DNA of 64,000 bases from Burkholderiales bacterium RIFCSPHIGHO2_12_FULL_69_20 (GCA_001770815.1 MESD01000019.1:15973-79972); one strand, 5' to 3'. Positions 1 through 64,000 are shown, counted from the stretch's first letter. Numbers and translations: made by a program. Notes: a model not told the origin generated them from the letters alone.

Positions 1-2
1 CG

Positions 3-560
3 ATGGTGCTGCGCCTCACGCCGTTCAGCCGGCCTGCCGGTCTGGATCAGCGCCTGGCCAGTCTGGGCTATCACCGCCTGGACGACACCCGCGTGATGGT
101 GGCGCCGCAATGCCCTGCGGTGGCCGAGCCGCTGCCGGATGATCTGCAACTGCAGCGGCTGGACCCGGCCGGGTTTGCCGAAGCCGTGGGGGCCTTGCGT
201 GGATCACCCGCCGGCCAGCGCAAGGCGATGGCCCAGCGGCTGGTCGCCTCGCCGGTGCCCTACCAGGGTTGGGTGCTGCGCCGGCCTGAGGACGACGCCA
301 TCCTGGCCTGTGCCCAGAGCGCCACCGAGGCCGATCTGGTCGGCCTGTACGACGTTTTCACCCACCCCGATGCGCGGGGCCAGGGGCTGGCGCGCCGGCT
401 GTGCAGCCAGTTGCTGGCCCAGGCCCGTGCGGCCGGCGCCCGCGTGGCCTATTTGCAGGTGGAGGCCGACAACGCGCCGGCGCGTGCCATTTACCACCGG
501 CTGGGCTTTGCCGATGCCTACGCCTACCACTACCGCAGTCAGGATGTGAGCGCACACTGA
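3..560 (+). CDS. GNAT family N-acetyltransferase (probably truncated by window start)
   Basis: C-terminal GNAT signature: DVFTHPDARGQGLARRLCSQLL...VEADNAPARAIYHRLGF. Confidence 0.85.
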   Translation: MVLRLTPFSRPAGLDQRLASLGYHRLDDTRVMVAPQCPAVAEPLPDDLQLQRLDPAGFAEAVGALRGSPAGQRKAMAQRLVASPVPYQGWVLRRPEDDAILACAQSATEADLVGLYDVFTHPDARGQGLARRLCSQLLAQARAAGARVAYLQVEADNAPARAIYHRLGFADAYAYHYRSQDVSAH

Positions 561-673
561 CGGTGTTGCCCGCGGCGCCGGACCACCCGGGTGCGGGGCC
601 CGTCGTTTGATGCAGGCGCGCTGATGGTCGCCGGGGCGCCTCAGGGCAGCGCTGTCATGCGATCACGGTACGC

Positions 674-2677
674 TTGGCGCCGCGGCGCATGCGTTGCGCC
701 GCCGCCACTGAACCGGGAGCCCGTTTGGACCACGCCAACGCCAACGCCAACGCCACCGCCGACGTGCAGGCCACCGAGCCTGCCGGCGCGCCGCCCAACC
801 AGTTCGCCCTGCTGCGCCAGCGGCGCTTCGGCCCGTTTTTCTGGACGCAGTTCCTGGGCGCGGGCAACGACAACCTGTTCAAGTTCGCCTTCACCGTGAT
901 GGTGACCTACCAGCTGCAGGTGCCCTGGCTGCCCGACGGCCTGGCCGGGCTGGTGATCGGCGCGCTGTTCATCCTGCCCTTCGTGCTGTTCTCGGCCACC
1001 AGCGGCCAGCTGGCCGACAAGCTGGAGAAGACGCGGCTGATCCGTTTCGTCAAGAACCTGGAAATCGCCATCATGGCCGCGGCCGGCCTGGGCTTCATGA
1101 CCCACAACGCCGCGCTGCTGCTGGGCTGCGTGTTCATGATGGGGCTGCATTCCACGCTGTTCGGGCCGGTGAAGTTCGCCTACCTGCCGCAGCACTTGAA
1201 TGAGCGCGAGCTGACCGGCGGCAACGGCATGGTGGAGATGGGCACCTTCGTCGCCATCCTGCTGGGCAGCCTGGCGGGCGGTGTATTGATCGCGCTGCCG
1301 CAGGTGGGCGCCACCGCGGTGGCCGTGGCCTGCTTCGGCGTGGCGCTGGCTGGCCGCTGGACAGCGCAGGGCGTGCCGCATTCGCCGGCCACCGATCCGC
1401 GGCTGGCCATCAACTGGAACCCGTTCTCCGAGACCTGGCGCAACCTGCGGCTGGCGCACCAGAACATCGTGGTCTTCCGCTCGCTGCTGGGCATCAGCTG
1501 GATGTGGTTCTTCGGTGCGGTGTTCCTGGCCAACTTTCCGGCCTTTGCCAAGAACGTGCTGCATGGTGACGAGCATGTGGCCTCGTTGCTGCTGGTGGTG
1601 TTCTCGGTGGGTGTGGGCACCGGCGCGCTGTTGTGCGAGCGCTTCTCGCGCCGGCATGTCGAGATCGGCCTGGTGCCGGCCGGCGCCATCGGCATGAGCG
1701 TGTTCGCGATCGACCTGTACTTCGCCTCGCACGCCTTGCCGCCCTCCGCGGCACAAAGCCTGGGCACGTTCATCGCCCAGCCCGCGCACTGGCGCGTGAT
1801 GGCCGACCTCGGCTTGCTGGCGCTGAGCGCCGGCATCTACAGCGTGCCGATGTACGCACTGATCCAGCTGCGCAGCCAGCCCACGCACCGCGCGCGCATC
1901 ATCGCGGCCAACAACATCCTCAACGCGCTGTTCATGATCGTCAGCTCGCTGGGCGCGGGGGTGATGTTGGGCGCGGGTTTCAGCGTGCCCGAGGTCTTCC
2001 TGGCCACCGCGCTGCTCAACGTGCTGGTGGGGGCCTACGTGTTCCTGCTGGTGCCCGAGTACCTGCTGCGCTTCGTGGCCTTCTTGCTGTCACGGGTGCT
2101 CTACCGGTTCAGGGTGACGGGCGAGCAGCACCTGCCGGCCAGCGGCGCGGCCATCGTGGTCTGCAACCACGTCAGTTATGTCGATGCGCTGCTGCTGATG
2201 GCCGCCAGCCCGCGGCCGATGCGCTTCATCATGGACCACCGCATCTTCGCGGTGCCGGTGCTGGGTTGGTTGTTCCGGCTGGCCAAGGCCATCCCGATCG
2301 CGCCGCAGGACGACGACCCGGCGGCCTACGCCGCCGCCTTCGACGCCGCCGACCGCGTGCTGGCCGAGGGTGAGCTGTTGTGCATCTTCCCCGAAGGTGC
2401 GATCACCCGCGACGGCACGCTGGGCCCGTTCAAGGCCGGCGTGATGAAGATCCTGCAGCGACGCCCGGTGCCGGTGGTGCCGGTGGCGCTGTGCCACCTT
2501 TGGGGCTCGTATTTCTCGCGCATCGAAAGCGGCACGGCCATGGTGCGGCCGCTGCGCCGCGGTTGGTTCAACCCCGTGGGCCGGGTCGGTCTGGTGGTCG
2601 GGCCGGCGCTGGCGGCGGCCGAGGTCTCGCCCGAGGTCTTGCGTGCGCGGGTGGCGGCGTTGCTGCAGGCGGGTTGA
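674..2677 (+). CDS. MFS transporter fused to 1-acylglycerol-phosphate acyltransferase (LplT-PlsC-like); start uncertain (possibly TTG at 725)
   Basis: N-terminal multi-TM MFS-like region (QFLGAGNDNLFKFAF), C-terminal PlsC motifs NHVSYVDALLL and FPEGAITRDG. Confidence 0.85.
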   Translation: MAPRRMRCAAATEPGARLDHANANANATADVQATEPAGAPPNQFALLRQRRFGPFFWTQFLGAGNDNLFKFAFTVMVTYQLQVPWLPDGLAGLVIGALFILPFVLFSATSGQLADKLEKTRLIRFVKNLEIAIMAAAGLGFMTHNAALLLGCVFMMGLHSTLFGPVKFAYLPQHLNERELTGGNGMVEMGTFVAILLGSLAGGVLIALPQVGATAVAVACFGVALAGRWTAQGVPHSPATDPRLAINWNPFSETWRNLRLAHQNIVVFRSLLGISWMWFFGAVFLANFPAFAKNVLHGDEHVASLLLVVFSVGVGTGALLCERFSRRHVEIGLVPAGAIGMSVFAIDLYFASHALPPSAAQSLGTFIAQPAHWRVMADLGLLALSAGIYSVPMYALIQLRSQPTHRARIIAANNILNALFMIVSSLGAGVMLGAGFSVPEVFLATALLNVLVGAYVFLLVPEYLLRFVAFLLSRVLYRFRVTGEQHLPASGAAIVVCNHVSYVDALLLMAASPRPMRFIMDHRIFAVPVLGWLFRLAKAIPIAPQDDDPAAYAAAFDAADRVLAEGELLCIFPEGAITRDGTLGPFKAGVMKILQRRPVPVVPVALCHLWGSYFSRIESGTAMVRPLRRGWFNPVGRVGLVVGPALAAAEVSPEVLRARVAALLQAG

Positions 2678-2791
2678 GCGTGCGCAAGTGGACGCTTCAG
2701 CACGCGCACACGCCCCTGTGCCGGGGATTCACCCGAGCGCATTGACCGTACAGTTTGAAACACTCCTTCCGTCGCCACCCGCCACCGCTCT

Positions 2792-3466
2792 ATGAACCTC
2801 TCCCGCGCCGCGCTGTTGCGCATCCTGCCCTTCGTGGCCTTCATGGCTTTGCTGGCGCTGCGGGGCATGGCACCTGCCGATGATCGCTGGGGCTTCGACA
2901 CCCGCTGGCTCTACGGCCTGAACCTGGTGGTGGTGGGGGCGATGCTGGTGGCGTGGTGGCGTGAGTACGGCGAGCTGGCCTGGCAGAACGCGCCCACGCT
3001 GCGCGAGTGGGGGCTGTCCATCGCCGTCGGGTTGGTTGTGTTCGTGCTGTGGATCCATCTGGACGCGCCGTGGATGCAGATCGGCGAGCCCACCGCCGCC
3101 TTCGTGCCGGTGGACGCACAAGGCCAGTTGCTGTGGCCGCAGATCGTGGTGCGCTGGCTGGGTGCGGCGCTGCTGGTGCCGGTGATGGAAGAGCTGTTCT
3201 GGCGCTCGTTCCTGATGCGCTGGCTGCAGGCGCCGGTGTTCGAGGGCGTGGATCCGCGGCGCACCGGCGCCAAGGCGGTGATGCTGTCGACCTTCGTCTT
3301 CATGCTGGCACACCCGCTGTGGCTGGCCGCCATCGTGGCCGGGCTGGCTTACGCGCTGCTGTACCGCACTACCGGCAAGCTGTGGACGGCGGTGGTCGCC
3401 CATGCGGTGACCAACGGTGCGCTGGGTGTGTGGGTGGTGGCCTCGAGGCAATGGCAGTTCTGGTGA
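2792..3466 (+). CDS. CPBP/CAAX-type intramembrane protease, resembling exosortase-associated CAAX proteases
   Basis: Membrane protein with EELFWRSFLMRWL and HPLWLA / HAVTNG motifs typical of CPBP proteases. Confidence 0.8.
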   Translation: MNLSRAALLRILPFVAFMALLALRGMAPADDRWGFDTRWLYGLNLVVVGAMLVAWWREYGELAWQNAPTLREWGLSIAVGLVVFVLWIHLDAPWMQIGEPTAAFVPVDAQGQLLWPQIVVRWLGAALLVPVMEELFWRSFLMRWLQAPVFEGVDPRRTGAKAVMLSTFVFMLAHPLWLAAIVAGLAYALLYRTTGKLWTAVVAHAVTNGALGVWVVASRQWQFW

Positions 3467-3500
3467 GACTTGAGCGCGTCGTTGACGCCCTCGCTCAGGT

Positions 3501-5996
3501 TCACGTGCCGGTGCCGTCCAAAGCCGCCTGAAGCGCGGTCAGCCAGGCGTTGAGCCGCTCGCCCTGCAGATAATCGCGTGCGCCGCTGTCGGCCAGGCCA
3601 CGCGGCACATCGCTGCGCTGGGCCAGGGTGTCGAACAGGGCGCATTCGATGCTGTCCTGGGCCACCAGGTACACCCATTGCTGACCGGGCGCCGCGTCGC
3701 CGCGCGGCCCCGCCGGGTGGCGGCGCGGGCGCCACGGCACACCGACCTGCAGCACCGCGTCCAGGCCCGGGGGCAGCGCATCGTCGGGGCCGACCAGGGT
3801 GACCTGCGGGCCGCCTTCGCCGGCACCGTCACCATCGCTGTCGGCCTGCCCGGCGGGTGCCAGCCAGTCGGCCAGGCGCTGCGCCAGCTGGGCCCGGTCG
3901 GCCTCGCTGGCGCACAGCACGGCCACGCGCGGCGCGCCGGTGGTCGCCCATTCTTCGAGCTGGGCCGCCAGCACCTGCACCGTGGCTTCGGCCAGCGCGC
4001 TGTCGGGGTTGGATGGCTCGGCACGGTGGCAGGCCTGCTGCATCGCCCGCAGCGCCACGGCCAGGCGCCAATGGTCGGTGTCGCTGCAGTAGCCGCTGAC
4101 CTGCCAGCCGGCCAGCAGGCGCCGCGCCTTGGCGGCGTGTGCGTCGTGTTGCTCGCGCTGGCCCGGCGCCAGTGGCACCAGGCGTTCGGTGTGCACCAGC
4201 GGCGGCAGCTGCTCGGCCAGGTCGGTGCGCAGGCGTTGCAGCATCACGCGCGACAGGCCGGCCGTCAGGCGCTCGATGTCGGCCTCGTCCAGCGCGCGGC
4301 CGCTCTGGCTGGCGTCGTACAGCTCGCGCAGCGCGGCCAGCGGGCCCAGGCGCTGCACGTCCAGCCAGCTCACCAGGGTGTCCATCAACTCGGGCTGCTC
4401 GGCCAGCGGAGCGCCGCACAGCACCAACGCGTGTGGCGAGGTCAGCTGGGCCCAGGCCTCGTCGCGCAGCGCCAGCTGCTGGGGTTCGTCGACGATGATC
4501 AGGTCGGGCGCCCAATGCGCGAGGTGAGCGGCATCGCTGTCCAGTGCCTCGGGCGAGAGGATGCGCACGCCGGCGGTGGTCGACCACATCGCCTGGCGCT
4601 GGTGCAGGCCACCGTCGATCACCTGCGCGGCGTCGGGCGCGCTGCGGTCGGCGGGGCCGGCAAAACGCTGCCAGGCCCGCTGCCAGGCGCTGCGCTGCGA
4701 CGGCGCGCACAGCACCAGCACCCGCTGCACGCCGAAGTGGCGGCGCCACAGCTGGGCCGCGGCAATGGCCATCACGCCCTTGCCCAGGCCACGCTCGTCG
4801 GCGATCAGCGCGCGTCCGGCCACCACGGCAAACAGCGCGCCTTCGACCTGGAACAGCGGCAGCGGTGCGCGCAGCAGCTGCTGCAGCGTGGCGCTGGCCG
4901 GGCCCTCGGGATACGCGGCCTCCAGTGCCCCCAGGCGGTGGCGGGCGTCGCGGTGCGCGGCCAGGTGGGCCCACACCGCCTCGTCGACCTGCAGCGGGTG
5001 GCCGGCCTCGCTGGCCAGGCGCAGCAGCAGCGGCAGCGCGGCATCGTCTTCGGGCGACAGGTGGCCGGCGGCGTCGATCCGGCGCTGCCCGGCTTGCCGC
5101 AACTCGGCGGGGCAGGCATGGCCGGGTAACCAGGCGAGCTGGCGCTGGTCAGCGTCGACCAGCACGATGGCGCTGTGCGCCGGGCCGGTGGGCGGTGCGG
5201 CCACGGGTTCGGGCAGCACGGCGGCCACCGGCGTGGCCGCCACCGCGGCCGGCGCGGCCAGCACCGCCAGCACCGCCTGCACGGTGTCGTCGGCCGGTGC
5301 GGACCTGGCGTCGGCGCCGGTGCGCTTGGCGCGGCGGGCGCTGCGGTCGGGCCGCGGTGCCTGCTGGCGTTGTTGGCGCGAGGACTTGGCGGAGGCCGGC
5401 GCAGGGACCGGTGCAGGCGCCTTGCCACGGGCCCGACGGCCTGGCCGGTCCGCCTGCTCGGGCTCGACGGGGGCTTGCGGCGCCTCGGGCGGCGAGGCCG
5501 GCTCGGGCGCCGGCGCGGGCACCTCGGCCATTGGCGCAGGCGCCTTCACCGGCGCGGCAGCGGGGGCCGGCACCGGCACCGGCACCTCGTCCATCGTTTT
5601 GCGCGCAGGCCGCGCGCGGCGCGATGGCTTGGCGGATGGTGCCGCCGCTGCGGGGGGCGTGGCCGGCGCTTCAGCCTTCTTCGCCGGCGCGGCCTTGCGT
5701 GCCGGCCGCGGCGCGGGGGCCTCAGGCGTCACCGGGGCTGGCGCCGGCGCGGGGGCAGCGACCGCCACCTCGGTGGGCTTGGCGGTCGTCGGCGCCTTGC
5801 GCGGGCGCTTGGCCGGTGCTGGGGCCGGGGCCGGTGCGGCGACCGGCGCCACCGTCGCTGCGGGCGCCGGCTTCGACCGCGAGCGGGTCTTGGCCGCAGG
5901 CGGGGTCGACTGCTGGGGGGTGATCGTGGCGGGCGCCGGGGCGGCGGTGTCGGGCTGCAGTGGCGTCTTGCGCCGGGTCTTGGGGGAGGTCGCCAT
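3501..5996 (-). CDS. SNF2-like helicase-related protein with long Ala/Pro/Lys-rich N-terminal tail
   Basis: About 280 aa low-complexity A/P/K/R tail, then ALIADERGLGKGVMAIAAAQLW (motif I-like) and LIIVDEPQQL (motif II-like). Confidence 0.65.
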   Translation of the reverse strand: MATSPKTRRKTPLQPDTAAPAPATITPQQSTPPAAKTRSRSKPAPAATVAPVAAPAPAPAPAKRPRKAPTTAKPTEVAVAAPAPAPAPVTPEAPAPRPARKAAPAKKAEAPATPPAAAAPSAKPSRRARPARKTMDEVPVPVPAPAAAPVKAPAPMAEVPAPAPEPASPPEAPQAPVEPEQADRPGRRARGKAPAPVPAPASAKSSRQQRQQAPRPDRSARRAKRTGADARSAPADDTVQAVLAVLAAPAAVAATPVAAVLPEPVAAPPTGPAHSAIVLVDADQRQLAWLPGHACPAELRQAGQRRIDAAGHLSPEDDAALPLLLRLASEAGHPLQVDEAVWAHLAAHRDARHRLGALEAAYPEGPASATLQQLLRAPLPLFQVEGALFAVVAGRALIADERGLGKGVMAIAAAQLWRRHFGVQRVLVLCAPSQRSAWQRAWQRFAGPADRSAPDAAQVIDGGLHQRQAMWSTTAGVRILSPEALDSDAAHLAHWAPDLIIVDEPQQLALRDEAWAQLTSPHALVLCGAPLAEQPELMDTLVSWLDVQRLGPLAALRELYDASQSGRALDEADIERLTAGLSRVMLQRLRTDLAEQLPPLVHTERLVPLAPGQREQHDAHAAKARRLLAGWQVSGYCSDTDHWRLAVALRAMQQACHRAEPSNPDSALAEATVQVLAAQLEEWATTGAPRVAVLCASEADRAQLAQRLADWLAPAGQADSDGDGAGEGGPQVTLVGPDDALPPGLDAVLQVGVPWRPRRHPAGPRGDAAPGQQWVYLVAQDSIECALFDTLAQRSDVPRGLADSGARDYLQGERLNAWLTALQAALDGTGT

Positions 5997-6099
5997 GGGG
6001 CGTTGCGGTCCGGTGGGCGCGTCCGGTGTGAAGGGGTCGGATCGCGCGGTTGGTGTGGGGTGCCGACAGGGCGGGGCGGTTTGGGGCGTTCAGGAGCGT

Positions 6100-7329
<1,230 letters not shown>

Positions 7330-7364
7330 TCAAGTCGGGGGCTGGCTGTCCGATACTTGAATGG

Positions 7365-10154
7365 ATGAACCCCTGTCGTCCGCGATCGATCCGCACCGCC
7401 TGCCTGATCAGCCTGGCTTTGCTCACCGGCCTGGCCGGCAGCCCGGCACAAGCCGCCGACAAATGGGTCAGCCTGGACAAGGCGCGCGGTCAGGGCGTGT
7501 TCCAGTGGGACAACGGGGCGCGCTACGAGGGCGAGGCCGCCAACGGCAAGCGCCATGGCCGCGGCACCATCACCTACCCGGACGGGCGGCGCCTGGAAGG
7601 GGTGTTCAGCAACGACGACATCGTCTCCGCGCGCACCACGCGCGCCGACGGCACGGTGCACGACGGCAGCTACCAGCGCGGCCGGGCCAACGGCCGCGGC
7701 AGCCAGACCTGGCCCGATGGCCGGCGCTTCGAGGGCGAGTTTCTCGACGACCAGCCGATGCAGGGCAGCCTGCAGCTGGCCAGCGGCCAGCGCATCGAGG
7801 TCGACCGGCGCATGGTGCTGCAGCGCCAGACCGGCCGCGGCGTGTTCGTGGGGCTGGCGGGTGAACGTCACGAGGGCAGCTTCGAGGCCGGCTCGCTGCA
7901 GGGCAGCGCGGTCAGCGTGATGCTCAGCGGCCAGCGCTACGAGGGCCAGTATCTCCAAGGCCGGCAACACGGCAGCGGCCGCTACAGCTGGCCCAGCGGC
8001 CAGTACTACGACGGCGAGTGGCAAGCCGGCACCTACCACGGCAAGGGCACGCTGGTGATGGCCGATGGCCAGCGCTACGAGGGCGCCTTCGTCGCCGGCA
8101 AGCGCGAGGGCCAGGCCCGCGTGACCTGGCCGAACGGCGATGCCTTCGAAGGCCGCTATGCCGCCGGCGTGGTGGCCGAAGGGCGCATGAAGTACGCCAG
8201 CGGTCAGGTCTACGAAGGCGGCTTCGATACCGCTGGCTACCGCGGCGGCCCGGGTGTCTACACCTGGCCCAGCGGCCAGCGCGTGCAGGGCAACTACGTC
8301 AAGGGCCGGCTGCAGGGGCCGGGCCAGTTGGCCTGGGCCAACGGCGACCGCTTCGAGGGCGATTTCCACGACAACGAGCCGAGCTTCGGCCGCCACATCG
8401 CGGCGGACGGCAGCTCGCGCGAAGTGGACCGCCGCGCCGAAGCCAGCGGCCTGACCGGCCGCGGCGTCAGCATCGGCGCCGGCGGCGAGCGTTATGAAGG
8501 CGAGTTCGTCGAGGGCAAGCGCCAGGGCGCGGGCGTGCTCACCTGGCCCGACGGCCGGCGCGACGAAGGCCAGTACCACCAAGGCCGGATGGCCAGCGGG
8601 CGCATCGCCTACGCCACCGGCCAGGTCTATGAGGGCGGCTTGGACGACCAGGGCCGGCGCCACGGCCGCGGCACCTACACCTGGCCCAGCGGCCAACGCT
8701 ACGAGGGCGACTGGCTGGCCGGCCAGTACCACGGCAAGGGCAAGCTCACGCTGGCCGACGGCGGCATCTACGAGGGCGACTACGTGGCCAACCAGCGCAA
8801 CGGCCAGGGTGTGCTGACGATGGCCGACGGCGCGCGGTACGAAGGCGGCTGGCTGGCCGACAACTACGCCGGCCAGGGCCGCATGCGCTACGCCAGCGGC
8901 CAGGTCTACGAAGGCCAGTGGTTGGCCGGCCAGCGGGCCGGCCGCGGCGCCTACACCTGGCCCAGCGGCCAGCGCTACGACGGTGAATGGGTGGCCGGCG
9001 AGCAGCAGGGCCAGGGCGAGATGGTGTTTGCCGACGGCGACCGCTACGCCGGTGAGTGGCTGGCCGGCAAACGCCAGGGCAGCACCCGCAACGAGCAGGC
9101 CAACAGCAGCCGCCAGACCGAGCGCGCCAGCGAATCGGTGAGCACCGGCCAGGTGATGGCCAGCCTGTTCGGTGCCGCGCTGATCGGGCGGGCGTCGGGC
9201 ATCGACGGTGGCGAGAAGGCGCGGCTGATCACCGGCTTCGTCTCCGACGTGATGGGCGATGGCAAGGGCCAGGCCACCCGCGCGGCCTCGGCCGAGATCC
9301 AGGCCGGCCGGCAGCAGGCCGAGGCCGCCCGCCTGGCGCTGGCCGAACAGGCCCGGCGCATGGACGAGCAACGCCGCGCGCAGCAGCAATTGCAGCAGCA
9401 GCAACAACAGCAGCAGTCCCAGCGCCAGGCCGAGCAGCAGGCGCAGCAGCGCCGCCAGTCGACGGCGCAGGCGTCGGGCTCAACGGCGCCGCAGGCCGAC
9501 CCGCTGCTCAACCAGCTCAAGGCCCAGCTGAGCCCGGCGCAGGCCGCGCAGTTCCAGGCCGTGGTCGATGCCGAGGCCCGGCGCAAGGCCGATGCGGCCC
9601 GGGCCGGCCAGAGCCAGGTCGTCGCACAAGCGCAGGCACAGGCGCAGTCACAAGCGCAGTCACAAGCGCAGTCACAGGCGCAGTCACAGGCGCAGTCACA
9701 GGCGCAGGCACAAGCCCAGGCACGCGCGCAGCGCGACGCCGAAGAGGCGCAGCGTGCGATCGACGAGGCCAGGCGCAAGGCCGATCGCGACGCCGAGCAG
9801 GCGCGCAAGAAGGCCGAGCGCGAAGCCGAGCGCCAGGCCGAGGCAGCGGCCAAGGCGCAGGCCGAGACCGAGTACCTGCAGCAACTGCGCAGCACCGCCA
9901 AGCTGCGGGTGATGAACTGCTTCGGCGAGATCCACGTCGCCGCGGCCGCGCCCAAGGCCAAGGAAGTGGTGCCCTGCGTCGACCTGCGCTTCAGCGCCTA
10001 CTGCCCGGGTTCGGCCGTGCCCATCCCCGGCCTGCTGAAGAACTGGATCCGCTACGACGGCGGCTGCTACGGCGACACCGCGCGCATCCCCAAGCCGGTC
10101 TGCAACTACAAGGACCTGCGGCTGGTAGCCGACGAGGCCACCAGTTGCCGCTGA
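7365..10154 (+). CDS. Large MORN-repeat protein with signal peptide and C-terminal Gln/Ala-rich coiled-coil region
   Basis: Many YEG(E/D)(W/F)...G.G.(Y/L)TWPSGQRY MORN units; Q-rich and (AQAQSQ)n tract; secretory N-terminus. Confidence 0.9.
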   Translation: MNPCRPRSIRTACLISLALLTGLAGSPAQAADKWVSLDKARGQGVFQWDNGARYEGEAANGKRHGRGTITYPDGRRLEGVFSNDDIVSARTTRADGTVHDGSYQRGRANGRGSQTWPDGRRFEGEFLDDQPMQGSLQLASGQRIEVDRRMVLQRQTGRGVFVGLAGERHEGSFEAGSLQGSAVSVMLSGQRYEGQYLQGRQHGSGRYSWPSGQYYDGEWQAGTYHGKGTLVMADGQRYEGAFVAGKREGQARVTWPNGDAFEGRYAAGVVAEGRMKYASGQVYEGGFDTAGYRGGPGVYTWPSGQRVQGNYVKGRLQGPGQLAWANGDRFEGDFHDNEPSFGRHIAADGSSREVDRRAEASGLTGRGVSIGAGGERYEGEFVEGKRQGAGVLTWPDGRRDEGQYHQGRMASGRIAYATGQVYEGGLDDQGRRHGRGTYTWPSGQRYEGDWLAGQYHGKGKLTLADGGIYEGDYVANQRNGQGVLTMADGARYEGGWLADNYAGQGRMRYASGQVYEGQWLAGQRAGRGAYTWPSGQRYDGEWVAGEQQGQGEMVFADGDRYAGEWLAGKRQGSTRNEQANSSRQTERASESVSTGQVMASLFGAALIGRASGIDGGEKARLITGFVSDVMGDGKGQATRAASAEIQAGRQQAEAARLALAEQARRMDEQRRAQQQLQQQQQQQQSQRQAEQQAQQRRQSTAQASGSTAPQADPLLNQLKAQLSPAQAAQFQAVVDAEARRKADAARAGQSQVVAQAQAQAQSQAQSQAQSQAQSQAQSQAQAQAQARAQRDAEEAQRAIDEARRKADRDAEQARKKAEREAERQAEAAAKAQAETEYLQQLRSTAKLRVMNCFGEIHVAAAAPKAKEVVPCVDLRFSAYCPGSAVPIPGLLKNWIRYDGGCYGDTARIPKPVCNYKDLRLVADEATSCR
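9636..9724 (+). repeat. 12-bp tandem repeat (consensus gcgcagtcacar) encoding (AQSQ)n in the MORN protein
   Basis: Consecutive gcgcagtcacaa/gcgcagtcacag units read directly in sequence. Confidence 0.85.
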
Positions 10155-10190
10155 GCACCCGGCGCGCATGCGCCGGCGTGCGGCGCCGTC

Positions 10191-10580
10191 TTACTTGGCG
10201 GCGTCCAGGCTCAGGATCCACTTGACCAGCTGCTTGGCATCGGCCTCCTTGATGGCCACCGCATTGGGTGGCATCGCCAGGCCCGAGACCTTGCCCTTCC
10301 AGTGGCTGTCATAGGGGTTGGAGCCGGTCAGCACGGTGTGGGTCAGCTTGGCCGAGGCGTCCTTCTGGCCCTTGTACTTGGCGGCCACGTCCTGCCAGGC
10401 CGGGCCGATCGGCGCCAGGCCGTCGGGGCCCTTGCCGCCGGGCTGGATCTGGTGGCAGGTCATGCAGCCGCTGGTGGTGGCCAGCTTGAGGCTGGCGTCG
10501 TCCTTGCCGGCGGCCTGGGCACCGGTGGTGGCCAGGGCGGCCAGCATCAGGCCCAGCGTGAGGGGGATGGAGCGGGTCAT
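10191..10580 (-). CDS. Class I c-type cytochrome (c551/c552-like), secreted
   Basis: Signal peptide, CMTCH heme motif, C-terminal LAMPPNAV methionine ligand region. Confidence 0.88.
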   Translation of the reverse strand: MTRSIPLTLGLMLAALATTGAQAAGKDDASLKLATTSGCMTCHQIQPGGKGPDGLAPIGPAWQDVAAKYKGQKDASAKLTHTVLTGSNPYDSHWKGKVSGLAMPPNAVAIKEADAKQLVKWILSLDAAK

Positions 10581-10821
10581 GGAGGTTCTCCTGAAAGGCG
10601 ATCAAAAAAGGGTGGATGCCGCATGGTGCGGTGTGATGCGGGCCGGGATTTGATCGATCTCAAGTGCGGCGGGCATTTCGCCAGGATGGAGCAAGGCTGT
10701 GGCGGCGTGGAGCATGCGCCGATGCCCTGATGCCACGACGGGCCAAGGACGGGCCCTGCCACGCCGGTGCGTCTGCCGGACCGCCGGCTGGCGCCCGTCG
10801 GCCACCGTTGGGCCGGGCGCG

Positions 10822-11949
10822 TTACAGCGTGCCTTGCCAGCTCAGCGCGAATTCGCGCGAGCGCGCGGCGGCGTCCAGGCGGTCTGCGCCGGCCTGCAGC
10901 TGCCAGCCGCGCCAGGCCAGTGCCAGCGTGGCGCGGCGCTCGTGCAGGCGCCAGCCCAGGCCCAGCTGCACCGGACCGATGGCCGCTGAGTTCAGCCGCT
11001 GCTGCCACTGCAGCGCTGGCAGGGCGCCGAAGCCGGGCACGGTGTCGATGGTTGCGGCCAGTTGCTGGCCCTCGGCCACCGTGCGGCTGAGGGCCAGATG
11101 GCCGCGCCAGGGCTGCGTGCGCGTCAAGCCCGCCTGGGCATTGCGGCCCTGAACCAGCGGGCGGAACACCACGAAGCCGTCGGCATCCAGCCCCTGCGCA
11201 TCGGTGGCCAGCGTGGCCTGCTGTTGCGGCAGGCCGCGCCAGTGCAGCCAGCCGCCATCGCGCAACGCGGCGCGTGCCGACCAGGGGCCGGCATGCCATG
11301 CCAGCTCGGCGCCAAGCAAGGCGCCGACACCACGCCGGGCAAAGGCCTGCTGGAACGGGAAGTCGAGCCGGTCATCCAACTCGCTGGATTGCAGCGCAAA
11401 GGCATAACTCGCGATCGACGCGTCGTAGTGCACCGGGCCGTGGATGCTGCGCTCGCGCCAGCGGCCCAGCGCCAGCAGCTGGGCCGACAGCTCCAGCGTG
11501 AGACCCGGTGCCAGCGGCCATTCACGCGCCACCAGCGCCCCGGCGCCCGAGAAGGCGCGCAGCTGCATGTCGGCCGCCCAGCGTGCATCGGCCGCCGGGC
11601 GCTGGCCACTGTCGACCAGCGCGGCCAGCAGCAGCGTCTCGCGGCTGGCCACCAGCGTGGCCTGGCTGCGCGCCAGCAGGCCGAACGTCCAGCCCCCGCT
11701 GCGCCGCTGCAGCCGCAGTTGCTCGTCGACATAGGCCAGGTTGCGGCCCGGCCGCGGCGCCAGGTGGCGCCAGTCGTCGTCGCCCAGGGCGGCCAGCGGC
11801 AGCGCGTCGCTGTGGCGATCGCTGCGAAGGTTGAACTGCCAGGCCGTATCGGCCTGGGCAAGCTGGGCGGGTAGTTGGGCCGCTGCCGGCCGCAGCACGG
11901 CCAGCAGCGCCAGCGCGCCGCCGGCCGCGATTCGGCCGAGCCGACTCAC
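10822..11949 (-). CDS. Secreted/outer-membrane protein of unknown function (beta-barrel-like composition)
   Basis: Signal peptide, alternating amphipathic strands (FGLLARSQATLVASRETLLLAALV...), overlaps stop/start with upstream lipoprotein gene. Confidence 0.55.
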   Translation of the reverse strand: MSRLGRIAAGGALALLAVLRPAAAQLPAQLAQADTAWQFNLRSDRHSDALPLAALGDDDWRHLAPRPGRNLAYVDEQLRLQRRSGGWTFGLLARSQATLVASRETLLLAALVDSGQRPAADARWAADMQLRAFSGAGALVAREWPLAPGLTLELSAQLLALGRWRERSIHGPVHYDASIASYAFALQSSELDDRLDFPFQQAFARRGVGALLGAELAWHAGPWSARAALRDGGWLHWRGLPQQQATLATDAQGLDADGFVVFRPLVQGRNAQAGLTRTQPWRGHLALSRTVAEGQQLAATIDTVPGFGALPALQWQQRLNSAAIGPVQLGLGWRLHERRATLALAWRGWQLQAGADRLDAAARSREFALSWQGTL

Positions 11950-14432
11950 AGACCGACGTCCAGCGACACGAAGCTGTTGTCGCTGAAGGTGACCACGCCG
12001 CTGTTCATGTTGACGCTGCCGATCACCAGGCTGTCGCCCTGCACCAGCTCGACCGCGCTGGCGCCGTCGACCCAGTTCAGCGACAGGCCGGCGCTGGCCT
12101 CGGTCAGCTTGAAGCGGTTGACCTCGCCGGTGGCCGCATCGCGCGAGCCGGTGACCGAGACCACCAGCCGCGGCTGGCCGGCCACCAGTGTGCGGTACTG
12201 CAGCGTCACGCCCTGGGTGCTGCCGTCGTCGCTGTCGCGCAGGTGCGTGCCGCCGAAGCTGATCTCCAGCACCGGCCGGCCGGGGGCGGTGATGCTGCCG
12301 ACGAAGCCCATGTCCGTGCTGTAGTGGTTGCTCGCCGAATACACCTGCGTGGCGTCGAAGGCCGCGTAGCCGGTGGTGCTGGCCGTGAACTCGCCCTTCA
12401 GGAACTCGGTCGTCGTGCTGCCGGCGATGTTGCGCAGCGCGCCGCTGAGCTTGGCTGCGGTGGGCAGCAGCACGGTGCCGCTCTTGTCCCAGGCCGATGC
12501 GCCGATCTCGAACACGCCTTCGAACTCGGCCGTGGCGGTGGCAAACACCAGGTCCAGCGTGCCGCCGGTCAGGTCGCCGCCGGCCGGGGCCACGGCCGCG
12601 GCCGAGCTGGGTGACACCAGGTTGCCATCGGCATCACGGCTGACCGGTGCGCTGTTCAGGCTGGCGCTCTTGACGGTCAGCGTGGACAGCGTGGTGCCGG
12701 CGCTGTCCTTGGCGGCCAGGCTGCCGGTCACCGTGGCCGATTCCAGCTTGGCGGTGGTGGCGTCGATGGTGCGGGTGCCGCTCAGCGAAACAGCATGCTG
12801 GTGATTGGCCAGTGCCGTGCCGCCGCTTTCGAAGCCGCCGGCCCAGGTGCCCACCATCGTGAAGGCGGTGATGCTGCCGTTGCCGAGCGTGGGCGTCACG
12901 GTGCCGGTGAACGGCGGCAGGTCGGCGCCGGCACTGTCCTGCTGCAGTGCGGCGTTGGACAGCGTGGCGCCGGTGTTGGTGGTCACGCGCAGCCGGGCGC
13001 GGGTCTGCCAGCCGTAGCTGCCGTCGCTGTTGGGCGTGATGGTGAAGCCGTGGCGGTACTCGTTGGTGGTGAAGCCCGTGCTGGTGGCGCTGCGTGTCAG
13101 GTAGTAGCGCGCGCTGCAGCCGATGAAGTTGGCGTTGTCAGGCGCGGTGGCGGTGGTCAGCGTGGTGGCGTCCTGGTACAGCGTGCAGCCGGCTGCGTTG
13201 TAGCCCGAGAAGTTGGCGGAGCCATCGTTGTCCACCTGGTCGAGCCCACGGCCGCGGCTGGGCACCGAGGTGCGGCCGGCCTTGTAGTCGTTGAACAGGT
13301 CGATGCCCATCAGCAGCGCGCCACTGTTGGTCAGCAGCGTATTGACCGGCAGGTGCACGTCGCGCATCGCGTCGTCGAAGGCGTTGGCCTGCAGGTTGGC
13401 CGCGCCGCTGGAGATGGCGCTGCCGCGGCTGAACATCGCCGACCAGTCGCTCTTCATCTCGGCAAACAGCAGTTTGGCCGCGGCGATGGCGGTGGCGGTC
13501 TTGTCGACGGTGGGTGTGGTGCCGGTGGTGGCGGCGGTGCAACTGGTGGTGCAGGCCAGGTTGGCCACCACGGTGGCCAGTGCCGACGAGCTGACCGCGC
13601 CCGCCAGGTCGGGGTTGGCCAGCACCGTGCTGACCGCGCCGCTGAGCACGGCCGAGACATCGGTGGCGGTATTGCCGCTGCCGCTGCTGAGCTTGATCGA
13701 GGTGGTGGAGGCGGCGGCGCCCAGCGCGTCGACCACACACTGGGTCTTGTCGCCGGCGCTGCCGGTGCCGCAGCCCAGATCGCCGTTGCTGGCCATCTGC
13801 GACACGGCGGTCAGCATCACCGCCAGCTTCTGCTCGTCGCCGCTGACGGCGGTGGCGGTGGTGGTGGCAGCCACGGTGGTGGGGTTGAAGCCCAGCAGCT
13901 GCGTGACGGTGGAGATCGCCTGCGCCGCATTGCCGGCGGTGACGCCGCCGGTGGCCTTGGCCGCGGCGGCCACGGCCATCTCGCTGAACGGCGTGATGCT
14001 GGCGCTGGTGGTCACCGCGCCGGTGGCGGTGGGCACCACCAGCGAGCGCATCTGGAAGCCCACCGGCAGCGGCTGGGCGGTGCCGGTCACCTCGTCGGCA
14101 TGGGTGGTGCTGGCGTTGGCGCTGACACGCACCACGTAAGGCTGGTCCTTGGTGCCGGTGAAGCTCAGGCTGTAGCGGCCCTGCGCGTCGGTGGTGGTGG
14201 TCTGCAACGCCACGGTGGCCACGCTGCCGTCGGCATTGACGGCATACACGCCGACATCGGCATTGGCCATCAGGCCCTTGGCCGCGGTGCCGCTGAGCGC
14301 CACGGTGGCGGTGGTGGTCGGCGTGACCGGGGTGACCGGGGTGACGGGCGTGGTGGCATCGGTGCCACTGCCACCACCGCAGGCGGCCAACAGGCCGGCA
14401 CTGGCCATCGCGACGAAAAGGGTCTTGCGCAT
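11946..14432 (-). CDS. Large lipoprotein of unknown function (Thr/Ala-rich, carboxypeptidase-regulatory-like N-terminal region)
   Basis: Start taken at MRKTLFVAMASAGLLAACGGGSG (lipobox) inside the longer ORF; N-terminal repeat VTPVTPVTPTTT. Confidence 0.75.
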   Translation of the reverse strand: MRKTLFVAMASAGLLAACGGGSGTDATTPVTPVTPVTPTTTATVALSGTAAKGLMANADVGVYAVNADGSVATVALQTTTTDAQGRYSLSFTGTKDQPYVVRVSANASTTHADEVTGTAQPLPVGFQMRSLVVPTATGAVTTSASITPFSEMAVAAAAKATGGVTAGNAAQAISTVTQLLGFNPTTVAATTTATAVSGDEQKLAVMLTAVSQMASNGDLGCGTGSAGDKTQCVVDALGAAASTTSIKLSSGSGNTATDVSAVLSGAVSTVLANPDLAGAVSSSALATVVANLACTTSCTAATTGTTPTVDKTATAIAAAKLLFAEMKSDWSAMFSRGSAISSGAANLQANAFDDAMRDVHLPVNTLLTNSGALLMGIDLFNDYKAGRTSVPSRGRGLDQVDNDGSANFSGYNAAGCTLYQDATTLTTATAPDNANFIGCSARYYLTRSATSTGFTTNEYRHGFTITPNSDGSYGWQTRARLRVTTNTGATLSNAALQQDSAGADLPPFTGTVTPTLGNGSITAFTMVGTWAGGFESGGTALANHQHAVSLSGTRTIDATTAKLESATVTGSLAAKDSAGTTLSTLTVKSASLNSAPVSRDADGNLVSPSSAAAVAPAGGDLTGGTLDLVFATATAEFEGVFEIGASAWDKSGTVLLPTAAKLSGALRNIAGSTTTEFLKGEFTASTTGYAAFDATQVYSASNHYSTDMGFVGSITAPGRPVLEISFGGTHLRDSDDGSTQGVTLQYRTLVAGQPRLVVSVTGSRDAATGEVNRFKLTEASAGLSLNWVDGASAVELVQGDSLVIGSVNMNSGVVTFSDNSFVSLDVGL

Positions 14433-14570
14433 GGGTGAACTGCTCCAGGAAGTCGAAAAAGGGGGGCCGGATTGCAGGCCACCAAGGGCGCTGCACCGGC
14501 GGTGCCGCAGCGGCCCGAGGGTAGTGACCACCAGCGACACCATTCTTGGCCCCAAAGACAACAGGGCGCC

Positions 14571-14587
14571 TCGGCCATTCGGCCGAT
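14571..14587. promoter_or_regulatory. Candidate operator TCGGCC-ATTC-GGCCGA in the divergent lipoprotein / response regulator promoter region
   Basis: Near-palindrome shared with 16309..16326 and, degenerate, 18831..18846. Confidence 0.4.
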
Positions 14588-14661
14588 GGTCAGGCGATGG
14601 TGCGTGCTGTAATTCGCGCTCCTGATCCCGCATAACTCGAAGAGACCGCGTCCACCGTCGC

Positions 14662-15297
14662 ATGAAAGCCCTGCTGATCGATGACCACACCCTGTTTCGT
14701 GATGCCCTGGGCCTGCTGATCGGCGCACGGTTTCCTGAGCTTGAACTGCTGGCCGCCGGCGACCTGGCCGGTGCGCTGGCCACGCTGGCCGCGCATACCG
14801 ACGTGCGGCTGGTGCTGCTGGACCTGAACCTGCCCGATTCACAAGGCCTGGCGTCGATCACCCGGCTGCGCGAGGCCGCGCCGGAGGCCCGGCTGGTGGT
14901 GCTGTCGGCCGACGACCGGCCCGAGACGGTGGAGCAGGCGATCGAGCAGGGCGCCTGCGGCTTCGTGCCCAAGACGTCGCGCGGCGACCTGCTGCAGCAG
15001 GCGCTGCGCATCACGCTGGACGGGGGCGTCTACCTGCCGCCGGGCAGCACGGTGAGCGCGGCGCCGCCGCCGGCGGCCGGCGTCACGCCGCAGGCCCTGG
15101 GCCTGTCGCCGCGCCAGGCCGACGTGCTGCGCCTGCTGATCGACGGCCAGCCCAACAAGCAGATCTGCCGGGTGCTCGATCTGTCGGAATCCACCGTCAA
15201 GACCCACCTGGCCGCGGTGTTCCGCCGCCTCGACGTGAACACCCGCACCCAGGCGGTGCTGGCTGCGGCCAGGCTGCGGCTGCGGTTCAGCGACTGA
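14662..15297 (+). CDS. NarL/LuxR-family response regulator
   Basis: REC domain (LLIDDHTLFRDALGLLI...VLLDLNLPDSQG) and C-terminal HTH (LSPRQADVLRLLIDGQPNKQICRVLDLSESTVKTHLAAVFRRL). Confidence 0.93.
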   Translation: MKALLIDDHTLFRDALGLLIGARFPELELLAAGDLAGALATLAAHTDVRLVLLDLNLPDSQGLASITRLREAAPEARLVVLSADDRPETVEQAIEQGACGFVPKTSRGDLLQQALRITLDGGVYLPPGSTVSAAPPPAAGVTPQALGLSPRQADVLRLLIDGQPNKQICRVLDLSESTVKTHLAAVFRRLDVNTRTQAVLAAARLRLRFSD

Positions 15298-15333
15298 CCG
15301 GTGCGGCCGGCGGACCGGCCGGCCTCGGCTGCG

Positions 15334-16230
15334 TCAGGCTGGGCGCCGGCGCGCCGCCGCCCAGCCCAGCAGCCCCAGGCCGCCGAGCATCATCGCCAGC
15401 GTCGAGGCCTCGGGCACCGGCATCGCCACGATAGGGATGCTGCTCTGCACCACGCTGAAGCGATCGGCGAACGCCGGGTCGATGGTGATGATCGGGTCTA
15501 TGTAGCCGCCCAGAGCCCAGCTATAGCCCGCGTCGTTGTAGAGGCTTGAGTTCAGCGGCGTGCCGTGCGCTTCCATGCTGATGGTGTGGAAGAGGTTCGG
15601 CATGACCAGCGCGCTGAAGGTTTCCGAGAACGACCCCGAGCCGCTGGCTGTGACGCTGCCACCCGGCGCGGACAGCACGGCGCCCCCGAAGTCGGAATAG
15701 GGCACGCTCATCCCCAGTCCGGCGGACACGCCGTGGACCCGCTCGTGCGAGCGCCCGTCTTCATACAAGTAGAACCGGCTGCTGATGCCCACGACCAGCC
15801 AGTTGGCATCGGCGCTGGCACGGTGGTCCGGGTCCAGGGACGTGGCTGAGACCCGGCCCCAGATTTGACCCAGCGTTGTGATGGTGACCGGCACCAGCTC
15901 ACCGTCGTCGCTGGCGCCGGCGATGGACCACTGGTAGCTGAGCGAGGCATCGACAACGGCAAAGCTGCGACCGCTGGCGGCGGCGCTGAACGCAATGAAC
16001 GGCACGGCCCCTGCGCTGGCGCCCAAGGTGGCGCTGGCGCTGGCCGGGCCGCTGGACAGCTGGTGCGTGCCGAAGCTGTTGGCAGACGCCACGTCCGGGA
16101 CGACGAGTCCGGAGCCCGCGATCAGATTCGTGGAGACCGTAGCCGTCGGCACCGCCACCGTGGCCGAAGCCGTTGTTGCCGCAAGGGTTAGGACAAACAG
16201 GGCCGACAAGGGGATCAGGGTGCGATTCAT
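15334..16230 (-). CDS. PEP-CTERM sorting domain protein (in-frame 3' part of ORF 15334..18795; own ATG and signal peptide)
   Basis: MNRTLIPLSALFVLTLAATTASA signal peptide; C-terminus VPEASTLAMMLGGLGLLGWAAARRRPA. Confidence 0.85.
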   Translation of the reverse strand: MNRTLIPLSALFVLTLAATTASATVAVPTATVSTNLIAGSGLVVPDVASANSFGTHQLSSGPASASATLGASAGAVPFIAFSAAASGRSFAVVDASLSYQWSIAGASDDGELVPVTITTLGQIWGRVSATSLDPDHRASADANWLVVGISSRFYLYEDGRSHERVHGVSAGLGMSVPYSDFGGAVLSAPGGSVTASGSGSFSETFSALVMPNLFHTISMEAHGTPLNSSLYNDAGYSWALGGYIDPIITIDPAFADRFSVVQSSIPIVAMPVPEASTLAMMLGGLGLLGWAAARRRPA

Positions 16231-18795
16231 GGGGTGCGGGGCGGGGCTGCGCCGGTTCGGGTGAGTGACGTTTTGGCCCCAGTCTGGACGCCGGGCTGCA
16301 CCCCGCCCATCGGCCATTCGGCCGATCCCCCCGCGGGTGCGGGTAGATCCCCCCGCGCGCGGCCCCGCCATCACCTCGGCGATCGCCGCGTGCAACTGCT
16401 CGGCACGAAACGGCTTGTGCAGCACCGGCAGCCCGCTGGCGCCCAGCGCGGCGATGTCGGCCGGCGCGGTGTTGCCGGTGACCACCAGCACCGGCAGCTG
16501 GCCGAAGCGGCGCCGCGCCAGCGCCACCACGTCGAAGCCGCTGCCGCCGGGCAAGCGCAGGTCGGTGATCAGCAGGTCGGCCTGGCGCTCGCCCGGGGGC
16601 AGCGCGTCCAGCGCGGCGCGCAGCGCGCGCGGGCCATCGAAGGCGGTCACGCTGGCGCCCCAGGCCTGCAGGCGGGCGGCCAGGGCCTCGCGCACCGCGC
16701 GGTCGTCGTCCACCAGCACCAGGTGCCGGCCCGCCAGCCAGCGCGCAGGCACGGCCATCGACGGCGCGCTGCCCGCCTCAGGCGCTGCCGCAGCGAGCAG
16801 CAGCAGGCTGAAGCAGCTGCCGCGCCCGGGCACCGAGCGCAGGCCCAGCGTGGCGCCCATCAGGTCGGCGCTGCGCTGCACGATGGCCAGGCCCAGCCCG
16901 AGGCCCTGCGCCCGGTCGCGCTGCGGGTTGGCCAGCTGCACGAACTCCTCGAACACGGCCGCCTGCTGTTCGACGGGAATGCCATGCCCGCTGTCCCACA
17001 CCTGCAGCCGCACCTGGCCGTCGGCCGTGGCGCGCGCGGCCAGCAGCAGGCCGCCGCTGTCGGTGTAGCGCACCGCGTTGCTGACCAGGTTGCGCAGGAT
17101 CTGCTCGAGCAGCGCCGGGTCGGCCTGCACCGCCAGCGCCGTGGGCCGCACGCGCAGCCGCAGGCCTTTCTGGCGCGCGGCCTCGCCCTCGTGCACGGCC
17201 ACGGCGTCGAACAGCGGCTGCAAGGCCATCGGCTGCGCCTGCACCCGCACCGTGCCCGAATCCAGCCGCGACAGATCAAGCAGCCGGGCCAGCAGCGCCT
17301 CCATCGCCGCCACCGCCTCGTCGACCTTGGCCACCATGTGGCGCTGCGCCGGGGCCAGCACCTGCTCGCGCAGCAGGCCCACCAGCAGCCCGATGGTGAC
17401 CACCGGCTGGCGCAGGTCGTGGCTGGCCGCGGCCAGGAAGCGCGACTTGGCCGCGGTGGCCGTGGCCAGCGCATGGGTGCGCTCGCGCACGCGCTGCTCC
17501 AGCGTGAGGTTGAGCACCTCCACTTGCGCCATGGCCTGCGCCAGGCGGCCCACCATCAGCACCGCGAAGGCCAGCACCATCAGCGGCGTGGCCAGCGGCA
17601 GCCACCAATGTGCGGTGATGGCCAGGTGGCCCTGCTGGAAGCGGTAATCGTGCGCGCCGGCCACCATCACCACCACCAACGAGGCCAGCAGCGCGGCCAG
17701 CTCGCCACCGCGCATGGCCCGCACCCGTTGCGCGATCAGCACCAGTGCGGGCAGCGCCAGCGCACCCAGCAGCGGGTAGGCCACCGCGCGCACCCGGTCA
17801 ATGGCCACCGTGCCCGACAGGCTGGCGCCCGCGCCGACCAGCACCATCAGCGTCGCGCCACCCAGCAGCAGCGGCCGGTAACCGCGGGGCCGCTGGCGTG
17901 TCAGCGACATCGCGAACAGCCCCAGCAGCACCACCGTGCCCACCTGCACGGCAAAAAACAGCGCCGAGGCCAGCGCCGGCGGCAGCCCCGGGTTGACCAC
18001 GTAATAGGCCTGGTTGCGCAGCGACACGCCCAGCCCCAGCAGGCCGAACCAGCCCATCGCCGATTCGCTGCGCCGCCGCCACCACATCAGCAGCGCAAAG
18101 CCACAGGCACCGGCCGCCGCCAGGTTGAGCTGCTGCGGCAGCCCCACCGTCAGGTTCTGGTGCAGGCGGTGCTCCAGCGCCATCGCCGTGGCCGGCCCCA
18201 GCCGCAGCGTTGACAGGCCGGCGCGCAGCCCGCTGTCGACCTGCAGCAGCACCTGGTTGGCACCCGGGCGCAGCAGGGCCGGCGGCAGCGGCAGCAGCCG
18301 CGGCAGCGCCTGGGCGCGGCCCACCTCGTCCTCGCCGAAGCTGTCGTGCAGCAGCGCGCCGTTGAGCCACAGCCGGTGGCGGCTGCCCAGGCGCTCGGCA
18401 CGCAGCGCCCACAGCGTGCCGTCGGCGGCCGGCGGGCCCGCCGGCTGCGCGGGCGCCGGGGTCTGCGGGGTCGGCAGCGTCATCTGCCAGCGGTACCAGC
18501 CCATCGCCGGGCGCGCCACCCCGCGCTGCGACCAGGTGTCGGGCAGGGCGACGCGGGTCCAGGGTCCGTCGGGCGACAGGGCGAATTCGGCCTCGCGCAG
18601 TTCCTGGGGCGCCGGCGTGGCCTGGGCTGTCGCCAGGGTGGGCGCGGTGGCGGCCAGCCAGGCCAGCAGCATCCGCAAAAACACACGCAACAACGCACGC
18701 AACAACGCATGCCACGACAGCGGCCCGATCCAGGCCAGGCCTGGCCGGGGCCCCCAGGGCGGCGCGGCGCCGCAGGCAGCGCGCACCCACTTCAT
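15334..18795 (-). CDS. Hybrid sensor histidine kinase/response regulator (N-terminal extracytoplasmic + 7TM-like, HisKA, HATPase, REC) whose ORF continues without stop into the PEP-CTERM protein
   Basis: SRFLAAASHDLRQPVV (H-box), NLVSNAVRYTDSGG, GLGLGLAIVQRSADLMG, HLVLVDDDRAVREAL...LLITDLRLPGGSG; ORF open through residue about 855 into MNRTLIPL... Confidence 0.85.
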   Translation of the reverse strand: MKWVRAACGAAPPWGPRPGLAWIGPLSWHALLRALLRVFLRMLLAWLAATAPTLATAQATPAPQELREAEFALSPDGPWTRVALPDTWSQRGVARPAMGWYRWQMTLPTPQTPAPAQPAGPPAADGTLWALRAERLGSRHRLWLNGALLHDSFGEDEVGRAQALPRLLPLPPALLRPGANQVLLQVDSGLRAGLSTLRLGPATAMALEHRLHQNLTVGLPQQLNLAAAGACGFALLMWWRRRSESAMGWFGLLGLGVSLRNQAYYVVNPGLPPALASALFFAVQVGTVVLLGLFAMSLTRQRPRGYRPLLLGGATLMVLVGAGASLSGTVAIDRVRAVAYPLLGALALPALVLIAQRVRAMRGGELAALLASLVVVMVAGAHDYRFQQGHLAITAHWWLPLATPLMVLAFAVLMVGRLAQAMAQVEVLNLTLEQRVRERTHALATATAAKSRFLAAASHDLRQPVVTIGLLVGLLREQVLAPAQRHMVAKVDEAVAAMEALLARLLDLSRLDSGTVRVQAQPMALQPLFDAVAVHEGEAARQKGLRLRVRPTALAVQADPALLEQILRNLVSNAVRYTDSGGLLLAARATADGQVRLQVWDSGHGIPVEQQAAVFEEFVQLANPQRDRAQGLGLGLAIVQRSADLMGATLGLRSVPGRGSCFSLLLLAAAAPEAGSAPSMAVPARWLAGRHLVLVDDDRAVREALAARLQAWGASVTAFDGPRALRAALDALPPGERQADLLITDLRLPGGSGFDVVALARRRFGQLPVLVVTGNTAPADIAALGASGLPVLHKPFRAEQLHAAIAEVMAGPRAGGSTRTRGGIGRMADGRGAARRPDWGQNVTHPNRRSPAPHPMNRTLIPLSALFVLTLAATTASATVAVPTATVSTNLIAGSGLVVPDVASANSFGTHQLSSGPASASATLGASAGAVPFIAFSAAASGRSFAVVDASLSYQWSIAGASDDGELVPVTITTLGQIWGRVSATSLDPDHRASADANWLVVGISSRFYLYEDGRSHERVHGVSAGLGMSVPYSDFGGAVLSAPGGSVTASGSGSFSETFSALVMPNLFHTISMEAHGTPLNSSLYNDAGYSWALGGYIDPIITIDPAFADRFSVVQSSIPIVAMPVPEASTLAMMLGGLGLLGWAAARRRPA
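16309..16326. promoter_or_regulatory. Candidate operator ATCGGCC-ATTC-GGCCGAT upstream of the PEP-CTERM start
   Basis: Perfect 7-bp inverted arms; same core at 14571. Confidence 0.45.
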
Positions 18796-18830
18796 GCGCC
18801 GATTGTGGGCCGGCGTCGGGCCCGGTCGCC

Positions 18831-18846
18831 TCGTCCATTTGGCCGA
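18831..18846. promoter_or_regulatory. Degenerate copy of the same candidate operator (TCGTCCATTTGGCCGA) upstream of the histidine kinase start
   Basis: 13/16 identity to TCGGCCATTCGGCCGA with a similar flank (cgcctcg). Confidence 0.3.
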
Positions 18847-18913
18847 AGGCCGGTGACGACAACCGTAAACTCGTGCGCTTGCCCTGCCCCCTCACAGACC
18901 GGAGACCCCGCCC

Positions 18914-19996
18914 ATGACCCGCGTGTTCAACTTCAGTGCCGGCCCCGCCGCCCTGCCCGAATCGGTGCTGCAGACCGCTGCCGCCGAGATGCTCGACTGG
19001 CACGGCTCGGGCATGAGCGTGATGGAGATGAGCCACCGCGGCAAGGAGTTCATCAGCATCGCCGACGAGGCGCAGGCGCTGCTGCGTGAACTGCTGGCGG
19101 TGCCCGCCAACTACAAGCTGCTGTTCATGCAGGGCGGCGCGCTGGCCGAGAACGCCATCGTCCCGATGAACATGCTGCGCGGCAAGACCGCGGCCGACTA
19201 CATCGACACCGGCGAGTGGTCGAAGAAGTCGATCAAGGAGGCGCAGAAGTACTGCACGGTCAACGTGGCGGCCAGCGCCAAGGCCGGTGGCTACACCAGC
19301 ATCCCGCCGCGCGCCGAGTGGCAGCTCAACCCCGATGCGGCCTACGTGCACATCTGCAGCAACGAGACCATCGGCGGCGTCGAGTACCACTTCACCCCCG
19401 ACGTGGGCAGCGTGCCGCTGGTGGCCGACATGTCCAGCGACATCCTCTCGCGCCCGATCGATGTCGCGAAGTACGGCCTGATCTACGGCGGCGCGCAGAA
19501 GAACATCGGCCCGGCCGGCCTGACGATCGTGATCGTGCGCGACGACCTGATCGGCCAGGCGCTGCCGGCCACACCCTCGGCCTTCGACTACAAGACCGTG
19601 GCCGACAACGACTCGATGTTCAACACCCCGCCCACCTACGCGATCTACATCGCCGCTCTGGTGTTCAAGTGGATCAAGGACCAGGGCGGCCTGGCCGCGA
19701 TGGCCACCCACAACGCCGCCAAGGCCGCGCTGCTGTACGACTTCCTCGACACCACCACGTTCTACAGCTGCCCGGTGGCGCGGGATTGCCGCTCGCTGAT
19801 GAACGTGCCGTTCCGCCTGAAGGACGAGAAGCTCGACGAGGCCTTCCTGAAGGGCGCCAAGGAACGCGGCATGGTGCAGCTGAAGGGTCACCGCTCGGTG
19901 GGCGGCATGCGCGCGTCGATCTACAACGCGATGCCGCTCGAGGGCGTGAAGACGCTGGTGGCCTTCATGAAAGAGTTCGAGGCGCAGCATGGCTGA
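18914..19996 (+). CDS. serC: phosphoserine aminotransferase
   Basis: [29 protein letters not shown]...; [22 protein letters not shown]-lysine region. Confidence 0.97.
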
Positions 19997-21194
19997 CCCG
20001 GGGCGGAGTCAGGCGCAGGAGCGCGCCGGCGTGCTGGTGCTCAACCAGATCTCGGCCCAGGGTCTGTCGCGCCTGCCGGCCGACCGCTACCGGGTGGGCA
20101 AGGACGTGGCCGCCCCGGCCGCCATCCTGGTGCGCTCGGCCGACCTGCACGGCCTGGCCATCCCGGCCAGCGTGATGGCCATCGGCCGGGCCGGCGCAGG
20201 CACCAACAACATCCCCGTCAAGGCGATGAGCGAACGGGGTGTGCCGGTGTTCAACGCGCCCGGCGCCAATGCCAATGCGGTGAAGGAACTGGTGCTCGCC
20301 GGCATGCTGATGGCCGCGCGCAACCTGGCGCCGGCGCTGCGCTTCACGGCCGCGCTCGATGTCGCCTCGCCCGATCTGGAGAAGGCGGTCGAAGACGGCA
20401 AGAAGGCCTTCGCTGGCTTCGAGATCGCCGGCCAGACGCTGGGCATCATCGGCCTGGGCAAGATCGGCTGCCTGATCGCCGACGCCGCCATCAAGCTGGG
20501 CATGGACGTGCTGGGCTACGACCCCGAGATCACGGTCGACGCGGCCTGGAGCCTGCCCAGCCAGGTGCGGCGTGCCGGCAGCGTCAACGAGGTGCTGCGC
20601 AGCGCGCAGTTCGTCAGCCTGCACGTGCCGCTGGTGGCGGCCACGCGGCACCTGGTGAACGACGGCAACATCGGCCTGATGAAGCCCGGCGCGGTGCTGC
20701 TGAACTTCAGCCGCGAAGGCGTGGTCAGCGACAGCGCGGTGCTCGAATCGCTGGCCGCCGGCCACCTGGGCCAGTACGTCTGCGATTTTCCGGGTGCCGA
20801 GATCCACGGCCATCCGAAGATCATCGCGCTGCCGCACCTGGGCGCCAGCACCCGCGAGGCCGAGGAGAACTGCGCCATCATGGTGGTCGACCAGGTGCGG
20901 GATTACCTGGAAAACGGCAACGTGGTCAACGCGGTGAACTTTCCGAACCTGGCGATGGCGCGTGAGAGCCCCTGGCGCGTGGCGATTGCCAACGCCAACG
21001 TGCCCAACATGCTGGGCCAGATGTCGACCGCGATGGCCAGCGCGGGCTTGAACATCCACAACATGGTCAACAAGTCGCGCGGCGACATGGCCTACACGCT
21101 GGTGGACGTGGACAGCCCCGTCGGCGATGCGGTGATCGCCAGCCTGGGCAGCATCCCCGGCGTGTTGTCGGTGCGCTACTTGCCGGGCGCCTGA
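19989..21194 (+). CDS. serA: D-3-phosphoglycerate dehydrogenase (short form with C-terminal ACT-like region)
   Basis: [54 protein letters not shown]; overlaps serC 3' end. Confidence 0.95.
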
Positions 21195-21222
21195 GCCAGC
21201 GGGCCACTGCCGCCGGTGGTGA

Positions 21223-22344
21223 TCACAACCGCCCGGCGGCGCGGCGGAATTCCATGCGCGCCATCATGCGCGAGGCCATGTTGGCGGAGAACAGCAGCGC
21301 CACCCACTGGGTGCGCGGCTGCACGAACATCGCCGTGCCGCTGATGCCTGACCAGCACAGCTCGCCGGCCGTGCAGGGCATCGCCGCGGGGCCCCAATCG
21401 TGGCGCACGGCCAGCCCCAGGCCGAAGCCGAAGCCCGGGCCGCAGTAGCTGGCCGGGCCGGCCACACCCGCGGGCAGCTGGTTGCGCGCCAGCTCGTCGA
21501 ACAGGCGCTGCGACAACAACCGCTGGCCATTGGCCGCCACGCCGCCGGCCGCCAGCAGCCGGGCGAAGGCGAGCGTGTCGTCCAGCGTGCTGACCAGGCC
21601 GCCGCCGCCGCTGTCCATCCACGGCTGGCCGGCCTGCCGCTGGCCGATGGGCGGGATGGTGGCGTGCCAGCCGCTGTCCTCGGCATGGGCCACGGCGAGT
21701 TGGGCATGCTCGTCGGCCGCGATCTGAAAGCCGGTGTGCTGCATGCCCAGTGGATCGAACAGGCGCTGGCGCAGTGCCTGGCCCAGCGGTTGGCCGTCGA
21801 GCTGCGCGACGATGCAGCCCAGCACGTCGGTGGAATAGCCGTACTGGAAGGCGGTGCCCGGCTCGGCGGCCAGCGGCAAGCCGGCCAGCCGGGCCAGAAA
21901 GGCCGGCGCGTCCAGGCCGCTCATCGCCGGGGTGAATGCGGCCTGCACCCAGGCCGCGCGCGTGCTGTCGTCGGTGATCTCGAACGGGTAGGGCAGCCCC
22001 GAGGTGTGGCGCATCAGGTCGCGCACCGTGGGCGCGGCGCGCGGCGGCACACCGCCGGGCCGGCGCAGATCGCGCAGCACCGGCAGCAGTTCGGCCACCG
22101 GCGCGTCCAGGTCCAGAGCGCCCTCGTCGACCAGCATCAGCGCGGCCAGCGTGACCATCGGCTTGGTCAAAGACGCAATGCGAAAGCGCACGCCGGCGTG
22201 CATGGCCGCGGTGTCGTCGGGCCGGATGCGGCCGACGGCGTGGCGTGCCAGCACCTGGCCGTCACGTTCGATGTGCACCAGCGCGCCGGGGCAGTGGCGC
22301 GCTGCAAGCTGGTGATCCAGCAGGTTGGTGATGGCTGTGGTCAT
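21223..22344 (-). CDS. Serine hydrolase (beta-lactamase / class C-like)
   Basis: FRIASLTKPMVTLAAL (SxxK), YGYSTDVLG (YxN-like), beta-lactamase family layout. Confidence 0.88.
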   Translation of the reverse strand: MTTAITNLLDHQLAARHCPGALVHIERDGQVLARHAVGRIRPDDTAAMHAGVRFRIASLTKPMVTLAALMLVDEGALDLDAPVAELLPVLRDLRRPGGVPPRAAPTVRDLMRHTSGLPYPFEITDDSTRAAWVQAAFTPAMSGLDAPAFLARLAGLPLAAEPGTAFQYGYSTDVLGCIVAQLDGQPLGQALRQRLFDPLGMQHTGFQIAADEHAQLAVAHAEDSGWHATIPPIGQRQAGQPWMDSGGGGLVSTLDDTLAFARLLAAGGVAANGQRLLSQRLFDELARNQLPAGVAGPASYCGPGFGFGLGLAVRHDWGPAAMPCTAGELCWSGISGTAMFVQPRTQWVALLFSANMASRMMARMEFRRAAGRL

Positions 22345-22402
22345 GGCGGTGCGGGCAGTTCAGCCCGAGCATAGGCCCGGATGCGCCGATCACCACCCCG
22401 GG

Positions 22403-23509
22403 TCAGCCCGCTGGCGCTGGGGGCCAGTCGATCGCCCTATCCAGCAGCATGGCGTCGCCGTAGCTGAAGAAGCGGTAGCGCGATTCGATCGCGTGGCGGT
22501 ACAGCGCCCGCGCATGGGCATGGCCGGCAAAGGCCGACACCAGCATCAGCAGCGTGCTCTTGGGCAGGTGGAAGTTGGTGATCAGCCGGTCGACCACGCG
22601 GAAGGGGAAGCCCGGCGTGATGAAGATGTCGGTCTCGCGCGCGCCGGGCTGCAGGCGGCCGCCCAGCGCGGCCGACTCCAGCGCACGCAAGGTGGTGGTG
22701 CCGGCCGCCACGATGCGCCCGCCCGCCGCGCGGGTGTGCGCTATCGCCGCCACCGTGGCCTCGCCCACCTCGTACCACTCGCTGTGCATCTTGTGCTCGG
22801 CCAGCGTGGCGCTGCGCACCGGCTGGAAGGTGCCGGCGCCCACGTGCAGCGTGACCTGCGCACGCTGCACACCGCGCGCGGCCAGCGCCGCCAGCACCGC
22901 TTCGTCGAAGTGCAGCGAGGCAGTGGGTGCGGCCACCGCGCCGGGGCGCCGGGCGAACACGGTCTGGTAGCGCGCCACGTCGTCGGCGCCGTCGGCATGG
23001 TTGATGTAGGGCGGCAGCGGCACATGGCCGAAGGCCTCCAGCAGCGCCAGCGGATCACCCGGAAAGCGCAGGTGGAACAGCCCGTCGTCGGGGCCGCCGC
23101 GGCCCAGCACCTCGGCCTCGAAGGCGCCGCGCGCAAAGCTGACCAGGCTGCCGGCGCGTGGTGATTTGCTGGCGCGCAGGTGGGCCAGCACCTCGTGGTT
23201 GGGCAGCACCCGTTCGATCAGCGCCTCGACCGCGCCGCCGGTGGGTTTTTCACCGAACAGCCGCGCCTTGATGACCCGGGTGTCATTGAACACCAGCAGA
23301 TCGCCGGGGTTCAGCAGGCCGGGCAGATCGTGGAACACCCGGTCCACCGGCACGGCGCCGGTGCCGTCGAGCAGCCGCGAGCCGCTGCGCTGGGCCGCCG
23401 GGTGCTGGGCGATCAGCGCGGGCGGCAGGTCAAAATCAAAATCGGCCAGCGTCAATGGGGCGGCGGCGGATTGGGCGTCGGCTTCGGCGGGGTGGGGTTG
23501 ATCGCGCAT
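22403..23509 (-). CDS. queA: S-adenosylmethionine:tRNA ribosyltransferase-isomerase
   Basis: [56 protein letters not shown]. Confidence 0.97.
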
Positions 23510-23597
23510 GATGTCCAGGCTGTACCGGCCTGAAGACTCGGGAAGGGGGCGGATTGTTCCATGCAGCCTTTGTGCACCAGCCCCCGCGTGCCGTTTC

Positions 23598-24866
23598 TCA
23601 GGGATACAGCCCACGCGACTGGCGTGCCGCCAGGATGCGCTCGCAGGCCACCGCAAAGGTGGCGGTGCGCAGCGTGATCTGGTGTTGGTCGGCGGTGTCC
23701 CAGATCTTCCTGAGTGCGCCGACCATGATCTTGTCCAGCCGCATGTTGATCTCGTCCTCGGTCCAGAAGAAGGACGAGAAGTCCTGCACCCATTCGAAGT
23801 AGCTCACCGTCACGCCACCGGCGTTGCAGATCACGTCGGGCACCACCAGGATGCCGCGGTCGGCCAGGATGTCGTCGGCCGCCGATCCGGTGGGGCCGTT
23901 GGCGCCTTCGAGCACCAGCCGGGCCTTCAAGCGGTTGGCGCGCGCCGCGGTGATCTGGTTCTCCAGTGCGGCGGGAATCATGATCTGGCAGTCCACGTCC
24001 CAGAACGACTCGTTGTCCATCGCCTCGGCGCCGGCAAAACCGGCCACACCGCCGGTGGCCTTGACGTGCGGCACCAGCAGCGACAGGTCGAAGCCGCGGG
24101 CGTTGAAGATGCTGCCGGTATGGTCTTGCGCGGCGACGATGATCGCGCCGGCCTGGCCGAACAACTCGGCCGCCGACGAGCCCACGTTGCCGAAGCCCTG
24201 CACCGCCACCTTGGCACCGATGATCTCGAGGTGGATGCGCCGCGCCGCCTCGCGCCCGGTGACGAACACGCCGCGGCCGGTGGCCTTCACCCGGCCCAGG
24301 CTGCCGCCCAGGTGGATGGGCTTGCCGGTGACCACGCCGGTGGCGGTGGCGCCGGTGTTCATCGAGTAGGTGTCCATCATCCACGCCATGATCTGCGCGT
24401 CGGTGTTCACGTCGGGCGCGGGGATGTCCTGCTGCGGGCCGATGATGATGCCGATCTCGCTGGTGTAGCGGCGCGTCAGCTTCTCCAGCTCGTTCAACGA
24501 CAGCTGCTTGGGATCGACCCGGATGCCGCCCTTGGCCCCGCCAAAGGGCAGGTTGACCGCGGCGTTCTTGATGCTCATCCAGGCCGACAGCGCCATCACC
24601 TCCTCAAGCGTGACATCGGGGTGGTAGCGCACGCCGCCCTTGCCGGGGCCGCGCGTCAGGCTGTGCTGCACCCGATAGCCTTCGTAGTGCGCGATGCGGC
24701 CGTCGTCCATCTCGATGGGCACGTCGACGATCAGCGTGCGCTTGGGGCGCTTGAGCGTCTCCACCCAGCGCGCCAGCGGCCCCAGGTAGGGGATCACGCG
24801 GTCGACCTGGGTCAGGTAGGTGCCCCAGGGGCTGTCCGAGGTCGGGTTCACATACGAAAGTGGCAT
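23598..24866 (-). CDS. Glu/Leu/Phe/Val dehydrogenase (glutamate dehydrogenase)
   Basis: [54 protein letters not shown]. Confidence 0.95.
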
Positions 24867-25118
24867 GGTCGTCCTGTGGTGTGACGGGTGGGGTTGGCGT
24901 TGCCGCGGCGCGCCTCGTGGGCGCATCGGGTGTTCGCGCGTTTGGGCTTTCCGGTGTTGCCGGCGCGTCAGACGCCTCGGATCGCCCGGGGCGCAATGTA
25001 GAGGCTGGGCACGGGTTTGGCGTGCGTTATGCGTCGATTGCATCATGTCGACCCTGCATCACATGACGCGCTGCAGCATCGCCGCAGCGGCCGGAAGTGG
25101 CTGGCTACACTGCCCGGC

Positions 25119-25955
25119 ATGAGCTTTCACCCCCACTCCACCATCGCCTTCATCGGCGGCGGCAACATGGCCAGCGCGCTGATCGGCGGGCTGATCCGGG
25201 CGCAGCGCGCGCCCACCAGCATCCTGGTGATCGACCCCGGCGAGGGCCAGCGCGCCCGGCTGGCCGCTGATTTTGGCGTGCGCGTTTTGCCCGCCGCCGA
25301 TGCGGCGCTGGCCGACGCAGCGCTGGTGGTGTGGGCCGTCAAGCCGCAGCTGTTCGGCGAGGCTGCCGCACCCTGCGCGGTGCATGTGCGCGGCGCCCTG
25401 CACCTCAGCGTGATGGCCGGCATCCGCAGCGACGCGATCGCCCGCGCCTGCGGTGCCACGCCGGCCGCGGCGCGCATCGTGCGCAGCATGCCCAACACGC
25501 CGGCGCTGATCGGCCGCGGCATCGCCGGGCTGTTTGCCACGCCGTCGGTAACGCCCGAAGAACGCGGCCTGGTCGAACAGGTGCTGGCGCCCACCGGCCA
25601 GACGCTGTGGGTCGAGCGCGAGGCCGATCTGGATGCGGTGACCGCGCTGTCGGGCTCGGGCCCGGCGTATGTCTTCTATTTCGTCGAGTCGATGATGGCC
25701 GCCGCCACGCAGATGGGCTTGTCGGCCGAGCAGGGCAAGCGCCTGGCGCTGGCCACCTTCGACGGCGCCACCGCGCTGGCCGCGCAGTCGGCCGATCCAC
25801 CCGAGCTGCTGCGCGAGCGTGTCACCAGCAAGGGCGGCACCACCCACGCCGCGCTGCAATCGCTGGAGGCCAGCGGCGTGAAGGCGGCCTTCGTGCAGGC
25901 GCTGATCGCGGCGCAGCAGCGTGCGCGGGCGCTGGGCGACGAGTTCGGCGGGTGA
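25119..25955 (+). CDS. proC: pyrroline-5-carboxylate reductase
   Basis: IAFIGGGNMASALIGGLI; VRSMPNTPALIGRGIAGLFA; ALSGSGPAYVFYFVESMMAAA. Confidence 0.96.
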   Translation: MSFHPHSTIAFIGGGNMASALIGGLIRAQRAPTSILVIDPGEGQRARLAADFGVRVLPAADAALADAALVVWAVKPQLFGEAAAPCAVHVRGALHLSVMAGIRSDAIARACGATPAAARIVRSMPNTPALIGRGIAGLFATPSVTPEERGLVEQVLAPTGQTLWVEREADLDAVTALSGSGPAYVFYFVESMMAAATQMGLSAEQGKRLALATFDGATALAAQSADPPELLRERVTSKGGTTHAALQSLEASGVKAAFVQALIAAQQRARALGDEFGG

Positions 25956-25973
25956 ATTCGCGGGTGATGGCCG

Positions 25974-28900
25974 TCAAGCAGCCGCGGCGGTAGCTGACTT
26001 CGCAGCAAGTGCCGCCAGCATCTGCAGCAACTGCTGGGGCTCATAGCAGGCGAGAAAATCCCAGCGACCCAGCTTGCCCCAGCGATTGACCGCCTGTACC
26101 CAGCGGCGGGCAGCTTCGTGCTTGGCCGGCGTCTCGGCCTGCTGCGCCCCCTTGATCTCCAGCAGCAAGTGGTTGCCGTCTTGCAGCCGCACCACGAAGT
26201 CAGGCTCATAGGCCCTCGCCTGGCCGTGAAATTCGTAGGGCACGTTCAGCTCCAGCCGATCGTTGCGCACGTAGCAGATCACCAGGCCACTCACCGCAGC
26301 GATCTCCAGTTGGGTTGCCGCAGCCTGCTCCCATGAGCCGGTATCGGCCGCCACGAAGTTCAAGTGGCTGGCCTGCGTGCCCTGCACCGGCTTCACGGTC
26401 TTGAAGCGCACGGCGGCCGAGCTGCCGATCGGCCGATAGCGGTTCAACCGCGGCAGCATCGGGGTTTCGCCCTTGGCCTCGTTGGGCCGGATCGCAGCCA
26501 CCAGCAGGCCGACCACGGCCTCGGCGTAGGTCTGCAGGCCCAACTCGCAGGCATGGCAGTTGTTGAAGTCCACGCGCTGAGCGACATAGCGTTGTGTGAT
26601 GGCGAGCACTTGCGGAAACAGGGTGGTTCGCCCAGCGGTGCGCAGACGCTCGCTTCCAGGGTGCGCTGCATCGGTCAGCCTGCGCACCACCTCCCGTGCC
26701 ATCTCGAAGGCGATGGTCTGCGGGTGCGCCTCGCGGTAATACACCTCGCGCGTCACCTTCTCGAAGCCGAAACCGGTCTGCGCCGCAGGCACGCCCACCG
26801 CGTAGCCCACCTGCGGCCGCACGAAGGCCGCCGTGGGCGTGCTCCAGGGGTCGAGCCGCGTGGTCTGCATCGCGTCCACGTCGCACACCACCTGGTGCTG
26901 CTGCAGATCGACGACGAAACCCTCCACCACCGGAAAGCGGATCTCGAACGCCGCCCGCTCGGGCATCGCCAGCACCTCGTGCTTGGGCCGGTCATCGGGC
27001 GGCGGGCCGTCGCCGGGCGGCCGCCCCTTGAACGGGATCAGCGAGAACGGCACGCCGAACACGTCCACGTACTCCTCGGTCAGCCGGCCGGTGGCCGGGT
27101 CGGGCGTGTAGTCCATGCGGCGCAGGCCGCGGCCCACCACCTGCTCGCACAGCAACTGGCTGTGGAAGGCGCGCAGCCCGAGGATGTGCGTCACGTTGTT
27201 GGCGTCCCAGCCTTCGCTGAGCATGTTCACGCTCACCACGCAGCGGACATGACCGCCGGGCGTGCCGGGCCGGCCCACGGTGGAGACGATGCGTCGCAGT
27301 TCTTCGGCCGCCTCCTTGCGGGTGGCGTTGGGGTCTTCGCTCTCGGCTGCGGCCAGCAGGCTGGAGTCGATGCGCAGCGTCACCTCGGCACCCAGGCGGT
27401 TCCACAGTTCCGGGAAGCCTGGCAAGCCATCGCCGTAGCGCTTGACCGGCTTCGCCTTCTTGCGGCGGCGCGGCGGCGCGTCGTCGTCCTCGCTGTCGTC
27501 GTCAGCCTGTTCGACTTCGGCTTTGAGGGTTTCCTCGCCCGAGATCACCCGGTGAAAGTGCTCGGCGATGTCGGTGTTGTCACAGACGATGATCATCACC
27601 GGCGGGGTGCGGTCCTGCCCTGGCGCGGCGGCATCGATCTGCACCATGCGCTGCTGCCACTGGCCGGCCAGCGTCAGTAGCGCGGCCTGGGCCTTGCGGT
27701 ACACCACCTCGGGCTTGGGCTTGCCGCCGGTGAAGCGCTCGCCAGCCGACAGGTTGGCCGTCACGTGCTGCCACAGCTTGAAGAACTGCGGCTCGGGGCG
27801 GCCGGTGTTGTCGATCGCCGGCAGCCGCGGGATCTTGGTGATACCGCTCTCGATCGCGTCGACCAGCCCGAAATCGCTCACCACCCAGGGGAAAGGCGAG
27901 CCCTCGGGGTAGCCGCTGCTGTGCAGGTAGAAGGGCGTGGCCGACAGGTCGACGCAGAAGGCCACGCCGCAGGCCGCGTTGAGCTTGTCCAGGCCGTTGA
28001 CCCAGACCGTGGCCTCCTCGCGGTCGGCCCGCTCCTCGGCCGTCAGCGCGTCACCGTCGCGCACCGGCGCGGGCCGATAGGCATGGTGGCCCTCGTCGTT
28101 CAGCACCATCAGCGGCTCGTCGTGCCACAGCTCGCCCAGCCGGTCACGCGCAAAGGCCTCGGGCGTTTCCGCTCCCAGCCGGCCCACCGCCACCCCCCCG
28201 ACGCGGATCTCTTCGGCCTTCGGGTTGAAGTCGTGCCAGTTGGTCACCCGCACCCGGCCCTTGCCCAACTCGGGCCGCAATGCCGAAGGCACGATGTCGA
28301 ACTGGTCGTAGTAGTTGCCCGCGTCCTCGGGGCGCAGCACCGACAGCCGTTCCTTGATCGTCAGGTTGGGGCACACCACCAGCGCGCGCCTCGGGTGGCG
28401 CGCATCACCCGGCTGGCGGCCGCGGTTGCAGAACGCCCAGGCGATCAGCATCGCCATCACCACGGTCTTGCCGCTGCCGGTGGCCATCTTGCAGGCATAG
28501 CGCAGCAGCGGCGCCAGGCCGGCCTCGTGCGGGCGGTCGGCCAGCTTGGGGTGCTGCGCCACCCGCACCCGCCATTCCAGCGGGCGCGGGTTGTGGCCGC
28601 TGAGCAGCGCTTCGTGGTCGGCCAGCGTCAATTGCGGCTTGAAGCGGGGCGTGCGGCCCTGGGCCAGCATCTCGCGCAGGTAGATCACCGTTTCCACCGC
28701 TTCGAGCTGGCAGAAGAACAGGCGCCGCGAGCGGTCGTCACGCGACCAGTGGTGCAGCAGCGTCTTGGTGGTCTCGCTGGCGCCCAGCCAGCCCGACGCA
28801 CGCCAGCGCCGCACGTCCTCGCGCAAGGTGTTGACCAGCGGCAGGTCGTCGCGCTCTTCCTCGGCCATGAAGCCCAGCTGCTGCTGCGCGCTGCCGGTGC

Positions 28901-29102
28901 GTTCGCTCTTGAACCAGTAGCTGGCCGGCCGGCGACCGGGCGTCCGGGTGGGGATGCCGGTGCGCGTGTCGTAGACCCAGTGCTGGTCGGGCTCGACGTA
29001 GGGCGAGCACAGGATCGGCTTGTCCACCGGCTGGATCGGCAGCTCGGCCTGGGCCGCATCGGCAGCCGGATGCGGGCGGGTGCGGGGGGATCGGGTGGCC
29101 AT
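25974..29102 (-). CDS. Type III-like restriction subunit (DEAD/DEAH helicase with C-terminal PD-(D/E)xK nuclease)
   Basis: MATGSGKTVVMAMLIAW (Walker A), VLNDEGHHAY (DExH), SEGWDANNVTHILGLRAF, QVVGRGLRRMDY, C-terminal YEPDFVVRLQDGNHLLLEIKG. Confidence 0.93.
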   Translation of the reverse strand: MATRSPRTRPHPAADAAQAELPIQPVDKPILCSPYVEPDQHWVYDTRTGIPTRTPGRRPASYWFKSERTGSAQQQLGFMAEEERDDLPLVNTLREDVRRWRASGWLGASETTKTLLHHWSRDDRSRRLFFCQLEAVETVIYLREMLAQGRTPRFKPQLTLADHEALLSGHNPRPLEWRVRVAQHPKLADRPHEAGLAPLLRYACKMATGSGKTVVMAMLIAWAFCNRGRQPGDARHPRRALVVCPNLTIKERLSVLRPEDAGNYYDQFDIVPSALRPELGKGRVRVTNWHDFNPKAEEIRVGGVAVGRLGAETPEAFARDRLGELWHDEPLMVLNDEGHHAYRPAPVRDGDALTAEERADREEATVWVNGLDKLNAACGVAFCVDLSATPFYLHSSGYPEGSPFPWVVSDFGLVDAIESGITKIPRLPAIDNTGRPEPQFFKLWQHVTANLSAGERFTGGKPKPEVVYRKAQAALLTLAGQWQQRMVQIDAAAPGQDRTPPVMIIVCDNTDIAEHFHRVISGEETLKAEVEQADDDSEDDDAPPRRRKKAKPVKRYGDGLPGFPELWNRLGAEVTLRIDSSLLAAAESEDPNATRKEAAEELRRIVSTVGRPGTPGGHVRCVVSVNMLSEGWDANNVTHILGLRAFHSQLLCEQVVGRGLRRMDYTPDPATGRLTEEYVDVFGVPFSLIPFKGRPPGDGPPPDDRPKHEVLAMPERAAFEIRFPVVEGFVVDLQQHQVVCDVDAMQTTRLDPWSTPTAAFVRPQVGYAVGVPAAQTGFGFEKVTREVYYREAHPQTIAFEMAREVVRRLTDAAHPGSERLRTAGRTTLFPQVLAITQRYVAQRVDFNNCHACELGLQTYAEAVVGLLVAAIRPNEAKGETPMLPRLNRYRPIGSSAAVRFKTVKPVQGTQASHLNFVAADTGSWEQAAATQLEIAAVSGLVICYVRNDRLELNVPYEFHGQARAYEPDFVVRLQDGNHLLLEIKGAQQAETPAKHEAARRWVQAVNRWGKLGRWDFLACYEPQQLLQMLAALAAKSATAAAA

Positions 29103-29201
29103 CGTCGATTCGCTTTCAGGCGGGCTCAGGCAGCCGTTCGCGCAGGGCATGCCCGGCGCAGTGGGTGGGCGATAAACTGGCCGGACACCTCGGAGATCAC
29201 C

Positions 29202-29432
29202 ATGCCCGACACCGTCACTGAGCTTGCCGAAATGGGCAAGGCGCTCTCGCCCGAAGAGCGCTCGCGCCTGGTCGACCTGCTGCTGGAATCGCTGCACGAG
29301 GCCCCGGCGTCCGAAGTCGAAGCGGCCTGGGCGGCCGAGATCGAGAGCCGGCTGGCCGCGCACGACCGCGGCGAGGTCGAAGCCGTCGAAGCCGAACGGG
29401 TGTTCGCCGAGGCCAGCCGCATCGCGCGGTGA
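29202..29432 (+). CDS. Addiction module antitoxin (unstable antitoxin family-like)
   Basis: 76 aa; ALSPEERSRLVDLLLESLHEAP...AAWAAEIESRLAAHDRGEVEAV typical of this family; overlaps toxin start. Confidence 0.85.
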   Translation: MPDTVTELAEMGKALSPEERSRLVDLLLESLHEAPASEVEAAWAAEIESRLAAHDRGEVEAVEAERVFAEASRIAR

Positions 29433-29725
29433 TCCGCCCGCGCTTCCTGCCCGCCGCCGAAGCCGAGCTTCTGCGAGAAGTGGGCTACTACTCGGACGCA
29501 CGCACTGGTGCCGGCATCCGGTTCCAGGCCGCAGTGGCGGCGGCGGTTGAGTTGGCATCCCGGCAGCCTCAGGGCGGCGTGCCCGGCCCGCACGGCACGC
29601 GCAGCTGGCGGGTGAAGGGCTTTCCGTTCAGCGTCGTCGGCCGGGCCGGCACCGACACGCTGCTGGTCGTGGCGATCGCCCATCATCGGCGCAAGCCCGG
29701 GTACTGGGCTGCACGCGTCGCGTGA
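29429..29725 (+). CDS. RelE/ParE-family toxin
   Basis: IRPRFLPAAEAELLREVGYYSD...GTRSWRVKGFPFSVVGRAGTDTLLVVAIAHHRRKPGYW. Confidence 0.88.
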   Translation: MIRPRFLPAAEAELLREVGYYSDARTGAGIRFQAAVAAAVELASRQPQGGVPGPHGTRSWRVKGFPFSVVGRAGTDTLLVVAIAHHRRKPGYWAARVA

Positions 29726-29763
29726 GGCGGGGCACCTCGCGTGTGCTGCCCGCAGGCACCGCG

Positions 29764-32700
29764 TCACAGCCCCTCCAGCGTCAGCACCCGCAGGCCTTCG
29801 TTGCCGCGCGGGTCAATCACCTTCACCGCCACGCGCCAGGGGCGCCCGGCGGGCAGCGCGGGCGGCCGGGCAAAGGGCAGGCTCTGCCAGCCGGTCAGCG
29901 CGTCGAAGCGCGATTCGTCCACCACGCCCTTGTCACCCAGCGCGCGCGCCAGCCTGTCCCACTTCTTGCGGTCGGGGAAAAACGCCTGGCAGATGCAGAA
30001 GCTGCGGCCGTCGTAGTCGGTGTCGACAAACCAGGCGGCGATGCGCTCGCGGCTGGTCGGGTACAGCGCGTTGCTCACCGGGTCGTAGATGTCCATGCCC
30101 TCGACTTCCAGCACGCACTGGCCATCGTCCAGCCGGCGTGGTGGCTTGACGCGCGGCGCCGAGAACACCATGAACAACTGGCTGCCGGGCTGGGTTTTCA
30201 GCAGCTCGCCCATCGCCACGTCGGGCCGGATCAGCGCCATGTGCAGGCGCAGGCGCGGATGGCTGGCCTCGTCGATCACCGCCTGGGCCTGGGCGTCGAA
30301 GCCGAAGCCGGCGAACACCAACTCGTCGTAGCCGGCACGGTTGGCGCTGCGCACTGCATCCTCGACCTGGAACGCCGAGACATTGCCCACCTCGGGGCCG
30401 ATCGACACCGCCACCCGCCGCTCGTCGGCGTCGCCCCAGGCGCCTTCGGCATGCAGCAGGCCCGGCGAGCTGATGGGCTCCAGCCGGGCGAAGCGCTGGT
30501 GCTTGTTGCCGGCAAAGTCCACCCCCGCGGCCTTCAGCAGGCGCAGCACCTTGTCGAGATGGGCCTCGGCATTGCTGCTGCTGATGGCGCCGGTGGAGGC
30601 TTCATCGGCATCGTCGCCAAAGGTGTCCAGTGATTCGGGCGCGCCGGTGATGGGCGAGGCCGGCGGATCGTCGTGCAGGCCCTGCTCCAGAGCGATCACG
30701 CCCTCGATCGAGAACGGCCCGGCCACCCGCACCACGCCGGGCACCGTCTCGGGCTGGTCGACCAGCTCTTCCAGCTCGGCGTTGGCGGCGATGCAGGCAT
30801 TCACCTCGTCCATCTTGGCGCGCCAGGCCGTGCGGTACGCCGCCAGCGCCTGGGCCAGCAGCGGCGGCCAGTCGGCATCGGCGTCGAACGGTACCTGCCA
30901 CGGCTGCCAGGCTGTTTTGGGGATGGCGGCGCGGTAGGCGGTGGCCTGCTTGGCGGTGAGTGCCTTCAAAGGCTTGGCGGCCTTGGCTTCGATGAGGGCT
31001 GCCGGATGGGTGTCAGGCAGCAGCCAGCGGCGCTGGTCGGCTTCGGTCACCGCGTTGGCGCCTTCTTCGCGGTGCTTGCGCACCAAGCGGCCGGCCAGCT
31101 CCTGCCGGTAGGACTTGGCCACCGGCGCCAGCGCGGCGTTCAGCGCCGCCAGCCGCTCGGCCAGCACGGGGTCGTGGCGGGCGAACATCGCGTCGAGTGC
31201 GGTGTTGCGTGCAATGCTGCGCAGCGTGATGTGCGGAACCTTTTTGCAATCGAAAGTCTTCGTCTCGGTCGTGTCGTGTCGTGTCGTGTCGTGTCGTGTC
31301 GTGTCGTGTCGTAGCCACGCGCCACGCGGGTTGCGGGCCAGGTCTTCAGCGCTCAGAGAACGCAGCTTGAAATGCTCGAAGCTGGCCGTCATCAGCCGCT
31401 GCTTGGCCAGCGCCAGCGCCACCCGGCTGGTGTCGCAGGTGATCCAGCGCCGGCCCCATTTCTCGGCGACGAAGGCGGTGGTGCCGCTGCCGCAGGTGGG
31501 GTCGAGCACGAGGTCGCCTGGGTCGGTGGCCATCAGGATGCAGCGCTCAATCACCTTGGTGTTGGTCTGCACAACATAGACCTTGGCATCCGTGAAGCTG
31601 CCAGTGCTGGTGTCGGTCCACATGTTACCCATCGGTTTGACTGCGAAGTCGGCAATGAATCTCTTGTAGCGGAGTGTCGAACCAGTCACGCCTAGTCGAT
31701 TCGCTCGCTCCAGCCTTTTCAGGCCTGGGCCATCACTCTTAAAAGTCCCTTTGGTCACTGGAAAATCCTCGCCCCGGAACTCGAACGACTTCAAGTCACC
31801 GTCGCCGGCCGACCGTGACGAGGTGATGTTGTCCATCGAGAACAGCCGCGAAGACTCCATCAGTGCCTGACGATCGTCGGAGTTGCTGCCACTGAGCGTC
31901 AACTCGTGACCGTTGGCGAATTCGAGGTACTTGTAGATGTTGTCCGGTTCGTTCTCTTTGGGCAGATAGACCGGGTTGAACCGGACGCGGTTGCGGTCCT
32001 TGGCATACCAAATGAGGTAGTCATCAACGGTGGCGAGTAGATCGCCGGACCCTGTCGTTGTCGTCTTGAACGACACGACGCTGACGAAATTCTCTGGACC
32101 GAACACCTCATCCATCAAGCACCTGACCCGATGCAGGTTCTCATCCGAAATCTGCACAAACACGCTGCCGCTGTCGGTCAGCAGCTCCCGCGCCATCGCC
32201 AGGCGGTCGCGCAGGTAGGCCAGGTACGAGTGCACACCCAGCGTCCAGGTGTCGCGGTAGGCCTTCACCATCTCGGGCTCGCGGGTCAGGTCTTGCACCT
32301 TGTCCTTGACGTCGCGCTGGCCCAATTGCGGCTGAAAGTTGCTCTTGAAGCTGATGCCGTAGGGCGGGTCGATGTAGACCATCTGCACCTTGCCCGCCAG
32401 GTCCTCGCGCCGCGACAGGCTGGCCATCACCGCCAGGCTGTCGCCCAGGATCATGCGGTTGCTCCAGTCCACCTCATGGCGGTAGAACTGCACCGCCTCG
32501 GCGTAGCTTTGCTGCGGGTCTGCAAACAGGTCGCGGTTAACGTCCTCGCGCGCCAGCACCCGCAGCATGGCCTGGGTGCTCACCCGCTCATGGATGTGCA
32601 GCGCCACCGGGTCGACTTCGAACCAGGGCCGCTCGCGCTTGCCGCTCCATTCCAGCCAGGGCTCGTGGCGGCGCAGCGCGGCGGCCAGCAATTGCGCCTC

Positions 32701-32979
32701 GTCGTCGCTCAGCGCACGCTGGCGCGCGGTCTGCAGCAGCTCGGGCAGGCGGTCGGTGTCGGCCGGCTGGGTTGACGAGCGCAGCACCGGGCTGAGGTGC
32801 GGGTTGTAGTGGTGGCGCAGCTTGGGCGCTTCTTCCACCCGGCCCTGCGCCTCGATGCCGGCCGGCGGGATGTTCTTGCGCCGGGCGCGGTGCTTGACGG
32901 TCTGGATCGCGTCGCCGGCGTCCTGCGCAGGGGCCGATGTATCCACAACCTCGGCTTGCAGCTTCTTGCGGGTCGCCAT
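29764..32979 (-). CDS. Type III-like site-specific DNA (adenine-N6) methyltransferase, beta-class order, containing a pentanucleotide repeat
   Basis: QMVYIDPPYGISFKSNF (motif IV) before LVLDPTCGSGTTAFVAEKWGRRWI (motif I); internal (RHDTT)3. Confidence 0.93.
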   Translation of the reverse strand: MATRKKLQAEVVDTSAPAQDAGDAIQTVKHRARRKNIPPAGIEAQGRVEEAPKLRHHYNPHLSPVLRSSTQPADTDRLPELLQTARQRALSDDEAQLLAAALRRHEPWLEWSGKRERPWFEVDPVALHIHERVSTQAMLRVLAREDVNRDLFADPQQSYAEAVQFYRHEVDWSNRMILGDSLAVMASLSRREDLAGKVQMVYIDPPYGISFKSNFQPQLGQRDVKDKVQDLTREPEMVKAYRDTWTLGVHSYLAYLRDRLAMARELLTDSGSVFVQISDENLHRVRCLMDEVFGPENFVSVVSFKTTTTGSGDLLATVDDYLIWYAKDRNRVRFNPVYLPKENEPDNIYKYLEFANGHELTLSGSNSDDRQALMESSRLFSMDNITSSRSAGDGDLKSFEFRGEDFPVTKGTFKSDGPGLKRLERANRLGVTGSTLRYKRFIADFAVKPMGNMWTDTSTGSFTDAKVYVVQTNTKVIERCILMATDPGDLVLDPTCGSGTTAFVAEKWGRRWITCDTSRVALALAKQRLMTASFEHFKLRSLSAEDLARNPRGAWLRHDTTRHDTTRHDTTETKTFDCKKVPHITLRSIARNTALDAMFARHDPVLAERLAALNAALAPVAKSYRQELAGRLVRKHREEGANAVTEADQRRWLLPDTHPAALIEAKAAKPLKALTAKQATAYRAAIPKTAWQPWQVPFDADADWPPLLAQALAAYRTAWRAKMDEVNACIAANAELEELVDQPETVPGVVRVAGPFSIEGVIALEQGLHDDPPASPITGAPESLDTFGDDADEASTGAISSSNAEAHLDKVLRLLKAAGVDFAGNKHQRFARLEPISSPGLLHAEGAWGDADERRVAVSIGPEVGNVSAFQVEDAVRSANRAGYDELVFAGFGFDAQAQAVIDEASHPRLRLHMALIRPDVAMGELLKTQPGSQLFMVFSAPRVKPPRRLDDGQCVLEVEGMDIYDPVSNALYPTSRERIAAWFVDTDYDGRSFCICQAFFPDRKKWDRLARALGDKGVVDESRFDALTGWQSLPFARPPALPAGRPWRVAVKVIDPRGNEGLRVLTLEGL
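31268..31312 (+). repeat. Perfect pentanucleotide simple sequence repeat (GTGTC)8 plus partial units (45 nt of period 5) inside the mod ORF
   Basis: Read directly: ggtc(gtgtc)x8gta; reads (RHDTT)n on the coding strand. Confidence 0.98.
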
Positions 32980-33134
32980 GGACGGAGTCTCCCTGAACTC
33001 TGTTGCTTTGATCCAAGCGCCCCAAGGCCGGCCGGGGCCGGCCGTCCCCCACGGGGATCAAGGAAAGTGGCGACGCCACATTTCTCATGAGTCTATGTCC
33101 AGGCTGGCAGCGGCCCGGCGGCAGCCGGGTGACT

Positions 33135-34043
33135 TCAGCGCAGCGCCAGATCCAGCGCCACACCGGCGAACACCGCAAAGCCCAGCCAGTGGTTCAGCCG
33201 GAAGGCCTTGAAGCAGCCTTCGCGAGTGCGGCCGCGGATCAGCGTGTAGTGCCACAGCGCCTGCACGCCCGCGGCGGCGATGCCGGCGGCGAACACCGCG
33301 CCCAGGCCCAGCCTGTGCCCCAGCACCGCCCAACTGGCCAGGTACGCGGCATAAAAGCCCATCACCGCGGCCACGTCCCAGCCGCCCAGCGTCAGCGCCG
33401 AGGTCTGGATGCCGATCTTCAGGTCGTCGTCGCGGTCGACCATCGCGTACTCGGTGTCGTAGGCCAGCACCCAGCACAGGTTGCCCAGCAGCAGCAGCCA
33501 GGCGGCCGCGGGCACCGCCGCGGCGATGCCCGCCACGCCCCAATCGCGCCCGCCCAGCACCGCGGAGAAGGCCATCGGGATGCCGAAGCTGAAGGCCACG
33601 CCCAGCACCGCCTGCGGCATCGCCACGCTGCGCTTGGCATAGGGATAGATCAGCGCGATGGCCAGCGCGGCGAACGACAGCGTGATGGTGGGCGGGTTGG
33701 TCGTCAGCACCAGCATGAAGGCCGCCAGCGCCAGCAGCGCGCCCAGCATCAAGGCCTCGCGCACCGGCAGCGCACCGCTGGTGACCGGCCGGCGCGCGGT
33801 GCGCTTGACGTGGCGGTCGAACTCGCGGTCGGCCACGTCGTTGCTGCAGCAGCCGGCGCTGCGCATCAGGATGGTGCCGAGCACGAACACCGCCAGCAGG
33901 TGCCAGCCGGGCCAGCCGTCGGCGGCGATCCACAGCGCGCTGAGCGTGGGCCACAGCAGCAGCAGCCAGCCGGCCGGGCGGTCCCAGCGGACCAGATCGA
34001 GGTAAAGCGTCAGGCGCGAGGGTGCCGGGGCGGTGAGGGCCAT
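33135..34043 (-). CDS. ubiA: 4-hydroxybenzoate octaprenyltransferase
   Basis: [69 protein letters not shown]. Confidence 0.96.
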
Positions 34044-34090
34044 GGCCGGAATTATCGGCCGCCCACGCAAGCCGCCGGCCATGCCGGCCT

Positions 34091-36517
34091 TCAACCGAAG
34101 CGGTAGCTGGCGAAATCGGGCTGCGCGATGGCGCGCTGGTACTCGCCCGTGAAGCCCGGCCACAGCGCCACCACCTTGCCAGCTTCGGTGCGGTACCAAC
34201 TGCGGCAGCTGGTCCACACCGAGCCGTTCAGCCGCGCCTGCAAGGCATCGTTGTGGGCGCGAAAGACCTCGGGCTTGAGGTCCAGCCAGCGCTCGCCGCC
34301 GGCCAGTACCCGCTGCATGCAGGCCACCGCGTAGGCCGCCTCGGGCTCGATGTAGAGCAGGGTGCTGGTGTGGCCGGTGGCGGTGTTGGGGCCCAGCATC
34401 AGGAACAGGTTGGGGAAGCCCGCGACGGTGATGCCGAAATAGGCTTCGGGGCCCTGCGCCCAGGCCTCGCGCAGCGTGCGCCCGCCCCGGCCGGTGACGG
34501 TGATCGTCGACAGCAGCTGCACCGTGTCGAAGCCGGTGGCGCACACCAACGCATCGATGGCCCGCTCGCGGCCATCGGCGGTGACGATGCCGTGCGGCGT
34601 GATGCGGCTGATCGCCTCGGTCACCAGCTCGCAGTGGGGCCGCGCCAGCGCCGGCAAGTACTCGTTGCTGTAGATCAGCCGCTTGCAGCCCAGCGGGTAA
34701 GGCGGCGTCAGCTTCTTGCGCAGTGCGGCGTCGGGCACCTGGCGCTGCAGGTGCATCGCCGCGGTCTTGAGCATGCCGCGGCGCGCGGCCGTGCCCTCGT
34801 CGAAGCCCTTGCGGCCCCATTCCAGCACCCGGTACCAAAACCCGCGCACCGCCTTGGCATAAGGCGGCAAGTGAGCGAGCAGCCGGTCGAGTGCGTTGTA
34901 GCGACGGTCGAGCCGCGGCAGCACCCAGTTGGCGGTGCGCTGGAAGACGTGCAACTGCGCCGCCTGGGCGGCAATCGGCGGGACCAGCTGCGAGGCGGTG
35001 GAGCCGGTGCCGATCACCGCCACCCTCTGGCCACTCAGGTCGACGCCGTGATCCCAGCGTGCCGAGTGCAGCAACTGGCCCTTGAAATCATCCAGCCCGG
35101 GGATGTCGGGAAAGCGCGCCTGGCTCAGCGGCCCGGTGCTGCAGACGAAGAAGCGCGCGCGCAACCGCTGGCCCGCGGCGGTGGCCAGCTGCCAGTGGCC
35201 GCTGGTCTCGTCGAAATGCGCCTCGGTCAGCTGGGTGCCACAGCGGATGTGCGGGGTGATGCCGTGCTGCTGCGCCACCCGCCGCATGTAGGCCTGGATC
35301 TCGGGCGCGGTGGCGAAACGCCGCGTCCATTGTGGGTTGGGCGCAAACGAGAACGAGTACAGCGGCGCCGGCACGTCGACCTGCGCGCCGGGGTAGGTGT
35401 TGTCCCACCAGGTGCCGCCCAGGCCGGGCGACTTCTCCAGGATCACGAAGTCGTGCAGGCCGGCCTTCTTCAGCGCGATGGCGATGCACAGGCCCGACAT
35501 GCCGGCGCCCAGGATCACCACGGTGTGCTCGCTGATCTGGGCGGCGGGCGCGGTGGCGGCGGTGGTGTTCACCGCATCGACCGCTTGGCCGATGAAGTGG
35601 GCGGCACGCGCCAGCGCCGCATCGGCACTGGGCAGCGCGCCGGCGTGCGACTGGAAGACATGCCAGCGGCCGGCAGTCACCTCGCAGCGCACGGCCCCAC
35701 CGGCGGCCTGCAGCGCATCGTGCAGGCGCAGGCTTTCGGCGTGCAGCAGGTCGTCGGTGCCGACCTGGATCAGCGCCGGCGGCAGGCCCTGCAGATCACC
35801 CAACAAGGGCGAGACGCCCGGCTGCGCCGCATCGGCACCGGCCAGGTAATGCAACGCGCCAGCGGCCACCCAGGCATGGCTGAGCATGGCCTCGCCCGAC
35901 GTGGGGGGCGGCAGCCGGGCCAGCGTGGCATCGACCCAGGGCGCCATCAGCAGCAGCGCGGCGGGCGCGGCAGCGCCGACATCAGTGGGCTCGGTGGCAT
36001 CACGCAGCGCCAGCGCGGTGGCCAGCGCCAGGCCGGCGCCGGCCGAATCACCGGCCAGCACCACCGGGCCTTGCAGGCGCAAGGCGCGCACGGCGGCCAG
36101 CGCATCGTGCAGTGCGGCGGGAAAGGGATGCTCCGGCGCCAGCCGGTAGTCGAGCGCAAACACCGCCATGCCGGTGCCCCGTGCCAGCGCGCCGGTGATG
36201 CCGCGGTGGGTGGCCGGGCTGCCCACGCAGTAGGCGCCGCCGTGCAGGTACAGCACAGTGCCACGGCGCGGTGTGCCGTCTCGTGGACGCACCCACTCGC
36301 CGGGCACACCGGCCATGCCGCCAACGCGGTCGGGCGTGATCCGCACACCGCGCGGCGGCAGGTTCAGCCGCGCCACCACGCCCAGCCAGCGGCGCTGCGC
36401 GGTGATGGACCAGCGCGGCGAAAACGCCGGCTTGAGCAGGGCCTTCAGCGTGCCGCGCAGCAGCGGGGCCAGCAGCGCTTCGAGGGCGCCTGCGGGATGG
36501 AAGGTTTCAAGCGCCAT
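34091..36517 (-). CDS. Fused alpha/beta-hydrolase (HSL-family esterase) - Baeyer-Villiger-type flavin monooxygenase
   Basis: N-term [18 protein letters not shown] and [15 protein letters not shown]-term [34 protein letters not shown] (BVMO-like), [13 protein letters not shown]. Confidence 0.92.
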
Positions 36518-36574
36518 GACGCGGCGACGCAGCGGCCGGGGCGTGGCGGGCCGATGGCCTGATGAGCCGGTCGC

Positions 36575-36994
36575 TCACGGCTTGGCGAAGAACTTCACCC
36601 CGGGGAGGCCTTCGAAGTGCCGGTCCTGGGTCCACAACTCGGCACCGTGTTGGCGTGCGGTGGCGTAGATCAGGCTGTCGGCCATCGGCAGGCCATTGAC
36701 GGCAGCGGCCAGCACCAGGTTCAGGTCGATCGGTACCACCTGGCCGCGCTGCATCAGGCCGAGTGCCGCCACGGCGGCCTCTTCACCCGCTTCGCGGGCC
36801 AGCTTCTTGACCACCTCGTACACGGTCAACACCGGCACGACCAGGGTCTCGACGGCGTCGATGGCGGCGGCGAACTGGTCGGCCTGGGGGCTGTCGGCAA
36901 AGTACTCCAGCCAGCACGAGGAGTCGATTACCCGCACGACTGCGGCAGTGGCCGGCGCGCGCCGCGTGCGCCTGGGCTTGGCGGCGGTGGTCAC
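36575..36994 (-). CDS. VapC-like PIN-domain toxin (start uncertain)
   Basis: VRVIDSSCWLEYFAD...LPMADSLIYATARQHGAELWTQDRHFEGLPGVKFF. Confidence 0.88.
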   Translation of the reverse strand: MTTAAKPRRTRRAPATAAVVRVIDSSCWLEYFADSPQADQFAAAIDAVETLVVPVLTVYEVVKKLAREAGEEAAVAALGLMQRGQVVPIDLNLVLAAAVNGLPMADSLIYATARQHGAELWTQDRHFEGLPGVKFFAKP

Positions 36995-37200
36995 AGCGGC
37001 CTATCGTCGTCGCGGATGACGTGGGTGTCGATGCCGCGCGCCAGGCCGCGCAGGGCCGACGGCGGCAACAGCGGCATCAGGCGCAGGCCGCCGTTGAATT
37101 CGATGACCTGCAGCTTGGCGCCGGGCTGCAGATTCAGGCGCTGGCGCACCGCCAGCGGGATCACCACCTGGAACTTGGGCGAAACGGTCACGGTCGTCAT
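36991..37200 (-). CDS. AbrB/MazE/VapB-like antitoxin
   Basis: TVTVSPKFQVVIPLAVRQRLNLQPGAKLQVIEFNGGLRLMP; ATGA overlap with toxin start. Confidence 0.9.
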   Translation of the reverse strand: MTTVTVSPKFQVVIPLAVRQRLNLQPGAKLQVIEFNGGLRLMPLLPPSALRGLARGIDTHVIRDDDRPL

Positions 37201-37326
37201 ATCGATGACTCTAGCGTATGACGTTGTGGCTGTCGATCAAAAGGGCGGTCTCAGGGATGCCCGCCCCGCGTGCGCGCGTAGCGAGTCGCCTGTTGGTTAT
37301 GCTCACCCGGAGATCCCTGGAGTCCC

Positions 37327-40300
37327 ATGAAAGCAATGTCCATCGACGTGGCGGTGTCCACGTTCGGCGCTGCAGCCGCGGCCAAGCTGCGAAGTGCTGC
37401 GGCGGTCGGTCAGCCCGAAGACCAGATCCGCGGTCCGTTCGAGCGTTTGCTCGAAGACCTGGCGGCCCTGGGCGGCTTTGGCAAAGGCACGGTGGTCGCC
37501 ATCGGTGAGAGCATCGTCTCCGACCTGCGAACCCGGCCCGACTACGCCGTCACGGTGCATGGCGCATTGGTCGGCTTCATCGAGCTCAAGGCGCCTGGAA
37601 AAGGTGCCGATCCCCGCCGATTCAGAGACGTGCATGACAAGGCCCAGTGGCAGCGTCTGCAGTCGCTGCCCAACCTGATCTATACCGACGGCAACGAGTT
37701 CAGCCTGTGGCAGAACGGCCTACTGGCCAGTGCGGTGGTGCGCCTGCAGGGCGACATCGAAATCGACGGTGCCGCGCTGTTGCCGGCCCCGGGCCTGCAA
37801 GGGCTGTTCGACTTCTTCCTGCGGTGGCAGCCGATCGCGCCGCGTTCCGCCAAGGAATTGGCCGAGGTGAGCGCCAGGCTGTGCCGCCTGCTGCGCGACG
37901 AGGTGATCGAGGCGCTGGAACGCAAGACCGAGGCGTTGACCACGCTGGCGCTCGACTGGCGCGGCCTGCTCTTCCCCCAGGCCAGCGACGAGCAGTTTGC
38001 CGACGGCTACGCGCAGGCAGTCACGTTTGGCCTGCTGATCGCGCGGGCGCGAGGCATCACCATCGGCACCGATCTGCACAAAGTGGCCGAAGGTTTGAAG
38101 GACTCGGCCTCGCTGATCGGTGCCGCGCTGCAACTGCTGACCGACAACCAGGCCACCCGCCGGGCGCTCAACACCGCCCTCAGCACGCTGGAGCGTGTGC
38201 TCGACGCGGTGGACTGGCCCAGGATCAGCAAGGGCAAGGCCGATGCCTGGCTGTACTTCTACGAAGACTTCCTGGGCATCTACGACAACACGCTGCGCAA
38301 GGAAACCGGCTCGTACTACACGCCGCCTGAAGTGGTCGGCGCGATGGTGGCGCTGGTCGACCAGGCCTTGCAGCGCCCGGGCTTCGGCCTGCCGCGCGGG
38401 CTGGCCGACGACAGCGTGACGGTGGCCGACCCCGCCACCGGCACCGGCACCTTCGTGCTGGGCGTGCTACGGCACCTGGCCGCGCGCATCCATGAGGATG
38501 AAGGCGAAGGGGCCGTGCCGGCCGGCATCGAATCGGCGTTGAAGCGGCTGGTGGCCTTCGAGCTGCAGCTGGGGCCGTTTGCAGTGGCCCAGCTGCGCCT
38601 GCTGGCCGAGGTGGTGGCCTTGACCGGGGCGCTGCCCAAGGTGGCGCCACGCATGTACGTGACCGACACACTGAGCAACCCCAACGACGACGGCGGCAGC
38701 TTTCCCGGCTTCACCGCGGCCATTGGCCAGCAGCGGCGCGCCGCCAACCGCGTCAAGCGCGAGCAGCCCATCACGGTGGTCATCGGCAACCCGCCCTACA
38801 AGGACAAGGCCAGGGGCCTGGGCGGCTGGGTCGAAGGCGCCAGCCGCCTGAAGGGCGAGTACGCACCGCTCGACGACTGGCAGCCGCTGCGCGAGTGGGG
38901 CATGGGCGCCCATGCCAAGCACCTGCGCAACCTCTACATCTACTTCTGGCGCTGGGCCAGCCGCAAGGTGTTCGAGCCCTTCGACGGCCAGGCCGAGGGC
39001 GGTGGGCACGGCATCGTGGCCTTCATCTCGGCGGCGGGCTTCATCAGCGGGCCGGCCTTCGAGCGCATGCGCCAGCACCTGCGCGAGTGGTGCCACGAGA
39101 TCTGGGTGATCGATTGCTCACCCGAGGGCCACCAGCCCGAGGTGTCGTCCCGCATCTTCCAGGGTGTGCAGCAGCCGGTGTGCATCGTGCTGGCGGCGCG
39201 GCATGTGGGCACGCACAGGTCCGGGCCGGCGCAGGTGCGTTGGCGGGCATTGCCTGAAGCGCACCGCAACGCCAAGTTCGAGGCCTTGAAGACCTTGACG
39301 CTGAACGACACCGGCTGGCAGGACTGCCCGAGCGACGGGCGCGCGCCGTTCTTGCCGACAACGAGTCGTCAGTGGTCGCAATTCCCTCTTGTAGACGACC
39401 TGTTCGTCTACGGCGGCTCAGGAGTTCAACCGATGCGCGTGTGGGTAATTGCGCCTGATGCCGAGTCCCTGGCGTCACGTTGGCGGCGGCTGGTTGAGGC
39501 CCCAGCGGACCAAAAGCAGACCCTGTTCCACCCTACCTTGCGCGGCGGCCTGCCCGCCGACCGGCACATCGACTCCGTGGTCAGGGACCCCATTCCTGGC
39601 TACCCGCAGAACCTCCAGCCCGTCGCTGAAGACACGGGCGTTTGCCCGCCACCGCTCCGGTATGGCAGTCGATCGTTTGACCGGCAGTGGATCATTCCCG
39701 ATGCGCGCGTCATCACCCAGCCGAATGCAAATCTCTGGCGCGGGTTGTCGGAGCGGCAGGTTTTCCTGACCTTGCTGCATGATCGCCACCCCGGAAGTGG
39801 CCCCGCGACAACGTTTACGGGGCTGGTTCCGGACAAGCATCACTTCAAGGGCTCGTTTGGCGGGCGGGCATTTCCGCTGTGGACCGACGCGTCCTCGGCC
39901 CTCCCCAACCTGCGGTCAACGTTGGTGGCGCATTTGGCTGGCACCTTTGGGCAAGCCGTCGATGCCGAGGACCTCTTTGCCTACATCGCCGCCGTCACCG
40001 CTCACCCCGGTTATGGGCAACGCTTCGACCAAGACTTGGCCACTCCGGGTCTGCGCATCCCGCTGACCGCCGACGCCGCCACTTTCGCCGAAGCGGTCGC
40101 CCTCGGCCGTCGCGTGGTGTGGCTGCACACCTTCGGCGAACGCTTCGCCGACACGGCCGCCGATCGCCCGCCGGCCCCGCCGCGTCTGCCGGCGGGCCGC
40201 CGGCCCCAGGTGCCCAAGGGCGGCGCCATCCCACTCGACGCTGTGGGCATGCCCGATGTAATGAGTTACGACGCCGCGTTGCAGCGCCTGCACATCGGCA

Positions 40301-40698
40301 GCGGCTTCATCGAGCCGGTGCCCAGCGCCGTGTGGCACTACCAGGTGTCGGGCAAGCAGGTGCTGGTGCAGTGGTTCAGCAGCCGCAGGAAGAACCGTGA
40401 GCGCCCGCTGATCGGCGACCGTCGCCCGCCCTCGCCGCTGGGCGAGATCCACCCAGACTCCTGGCCGGCCGAGTACACGACCGAGCTGCTCAACGTGCTG
40501 AACGTGCTGGGCTTGCTGGTCGATCTGGAGCCGGCGCAGGCCGCGTTGCTGGAGCGCATCTGCACGGGGCCCTTGATCGACGATGCCACGCTGCGCCAGA
40601 CCGGGGTGTTTGCGGTGACCCAAGTACCGAAGCGCAAGGCCGCCCAAGCCTCGCACGGGCCTGACCTGTTGACCGATGTGCCGTCGCTGGGCGTATGA
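37327..40698 (+). CDS. Single-chain restriction-modification enzyme, type ISP/IIG-like (N-terminal nuclease, N6-adenine methylase, C-terminal specificity region)
   Basis: RPDYAVTVHGALVGFIELKAPGKGADP (PD-ELK), DPATGTGTFVLGVLRHL (motif I), VVIGNPPYKDKARGLGG (motif IV). Confidence 0.88.
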   Translation: MKAMSIDVAVSTFGAAAAAKLRSAAAVGQPEDQIRGPFERLLEDLAALGGFGKGTVVAIGESIVSDLRTRPDYAVTVHGALVGFIELKAPGKGADPRRFRDVHDKAQWQRLQSLPNLIYTDGNEFSLWQNGLLASAVVRLQGDIEIDGAALLPAPGLQGLFDFFLRWQPIAPRSAKELAEVSARLCRLLRDEVIEALERKTEALTTLALDWRGLLFPQASDEQFADGYAQAVTFGLLIARARGITIGTDLHKVAEGLKDSASLIGAALQLLTDNQATRRALNTALSTLERVLDAVDWPRISKGKADAWLYFYEDFLGIYDNTLRKETGSYYTPPEVVGAMVALVDQALQRPGFGLPRGLADDSVTVADPATGTGTFVLGVLRHLAARIHEDEGEGAVPAGIESALKRLVAFELQLGPFAVAQLRLLAEVVALTGALPKVAPRMYVTDTLSNPNDDGGSFPGFTAAIGQQRRAANRVKREQPITVVIGNPPYKDKARGLGGWVEGASRLKGEYAPLDDWQPLREWGMGAHAKHLRNLYIYFWRWASRKVFEPFDGQAEGGGHGIVAFISAAGFISGPAFERMRQHLREWCHEIWVIDCSPEGHQPEVSSRIFQGVQQPVCIVLAARHVGTHRSGPAQVRWRALPEAHRNAKFEALKTLTLNDTGWQDCPSDGRAPFLPTTSRQWSQFPLVDDLFVYGGSGVQPMRVWVIAPDAESLASRWRRLVEAPADQKQTLFHPTLRGGLPADRHIDSVVRDPIPGYPQNLQPVAEDTGVCPPPLRYGSRSFDRQWIIPDARVITQPNANLWRGLSERQVFLTLLHDRHPGSGPATTFTGLVPDKHHFKGSFGGRAFPLWTDASSALPNLRSTLVAHLAGTFGQAVDAEDLFAYIAAVTAHPGYGQRFDQDLATPGLRIPLTADAATFAEAVALGRRVVWLHTFGERFADTAADRPPAPPRLPAGRRPQVPKGGAIPLDAVGMPDVMSYDAALQRLHIGSGFIEPVPSAVWHYQVSGKQVLVQWFSSRRKNRERPLIGDRRPPSPLGEIHPDSWPAEYTTELLNVLNVLGLLVDLEPAQAALLERICTGPLIDDATLRQTGVFAVTQVPKRKAAQASHGPDLLTDVPSLGV

Positions 40699-40735
40699 CG
40701 CCCACGCGGCTCCGCCCTTGCGGCATGATGTGCCC

Positions 40736-41029
40736 ATGGACCGCGATACCGTCCTCGCCCTGCTGCGCGAACATCTGCCGGTGCTGACCGAGCGTTTCGG
40801 CGTGCAGCGTCTGCGCCTGTTTGGCAGCATGGCGCGTGGCACTGCGCGGCCCGACAGCGATGTGGACGTGTTGGTGGACTTTGGCCAGCCTGCCACGCCC
40901 GAAGCATTGTTTGGCACCCAGTTCTATCTTGAAGACCTGTTCGGTCGCGATGTCGATCTGGTGACGGAGCGTGCCTTGCGTCCGCAACTAAGACCGTATG
41001 TCGAACGAGACGCCATCGCCATTGCCTGA
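40736..41029 (+). CDS. MntA-like minimal nucleotidyltransferase antitoxin
   Basis: RLFGSMARGTARPDSDVDVLVDF (GSx10DxD). Confidence 0.9.
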   Translation: MDRDTVLALLREHLPVLTERFGVQRLRLFGSMARGTARPDSDVDVLVDFGQPATPEALFGTQFYLEDLFGRDVDLVTERALRPQLRPYVERDAIAIA

Positions 41030-41387
41030 GCGCGAGTGGCGCCTGTATGTGCGCGACATGGTCGAGTTCTGCGACCAGGTGCTGCTGTACACCGACGGTC
41101 ACAACCTGGAAAGCCTGCTCGCCGACCGCATGCGCCTCGACGCCACCATGCGCAACCTGGAGCTGATCGGCGAAGCCGCCACGCATGTGCCAGCGGCGGT
41201 GCGAGACAGCGCGCCAGACATTCCCTGGCGACAGGCCGTCAGCACACGCAACCGGCTGGCGCATGCCTACCTGACGATTGAACCGGAAACGGTCTGGCTG
41301 ATCATCACGCAGCATTTGCCGCCGCTGCGCGAACGTCTGGCGGCCCTCGCCGGCGACACCGGAGCCACTGGCGCGGGCAGGGATTGA
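40998..41387 (+). CDS. HepT-like toxin (DUF86 HEPN)
   Basis: RNRLAHAY matches the Rx4HxY motif; overlaps the MntA-like gene. Confidence 0.9.
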   Translation: MSNETPSPLPEREWRLYVRDMVEFCDQVLLYTDGHNLESLLADRMRLDATMRNLELIGEAATHVPAAVRDSAPDIPWRQAVSTRNRLAHAYLTIEPETVWLIITQHLPPLRERLAALAGDTGATGAGRD

Positions 41388-41402
41388 CCTGCGGCCGGTC
41401 GC

Positions 41403-43115
<1,713 letters not shown>

Positions 43116-43266
43116 GGCAAATCGGCGCGCCGCGGGTGGCGGGCGCGCCGAACCTGAGCAAGGTGGAAACCGGCGATTATCGGCGGGCGGGCGGTTTCGT
43201 CGCAGCCCGGCAAGTGCGATGATTTCAGTCCCCCCGGCCCCTCACGCCCACCGCAGCGACCCCACC

Positions 43267-43581
43267 ATGCCCGATCTACTCGCCGCTCACCGCCACACGA
43301 CCAACAACCGGGCCGAGGTCGAGGCCAGCGCGCTCTGCGGCTGCTGCTATTGCATGCAGACCTTTCCGCCGTCGGAGATCGTGGCCTTCACCGGCCTGGA
43401 CATGGACAACCTCGATGATCCCGATGCGGCCGACGCGGAAACTGCCCTGTGCCCCCGGTGCGGCAGCGAATCGGTGATCGGCGACCGGTCGGGCTACAAG
43501 ATCAATGCCCAGTTTCTGGGCAACATGAACGAGGCCTGGTTCCAGCGAACCATCATCCACAAGCCCCGCCCCAAGCCTTAG
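43267..43581 (+). CDS. Small conserved cytoplasmic protein with Cys pairs (putative zinc-binding)
   Basis: CGCCYCMQTFPPSEI...ALCPRCGSESVIGDRSGYKINAQFLGNMNEAWFQRTI. Confidence 0.7.
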   Translation: MPDLLAAHRHTTNNRAEVEASALCGCCYCMQTFPPSEIVAFTGLDMDNLDDPDAADAETALCPRCGSESVIGDRSGYKINAQFLGNMNEAWFQRTIIHKPRPKP

Positions 43582-43609
43582 CTTGGCAGCCCGGTTGCGC
43601 GGTGCCGCC

Positions 43610-45973
43610 TCAGTGGCCCGGCCCGGCCGGCCGGCGCAGCACCCGCGTGCCGGCCAGCCGGTCGTGCAGCGTGCGGCGTTGCTGGCCGAAGAACATCGGC
43701 AGCCAGCCCAGCAGGCCCAGCCAGTAGCTGAAGAACTTGGCCAGAAAGCGCCGATAGCCGCGCCAGAAACCGATGCGCTGACCGTCGAGATCGGTGACCA
43801 CCAGGCCCATCAGCCGCTTGCCCAGCGTGGCCTGGCGCGCCGAGCGTGTGGATGCGGCCGACACGGCGCCCAGGATCGACACCACGGCCAGCAGCAGCCA
43901 GGCGTCGCGGACGTCGCTGTCCTGCGGCTTGACCCACTCGAGCTCGATGGCGATGCCCCAGGCAAACAAGGTCAGCACCAGGGCCAGCGCCAGGTCGATC
44001 AGCCCGGCCAGCAGCCGGCGCAGGTGGCCGGCGCGGGCGGCGGGGTCGACCGCCCAGGCCTGCGCCGCGCTGAGCGCCGGTGCGGTGGGCTCCGCCGGGG
44101 TCTCACCTGGTTGCGCCACGGCGGCCACCACCATCGGCGCGATCGGCACGGGCAGCGGCGGTGCGGCATCGGCGGCGGCGGCCACCTGCCGGCTGACCGC
44201 GGCGCGGGCGCGCTGCGCATGCAGCCGGCGCCCGATGGGCTCCAGCAGGTCGTAGGCCAGCAGCGCGGGCAGGCCGGCCAGCACATGCGCCATCAGTTCG
44301 ATGGCCACCTTCCAGCCGCCGCTGTGGGCGCCGCCCAACTGGTCGAGCCCAGCCGCCAGCTTGGCGCCACCCATCAGGTCGTCGATCTTGCGCGCCAGCA
44401 GCATCTGGCCGACGACGAACAGCACCGCCACCACGCCCATCACCGCAAAGCGCCAGCGGGTGCGCCAGAGGCGGTCGATCTCGGCCTCGGCCCGGGCGGC
44501 CAGCCGCACCTCGCGGCTGCGAAGGATGAAATCGTCCACCGCCTCGAAGTGGCCGCCGTACTGGGCCGCCCAGGCGGCGTTGGGCGCCGCGTGGCGCTGC
44601 CATTCCAGCGCCAGGTCGAGCTCGCGGTCGGACAGCAGCGCGGCGTCGTTGCGGGCGAACAGCGCGGCGCTCTCGGCCAGCCGGCGGTACTGGCGTGCGG
44701 CGGCGGCTTCTTCGTCGGCCCAGCGATCGAGCCGCTGCCACACCCGCATCAGGCTCTCGTGCGAGATGTCGATGCGGGTGTCGGGCGCCAGCGCCTCGCC
44801 TTCGGGCGGCATCAGGAACGAGCGGCTGCCCTTGCGGAACACCGCCATCACCGCCGTCAGCTCGGCCGCGCTGGCGCCGGTGATGGCGCCCAGGTCGGCC
44901 AGCGCGGTGGGCCGGCGGATGCCGCGCGCATCGGTGCCCTTGTCGGTGAGCGCGCGGAACACCCGCTGCGCCAGCTGCTGGCGCGCCGACAGTCCCGGCG
45001 GCGCGTCGGGCGCGGCCAGCTCGCCGAAGGCCTTCTCGGCATGCCGGTCGAGCGCGCCGTGCATGCCGCCGATGGCCTCGTAGTCGGCCAGCGCCAGCGG
45101 GCCGGTGGCGCCGCCCTCGTTCTCCCAGTGGTACCAGGTGCGGTTCAGCGCATGCTGCAGGATCGACAGCTGGTCGGGGTTGTCGCCCACGTCGTTGAGC
45201 AATCGTGTCAGCAGCACCGGGCTGACCTGCGCCTGCGCCAGGCTGGCCGGGCCGGTGATGGCCGCGCGGATCTCGTCGCGCGCCAGCCGCGGCACCAGGT
45301 ACTGGCCCTCGTTCATCACCTCGGGCAGGCCGTGGAACTGCGCGCAATCGCCCAGGTAATCCGAGCGCATGGTCAGCACCACGTGGATCGGCAGCGCGGT
45401 CTGGTCCACCGCCTCGAGCAGCAGCTTGACGAAGGCGGTGGCCTCGGGCCCGGGGCCGTGGGCGTGGCTGTGGTCGGCCACGTCTTGCCGGCCCTGGTAG
45501 CGAAACAGCTCCTCGAACTGGTCGACCACCACCAGCAGGTTGGTGCCGGCTGGCAGCCGCGCCTGGCGCACGATGTCGACCAGGCCCAGCCCGCTCATGC
45601 GCAGCGTGCCGCGCACCAGCTCCTCGGCGGTCATGCCATCGCCCAGCGATTTGGTGAACAGCACGTCGGGCACCGCCAGCGCCTGCGCCAGTGCGGTGAT
45701 CGGGTCGTGGCCCGGGCGGCAGGTGGCCATGCGCCAATCGGTGCCGGCACGCGCCATGTAGCCGCGGTGCAGCGCCGGGCGCAGGCCGCAGTTCACCAAC
45801 GACGACTTGCCGCTGCCCGAGGTGCCCACCACCGCCAGGAAGCGCCGCACCGCCAGCTTGTCGACCATGCGGTCGATCTGCCGCTCGCGGCCGAAGAACA
45901 GGTGCTCCTCGTCAGTGCGAAACGGCCGCAGGCCCGGGTAGGGGTTGCGCGTTGCGGTCGCAGCGTCAGCCAT
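43610..45973 (-). CDS. nSTAND1-type P-loop NTPase with C-terminal transmembrane segment and RDD domain
   Basis: NPYPGLRPFRTDEEHLFFGRERQIDRMVDKL, AVVGTSGSGKSSLVNCGLRPAL, LLVVVDQFEELFRY; C-term HLRRLLAGLIDLALALVLTLFAWG...QATLGKRLMGLVVTDLDGQRIGFWRGYRRFLAKF. Confidence 0.88.
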   Translation of the reverse strand: MADAATATRNPYPGLRPFRTDEEHLFFGRERQIDRMVDKLAVRRFLAVVGTSGSGKSSLVNCGLRPALHRGYMARAGTDWRMATCRPGHDPITALAQALAVPDVLFTKSLGDGMTAEELVRGTLRMSGLGLVDIVRQARLPAGTNLLVVVDQFEELFRYQGRQDVADHSHAHGPGPEATAFVKLLLEAVDQTALPIHVVLTMRSDYLGDCAQFHGLPEVMNEGQYLVPRLARDEIRAAITGPASLAQAQVSPVLLTRLLNDVGDNPDQLSILQHALNRTWYHWENEGGATGPLALADYEAIGGMHGALDRHAEKAFGELAAPDAPPGLSARQQLAQRVFRALTDKGTDARGIRRPTALADLGAITGASAAELTAVMAVFRKGSRSFLMPPEGEALAPDTRIDISHESLMRVWQRLDRWADEEAAAARQYRRLAESAALFARNDAALLSDRELDLALEWQRHAAPNAAWAAQYGGHFEAVDDFILRSREVRLAARAEAEIDRLWRTRWRFAVMGVVAVLFVVGQMLLARKIDDLMGGAKLAAGLDQLGGAHSGGWKVAIELMAHVLAGLPALLAYDLLEPIGRRLHAQRARAAVSRQVAAAADAAPPLPVPIAPMVVAAVAQPGETPAEPTAPALSAAQAWAVDPAARAGHLRRLLAGLIDLALALVLTLFAWGIAIELEWVKPQDSDVRDAWLLLAVVSILGAVSAASTRSARQATLGKRLMGLVVTDLDGQRIGFWRGYRRFLAKFFSYWLGLLGWLPMFFGQQRRTLHDRLAGTRVLRRPAGPGH

Positions 45974-47474
45974 GGCGCGCCGCCTCCAGCGCCGCCAGGA
46001 AGGGCTCGGCCAGCGCCGCGCTGAAGCCGTCCAGCCCGTTGATCAGCCCGGCCTCGCCGCGGTCGATGCGCTTGGTCTTGTCGAACGACTCGTCGGGCGC
46101 CAGCCAGGTGTGCACCGTGGTGATGGGCCGGCCCTGGCGCAGCGACGGCGCCTTGGCCACGTCGGTCAGCACGCTGGCGTACCAGTCCTTGGTGCCGGCG
46201 CCGTAGTACACCAGCACCGCGTCGCACTGCGCCAGGCGCTGCTCGTGCGCCAGGCGCGCGGCCTGGGCATCGGGTGCAAAGGCCGGCAGCCGCACCTTGC
46301 AGCCGCGCGAGGCCAGCCACTCGCCGATCGGATCGGCCGCATCGCTGTCACGCGGGTCGCAAACCAGGTAGACCAGCTTGCCGCCGCCCTGCACCGGCGC
46401 GGCCGGTGGCGGCGCCTCGATCTCGGCCAGCGCGTCGAGCGCGGCCTTCTTCACCGCCTGCAGGTCGGCGGTGATCAGCTCGCCGCCCTGCACCCGCGGA
46501 TCGGTGTGCAGCGCCTGGATGAACTGCTGCTGGCGCGCATCGCTGCCCTGCAGCCCGGCGGGCAGCGAGACGACGCGGCGCAATCCGCCGCCCTGGGCCC
46601 GCGCGGCCGATTCGGCGTTCTGCAGTTCCACCGCCGGGCGCTTGAGCGGGCCCTCGGGCACCCAGCCGCTGTCGTTGCCCACCAGGTGGATGGCCAGCGC
46701 GCAGCGCGACAGCGCCTCCTGCACCGCCTGGCGGTAAGCCGCCTCGCCACGCGGCAGCTCGCGGTCGGGCAGCACGCGGTAGCCGCGCACGGCCAGCTCG
46801 ATGGCCAGCTCGCTGCGGTCGGCGCTGCGGTCGTGGTCGCACTCGGCCAGGTAGACGGCCGGCTTGGCCGGGCCGGCGTCGGCCGCGCTCTGGTCGTTGG
46901 CGGCCTCGGACTCGAGGTCGTTGATCAGCGAAGTCAGGTGGAAGGCCAGCGTCATGATCTGGTCGATGTACTTGGCCCGCGACTCCTTGCCGAAGTCGGG
47001 GTCGAGCTCCTTGGGCGCGTTGTCGGCATTGCGCTCGAAGAAGTTGTAGCCGGTCATCTCGCGCATCACCGCCGGCAGTGGGTCGAGTGTGGCCGGCGGC
47101 GCCTTGAACACCTTGAACACACGCGACTTGTTGTCGCGGGTCAGGCCGCCGGTCTGCTCGGCCGCCTCGCAGAAGGCCTGGGCCTCGTCGCGGCACCACT
47201 TCGAGGCCACATAACCTTCGCTGACCACGGCCAGCAGCACCGCCGATTCAGGCAGCCTGGCCATGATCTCGGGCGTGAACACGTCGTTGCCCTGCAGCCG
47301 CTCGTCGCGCCAGATCTCGGGCATGCGGCCCAGCCGCTGCTCCAGCACCACGCCCAGCGTCTTGTGGAAGCGGCTGACCCAGCCCTCGGCATCATTGAGC
47401 AGCGGCTTGTTGTCCTTGTGCGTGTAGCTGATGAACAGGTGGCGCTTGAAGCGCATGGGGCGGCCCTCGGTCAT
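45966..47474 (-). CDS. Protein with apparently three TIR-like domains (N-terminal TIR with SxWCxxE)
   Basis: RHLFISYTHKDNKPL...LLAVVSEGYVASKWCRDEAQAF; VYLAECDHDRSADRSELAIELAVRGYRVLPDRELP...CALAIHLVGNDSG; LVYLVCDPRDSDAADPIGEWLASRGCKVRLP...CDAVLVYYGAGTKDWY. Confidence 0.82.
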   Translation of the reverse strand: MTEGRPMRFKRHLFISYTHKDNKPLLNDAEGWVSRFHKTLGVVLEQRLGRMPEIWRDERLQGNDVFTPEIMARLPESAVLLAVVSEGYVASKWCRDEAQAFCEAAEQTGGLTRDNKSRVFKVFKAPPATLDPLPAVMREMTGYNFFERNADNAPKELDPDFGKESRAKYIDQIMTLAFHLTSLINDLESEAANDQSAADAGPAKPAVYLAECDHDRSADRSELAIELAVRGYRVLPDRELPRGEAAYRQAVQEALSRCALAIHLVGNDSGWVPEGPLKRPAVELQNAESAARAQGGGLRRVVSLPAGLQGSDARQQQFIQALHTDPRVQGGELITADLQAVKKAALDALAEIEAPPPAAPVQGGGKLVYLVCDPRDSDAADPIGEWLASRGCKVRLPAFAPDAQAARLAHEQRLAQCDAVLVYYGAGTKDWYASVLTDVAKAPSLRQGRPITTVHTWLAPDESFDKTKRIDRGEAGLINGLDGFSAALAEPFLAALEAARHG

Positions 47475-47577
47475 GCCGGCACCGGGCTGGCACCGCCACG
47501 CTGGCAGGGTAGGTGTGCGGGCTGCCGCTGGCAATCCCCAGGCGCCCGCCCAGGCACCCCGCCGCGGGGCGCCCGGT

Positions 47578-48513
47578 TCAGGCGGTGAGCCGCGTCACGC
47601 CGTCGAGCTGGCAGGCATACACCGCGTTGCGCAGCGCCGCGATGGCCTCGTAGCGGGTGAAGCTGCGCCGCCAAGCCAGCACCACGCGGCGCGTGGGCAC
47701 CGGCGGCTCGAACGGGATGTAGACCACGTGGCCCGGGCCGCCGGGGTGATCCCAGGCGCTGACGCTGAGCTGCGGCACCACGGTGATGCCCATGCCCGAG
47801 GCCACCATGTAGCGGATGGTCTCCAGCGACGAGCCTTCGAAGCTCTTGCGGATGCCCTCGGCATCGCTGGCGAAGCGGGCGAACTCGGGGCACACCTCGA
47901 GCACATGGTCGCGAAAACAATGCCCGGTGCCCAGCAGCAGCATGGTCTCCTTCTTCAGCTCCTCGCTGCTGATGCGCTGGCGCTGCGCCAGCGGGTGGCT
48001 GTCGGGCAAGGCCACCATGAACGGCTCGTCGTAGAGCGGCGCCACGGCCAGGCCGGTGTCGGGGAAGGGCTCGGCCATGATGGCGCAGTCGAGCTCGCCG
48101 GTGCGCAGCATGTCCAGCAGCTTGACGGTGAAGTTCTCCTGCAGCATCAGCGGCATCTGCGGTGTCAGCGCGATGACGTTGCGCACCAGCTCGGGCAGCA
48201 GGTAGGGGCCGATGGTGTAGATGATGCCCAGGCGCAGCGGGCCGCTCAGCGGGTCTTTGCCGCGCTTGGCGATCTCCTTGATCGCCGCGGCCTGCTCCAG
48301 CACCGACTGCGCCTGCCGCACGATGGACTCGCCCAGCGGCGTCACGCTGACCTCGCTGGCGCCGCGCTCGAAGAGCTTCACGTCCAGCTCTTCCTCCAGC
48401 TTCTTGATCGCCACGCTCAGCGTGGGCTGCGAGACGAAACACGCCTCGGCGGCGCGGCCGAAGTGCCGTTCACGGGCCACGGCGACGATGTAGCGCAACT
48501 CGGTGAGGGTCAT
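47578..48513 (-). CDS. oxyR: LysR-family hydrogen peroxide sensor OxyR
   Basis: MTLTELRYIVAVARERHFGRAAEACFVSQPTLSVAIKKLEEEL; redox motif GHCFRDHVLEVCP. Confidence 0.94.
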   Translation of the reverse strand: MTLTELRYIVAVARERHFGRAAEACFVSQPTLSVAIKKLEEELDVKLFERGASEVSVTPLGESIVRQAQSVLEQAAAIKEIAKRGKDPLSGPLRLGIIYTIGPYLLPELVRNVIALTPQMPLMLQENFTVKLLDMLRTGELDCAIMAEPFPDTGLAVAPLYDEPFMVALPDSHPLAQRQRISSEELKKETMLLLGTGHCFRDHVLEVCPEFARFASDAEGIRKSFEGSSLETIRYMVASGMGITVVPQLSVSAWDHPGGPGHVVYIPFEPPVPTRRVVLAWRRSFTRYEAIAALRNAVYACQLDGVTRLTA

Positions 48514-48556
48514 GGGCGGATTATGAGCAGGCGCGTGTGGCGGCCGGACACGCCAG

Positions 48557-48588
48557 AAAAAACGCCCCGGGGCGAACCCCGGGGCGTT
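48557..48588 (-). terminator. Rho-independent terminator downstream of the subtilase gene
   Basis: Minus strand AACGCCCCGGGGTTCGCCCCGGGGCGTTTTTT: 12-bp stem and T-tract. Confidence 0.9.
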
Positions 48589-48612
48589 GGTCGCGCAAGG
48601 TCTGCCGGCCGA

Positions 48613-51600
48613 TCAGTGGTCGATGCGCACGATGGTCGGGTTGGGCATGCCCGCGGCGCCGCCGTAGGCAATCGAGCCCAGGTACTTGGTGCCGGCGGCC
48701 AGGCCGCTGGTGCTGATGCCGATGGCCGCGGTCTGGCCCATGACGGCCGCGGCGGGCGCCGTGACGGTCATGTTGCCGGCATCGGCCGAGCCCAGCACCC
48801 AGCTGTGCAGCGTGAACGGGCTGGATCCGACCACGCCCCAGCCCTGCACCACCACGGTGTAGGTGTCCGCGGCCGGATTGCGCAGGTTCACCTCTTCGGC
48901 CGAGGTGCCACTGCCACTGGCCCCCACCAGCGTGCCGGCGCTGTTGAACACGCACAGGTCGATGTCGGCCCCGGCGCTCACGTCTGCATCGAACAGCGCG
49001 AAGCGCGCGTAGGTCGTGCCGGCGGGCACGCTGACCGGCACCAGCTGGGCGTTCGGCGAGCTCAAGGCGCAGGTGCCGTCGGTCGGATCGTCGGCGACGG
49101 TGTTGGCCGTCAGCACCGCGGGCACCAGGCCACGCGCCGCGGCGGTGAAGGGGCCGTCATAGCCGAAGGTGACGCTGTAGGCGCCACCGACCTGGACCGG
49201 TGCGGCCAGCGCCACCGGCACCACCACGATCGGCAGGCGCACGTTGTGCAGCCCGTCGCTCAGCGTCAGCTGGCCGCCGGTGTAGGCGTTCAGTGCCGCG
49301 GTGGTGCGGGTGATGGTGATCGTGATGTCCTTGGTCTGCCCGGCGGCCAGCACCAGCGGCGCTGGACTCACCGAGACGCTGAAGCCCGCGGCAGCGTACG
49401 ACGCCGCGTAGGTGGCCGGGTTGCCGCCCACGTTGGTGACCCGGCGCTTGACCGTCTGTGAACCCGGCAGGGCGCCGATCGCGATCGACGCCATGTTCAG
49501 GTCGCTGGGGTTGAGCACCGGAATACCCGCCGAGGTGCAGAAAGAACTGGGCAGTTGTGTGCCGCACAGGAAGCCCAGCCAGTCGGCGTAGCCCGAGTCG
49601 AACACCAGCCCCGGGTTCATCGCCTTGTTGGGCTGAACGTGGCCGGCGCCCTGGCGGAAGATCAGCACCGGGTTGTTGCTCGGGGCGGGTGTGCCACCGT
49701 CGAGCACGTCACTGCCGGTGGTCATCAGCGCGGACTTGATCGCCATCGGCGACCAGTTGGGGTAGCGCTGCTTGAACAGCGCGCCCAGGCCGGCCACATG
49801 CGGGCTGGACATCGAGGTGCCGCTGTACAGGTCGAACAGCTTGCCGCCGTTTCCGGGAGGCGCCACGCCGGCCAGGATGTCCTGCCCCGGCGCGATCAGG
49901 TCGGGCTTGAGCAGGTTGCCGCTGGCCGCCAGCGGGCCGCGTGACGAGAAGCTGGCGGTGAACGGCGCCGCTGCCGTCAGCACCACGCTGGCGCGGTTGA
50001 CCGTGGCCGTGGCACCCGCCGTGGCGGCATAGGCCTTGACGGCGGCGCGGTCGGTGTCTCGCAGGTGCACGCTTGGCAGGGCATGCAGGTCGGCGTTGAT
50101 CGAACCGGGCGCGACGTTCACCAGCACCATGCCCAGGCCGCCGGCCTCCTTCACGGCCAGGCTCTTGTTGACGCGGGCGCTGACGCCACGGTCGCACAAC
50201 ACGATCTTGCCGGCCACCACGGCCGGGTCGAGCACCGGCGCGGTGACCGTGCGCAGTACCACCGTCCCGTCGGCGTTGAGGTACTCGTCGCCGGGGCGCA
50301 GGCACAGCGCAACGTCCAGCGGCACCGCGCCGGGCAGGCCCGCCTGGGTCGAATCGATGAAGGGCAGCGGACCGACGCCGGTGAGTGTGGCCATCGAGGC
50401 CCCGCTGTAGGTGGCGGCATTGCCCAGCGTGGCCGATCCGGCGCCATCACGGTTGTGGGTGCCGGCCGCCACCGTGGTCAGCCAGGGGCCGGGGTGGGCC
50501 ACGGTGCCGCTGGTCGGACCACTGTTGCCCGCGGACGCGGCGACGAAGACACCGGCATCGGCGGCGTACAGGAACGCGATCTCGACCGGATCGCGGAAGT
50601 TGGTGCGCGAGCCGCTGATCGAGTAGTTGATGACATCGACGCCGTCGGCCACGGCCTGGTCGATGGCGGCCAGCAGGTCGACGCCCGAGCACGAGCCGGC
50701 GGTGCCCGGCACCGACCAGCAGGCCTTGTAGGCGGCAATGCGCGCGCGCGGCGCGATGCCGTTGGTGCTGCCCAGCACGGCCGCGGGGCCGCTGGTCGCC
50801 ACCTTGGCATTGCCGCCGGCCGTGCTGGCGGTGTGGGTGCCGTGGCCGTTGTGGTCACGCGGCGAATTGAATTCGAACGGCAGGTCGGCATCGATGCCGG
50901 CGTTGCCACCGAAGCCGGCGTTGTAGAAGCGTGCGCCGATCAGCTTCTGGTTGCAGTGGCTGGCAGCAAAGGCTTCACCGGGCTCGCACTTGCCATGCCA
51001 GCCGGGAATCTGCTGGTACGACAGCTTGCCGTCCTTGCTGGCATTGCCATTGGCGCCGGTGCGGTCGGAGAAGCTCGGGTGCTCGGGCCAGACACCGCTG
51101 TCGACGATGCCGATGATGACGCCTTCGCCGGTGGCGCCGGTGCTGTTCCAGAGGCCGCCGGCGCCGCTGAGGCCCAGGAAGTCCGGCGTGGTGGCGGTGT
51201 CGACGCTGCGGAACTCGTCCTTGGTCACGGCCAGCACGCCGGGCAACTGCGCCAGCTTCTGCGCCTGCGCCGGGGTCAGGTCGGCCGCAAAACCGTTGAA
51301 GGCGTAGCCGTAGTTGTAGTGCTTCTTGCCCGCGCCGACACGGGCCAGCGCCGCGCTCTGTCTGGCGGCCAGGTAGGCCATGTAGTTGACGACGGCCGGC
51401 GCCTTCGGATTGATCTTCTTGCCCTTGCCCGGCTTGGTGGCGGCATAACCCTTGATGCCGCCCTGGTAGGCGGTGACCGGCATGTCGGCCATCTGCACGA
51501 TGTAGGCCGAGTTGGTGGGGGCGGCGCGCCCCTTGGCCTGGGCCGCCGTGGGGGCGGCGCCGACCGGCAGCGCGACGGTGCCGAGGCCGATCGCCGATAT

Positions 51601-51645
51601 GAGTAACGCCAGGCTCAATGGCCTGGCCAACTGCTTGATGCGCAT
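48613..51645 (-). CDS. Secreted S8-family subtilisin-like serine peptidase with PA-like and Fn3-like C-terminal regions
   Basis: GIVDSGVWPEHPSF (Asp), GHGTHTASTAGG (His), YSGTSMSSPHVAGLGALF (Ser); signal peptide; RBS AAGGA before ATG at 51645. Confidence 0.93.
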   Translation of the reverse strand: MRIKQLARPLSLALLISAIGLGTVALPVGAAPTAAQAKGRAAPTNSAYIVQMADMPVTAYQGGIKGYAATKPGKGKKINPKAPAVVNYMAYLAARQSAALARVGAGKKHYNYGYAFNGFAADLTPAQAQKLAQLPGVLAVTKDEFRSVDTATTPDFLGLSGAGGLWNSTGATGEGVIIGIVDSGVWPEHPSFSDRTGANGNASKDGKLSYQQIPGWHGKCEPGEAFAASHCNQKLIGARFYNAGFGGNAGIDADLPFEFNSPRDHNGHGTHTASTAGGNAKVATSGPAAVLGSTNGIAPRARIAAYKACWSVPGTAGSCSGVDLLAAIDQAVADGVDVINYSISGSRTNFRDPVEIAFLYAADAGVFVAASAGNSGPTSGTVAHPGPWLTTVAAGTHNRDGAGSATLGNAATYSGASMATLTGVGPLPFIDSTQAGLPGAVPLDVALCLRPGDEYLNADGTVVLRTVTAPVLDPAVVAGKIVLCDRGVSARVNKSLAVKEAGGLGMVLVNVAPGSINADLHALPSVHLRDTDRAAVKAYAATAGATATVNRASVVLTAAAPFTASFSSRGPLAASGNLLKPDLIAPGQDILAGVAPPGNGGKLFDLYSGTSMSSPHVAGLGALFKQRYPNWSPMAIKSALMTTGSDVLDGGTPAPSNNPVLIFRQGAGHVQPNKAMNPGLVFDSGYADWLGFLCGTQLPSSFCTSAGIPVLNPSDLNMASIAIGALPGSQTVKRRVTNVGGNPATYAASYAAAGFSVSVSPAPLVLAAGQTKDITITITRTTAALNAYTGGQLTLSDGLHNVRLPIVVVPVALAAPVQVGGAYSVTFGYDGPFTAAARGLVPAVLTANTVADDPTDGTCALSSPNAQLVPVSVPAGTTYARFALFDADVSAGADIDLCVFNSAGTLVGASGSGTSAEEVNLRNPAADTYTVVVQGWGVVGSSPFTLHSWVLGSADAGNMTVTAPAAAVMGQTAAIGISTSGLAAGTKYLGSIAYGGAAGMPNPTIVRIDH

Positions 51646-51829
51646 GGAAGTTCCTTGGTTGATGTGGGTGGTCATCCACCAGCGACGGCGGCTGCTTGAC
51701 CTCGGCCGACGTGAGGAGCCACTCGACCCTGCGGACAGGCGGCTTGATGACGCATCGGCTCATTAGACAGGTCGGCGCTTTGGTGCGGTACGTCGTGATT
51801 TCCCTGCTTTGAGGGGATCGGGAGGGAAC

Positions 51830-51850
51830 CACCCCCTCAAATGAGGGGGT
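51830..51850. terminator. Hairpin ACCCCCTCATTTGAGGGGGT immediately downstream of recG (no clear T-tract)
   Basis: Inverted repeat accccctcaaatgagggggt. Confidence 0.5.
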
Positions 51851-51859
51851 GTCGGTTGC

Positions 51860-53986
51860 TCAGGCTTTCAGAAAATCCGCCCGCGTGTCCAGCCAGCGCG
51901 CCACATGCGCGCGCGCTGCGGCCGGGTGGCGCGCCAGCAGCGGCGGTGCGGCATCACGGGCGCGTTGCAGCAGCGGCGCGTCCTCGGCCAGGTCGGCAAA
52001 GCGCAGCAGCGCGTCGCCGCTCTGGCGTGCGCCCATGAACTCGCCCGGCCCGCGGATCTCGAGATCCCGCCGCGCGATCTCGAAGCCGTCGGTGGTCTCG
52101 GCCATCGCGCGCAGCCGGTCCTTGCCCGTGGGCGACAGCGGCCCCTGGTAGAGCAGCACGCAGACGCTGGCCACCGCGCCGCGGCCCACCCGGCCACGCA
52201 ACTGGTGCAGCTGGCTCAGGCCGAAGCGCTCGGCATGCTCGATCACCATCAGGCTGGCATTGGGCACGTCCACGCCCACCTCGATCACCGTGGTGGCCAC
52301 CAGCACCGCCATCTGGCCGCCGGCAAACAGCGCCATCACCGCGGCCTTCTCGGCCGCGGGCAGCCGCCCGTGCAGCAGGCCGACCGCCATGCCCGGCAGC
52401 GCGGCGCTGAGCTGGGCATGGGTCTCGGTGGCGTTCTGCAGATCGATGTGCTCGCTCTCCTCGATCAGCGGGCACACCCAGTACACCTGCCGGCCCTTGG
52501 CCACTTCATCGGCGATGCGCGCGATCACCGCGCTGCGGCGCTCGTCGGCAAACACCTTGGTCAGCACCGGCGTGCGCCCGGGCGGCAGCTCGTCGATGGT
52601 GCTGACGTCCAGGTCGGCGAAGTAGGTCATCGCCAGCGTGCGTGGGATCGGCGTGGCGGTCATCATGAGCAGATGCGGCTCCAGTGACTGCAGCGCCAGC
52701 TTGCGCCGCAGCTCCAGCCGCTGCGCCACGCCGAAGCGGTGCTGCTCGTCGATGATGGCCAGCCCCAGCCGCGCGAAGTGCACGCTGTCCTGGATCACCG
52801 CCTGCGTGCCCACCACCAGCGCGGCCTCGCCCGTGGCCACCTTGTCGACCATCCCCGCACGCGCCTTGCCCTTGCGGCTGCCGGTGAGCCAGGCGATGGA
52901 CTGGCCGCGTGCGGCCAGCAGCGGCTCCAGCCATTGCACCAGCTTGCGAAAATGCTGCTCGGCCAGCAGCTCGGTGGGCGCCATCAGCGCGCATTGCCAG
53001 CCGGCGTCGATGGCCACCGCCGCGGCCAGCGCGGCCACCACCGTCTTGCCCGAGCCCACGTCGCCCTGCAGCAGGCGGTTCATCGGCGTGGCGCCATCGC
53101 TGTCGGCTGCGGCCCCCTCATCTGCTGCTGCCACACGGCCCAGGTCGGCGGCAATCTCCTCGCCCACCCGGCGCTGGGCGGCGGTCAGCTGGAAGGGCAG
53201 CGCGGCCAGCAGCTGCTCGTGCAGGCCGCCGGGCACGGCGCGCAGCCGCGGTGCGCGCAGGCGCTGACGCTCACGTTGAGCGGCCAGTTGCGACAGCTGC
53301 TGAGCCAGCAGCTCCTCGAACTTCAACCGCTGCCAGGCCGGGTGGCTGCGGTCTTCCAGCGCCGCCATCGATTCACCGGCCGGCGGGTGGTGCAGCCGCA
53401 GCAGCGCCTCGCGCAGCGGGGGCAGGCCGGCTGGCACGGTGCCGGGCGGCAGCACCTCGTCCAGCGGCACGCGGGCCAGTGCGGCGGCCACGGCCTTTCG
53501 AAGGTAGGCCTGTGGCAGCTGCGCGCTGGTGGGATAGACCGGCGTCAACGCGCTGGCCAGCGGCGTGTGCTCGTCCACCGCCTTGAAGTGCGGATGCACC
53601 ATCTCGCGGCCGAAGAAGCCGCTGCGCGCCTCGCCGCGCACCCGCACACGGGCGCCCACAGCCAGGGTCTTCTGGTGGCTGGGGTAGAAGTTGAGGAAGC
53701 GCAGCAGCAGCGATTCGCTGGGATCGGTCAGACGCACCAGCAGTTGGCGGCGGCCACGCTGCTCGATGCGCGATTCGGTCACCACGCCCTCGACCTGCAC
53801 CGGCTCGCCGTCGGGCGCGTCGGCGATGGACAGCACGCGGGTCTCGTCCTCGTAGCGCAGCGGCAGGTGCAGCGCCAGGTCGATGTCGCGCGCCAGCCCC
53901 AACTTCTCCATCGCGCGCTGCGGGGCGGATTTCTCCCGCGGGGGCGAGTCGGGCGCGGGCGCAGGAGCGGGCTTGGCCGGGGGCAT
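51860..53986 (-). CDS. recG: ATP-dependent DNA helicase RecG
   Basis: NRLLQGDVGSGKTVVAALAAAVAIDAGWQCALMAPTELLAEQHF; IIDEQHRFGVAQR; TATPIPRTLAMTYFADLDVSTIDELPPGR. Confidence 0.97.
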   Translation of the reverse strand: MPPAKPAPAPAPDSPPREKSAPQRAMEKLGLARDIDLALHLPLRYEDETRVLSIADAPDGEPVQVEGVVTESRIEQRGRRQLLVRLTDPSESLLLRFLNFYPSHQKTLAVGARVRVRGEARSGFFGREMVHPHFKAVDEHTPLASALTPVYPTSAQLPQAYLRKAVAAALARVPLDEVLPPGTVPAGLPPLREALLRLHHPPAGESMAALEDRSHPAWQRLKFEELLAQQLSQLAAQRERQRLRAPRLRAVPGGLHEQLLAALPFQLTAAQRRVGEEIAADLGRVAAADEGAAADSDGATPMNRLLQGDVGSGKTVVAALAAAVAIDAGWQCALMAPTELLAEQHFRKLVQWLEPLLAARGQSIAWLTGSRKGKARAGMVDKVATGEAALVVGTQAVIQDSVHFARLGLAIIDEQHRFGVAQRLELRRKLALQSLEPHLLMMTATPIPRTLAMTYFADLDVSTIDELPPGRTPVLTKVFADERRSAVIARIADEVAKGRQVYWVCPLIEESEHIDLQNATETHAQLSAALPGMAVGLLHGRLPAAEKAAVMALFAGGQMAVLVATTVIEVGVDVPNASLMVIEHAERFGLSQLHQLRGRVGRGAVASVCVLLYQGPLSPTGKDRLRAMAETTDGFEIARRDLEIRGPGEFMGARQSGDALLRFADLAEDAPLLQRARDAAPPLLARHPAAARAHVARWLDTRADFLKA

Positions 53987-54134
53987 GGCGGCGATTCTGC
54001 CGCCTGGGTCGGCGGGCCGATGCGGCGCTCGACCGCCTACTCGGTCACACCGCGGGCATCTTGTAACTCGGCGCGGCGCAGCGCTGCCGATAATCGCGCC
54101 CACCTCGCTGACCGGGCCATCGGCCCCGCCCTTC

Positions 54135-56531
54135 ATGCCCCAAGCCGCCGCCCGCCTTGCGCAGCCCCGCCGCCACGTGCTGCGTGGGCTGCTGATCGGC
54201 GGCATCGGCGCGGCGATGCTGGGTGTGGGCTTGCTGGTCGGCTCGGTGGTCTGGTACGGGCCGCAGCTGCCGTCGCTCGATCCCGTCACCACCTACCAGC
54301 CACGCCAGCCGCTGCAGGTGTTCACCGCCGACGGGGTGGAGATCGCGCAGTTCGGTGCCGAGCGCCGCCAGTTCACGCCCATCGACAAGATGCCGCTGCT
54401 GATGCAGCAGGCGGTGCTGGCGGTGGAGGACGCGCGTTTCTACGACCACAGCGGCATCGACCTGAAGGGCCTGGCACGCGCGGTGCTGGCGCAGTTCACC
54501 GGCGGGCTGCGGCAGGGGGCGTCCACCATCACCCAGCAGGTGGCGCGCACCTTCTTCCTGTCGCAGCGCTTCACGCCCGAGCGCAAGATCAAGGAGGCGC
54601 TGCTGGCGCTGGAGATCGAGCGGCGCCTGAGCAAGCCGCAGATCCTCGAGCTGTACATGAACCAGATCTACCTGGGTGCACGCAGCTACGGTTTTGCCGC
54701 CGCGGCCGATGCCTACTTCGGCAAGCCGCTGGCCCAGCTGTCGATCGCCGAGGCAGCCATGCTGGCCGGCCTGCCGCAGAACCCGCACTACGCCAATCCG
54801 CAGACCAACCTGGAGCGGGCCACCCAGCGCCAGCGCATCGTGCTGGCACGCATGGTGGCCACCGGTGTGATCACGCCCGAGCAGCAGGCGGCGGCGCGTG
54901 CCGAGGTGCTCAAGCTGCGCACCCCCAGCCAGCAGCCGCTGCATGCCGAATACGTGGCCGAGATGGCGCGCCGCGTGGTGTTCGACCGCTTCGGCGCCAA
55001 CGCCTATTCGCAGGGCCTGCGGGTGATCACCTCGCTGCGCTCGGCCGACCAGCACGCCGCCTGGGACGCGGTGCGCCGCGCGGTGCTGGGCTACGACGCA
55101 CGCCAGCGCTGGCGCGGCCCCGAGGGCCAGGAGTCGCTGCCGCCCGAAGGCCGCCCCGAGCTGGAGGCCGCCGCAGCGCTGGCGCTCAAGGACTACCGCG
55201 ACGACGAAGACCTGCGCGTGGCCATCGTGCTGCGCGCCGTGCCGAAAGCGCTGCTGGCACAACTGGCCAGCGGTGAACAGGTCACGGTGTCCGCCGACGG
55301 CCTGCGGCTGGGCCAGGCGGGTCTGGCACGCAGGGCCAGTGCCGAACTGGCGATCCGGCCGGGCTCGGTGGTGCGGCTGGTGCAGGTGGCGGCCAAGCCG
55401 GGCAGCAGCGCGCCCGGTGGCTGGCAGCTGACGCAATGGCCCGAGGTGCAGGCCGGCCTGGTGTCGCTGGACCCGGTGACCGGCCGGGTGCGTGCGCTGG
55501 TGGGCGGCTTCGACTTCACGCGGCAACCGTTCAACCATGTCACGCAGGCACGGCGCCAGCCGGGCTCGGCGTACAAGCCCTTCCTGTATTCGGCGGCGCT
55601 GGAGGCCGGCGTGATGCCGGCCACGCTGGTCAACGACGCGCCGTTCGTGGCCGGCAATGGCTGGTCGCCGCAGAACAGCGATGGCAGTTTCGACGGCCCG
55701 ATCACGCTGCGCCAGGCGCTGGCGCGCTCGAAGAACCTGGTCAGCATCCGCGTGCTGCAGCAGCTGGGCATGGCGGCGGCGCGCAGCTGGGGCCAGCGCT
55801 TCGGTTTTGCCGCCGCCGACCTGCCCGACAACCTGACGCTGGCGCTGGGCGCCGGCAGCACCACGCCGATGCGCCTGGCGCAGGCCTACGGCGTGCTGGC
55901 CAACGGCGGCTGGGCGGTGACGCCGGTGGTCATCGAGCGCATCACCGATGCCCAGGGCAAGCTGCTGTTCGAGGCGCCGCGCCCGCTGCCGCTGGAAGGC
56001 ACCGACCGCGTGGTGCCGGCGCGCAACGTCTTCGTCACCAACAGCCTGCTCAACGACGTCACGCGCCACGGCACCGCGGCACGCGCGCAGGCGCAGTTGG
56101 GCCGCAGCGATCTGTACGGCAAGACCGGCACCACCAACGAGGCGGTGGATGCCTGGTTCGCCGGCTTCCAGGCCGGCGCCGGCAATGGCCTGGTGGCGGT
56201 GGTGTGGATGGGCCACGACGAGCCGCAGAGCCTGGGCACGCGTGAATCGGGCGGCGGCCTGGCGCTGCCGGTGTGGATCGACTACATGGCCCAGGCGCTG
56301 AAAGGCCTGCCGGTGGCGCCGCGCCCCGAGCCCCCGGACGGCCTGGCCTGGCGCGACGACGACTGGGTCTATGCCGAATTCGCCGACGGTGGCGCGGTGG
56401 CCGGCATCGGGCTGGACGACGAGCCGCTGGCAGCCGCTGAGGCGGCATCGGCGGCGGCGGCGTCGGCGGCGATCGAGGGCAGCGGCGCCGCATCGGCCGC
56501 ACCGCTGCCGGCCTCTGCCGGGTCGCGCTGA
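54135..56531 (+). CDS. mrcA: Penicillin-binding protein 1A (bifunctional glycosyltransferase/transpeptidase)
   Basis: AVLAVEDARFYDHSGIDLKG; GASTITQQVARTFFLS; RQPGSAYKPFLYSAALE; LARSKNLVSIRVLQQLG; YGKTGTTNEAVDAWFAGF. Confidence 0.95.
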   Translation: MPQAAARLAQPRRHVLRGLLIGGIGAAMLGVGLLVGSVVWYGPQLPSLDPVTTYQPRQPLQVFTADGVEIAQFGAERRQFTPIDKMPLLMQQAVLAVEDARFYDHSGIDLKGLARAVLAQFTGGLRQGASTITQQVARTFFLSQRFTPERKIKEALLALEIERRLSKPQILELYMNQIYLGARSYGFAAAADAYFGKPLAQLSIAEAAMLAGLPQNPHYANPQTNLERATQRQRIVLARMVATGVITPEQQAAARAEVLKLRTPSQQPLHAEYVAEMARRVVFDRFGANAYSQGLRVITSLRSADQHAAWDAVRRAVLGYDARQRWRGPEGQESLPPEGRPELEAAAALALKDYRDDEDLRVAIVLRAVPKALLAQLASGEQVTVSADGLRLGQAGLARRASAELAIRPGSVVRLVQVAAKPGSSAPGGWQLTQWPEVQAGLVSLDPVTGRVRALVGGFDFTRQPFNHVTQARRQPGSAYKPFLYSAALEAGVMPATLVNDAPFVAGNGWSPQNSDGSFDGPITLRQALARSKNLVSIRVLQQLGMAAARSWGQRFGFAAADLPDNLTLALGAGSTTPMRLAQAYGVLANGGWAVTPVVIERITDAQGKLLFEAPRPLPLEGTDRVVPARNVFVTNSLLNDVTRHGTAARAQAQLGRSDLYGKTGTTNEAVDAWFAGFQAGAGNGLVAVVWMGHDEPQSLGTRESGGGLALPVWIDYMAQALKGLPVAPRPEPPDGLAWRDDDWVYAEFADGGAVAGIGLDDEPLAAAEAASAAAASAAIEGSGAASAAPLPASAGSR

Positions 56532-56638
56532 CCTGATCTGCGCTGACCCTGCCCATGCGCACCCCGCCCGCTCGCCCGCCGCCCGCCCGGGGCTGCGGCG
56601 AGAATGCGGCAACCCTCCACCCGCCTGCAACCACCGCC

Positions 56639-57613
56639 ATGCAACGTCGAACCCTGCTTGCCGCCGCCGCCCTTCTGGGTGCCACCCTCAGCCCCGTCGC
56701 CTGGGCACAGGCCTGGCCCACCCAGCCGGTGAAGATCATCGTGCCCACCGGGCCGGGCAGTTCGCTCGACCTGATCGTGCGGCTGATGAGCAACCAGCTG
56801 GCCGCACGCTGGGGCCAGCCGGTGCTCATCGACAACAAGCCCGGCGCCGGCGGCCTGCTGGGCATCGACCTGGCGGCCAAGGCCGGCGATGGCCACACGC
56901 TGGCGATCGGCTTCAACGGCCCGCTGGCCTACGCGCCCTACCTGTATGCCAAGGTGCCTTACGACCCGGCGCGCGATCTGAAAGCGATCGTGATGACCAC
57001 CTCGCAGGCCAACGTGCTGGCGGTCAATGCCGAGAAGGTGCCGGCCAAGACCGTGGCCGAGTTCGTCGCCTGGGCCAAGGCGCAGGGCGGCAAGCTGAAC
57101 TACAGCTCGCTGGGCCAGGGCAGCTCGGCGCACCTGACGATGGAGCTGTTCCTGGCCGAAGCCGGCCTGCAGGCGGTGCATGTGCCCTTCAACGGCTCAC
57201 CGCCGGCGGCGATGGCCGTGGCCCAGGGCACGGCCGATGCCACCTTCATGGTGGCACCGGCGTTGCTGCCGCATGTGCAGTCGGGCAAGGTGCGGCTGCT
57301 GGCCGTCAGCGCCAATGCGCGCCCCGACAGCCTGAAGGCCCTGCCCTCGCTGGCCGAGGCCGGTTATCCGAAGGTGGAATCGCTGGCCTGGAACGGCCTG
57401 GTCGGCCCGGCGTCCATGCCGGATTCGACCGTGGCGCGCATCAACGCCGACGTCAACGAGCTGCTGGCCAAGGACGCGCCGCTGCGTGATGCGATGGCCA
57501 AGAGCGGGCTGACCATCGTGGGCGGCAGCGCGGCCGAGTTCCGCCGCTTCATCGACGCCGACGTGGCCCGCTGGGGCCCGGTGATCACCAAGCTGGGCGT
57601 CAAGCTGAACTGA
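56639..57613 (+). CDS. Bug/TctC-family tripartite tricarboxylate transporter substrate-binding protein
   Basis: WPTQPVKIIVPTGPGSSLDLIVRLMSNQLAARWGQPVLIDNKPGAGGLLG. Confidence 0.95.
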   Translation: MQRRTLLAAAALLGATLSPVAWAQAWPTQPVKIIVPTGPGSSLDLIVRLMSNQLAARWGQPVLIDNKPGAGGLLGIDLAAKAGDGHTLAIGFNGPLAYAPYLYAKVPYDPARDLKAIVMTTSQANVLAVNAEKVPAKTVAEFVAWAKAQGGKLNYSSLGQGSSAHLTMELFLAEAGLQAVHVPFNGSPPAAMAVAQGTADATFMVAPALLPHVQSGKVRLLAVSANARPDSLKALPSLAEAGYPKVESLAWNGLVGPASMPDSTVARINADVNELLAKDAPLRDAMAKSGLTIVGGSAAEFRRFIDADVARWGPVITKLGVKLN

Positions 57614-57631
57614 ACCGGGCAACGGCGGACC

Positions 57632-58129
57632 ATGTCGGGCGCTGTGATCCCCGCCGACCCGGGCGCCGAGCGCGGGCTCGACAAGATCGACCTGCGCATC
57701 CTGCGCGTGCTGCAGGCCGACGGCCGCATCAGCAACCTGAAGCTGGCCGAAGAGGTGCACCTGTCGCCCACCGCGGTGCTGGAGCGGGTGAAGCGCCTCA
57801 CCCGCGACGGCTACATCCTGGGCTACGAAGCACGGCTCAACCCGGCCAAGCTGGGGGCCGGGCTGCTGGTGTTCGTCGAGATCCTGCTCGACCGCACGGT
57901 GCACGACGTGATGGACACCTTCCGCGCCGCGGTGCAGGTGCGCGACGAGATCCTCGAATGCCATCTGGTGGCCGGCGGCTTCGACTACCTGCTCAAGACC
58001 CGCGTGGCCGACATGGCCGCCTACCGCGAGTTCATCGGCACGGTGATCTGGACCCTGCCCGGCGTGCGCGAGACCCGCACCTACGCGGTGATGGAAGAGG
58101 TCAAGCACACCACGCGGTTGAAGGTGTAG
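57632..58129 (+). CDS. Lrp/AsnC-family transcriptional regulator
   Basis: LDKIDLRILRVLQADGRISNLKLAEEVHLSPTAVLERVKRLTRDGYILGYEARL. Confidence 0.95.
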   Translation: MSGAVIPADPGAERGLDKIDLRILRVLQADGRISNLKLAEEVHLSPTAVLERVKRLTRDGYILGYEARLNPAKLGAGLLVFVEILLDRTVHDVMDTFRAAVQVRDEILECHLVAGGFDYLLKTRVADMAAYREFIGTVIWTLPGVRETRTYAVMEEVKHTTRLKV

Positions 58130-58263
58130 GGCGGGAGGGTGTCGGTTGACGCCAGCGCTGCCGCCGCTGGCTGCACTCTTGAATGCGGGCGTTCGACGGC
58201 CGCAACGAGCCACGATCAGCACCAGCCCTCACCTGCGCCCACCAACCCCTCGCCCGCCGCGGT

Positions 58264-59970
58264 TCAGCGTGGGCCGCCGCTCACCACCGCCTGGCCGGTA
58301 TGGCCACGCAGCGTCATGCCGCCGCGTGCCACCCAGTCGACCAGCGCGTCGAGTGCCGGCCGCGCGGCGGCGGCCTTGTCGTGATTGACCATCGCCGCCA
58401 CCGCCCACAGCCGGCCCTGCGGGTCGGGCACGTAGCCGGCCACCGCGGTCACGTTGCGCAGCGTGCCGGTCTTCAGCCGGGCCAGGCCGGCGGCGGGGCT
58501 GGTCTTCAGGCGGTTGCGCATCGTGCCGTCGACACCGGCGATGGGCAGGCTCATCATCAGCTCGGGCGCCCAACGCCCCTGTTGAGCGGCTTTCAGCATC
58601 AGCGCCAGCTGGCGCGGTGTCAGCCGCTCGCTGCGCGACATGCCCGAGCCGTTGTCCAGCACCATGCCGGCGCTGCCGATGTCGCGCTCGGCCAGCCAGC
58701 GCCGCACCTCGCGCTCGGCCAGCGCGGCGGTGGTGGCACCGGGTTCGTCGGCCGTTGGGCCCAGGCCCAGCGACAGGTAGAGCATCCGGGTCAGCGCGTT
58801 GTCGGACTGCTTGTTCAGCGTGCGCAGCACTTCACCCCAGGGCCGCGCCACGTGGATCGCCAGCAGGCGCACGCCCGCGGGTGTGGCCTCAGGGTGGCCA
58901 GTGCGGGCCACGCCGGGGGTGACCACGGCGGCGCCGGGCAGCAAGGGCGGTTGCGCCGCGGCCACCGAGGCGGCCACCACCGCGGCCGGCAGCGGGGTGA
59001 TCAGCGGCGCCGTGGCTTCGCGTGCGCGGCCGGTCCAGCTGCCGCCCAGGCTGGCCCACAGCCAGCGCAGCTGGCGCTCGACCAGTGCCTGGCGGTCGAT
59101 CAGCTGCAGGCTGGGTTGCCGCGTGCAGCCTTTCGGAAAACCGCCCTGCAGCCGCACCCGCAGCATGCCGGGCTCGGGTTCGTCGACCAGGGGCGGGGTG
59201 ATCCAGTCCTCGTCCCAGTCCTTGCACGGGCGGTCGGTCAGGCGCATGCCGCTGGCGTCGATCACCAGGCCGGGCAGCGGCGGCAGGGCGCGCGCGGTTG
59301 GCGTGCCTGCCGGCATGTCACCCGACGCGCCACTCGCCGTGCCACCCGGCGGGGCCGGGACTTCGCTGCTGATCTCCAGCCGCATCAGGCTGCCCGCCAG
59401 TTGCAGCGCATCGGGGATCACGTTGTAGGGAAACTCGGGCTGCTCGTCGAACGGCGGCACACCCAGCTCCTGGCGCTGCGGGTGGAACAGCGTGCGGTCG
59501 ATGACGATGTCGCCGGCGATCTCGCGGATGCCGTGGGTGTGGCGCAGTTCGGCCAGCATCGCCCACAGCTGCGGCAGGCCCAGCTCGGGGTCGGCGCCGC
59601 CGCGCAGCACCAGGTCACCGGCCAGCACGTCGCCCTGTTGTGGCGCGCTGGTCAGCAGCTCGGTGAAGCCGCGATGGTTGGGCCCCAGCCGGTCGAGCGC
59701 GACGATGCTGGTCACCAACTTGATGGTCGAGCCGGGCTGCATCGGCCGGTCGGCCTGGTACTGCCAGCGCGGGCCGAAGCGGGTGAGTGGCAGCACCACG
59801 CCGGCCAGCGCGTCGACCGGCACCTGGGCGCGCTGCAGGGCCTCGGTGACGGCGGCGGGCAGGCGCGACTGATTGCCCTGCGCGGCGGCCGGCGCCGCCA
59901 CCGCGGCCAGGACGGCGGCGGCCAGCAAGGCCACGATGGGTCGGGCGGGTGTCGGGATCAGCACGGTCAT
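58264..59970 (-). CDS. dacB: D-alanyl-D-alanine carboxypeptidase/endopeptidase (DacB/PBP4 family)
   Basis: DRPMQPGSTIKLVTSIVALDRLGP (SxxK-like); DNGSGMSRSERLTPRQL (SGxSR); LKTGTLRNVTAVAGYV (KTGT). Confidence 0.93.
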   Translation of the reverse strand: MTVLIPTPARPIVALLAAAVLAAVAAPAAAQGNQSRLPAAVTEALQRAQVPVDALAGVVLPLTRFGPRWQYQADRPMQPGSTIKLVTSIVALDRLGPNHRGFTELLTSAPQQGDVLAGDLVLRGGADPELGLPQLWAMLAELRHTHGIREIAGDIVIDRTLFHPQRQELGVPPFDEQPEFPYNVIPDALQLAGSLMRLEISSEVPAPPGGTASGASGDMPAGTPTARALPPLPGLVIDASGMRLTDRPCKDWDEDWITPPLVDEPEPGMLRVRLQGGFPKGCTRQPSLQLIDRQALVERQLRWLWASLGGSWTGRAREATAPLITPLPAAVVAASVAAAQPPLLPGAAVVTPGVARTGHPEATPAGVRLLAIHVARPWGEVLRTLNKQSDNALTRMLYLSLGLGPTADEPGATTAALAEREVRRWLAERDIGSAGMVLDNGSGMSRSERLTPRQLALMLKAAQQGRWAPELMMSLPIAGVDGTMRNRLKTSPAAGLARLKTGTLRNVTAVAGYVPDPQGRLWAVAAMVNHDKAAAARPALDALVDWVARGGMTLRGHTGQAVVSGGPR

Positions 59971-60075
59971 GCGGGCAGCGGCCAGTGGTTGACGAACCCC
60001 CCGATGCTGCCATCAACCCCGCCGCCGCCGGCCCGCTGCGCCTGAGCGCCTTGCGCCCGCTGCACAATCGACGGC

Positions 60076-60948
60076 ATGTCCTTGCCCGCCTGCCACCCGG
60101 CCATCGGTTCGATGGCCCTCAACCGCTGCCTGCACCGCGGCCGCACCTGGGCCATGGGCCTGCTCGTGGGCCTGTCGGCGCTGCTGCTGGCCGGCTGTGC
60201 CACGCCCTGGATCGACACCCGCTACACCGCGCAGGGGCAGGACAGCCGCGCGCAGTTCCTGATCCTGCACTACACCGACCTGCCGCTGGACAGCTCGGTG
60301 CGCGTGCTCACCCAGCAGTCGGTGAGCGCGCATTACCTGGTCAGCGACGAGACGCCGCCGGTGGTCTACCGCCTCGTCGACGAGCAGCGCCGCGCCTGGC
60401 ACGCCGGGCTCAGCTTCTGGAAGGGCGCGACGATGCTCAACGCCGCGTCGATCGGCATCGAGATCGTCAACCCCGGCGAAGAGACGCTGGCCGACGGCAC
60501 CCGCGCCTTCGCGCCCTACCCGCCGGCACAGATCGACCTGCTGCTGCGGCTGGTGCGCGACATCGTCGATCGCCACCAGATCAAGCCCGAGCGCATCCTG
60601 GGGCACAGCGACATCGCGCCGCAGCGCAAGATCGACCCCGGCGCGGCCTTTCCGTGGCGGCGGCTGGCCGACGCCGGGCTGATCGCCTGGCCCGATGCCC
60701 AGCGGGTGGCCGCCCACCAGCTGCGTTATCAGGAGGCGCTGCCCGACGTGGCCTGGTTCCAGCGCGCGCTGGCCACGGTGGGCTACCAGGTGCCCGATCA
60801 CGGCCAGTTCGACGAGCCTACGCGCCGGGTGATCGCCGCCTTCCAGATGAAGTACCGGCCCGGTCGATACGATGGCCAGCCCGATGCCGAGACGGCGGCG
60901 CTGCTGCAGGTGATCAACACGCCGCTGCCTGCAGCCCTGGCCCGGTGA
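60076..60948 (+). CDS. N-acetylmuramoyl-L-alanine amidase (AmiD-like lipoprotein) with C-terminal peptidoglycan-binding region
   Basis: LLLAGCATPW lipobox; FLILHYTDLPLDSSVRVLTQQSVSAHYLV; GHSDIAPQRKIDPGAAFPW. Confidence 0.93.
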   Translation: MSLPACHPAIGSMALNRCLHRGRTWAMGLLVGLSALLLAGCATPWIDTRYTAQGQDSRAQFLILHYTDLPLDSSVRVLTQQSVSAHYLVSDETPPVVYRLVDEQRRAWHAGLSFWKGATMLNAASIGIEIVNPGEETLADGTRAFAPYPPAQIDLLLRLVRDIVDRHQIKPERILGHSDIAPQRKIDPGAAFPWRRLADAGLIAWPDAQRVAAHQLRYQEALPDVAWFQRALATVGYQVPDHGQFDEPTRRVIAAFQMKYRPGRYDGQPDAETAALLQVINTPLPAALAR

Positions 60949-62279
60949 ACGTGCACGACCCGCAGCGCCGCGCCTTCAACGCCGCCGCGCTGGCGGCGGT
61001 GGCGGGTGGCCTGGCGGCCTGCACGGCGGTGCCTGTCGCCGTCGAAACACCGCCGGCACGGCCCGCACCGCCACCCGCGCCGCCGGGTGCGCCGGCCGAG
61101 TTCCGCGCCGCCTGGGTGGCCACCGTCGCCAACATCGACTGGCCCAGCCGGCCGGGGCTGCCCGCCGCCCAGCAGCGCGCCGAGGCGCTGGCGATGCTGG
61201 ACCGGGCCGCGGCCATCGGCCTGAACGCCATCGTGCTGCAGGTGCGCCCGGCGGCCGATGCGATCTACCCGTCGGCGCTGGAGCCGTGGAGCGAGTACCT
61301 CAGCGGTGCGCAAGGCCAGCCGCCCGACGATGGCGTCGATCCGCTGGCTTTCTGGGTGGCCGAGGCGCACCAGCGCGGCCTGGCGCTGCACGCCTGGTTC
61401 AACCCTTACCGGGCGCGGCATCCGTCGGCCCAGGGGCCGCTGGCGCCCAACCACCTGGCCCACACCCAGCCCGCGCTGGTCAAGGCCTACGGCGACTTGC
61501 TGTGGATGGACCCCGGCGAGCCGCTGGCCGCCGAGCGCACGCTGGCGGTGGTGGCCGACGTGCTGCGGCGCTACGCAGTGGATGGCATCCACATCGACGA
61601 CTACTTCTACCCCTACCCGGTGCGCAGCGGCAGCGGTGATGCCGCGGTGGTGCAGCCCTTTCCCGACGAGCCCGCCTGGCAGCGCTACCAGCAGGGCGGC
61701 GGTGCACTGGCGCGCGACGACTGGCGGCGCGACAACGTCGACCGGCTGGTGCAGGCGATGCATGCGCTGGTCAAGCGTGAACGGCCCCAGGTGCTGTTCG
61801 GCATCAGCCCCTTCGGCCTGGGCCGGCCCGAGTGGCGGCCGCCCGGCATCCTGGGTTTCAGCCAGTACCACCAGCTCTATGCCGACGTCGAGCGCTGGTG
61901 CGCTGAGGGTTGGTGCGACTACCTGGCGCCGCAGCTGTACTGGCCCATCGACCCGCCGGCGCAGGCCTTCGGTGTGCTGCTGGATTACTGGCTGGCGCAG
62001 GCGCGGCCCGGCATGGCCGTGTGGCCGGGGCTGTTCACCAGCCGCATCGGCGCGCCGCAGCGGGCCTGGGGCGCCGACGAGGTGTTGCGCCAGGTGGCGT
62101 TGTTGCGAGCGCGCGCTGGCAGTGCCACCGGCGCCGGCCACCCAACGCCCGAGCCGAGCGGCCACATCCACTTCAGCATGATCGCGCTGATGCAGGACCG
62201 CGACGCCATCGCCACGCGCTTGCGCGCCGGTCCGTATGCCGTGGCGGCAACCCGCCCGATGCCGGCCCCGCGGGCCTGA
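60945..62279 (+). CDS. Glycoside hydrolase-like family (GHL10/DUF187-like) lipoprotein, GTG start overlapping the amidase stop
   Basis: EFRAAWVATVANIDWPSRPGLPAAQQRAEALAMLDRAAAIGLNAIVLQVRPAADAIYPS...VDGIHIDDYFYPYPV. Confidence 0.92.
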   Translation: MNVHDPQRRAFNAAALAAVAGGLAACTAVPVAVETPPARPAPPPAPPGAPAEFRAAWVATVANIDWPSRPGLPAAQQRAEALAMLDRAAAIGLNAIVLQVRPAADAIYPSALEPWSEYLSGAQGQPPDDGVDPLAFWVAEAHQRGLALHAWFNPYRARHPSAQGPLAPNHLAHTQPALVKAYGDLLWMDPGEPLAAERTLAVVADVLRRYAVDGIHIDDYFYPYPVRSGSGDAAVVQPFPDEPAWQRYQQGGGALARDDWRRDNVDRLVQAMHALVKRERPQVLFGISPFGLGRPEWRPPGILGFSQYHQLYADVERWCAEGWCDYLAPQLYWPIDPPAQAFGVLLDYWLAQARPGMAVWPGLFTSRIGAPQRAWGADEVLRQVALLRARAGSATGAGHPTPEPSGHIHFSMIALMQDRDAIATRLRAGPYAVAATRPMPAPRA

Positions 62280-62296
62280 ACGATCCACCCCCTGCC

Positions 62297-63208
62297 ATGA
62301 CCACACCGCCGCCGCTGCTCAACACCGAAAGCCCCAGCACCCAGCACCCCACGCTGGACCAGTACGACAGCGCGGCGCTGGTGGCGGCGCTGGCCGGCGA
62401 CCAGCAGCAGGCGCTGGCGGCGGTGCTGGCTGCCGCGCCGCAGATTGCACAAGCGGTGGACGCCGCGCTGCCGCGGCTGCGCGCGGGCGGGCGGCTGATC
62501 TACGTGGGCGCGGGCACCAGCGGGCGGCTGGGCGTGCTCGACAGCGTGGAGCTGAACCCCACCTTCTCGTGGCCGCGCGAGCGCGCCATCGGCCTGCTGG
62601 CCGGTGGGCAAGAGGCGATGTTCGCGGCGGTCGAAGGCGCCGAGGACGATCGCGAGCAGGGCGGCTACGACCTGCAGGCGCTGCTGCCCAGCGCGCACGA
62701 CGTGGTGATCCTGCTGGCCGCCTCGGGCGCCACGCCTTATGCGATGGGCGCGCTGGCCGAGGCCCGGGTGACGGGCGCGCTGACCATCGCCATCGCCAAC
62801 AACCCCGGCGCGCCGCTGACCACCGGCGCCGACGTCGGCATCCTGCTCGACACCGGGCCCGAGCTGATCTCGGGCAGCACCCGGCTGAAGGCCGGCACCG
62901 CGCAGAAGATGACGCTCAACACGCTGAGCAGCGCGCTGATGGTGCGGCTGCACAAGGTCTACGGCAACCTGATGGTCGACGTGCGCGCCACCAATGCCAA
63001 GCTGATCAAGCGCGCATTGCGCCTGACCATGCTGGCCAGCGGCGCCGCCGAACCCGAGGCCCGCGCCGCACTGGGCGCCTGCGGCTGGCGGGTGAAAGTG
63101 GCGGTGGTGATGCTCAAGGGCGGGCTGAAGGTGCACGAGGCCGAGGACCGGCTCGACGCCGCCGAAGGCAGCGTGCACGCCGCGCTGGCCCCGCCGCCGG
63201 TGGCCTGA
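62297..63208 (+). CDS. murQ: N-acetylmuramic acid 6-phosphate etherase
   Basis: GGRLIYVGAGTSGRLGVLDSVELNPTFSWP...EGAEDDREQGGYDL...GVGGTRLKAGTA-like GSTRLKAGTAQKMTLNTLSSALM. Confidence 0.96.
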   Translation: MTTPPPLLNTESPSTQHPTLDQYDSAALVAALAGDQQQALAAVLAAAPQIAQAVDAALPRLRAGGRLIYVGAGTSGRLGVLDSVELNPTFSWPRERAIGLLAGGQEAMFAAVEGAEDDREQGGYDLQALLPSAHDVVILLAASGATPYAMGALAEARVTGALTIAIANNPGAPLTTGADVGILLDTGPELISGSTRLKAGTAQKMTLNTLSSALMVRLHKVYGNLMVDVRATNAKLIKRALRLTMLASGAAEPEARAALGACGWRVKVAVVMLKGGLKVHEAEDRLDAAEGSVHAALAPPPVA

Positions 63209-63278
63209 TCGGCGCGCCGGGCGGGCCGCCCGGGCCCGCAACAGCGCACAACCAGGTGGCCAGCGCCGGCCGAAAGAA

Positions 63279-63296
63279 TGGGGCCCGCAGGCCCCA
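63279..63296. terminator. Short hairpin TGGGGCC-CGCA-GGCCCCA between convergent murQ and hydrolase genes
   Basis: Perfect 7-bp arms, 4-nt loop. Confidence 0.45.
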
Positions 63297-63350
63297 CTCC
63301 ATGCGTCCCGGCCCGGCCGGTGGCGCAGTGCCTGAGCGCCTTTCGGGCGC

Positions 63351-63998
63351 TCAGGGGCAGGCCGGCGTCGAGCCCAGGATCGCCGGGCGCAGCGCGCGGG
63401 TGGTGCCGCTCTCGTCGGGGCCCAGGGTGTTGCGGGTGTAGGTGCAGCCGTAGGTGGGCGCGGCCACGGTGGCGGCCGTCACCACGTCGTCGCCGGCGGG
63501 CTTGATGCCGTCGCGCTCCCACTTGATCATGTCGTCGAAGGCCTCCGCCTGCTCGGCCACGGTGAAGTCGCAATGGCTGGCGCCGCGGATGGCGCGCTGC
63601 ACCAGCCAGCCGCCGTTGCCCTTGGCGGCCGTGCGCTTCTGGTAGACCTGCTGCATGCTGAACGGCACGAACAGGTCGCCCAGCGTGTGGATCGAGACCA
63701 CCGGGATCTTGAACTCGCCGTTGATCTGCGGAATCCAGCGCAGGCCGTCGCGGCGCAGCCGGTTGGCCTCGGCGGCGGCGGTCATCTTCTGCGCCGTGGT
63801 GTTGAGCCCCGCCGTGCCGGCGGCATCACCGTCGATGGCGTAGGTGTAGGCGTTGGTGTCGAGCACGTTCTTGTTGAGGATGCCGCTGACCGTGCCGTCG
63901 CTGCCGAAGGTGCCGTAGGCCGACGGAAAGCTGCCGCCGAAGGCGATGCCCTGGTCAAACAGCGGCCGCTCACCACCGGTGATATTTTTCACCACCGA
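63351..63998 (-). CDS. Alpha/beta hydrolase/esterase-like protein, 5' end beyond window
   Basis: Partial ORF; VVSIHTLGDLFVPFSMQQVYQ...ASHCDFTVAEQAEAFDDMIKWERDG resembles the C-terminal part of secreted hydrolases. Confidence 0.5.
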   Translation of the reverse strand, partial: SVVKNITGGERPLFDQGIAFGGSFPSAYGTFGSDGTVSGILNKNVLDTNAYTYAIDGDAAGTAGLNTTAQKMTAAAEANRLRRDGLRWIPQINGEFKIPVVSIHTLGDLFVPFSMQQVYQKRTAAKGNGGWLVQRAIRGASHCDFTVAEQAEAFDDMIKWERDGIKPAGDDVVTAATVAAPTYGCTYTRNTLGPDESGTTRALRPAILGSTPACP

Positions 63999-64000
63999 CA

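Follow-up and report, generated by a model that had tools for sequence, protein, structure and literature searches.

Two minus-strand genes that overlap by eight nucleotides occupy positions 43610-47474 of the window, by which we mean the whole stretch of 64,000 nucleotides from Burkholderiales bacterium RIFCSPHIGHO2_12_FULL_69_20 that was analysed here. The upstream gene encodes a protein with three TIR-like domains, and the downstream gene a protein in which an nSTAND1 NTPase domain is followed by membrane helices and an RDD domain. The eight shared nucleotides are positions 45966-45973 (ATGGCTGA); coordinates, strand and overlap, as given in an earlier note on this DNA, were re-checked and are all correct. 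An ATG six codons downstream is an alternative start for the triple-TIR protein. Along the window the order is a Type ISP/IIG restriction enzyme, an MNT/HepT pair, prfC, the TIR/nSTAND1 pair and oxyR. The features are:

37327-40698, Type ISP/IIG restriction enzyme
40676-41387, MNT/HepT pair
43610..45973, minus strand, gene of the nSTAND1-TM-RDD protein (787 aa)
43649..44032, minus strand, RDD membrane domain (residues 648-775)
44393..44449, minus strand, membrane helix after nSTAND1 (residues 509-527)
44645..45943, minus strand, nSTAND1 NTPase domain (residues 11-443)
45800..45826, minus strand, Walker A motif GTSGSGKSS (residues 50-58)
45966..47474, minus strand, gene of the triple-TIR protein (502 aa)
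46065..46391, minus strand, TIR-like/Rossmann-like domain 3 (residues 362-470)
46419..46862, minus strand, TIR-like domain 2 (residues 205-352), DUF4062-like
47157..47435, minus strand, TIR domain 1 (residues 14-106), predicted NADase
47184..47186, minus strand, codon of E97, the predicted catalytic Glu of SKWCRDE

The assignment of TIR and STAND domains made in the earlier note is upheld by Pfam, in which TIR_2 (E=3.4e-12, residues 14-106), nSTAND1 (E=8.1e-94, residues 11-443) and RDD (E=3.3e-19, residues 648-775) all lie above the curated cut-offs. The first TIR domain is predicted to be an NADase. Its family profile, built from 17 relatives (alignment A1), matches the TIR structures of RUN1 (2.5e-11), Cat1 (2.7e-8) and AbTIR (5e-8) in the PDB, with further matches to RPV1, L6, RPP1, Roq1 and SARM1. 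The motif SKWCRDE had been proposed as that of an active site, and the alignments bear this out: the column of E97 is nearly invariant, all family members inspected have the Glu of C-x-x-E, and in the family profile E97 falls opposite the Glu that the plant TIR RUN1 has in this motif. The RUN1 entry 7s2z has an Ala at the matching position, which we take to be a catalytic mutant. With 45 synonymous against 11 non-synonymous codon differences, the TIR gene shows purifying selection. AlphaFold, run on the TIR protein alone from the single sequence, gave a pLDDT of 41 and a pTM of 0.24.

The further TIR-like segments suspected downstream of the first one are real. Segment 2 matches DUF4062 in four relatives, over the cut-off in L027, L028 and L035 and just below it in L038; DUF4062 is a family of TIR-like NADases recently demonstrated as such (PMC13174449). 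In alignment A6, however, the Glu near the presumed catalytic position of domain 2 is not conserved, which makes this domain probably non-catalytic. The profile of domain 3 is similar to that of domain 2 (hhalign E 3.5e-4). In the PDB, domain 3 matches folds designed as Rossmann types, and in two relatives, L035 and L038, this segment has weak TIR_2/ThsB_TIR matches. Similarity between the profiles of TIR1 and domain 2 is marginal (E 0.05). Domains 2 and 3 both apparently stand without a conserved catalytic Glu.

In the downstream protein, the nSTAND1 domain scores 315.8 bits against a cut-off of 27.1 (PF20703), and 23 homologues (alignment A5) show no variation in the residues of Walker A, in the Asp of Walker B or in the FEE-F motif; the Walker B of the window protein is VVVDQFEELF. 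The reading of this part as an nSTAND1-like NTPase with a P-loop is thereby confirmed, and the NTPase is intact in its Walker A and B motifs. When the profile of the nSTAND1 region was compared with the PDB, only P-loop matches were obtained, and a solved nSTAND1 was not found among them. Hydropathy places membrane segments at about residues 509-527 and 556-574, and helices of the RDD domain at 658-676 and 688-706, in line with the succession of membrane segments and RDD domain first read from the sequence. The helix directly after nSTAND1 lies at the same place in 23 of 25 homologues, and K/R residues are in excess on its N-terminal side in 21 of the 23 helix-bearing proteins, the two sides being tied in the other two. 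By the positive-inside rule this bias predicts, from hydropathy and charge only, that nSTAND1 is cytoplasmic and the C-terminal part outside the cytoplasm.

The two genes are not side by side by chance, because their arrangement is conserved. The search for conserved gene neighbours proposed in the earlier note was run, and found the TIR gene directly upstream of nSTAND1, in the same order, at about 27 loci including that of the window, a few of which (L038, L070, L096, L097), on draft contigs, are cut short or carry frameshifts. All intact TIR relatives have a same-strand nSTAND1 gene directly downstream, and the junction at the loci examined is mostly a 4-nt overlap; at the rest, 11 nt or fewer separate the two genes. 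Relatives of the TIR protein occur in 13 of 400 genomes sampled from the same family, and a search with the STAND protein found 21; six nSTAND1 matches initially obtained without a TIR match (L069-L074) each have an adjoining TIR protein. The pair is present in 3 of 399 genomes of a phylum sample, and loci L096-L099 and L104 extend it to other families of the class and to one relative elsewhere in the phylum. The distances between TIR1 domains and those between nSTAND1 domains are correlated across 23 loci at r=0.91; none of 5000 permutations reached this value, to which shared descent contributes. A copy of the TIR protein with 98% identity, likewise located after oxyR, lies on a contig of an Aquabacterium sp. 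MAG (L005). The genome of the window itself holds a second pair: contig C165 begins inside TIR domain 2, and a similar protein on contig C34 breaks off at the contig end after its TIR domain 1. The two fragments cover L027/L028 in complementary fashion, which suggests that they are probably one gene split by the assembly. More distant nSTAND1 proteins of the same bacterial family carry fused effectors, in one case as TIR-nSTAND1-FGE (L075) and in two as caspase-nSTAND1 (L076), and the upstream TIR gene therefore occupies the place that such an effector would have.

Beyond the membrane helix, the proteins differ. The RDD domain of the window protein (70.0 bits against a cut-off of 24.1, PF06271) is also found in L026, whereas the C-terminal module is mostly WD40 in other relatives, TPR in L035 and L104, and RHS-like in L039. 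An extracytoplasmic location would be unusual for WD40 propellers. No module was recognised in L025, L038, L040, L069, L072 and L074; the scan left out L071 and L073, which are close relatives of L072 and L074. In the nSTAND1 tree the window protein groups as sister to L025 (100/99), a protein that lacks RDD, and the distribution of RDD requires at least two separate changes on well-supported branches, which argues that the module is exchanged. The C-terminal part also evolves faster than the rest of the protein: it is more diverged than nSTAND1 in all eight close pairs compared, and between the window protein and L005 the residue differences are 16/446 in nSTAND1, 17/100 in segment 540-645 and 14/128 in RDD. 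RDD is described as an integral membrane domain of unknown role that has a conserved site within the membrane (PMC12419801), and the RDD part of the window protein matches the C-terminal part of the PADLOC model PD-T4-6 (6.6e-10). Because WD40, TPR or other modules fill its position in relatives, RDD reads as one interchangeable option for a sensor or anchor and not as a fixed part. The earlier proposal that RDD anchors or perturbs the membrane therefore stands in part: the protein is predicted to be membrane-bound and RDD is a possible anchor, but the domain is not constant and is not a likely effector. RDD as the effector of the system was considered and ruled out, given the relatives without it.

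The genomic context is that of a patchy, chromosomal system that is not bound to islands. We searched seven relatives for a clean empty site between oxyR and prfC; six of them have both genes on a single contig, with an interval that is occupied by other variable genes and not by the pair, whereas in the seventh (G012) oxyR and prfC are on different contigs. The pair was thus likely gained at this interval in the window genome, by an insertion that is probable without being precise. Most neighbours of the relatives, read by eye, look like ordinary metabolic or housekeeping genes, and 2 of 70 match PADLOC at E<=1e-10, this count being without a random-region control; the neighbour scan thus weakens the argument from defence islands. 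No copy of the pair was found in the phage and plasmid collections (tblastn) or in the viral contigs of IMG/VR. Together, the few defence neighbours and the missing phage, plasmid and viral copies make an antiphage role less probable but still plausible.

Recurring as it does with interchangeable sensor ends, the pair resembles a modular alarm, for immunity or self-killing, whose general type is known. We consider it rather probable that the operon is a two-component conflict system in which a membrane STAND protein gathers copies of the triple-TIR protein into clusters that are active as NADase. The nSTAND1 protein would be anchored in the inner membrane with its NTPase in the cytoplasm, and the exchangeable C-terminal part, here RDD with extra helices, would monitor the membrane or envelope. 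NTP exchange and oligomerisation of nSTAND1 would be set off by a cue that most likely comes from a phage or from some other assault on the envelope, and the oligomer would then recruit the separate triple-TIR protein by way of domains 2 and 3, which are apparently non-catalytic. The copies of TIR1 brought together in this way would form an active NADase, and the loss of NAD+ would result in growth arrest or cell death. What the sequences show are the domains, the active-site residues, the conserved operon, the position of the membrane helix, the exchange of modules and the faster evolution of the C-terminus; that the TIR protein is an active NADase, that the two proteins touch each other, what triggers them and that the result is immunity are inferred.

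In most bacterial NLR-like immune proteins studied, effector, switch and sensor are held in one cytoplasmic chain. In the present family, the effector would instead have been split off, with two apparently inactive TIR-like domains added as possible adaptors, and the switch would be fixed in the membrane and fitted with exchangeable, fast-changing sensors. We propose, tentatively, that these proteins make up a class of NLR-like receptors that span the membrane in bacteria. Exchangeable sensors (propellers, TPRs, RHS-like modules or RDD), located in the inner membrane or exposed beyond the cytoplasm, would detect envelope attack and drive a cytoplasmic nSTAND1 oligomer that engages a separate three-TIR adaptor/NADase. 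If true, the family would offer a case in which sensing of the envelope by STAND immunity can be put to the test, and would illustrate how an RDD domain can act as a sensor.

The same machine could also serve programmed death, kin recognition or the response to envelope stress, with a neighbouring cell, an envelope toxin or membrane damage as the cue instead of a phage. We regard this as rather unlikely, yet it draws on several of the observations above: the variable sensors are predicted to be extracytoplasmic, the relatives are not enriched beside defence genes on the 2/70 count obtained without a random-region control, and the pair is absent from the phage, plasmid and viral sets. Recognition of non-kin has moreover been proposed as an alternative role of related STAND systems (PMC10907252). 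On the other hand, the TIR/STAND pairs known from experiments are antiphage, and the window copy lies about 2-10 kb from the Type ISP enzyme and the MNT/HepT pair. It is improbable, in our view, that the TIR protein signals instead of depleting NAD+, making an ADP-ribose-type messenger for another protein, possibly the RDD/membrane part, which would then perturb the membrane.

Thoeris-type TIRs make messengers, and this lends the signalling scheme some plausibility. So do the match of the RDD part to PD-T4-6 and the conserved binding site within the membrane that is reported for RDD and faces the cytoplasm (PMC12419801). However, relatives with WD40, TPR or another module in place of RDD keep the same TIR protein, so that RDD cannot be the general target, and no additional gene was observed repeatedly next to the two. 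It is very improbable that the pair has an ordinary cellular or regulatory function outside conflict: such a role would suit the chromosomal location between oxyR and prfC and the frequent housekeeping neighbours of the relatives, but the pair is carried by few genomes in either sample, the oxyR-prfC interval is filled by other genes in the six relatives with both genes together, and the sensor part is exchangeable and fast-evolving.

Conflict systems with TIR and STAND or nSTAND1 modules are known (PMC8195603, PMC10907252); the two-gene membrane version is new. As the earlier note had supposed, no described system with this combination came to light: the pair as a whole matches none in the PADLOC and NCBIfam models, and a separate triple-TIR gene with a membrane nSTAND1 was not found described in the literature searched, a scope outside which lay subscription journals and most preprints. 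The closest likeness is to the conflict proteins in which nSTAND1 was named (Kaur et al. 2021, PMC8195603), where STAND-FGS proteins carry effector domains including TIR, or EAD adaptors. With TIR-nSTAND1-FGS/FGE and EAD-linked proteins the pair shares the nSTAND1 NTPase, a TIR effector and a variable C-terminal sensor, and we place it among the nSTAND1 conflict systems on these features; it differs in its separate upstream effector gene, its three TIR-like domains and the conserved membrane helix after nSTAND1. No EAD adaptor is present among the Pfam matches of the two proteins, and domains 2 and 3 may serve in its place. The EACC1/caspase system consists of two genes and is membrane-associated (PMC7159879), and STAND sensors diversified by DGRs include some with predicted periplasmic parts (PMC10907252).

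Avs/AVAST proteins likewise combine an effector, often an NADase or nuclease, with a STAND NTPase and a variable C-terminal sensor. Their effector, however, lies in the same chain and their sensor detects phage proteins in the cytoplasm, whereas every paired locus of the present family has a gene of its own for the effector; no Avs model is among the PADLOC matches listed for either protein. Thoeris resembles the pair as a two-gene system with a separate TIR gene (ThsB), but its partner is ThsA and not a STAND NTPase, and with ThsB_TIR at 13.8 bits against a cut-off of 21.2 and ThcB4 at 15 against 220 we do not assign the pair to Thoeris. Swarozyc, a DUF4062 TIR-like NADase (PMC13174449), recalls TIR-like domain 2, which is near DUF4062, but it is a single protein with an auxiliary sensor domain of its own, and domain 2 lacks a conserved Glu at the presumed catalytic position. 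TIR1 also matches the NCBIfam model FxsC_Nterm (1.4e-11; 44.7 bits against a cut-off of 130). FxsC belongs to FxsA/FxsB radical-SAM cassettes, and as neither a radical SAM nor a peptide gene lies beside the window pair, we do not count the pair as FxsABC. Separately, an FxsB-like radical SAM gene was observed upstream of the divergent relatives L073 and L074.

The window's own genome holds another TIR/nSTAND1 pair, found at the end of L036 (contig C34) and the start of L038 (contig C165), which is probably one pair broken by assembly; no recognised domain was found at the C-terminus of its STAND protein. Relatives were also retrieved from other loci:

L073, 2715-9676: divergent TIR + nSTAND1 pair
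L074, 3255-10162: divergent TIR + nSTAND1 pair
L075, 7544-10555 (-): TIR-nSTAND1-FGE protein
L076, 3765-10304 (-): two caspase-nSTAND1 proteins in tandem

Upstream of each divergent pair lie an ECF-sigma-like ORF, a short NW-repeat (NWNNWNNW..., at about 4290-4370 in L074) and an FxsB-like radical SAM gene, an arrangement that could represent a RiPP-linked form of the TIR/nSTAND1 system. The L075 protein is a single chain, the fused counterpart to the window's two-gene pair. The L076 proteins measure about 1010 and 1167 aa.

Around the window pair are:

37327-41387 (+): Type ISP/IIG restriction-modification enzyme, then, overlapping it, a pair made up of an MNT nucleotidyltransferase and a HepT-like (HEPN) protein
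43267-43581 (+): small cysteine-rich, zinc-ribbon-like ORF (104 aa)
48613-51675 (-): S8 subtilase, a large protein carrying I9, PA and fn3-like domains

The small ORF, which matched no Pfam family, runs convergent to the STAND gene, and the subtilase gene is flanked by oxyR and recG.
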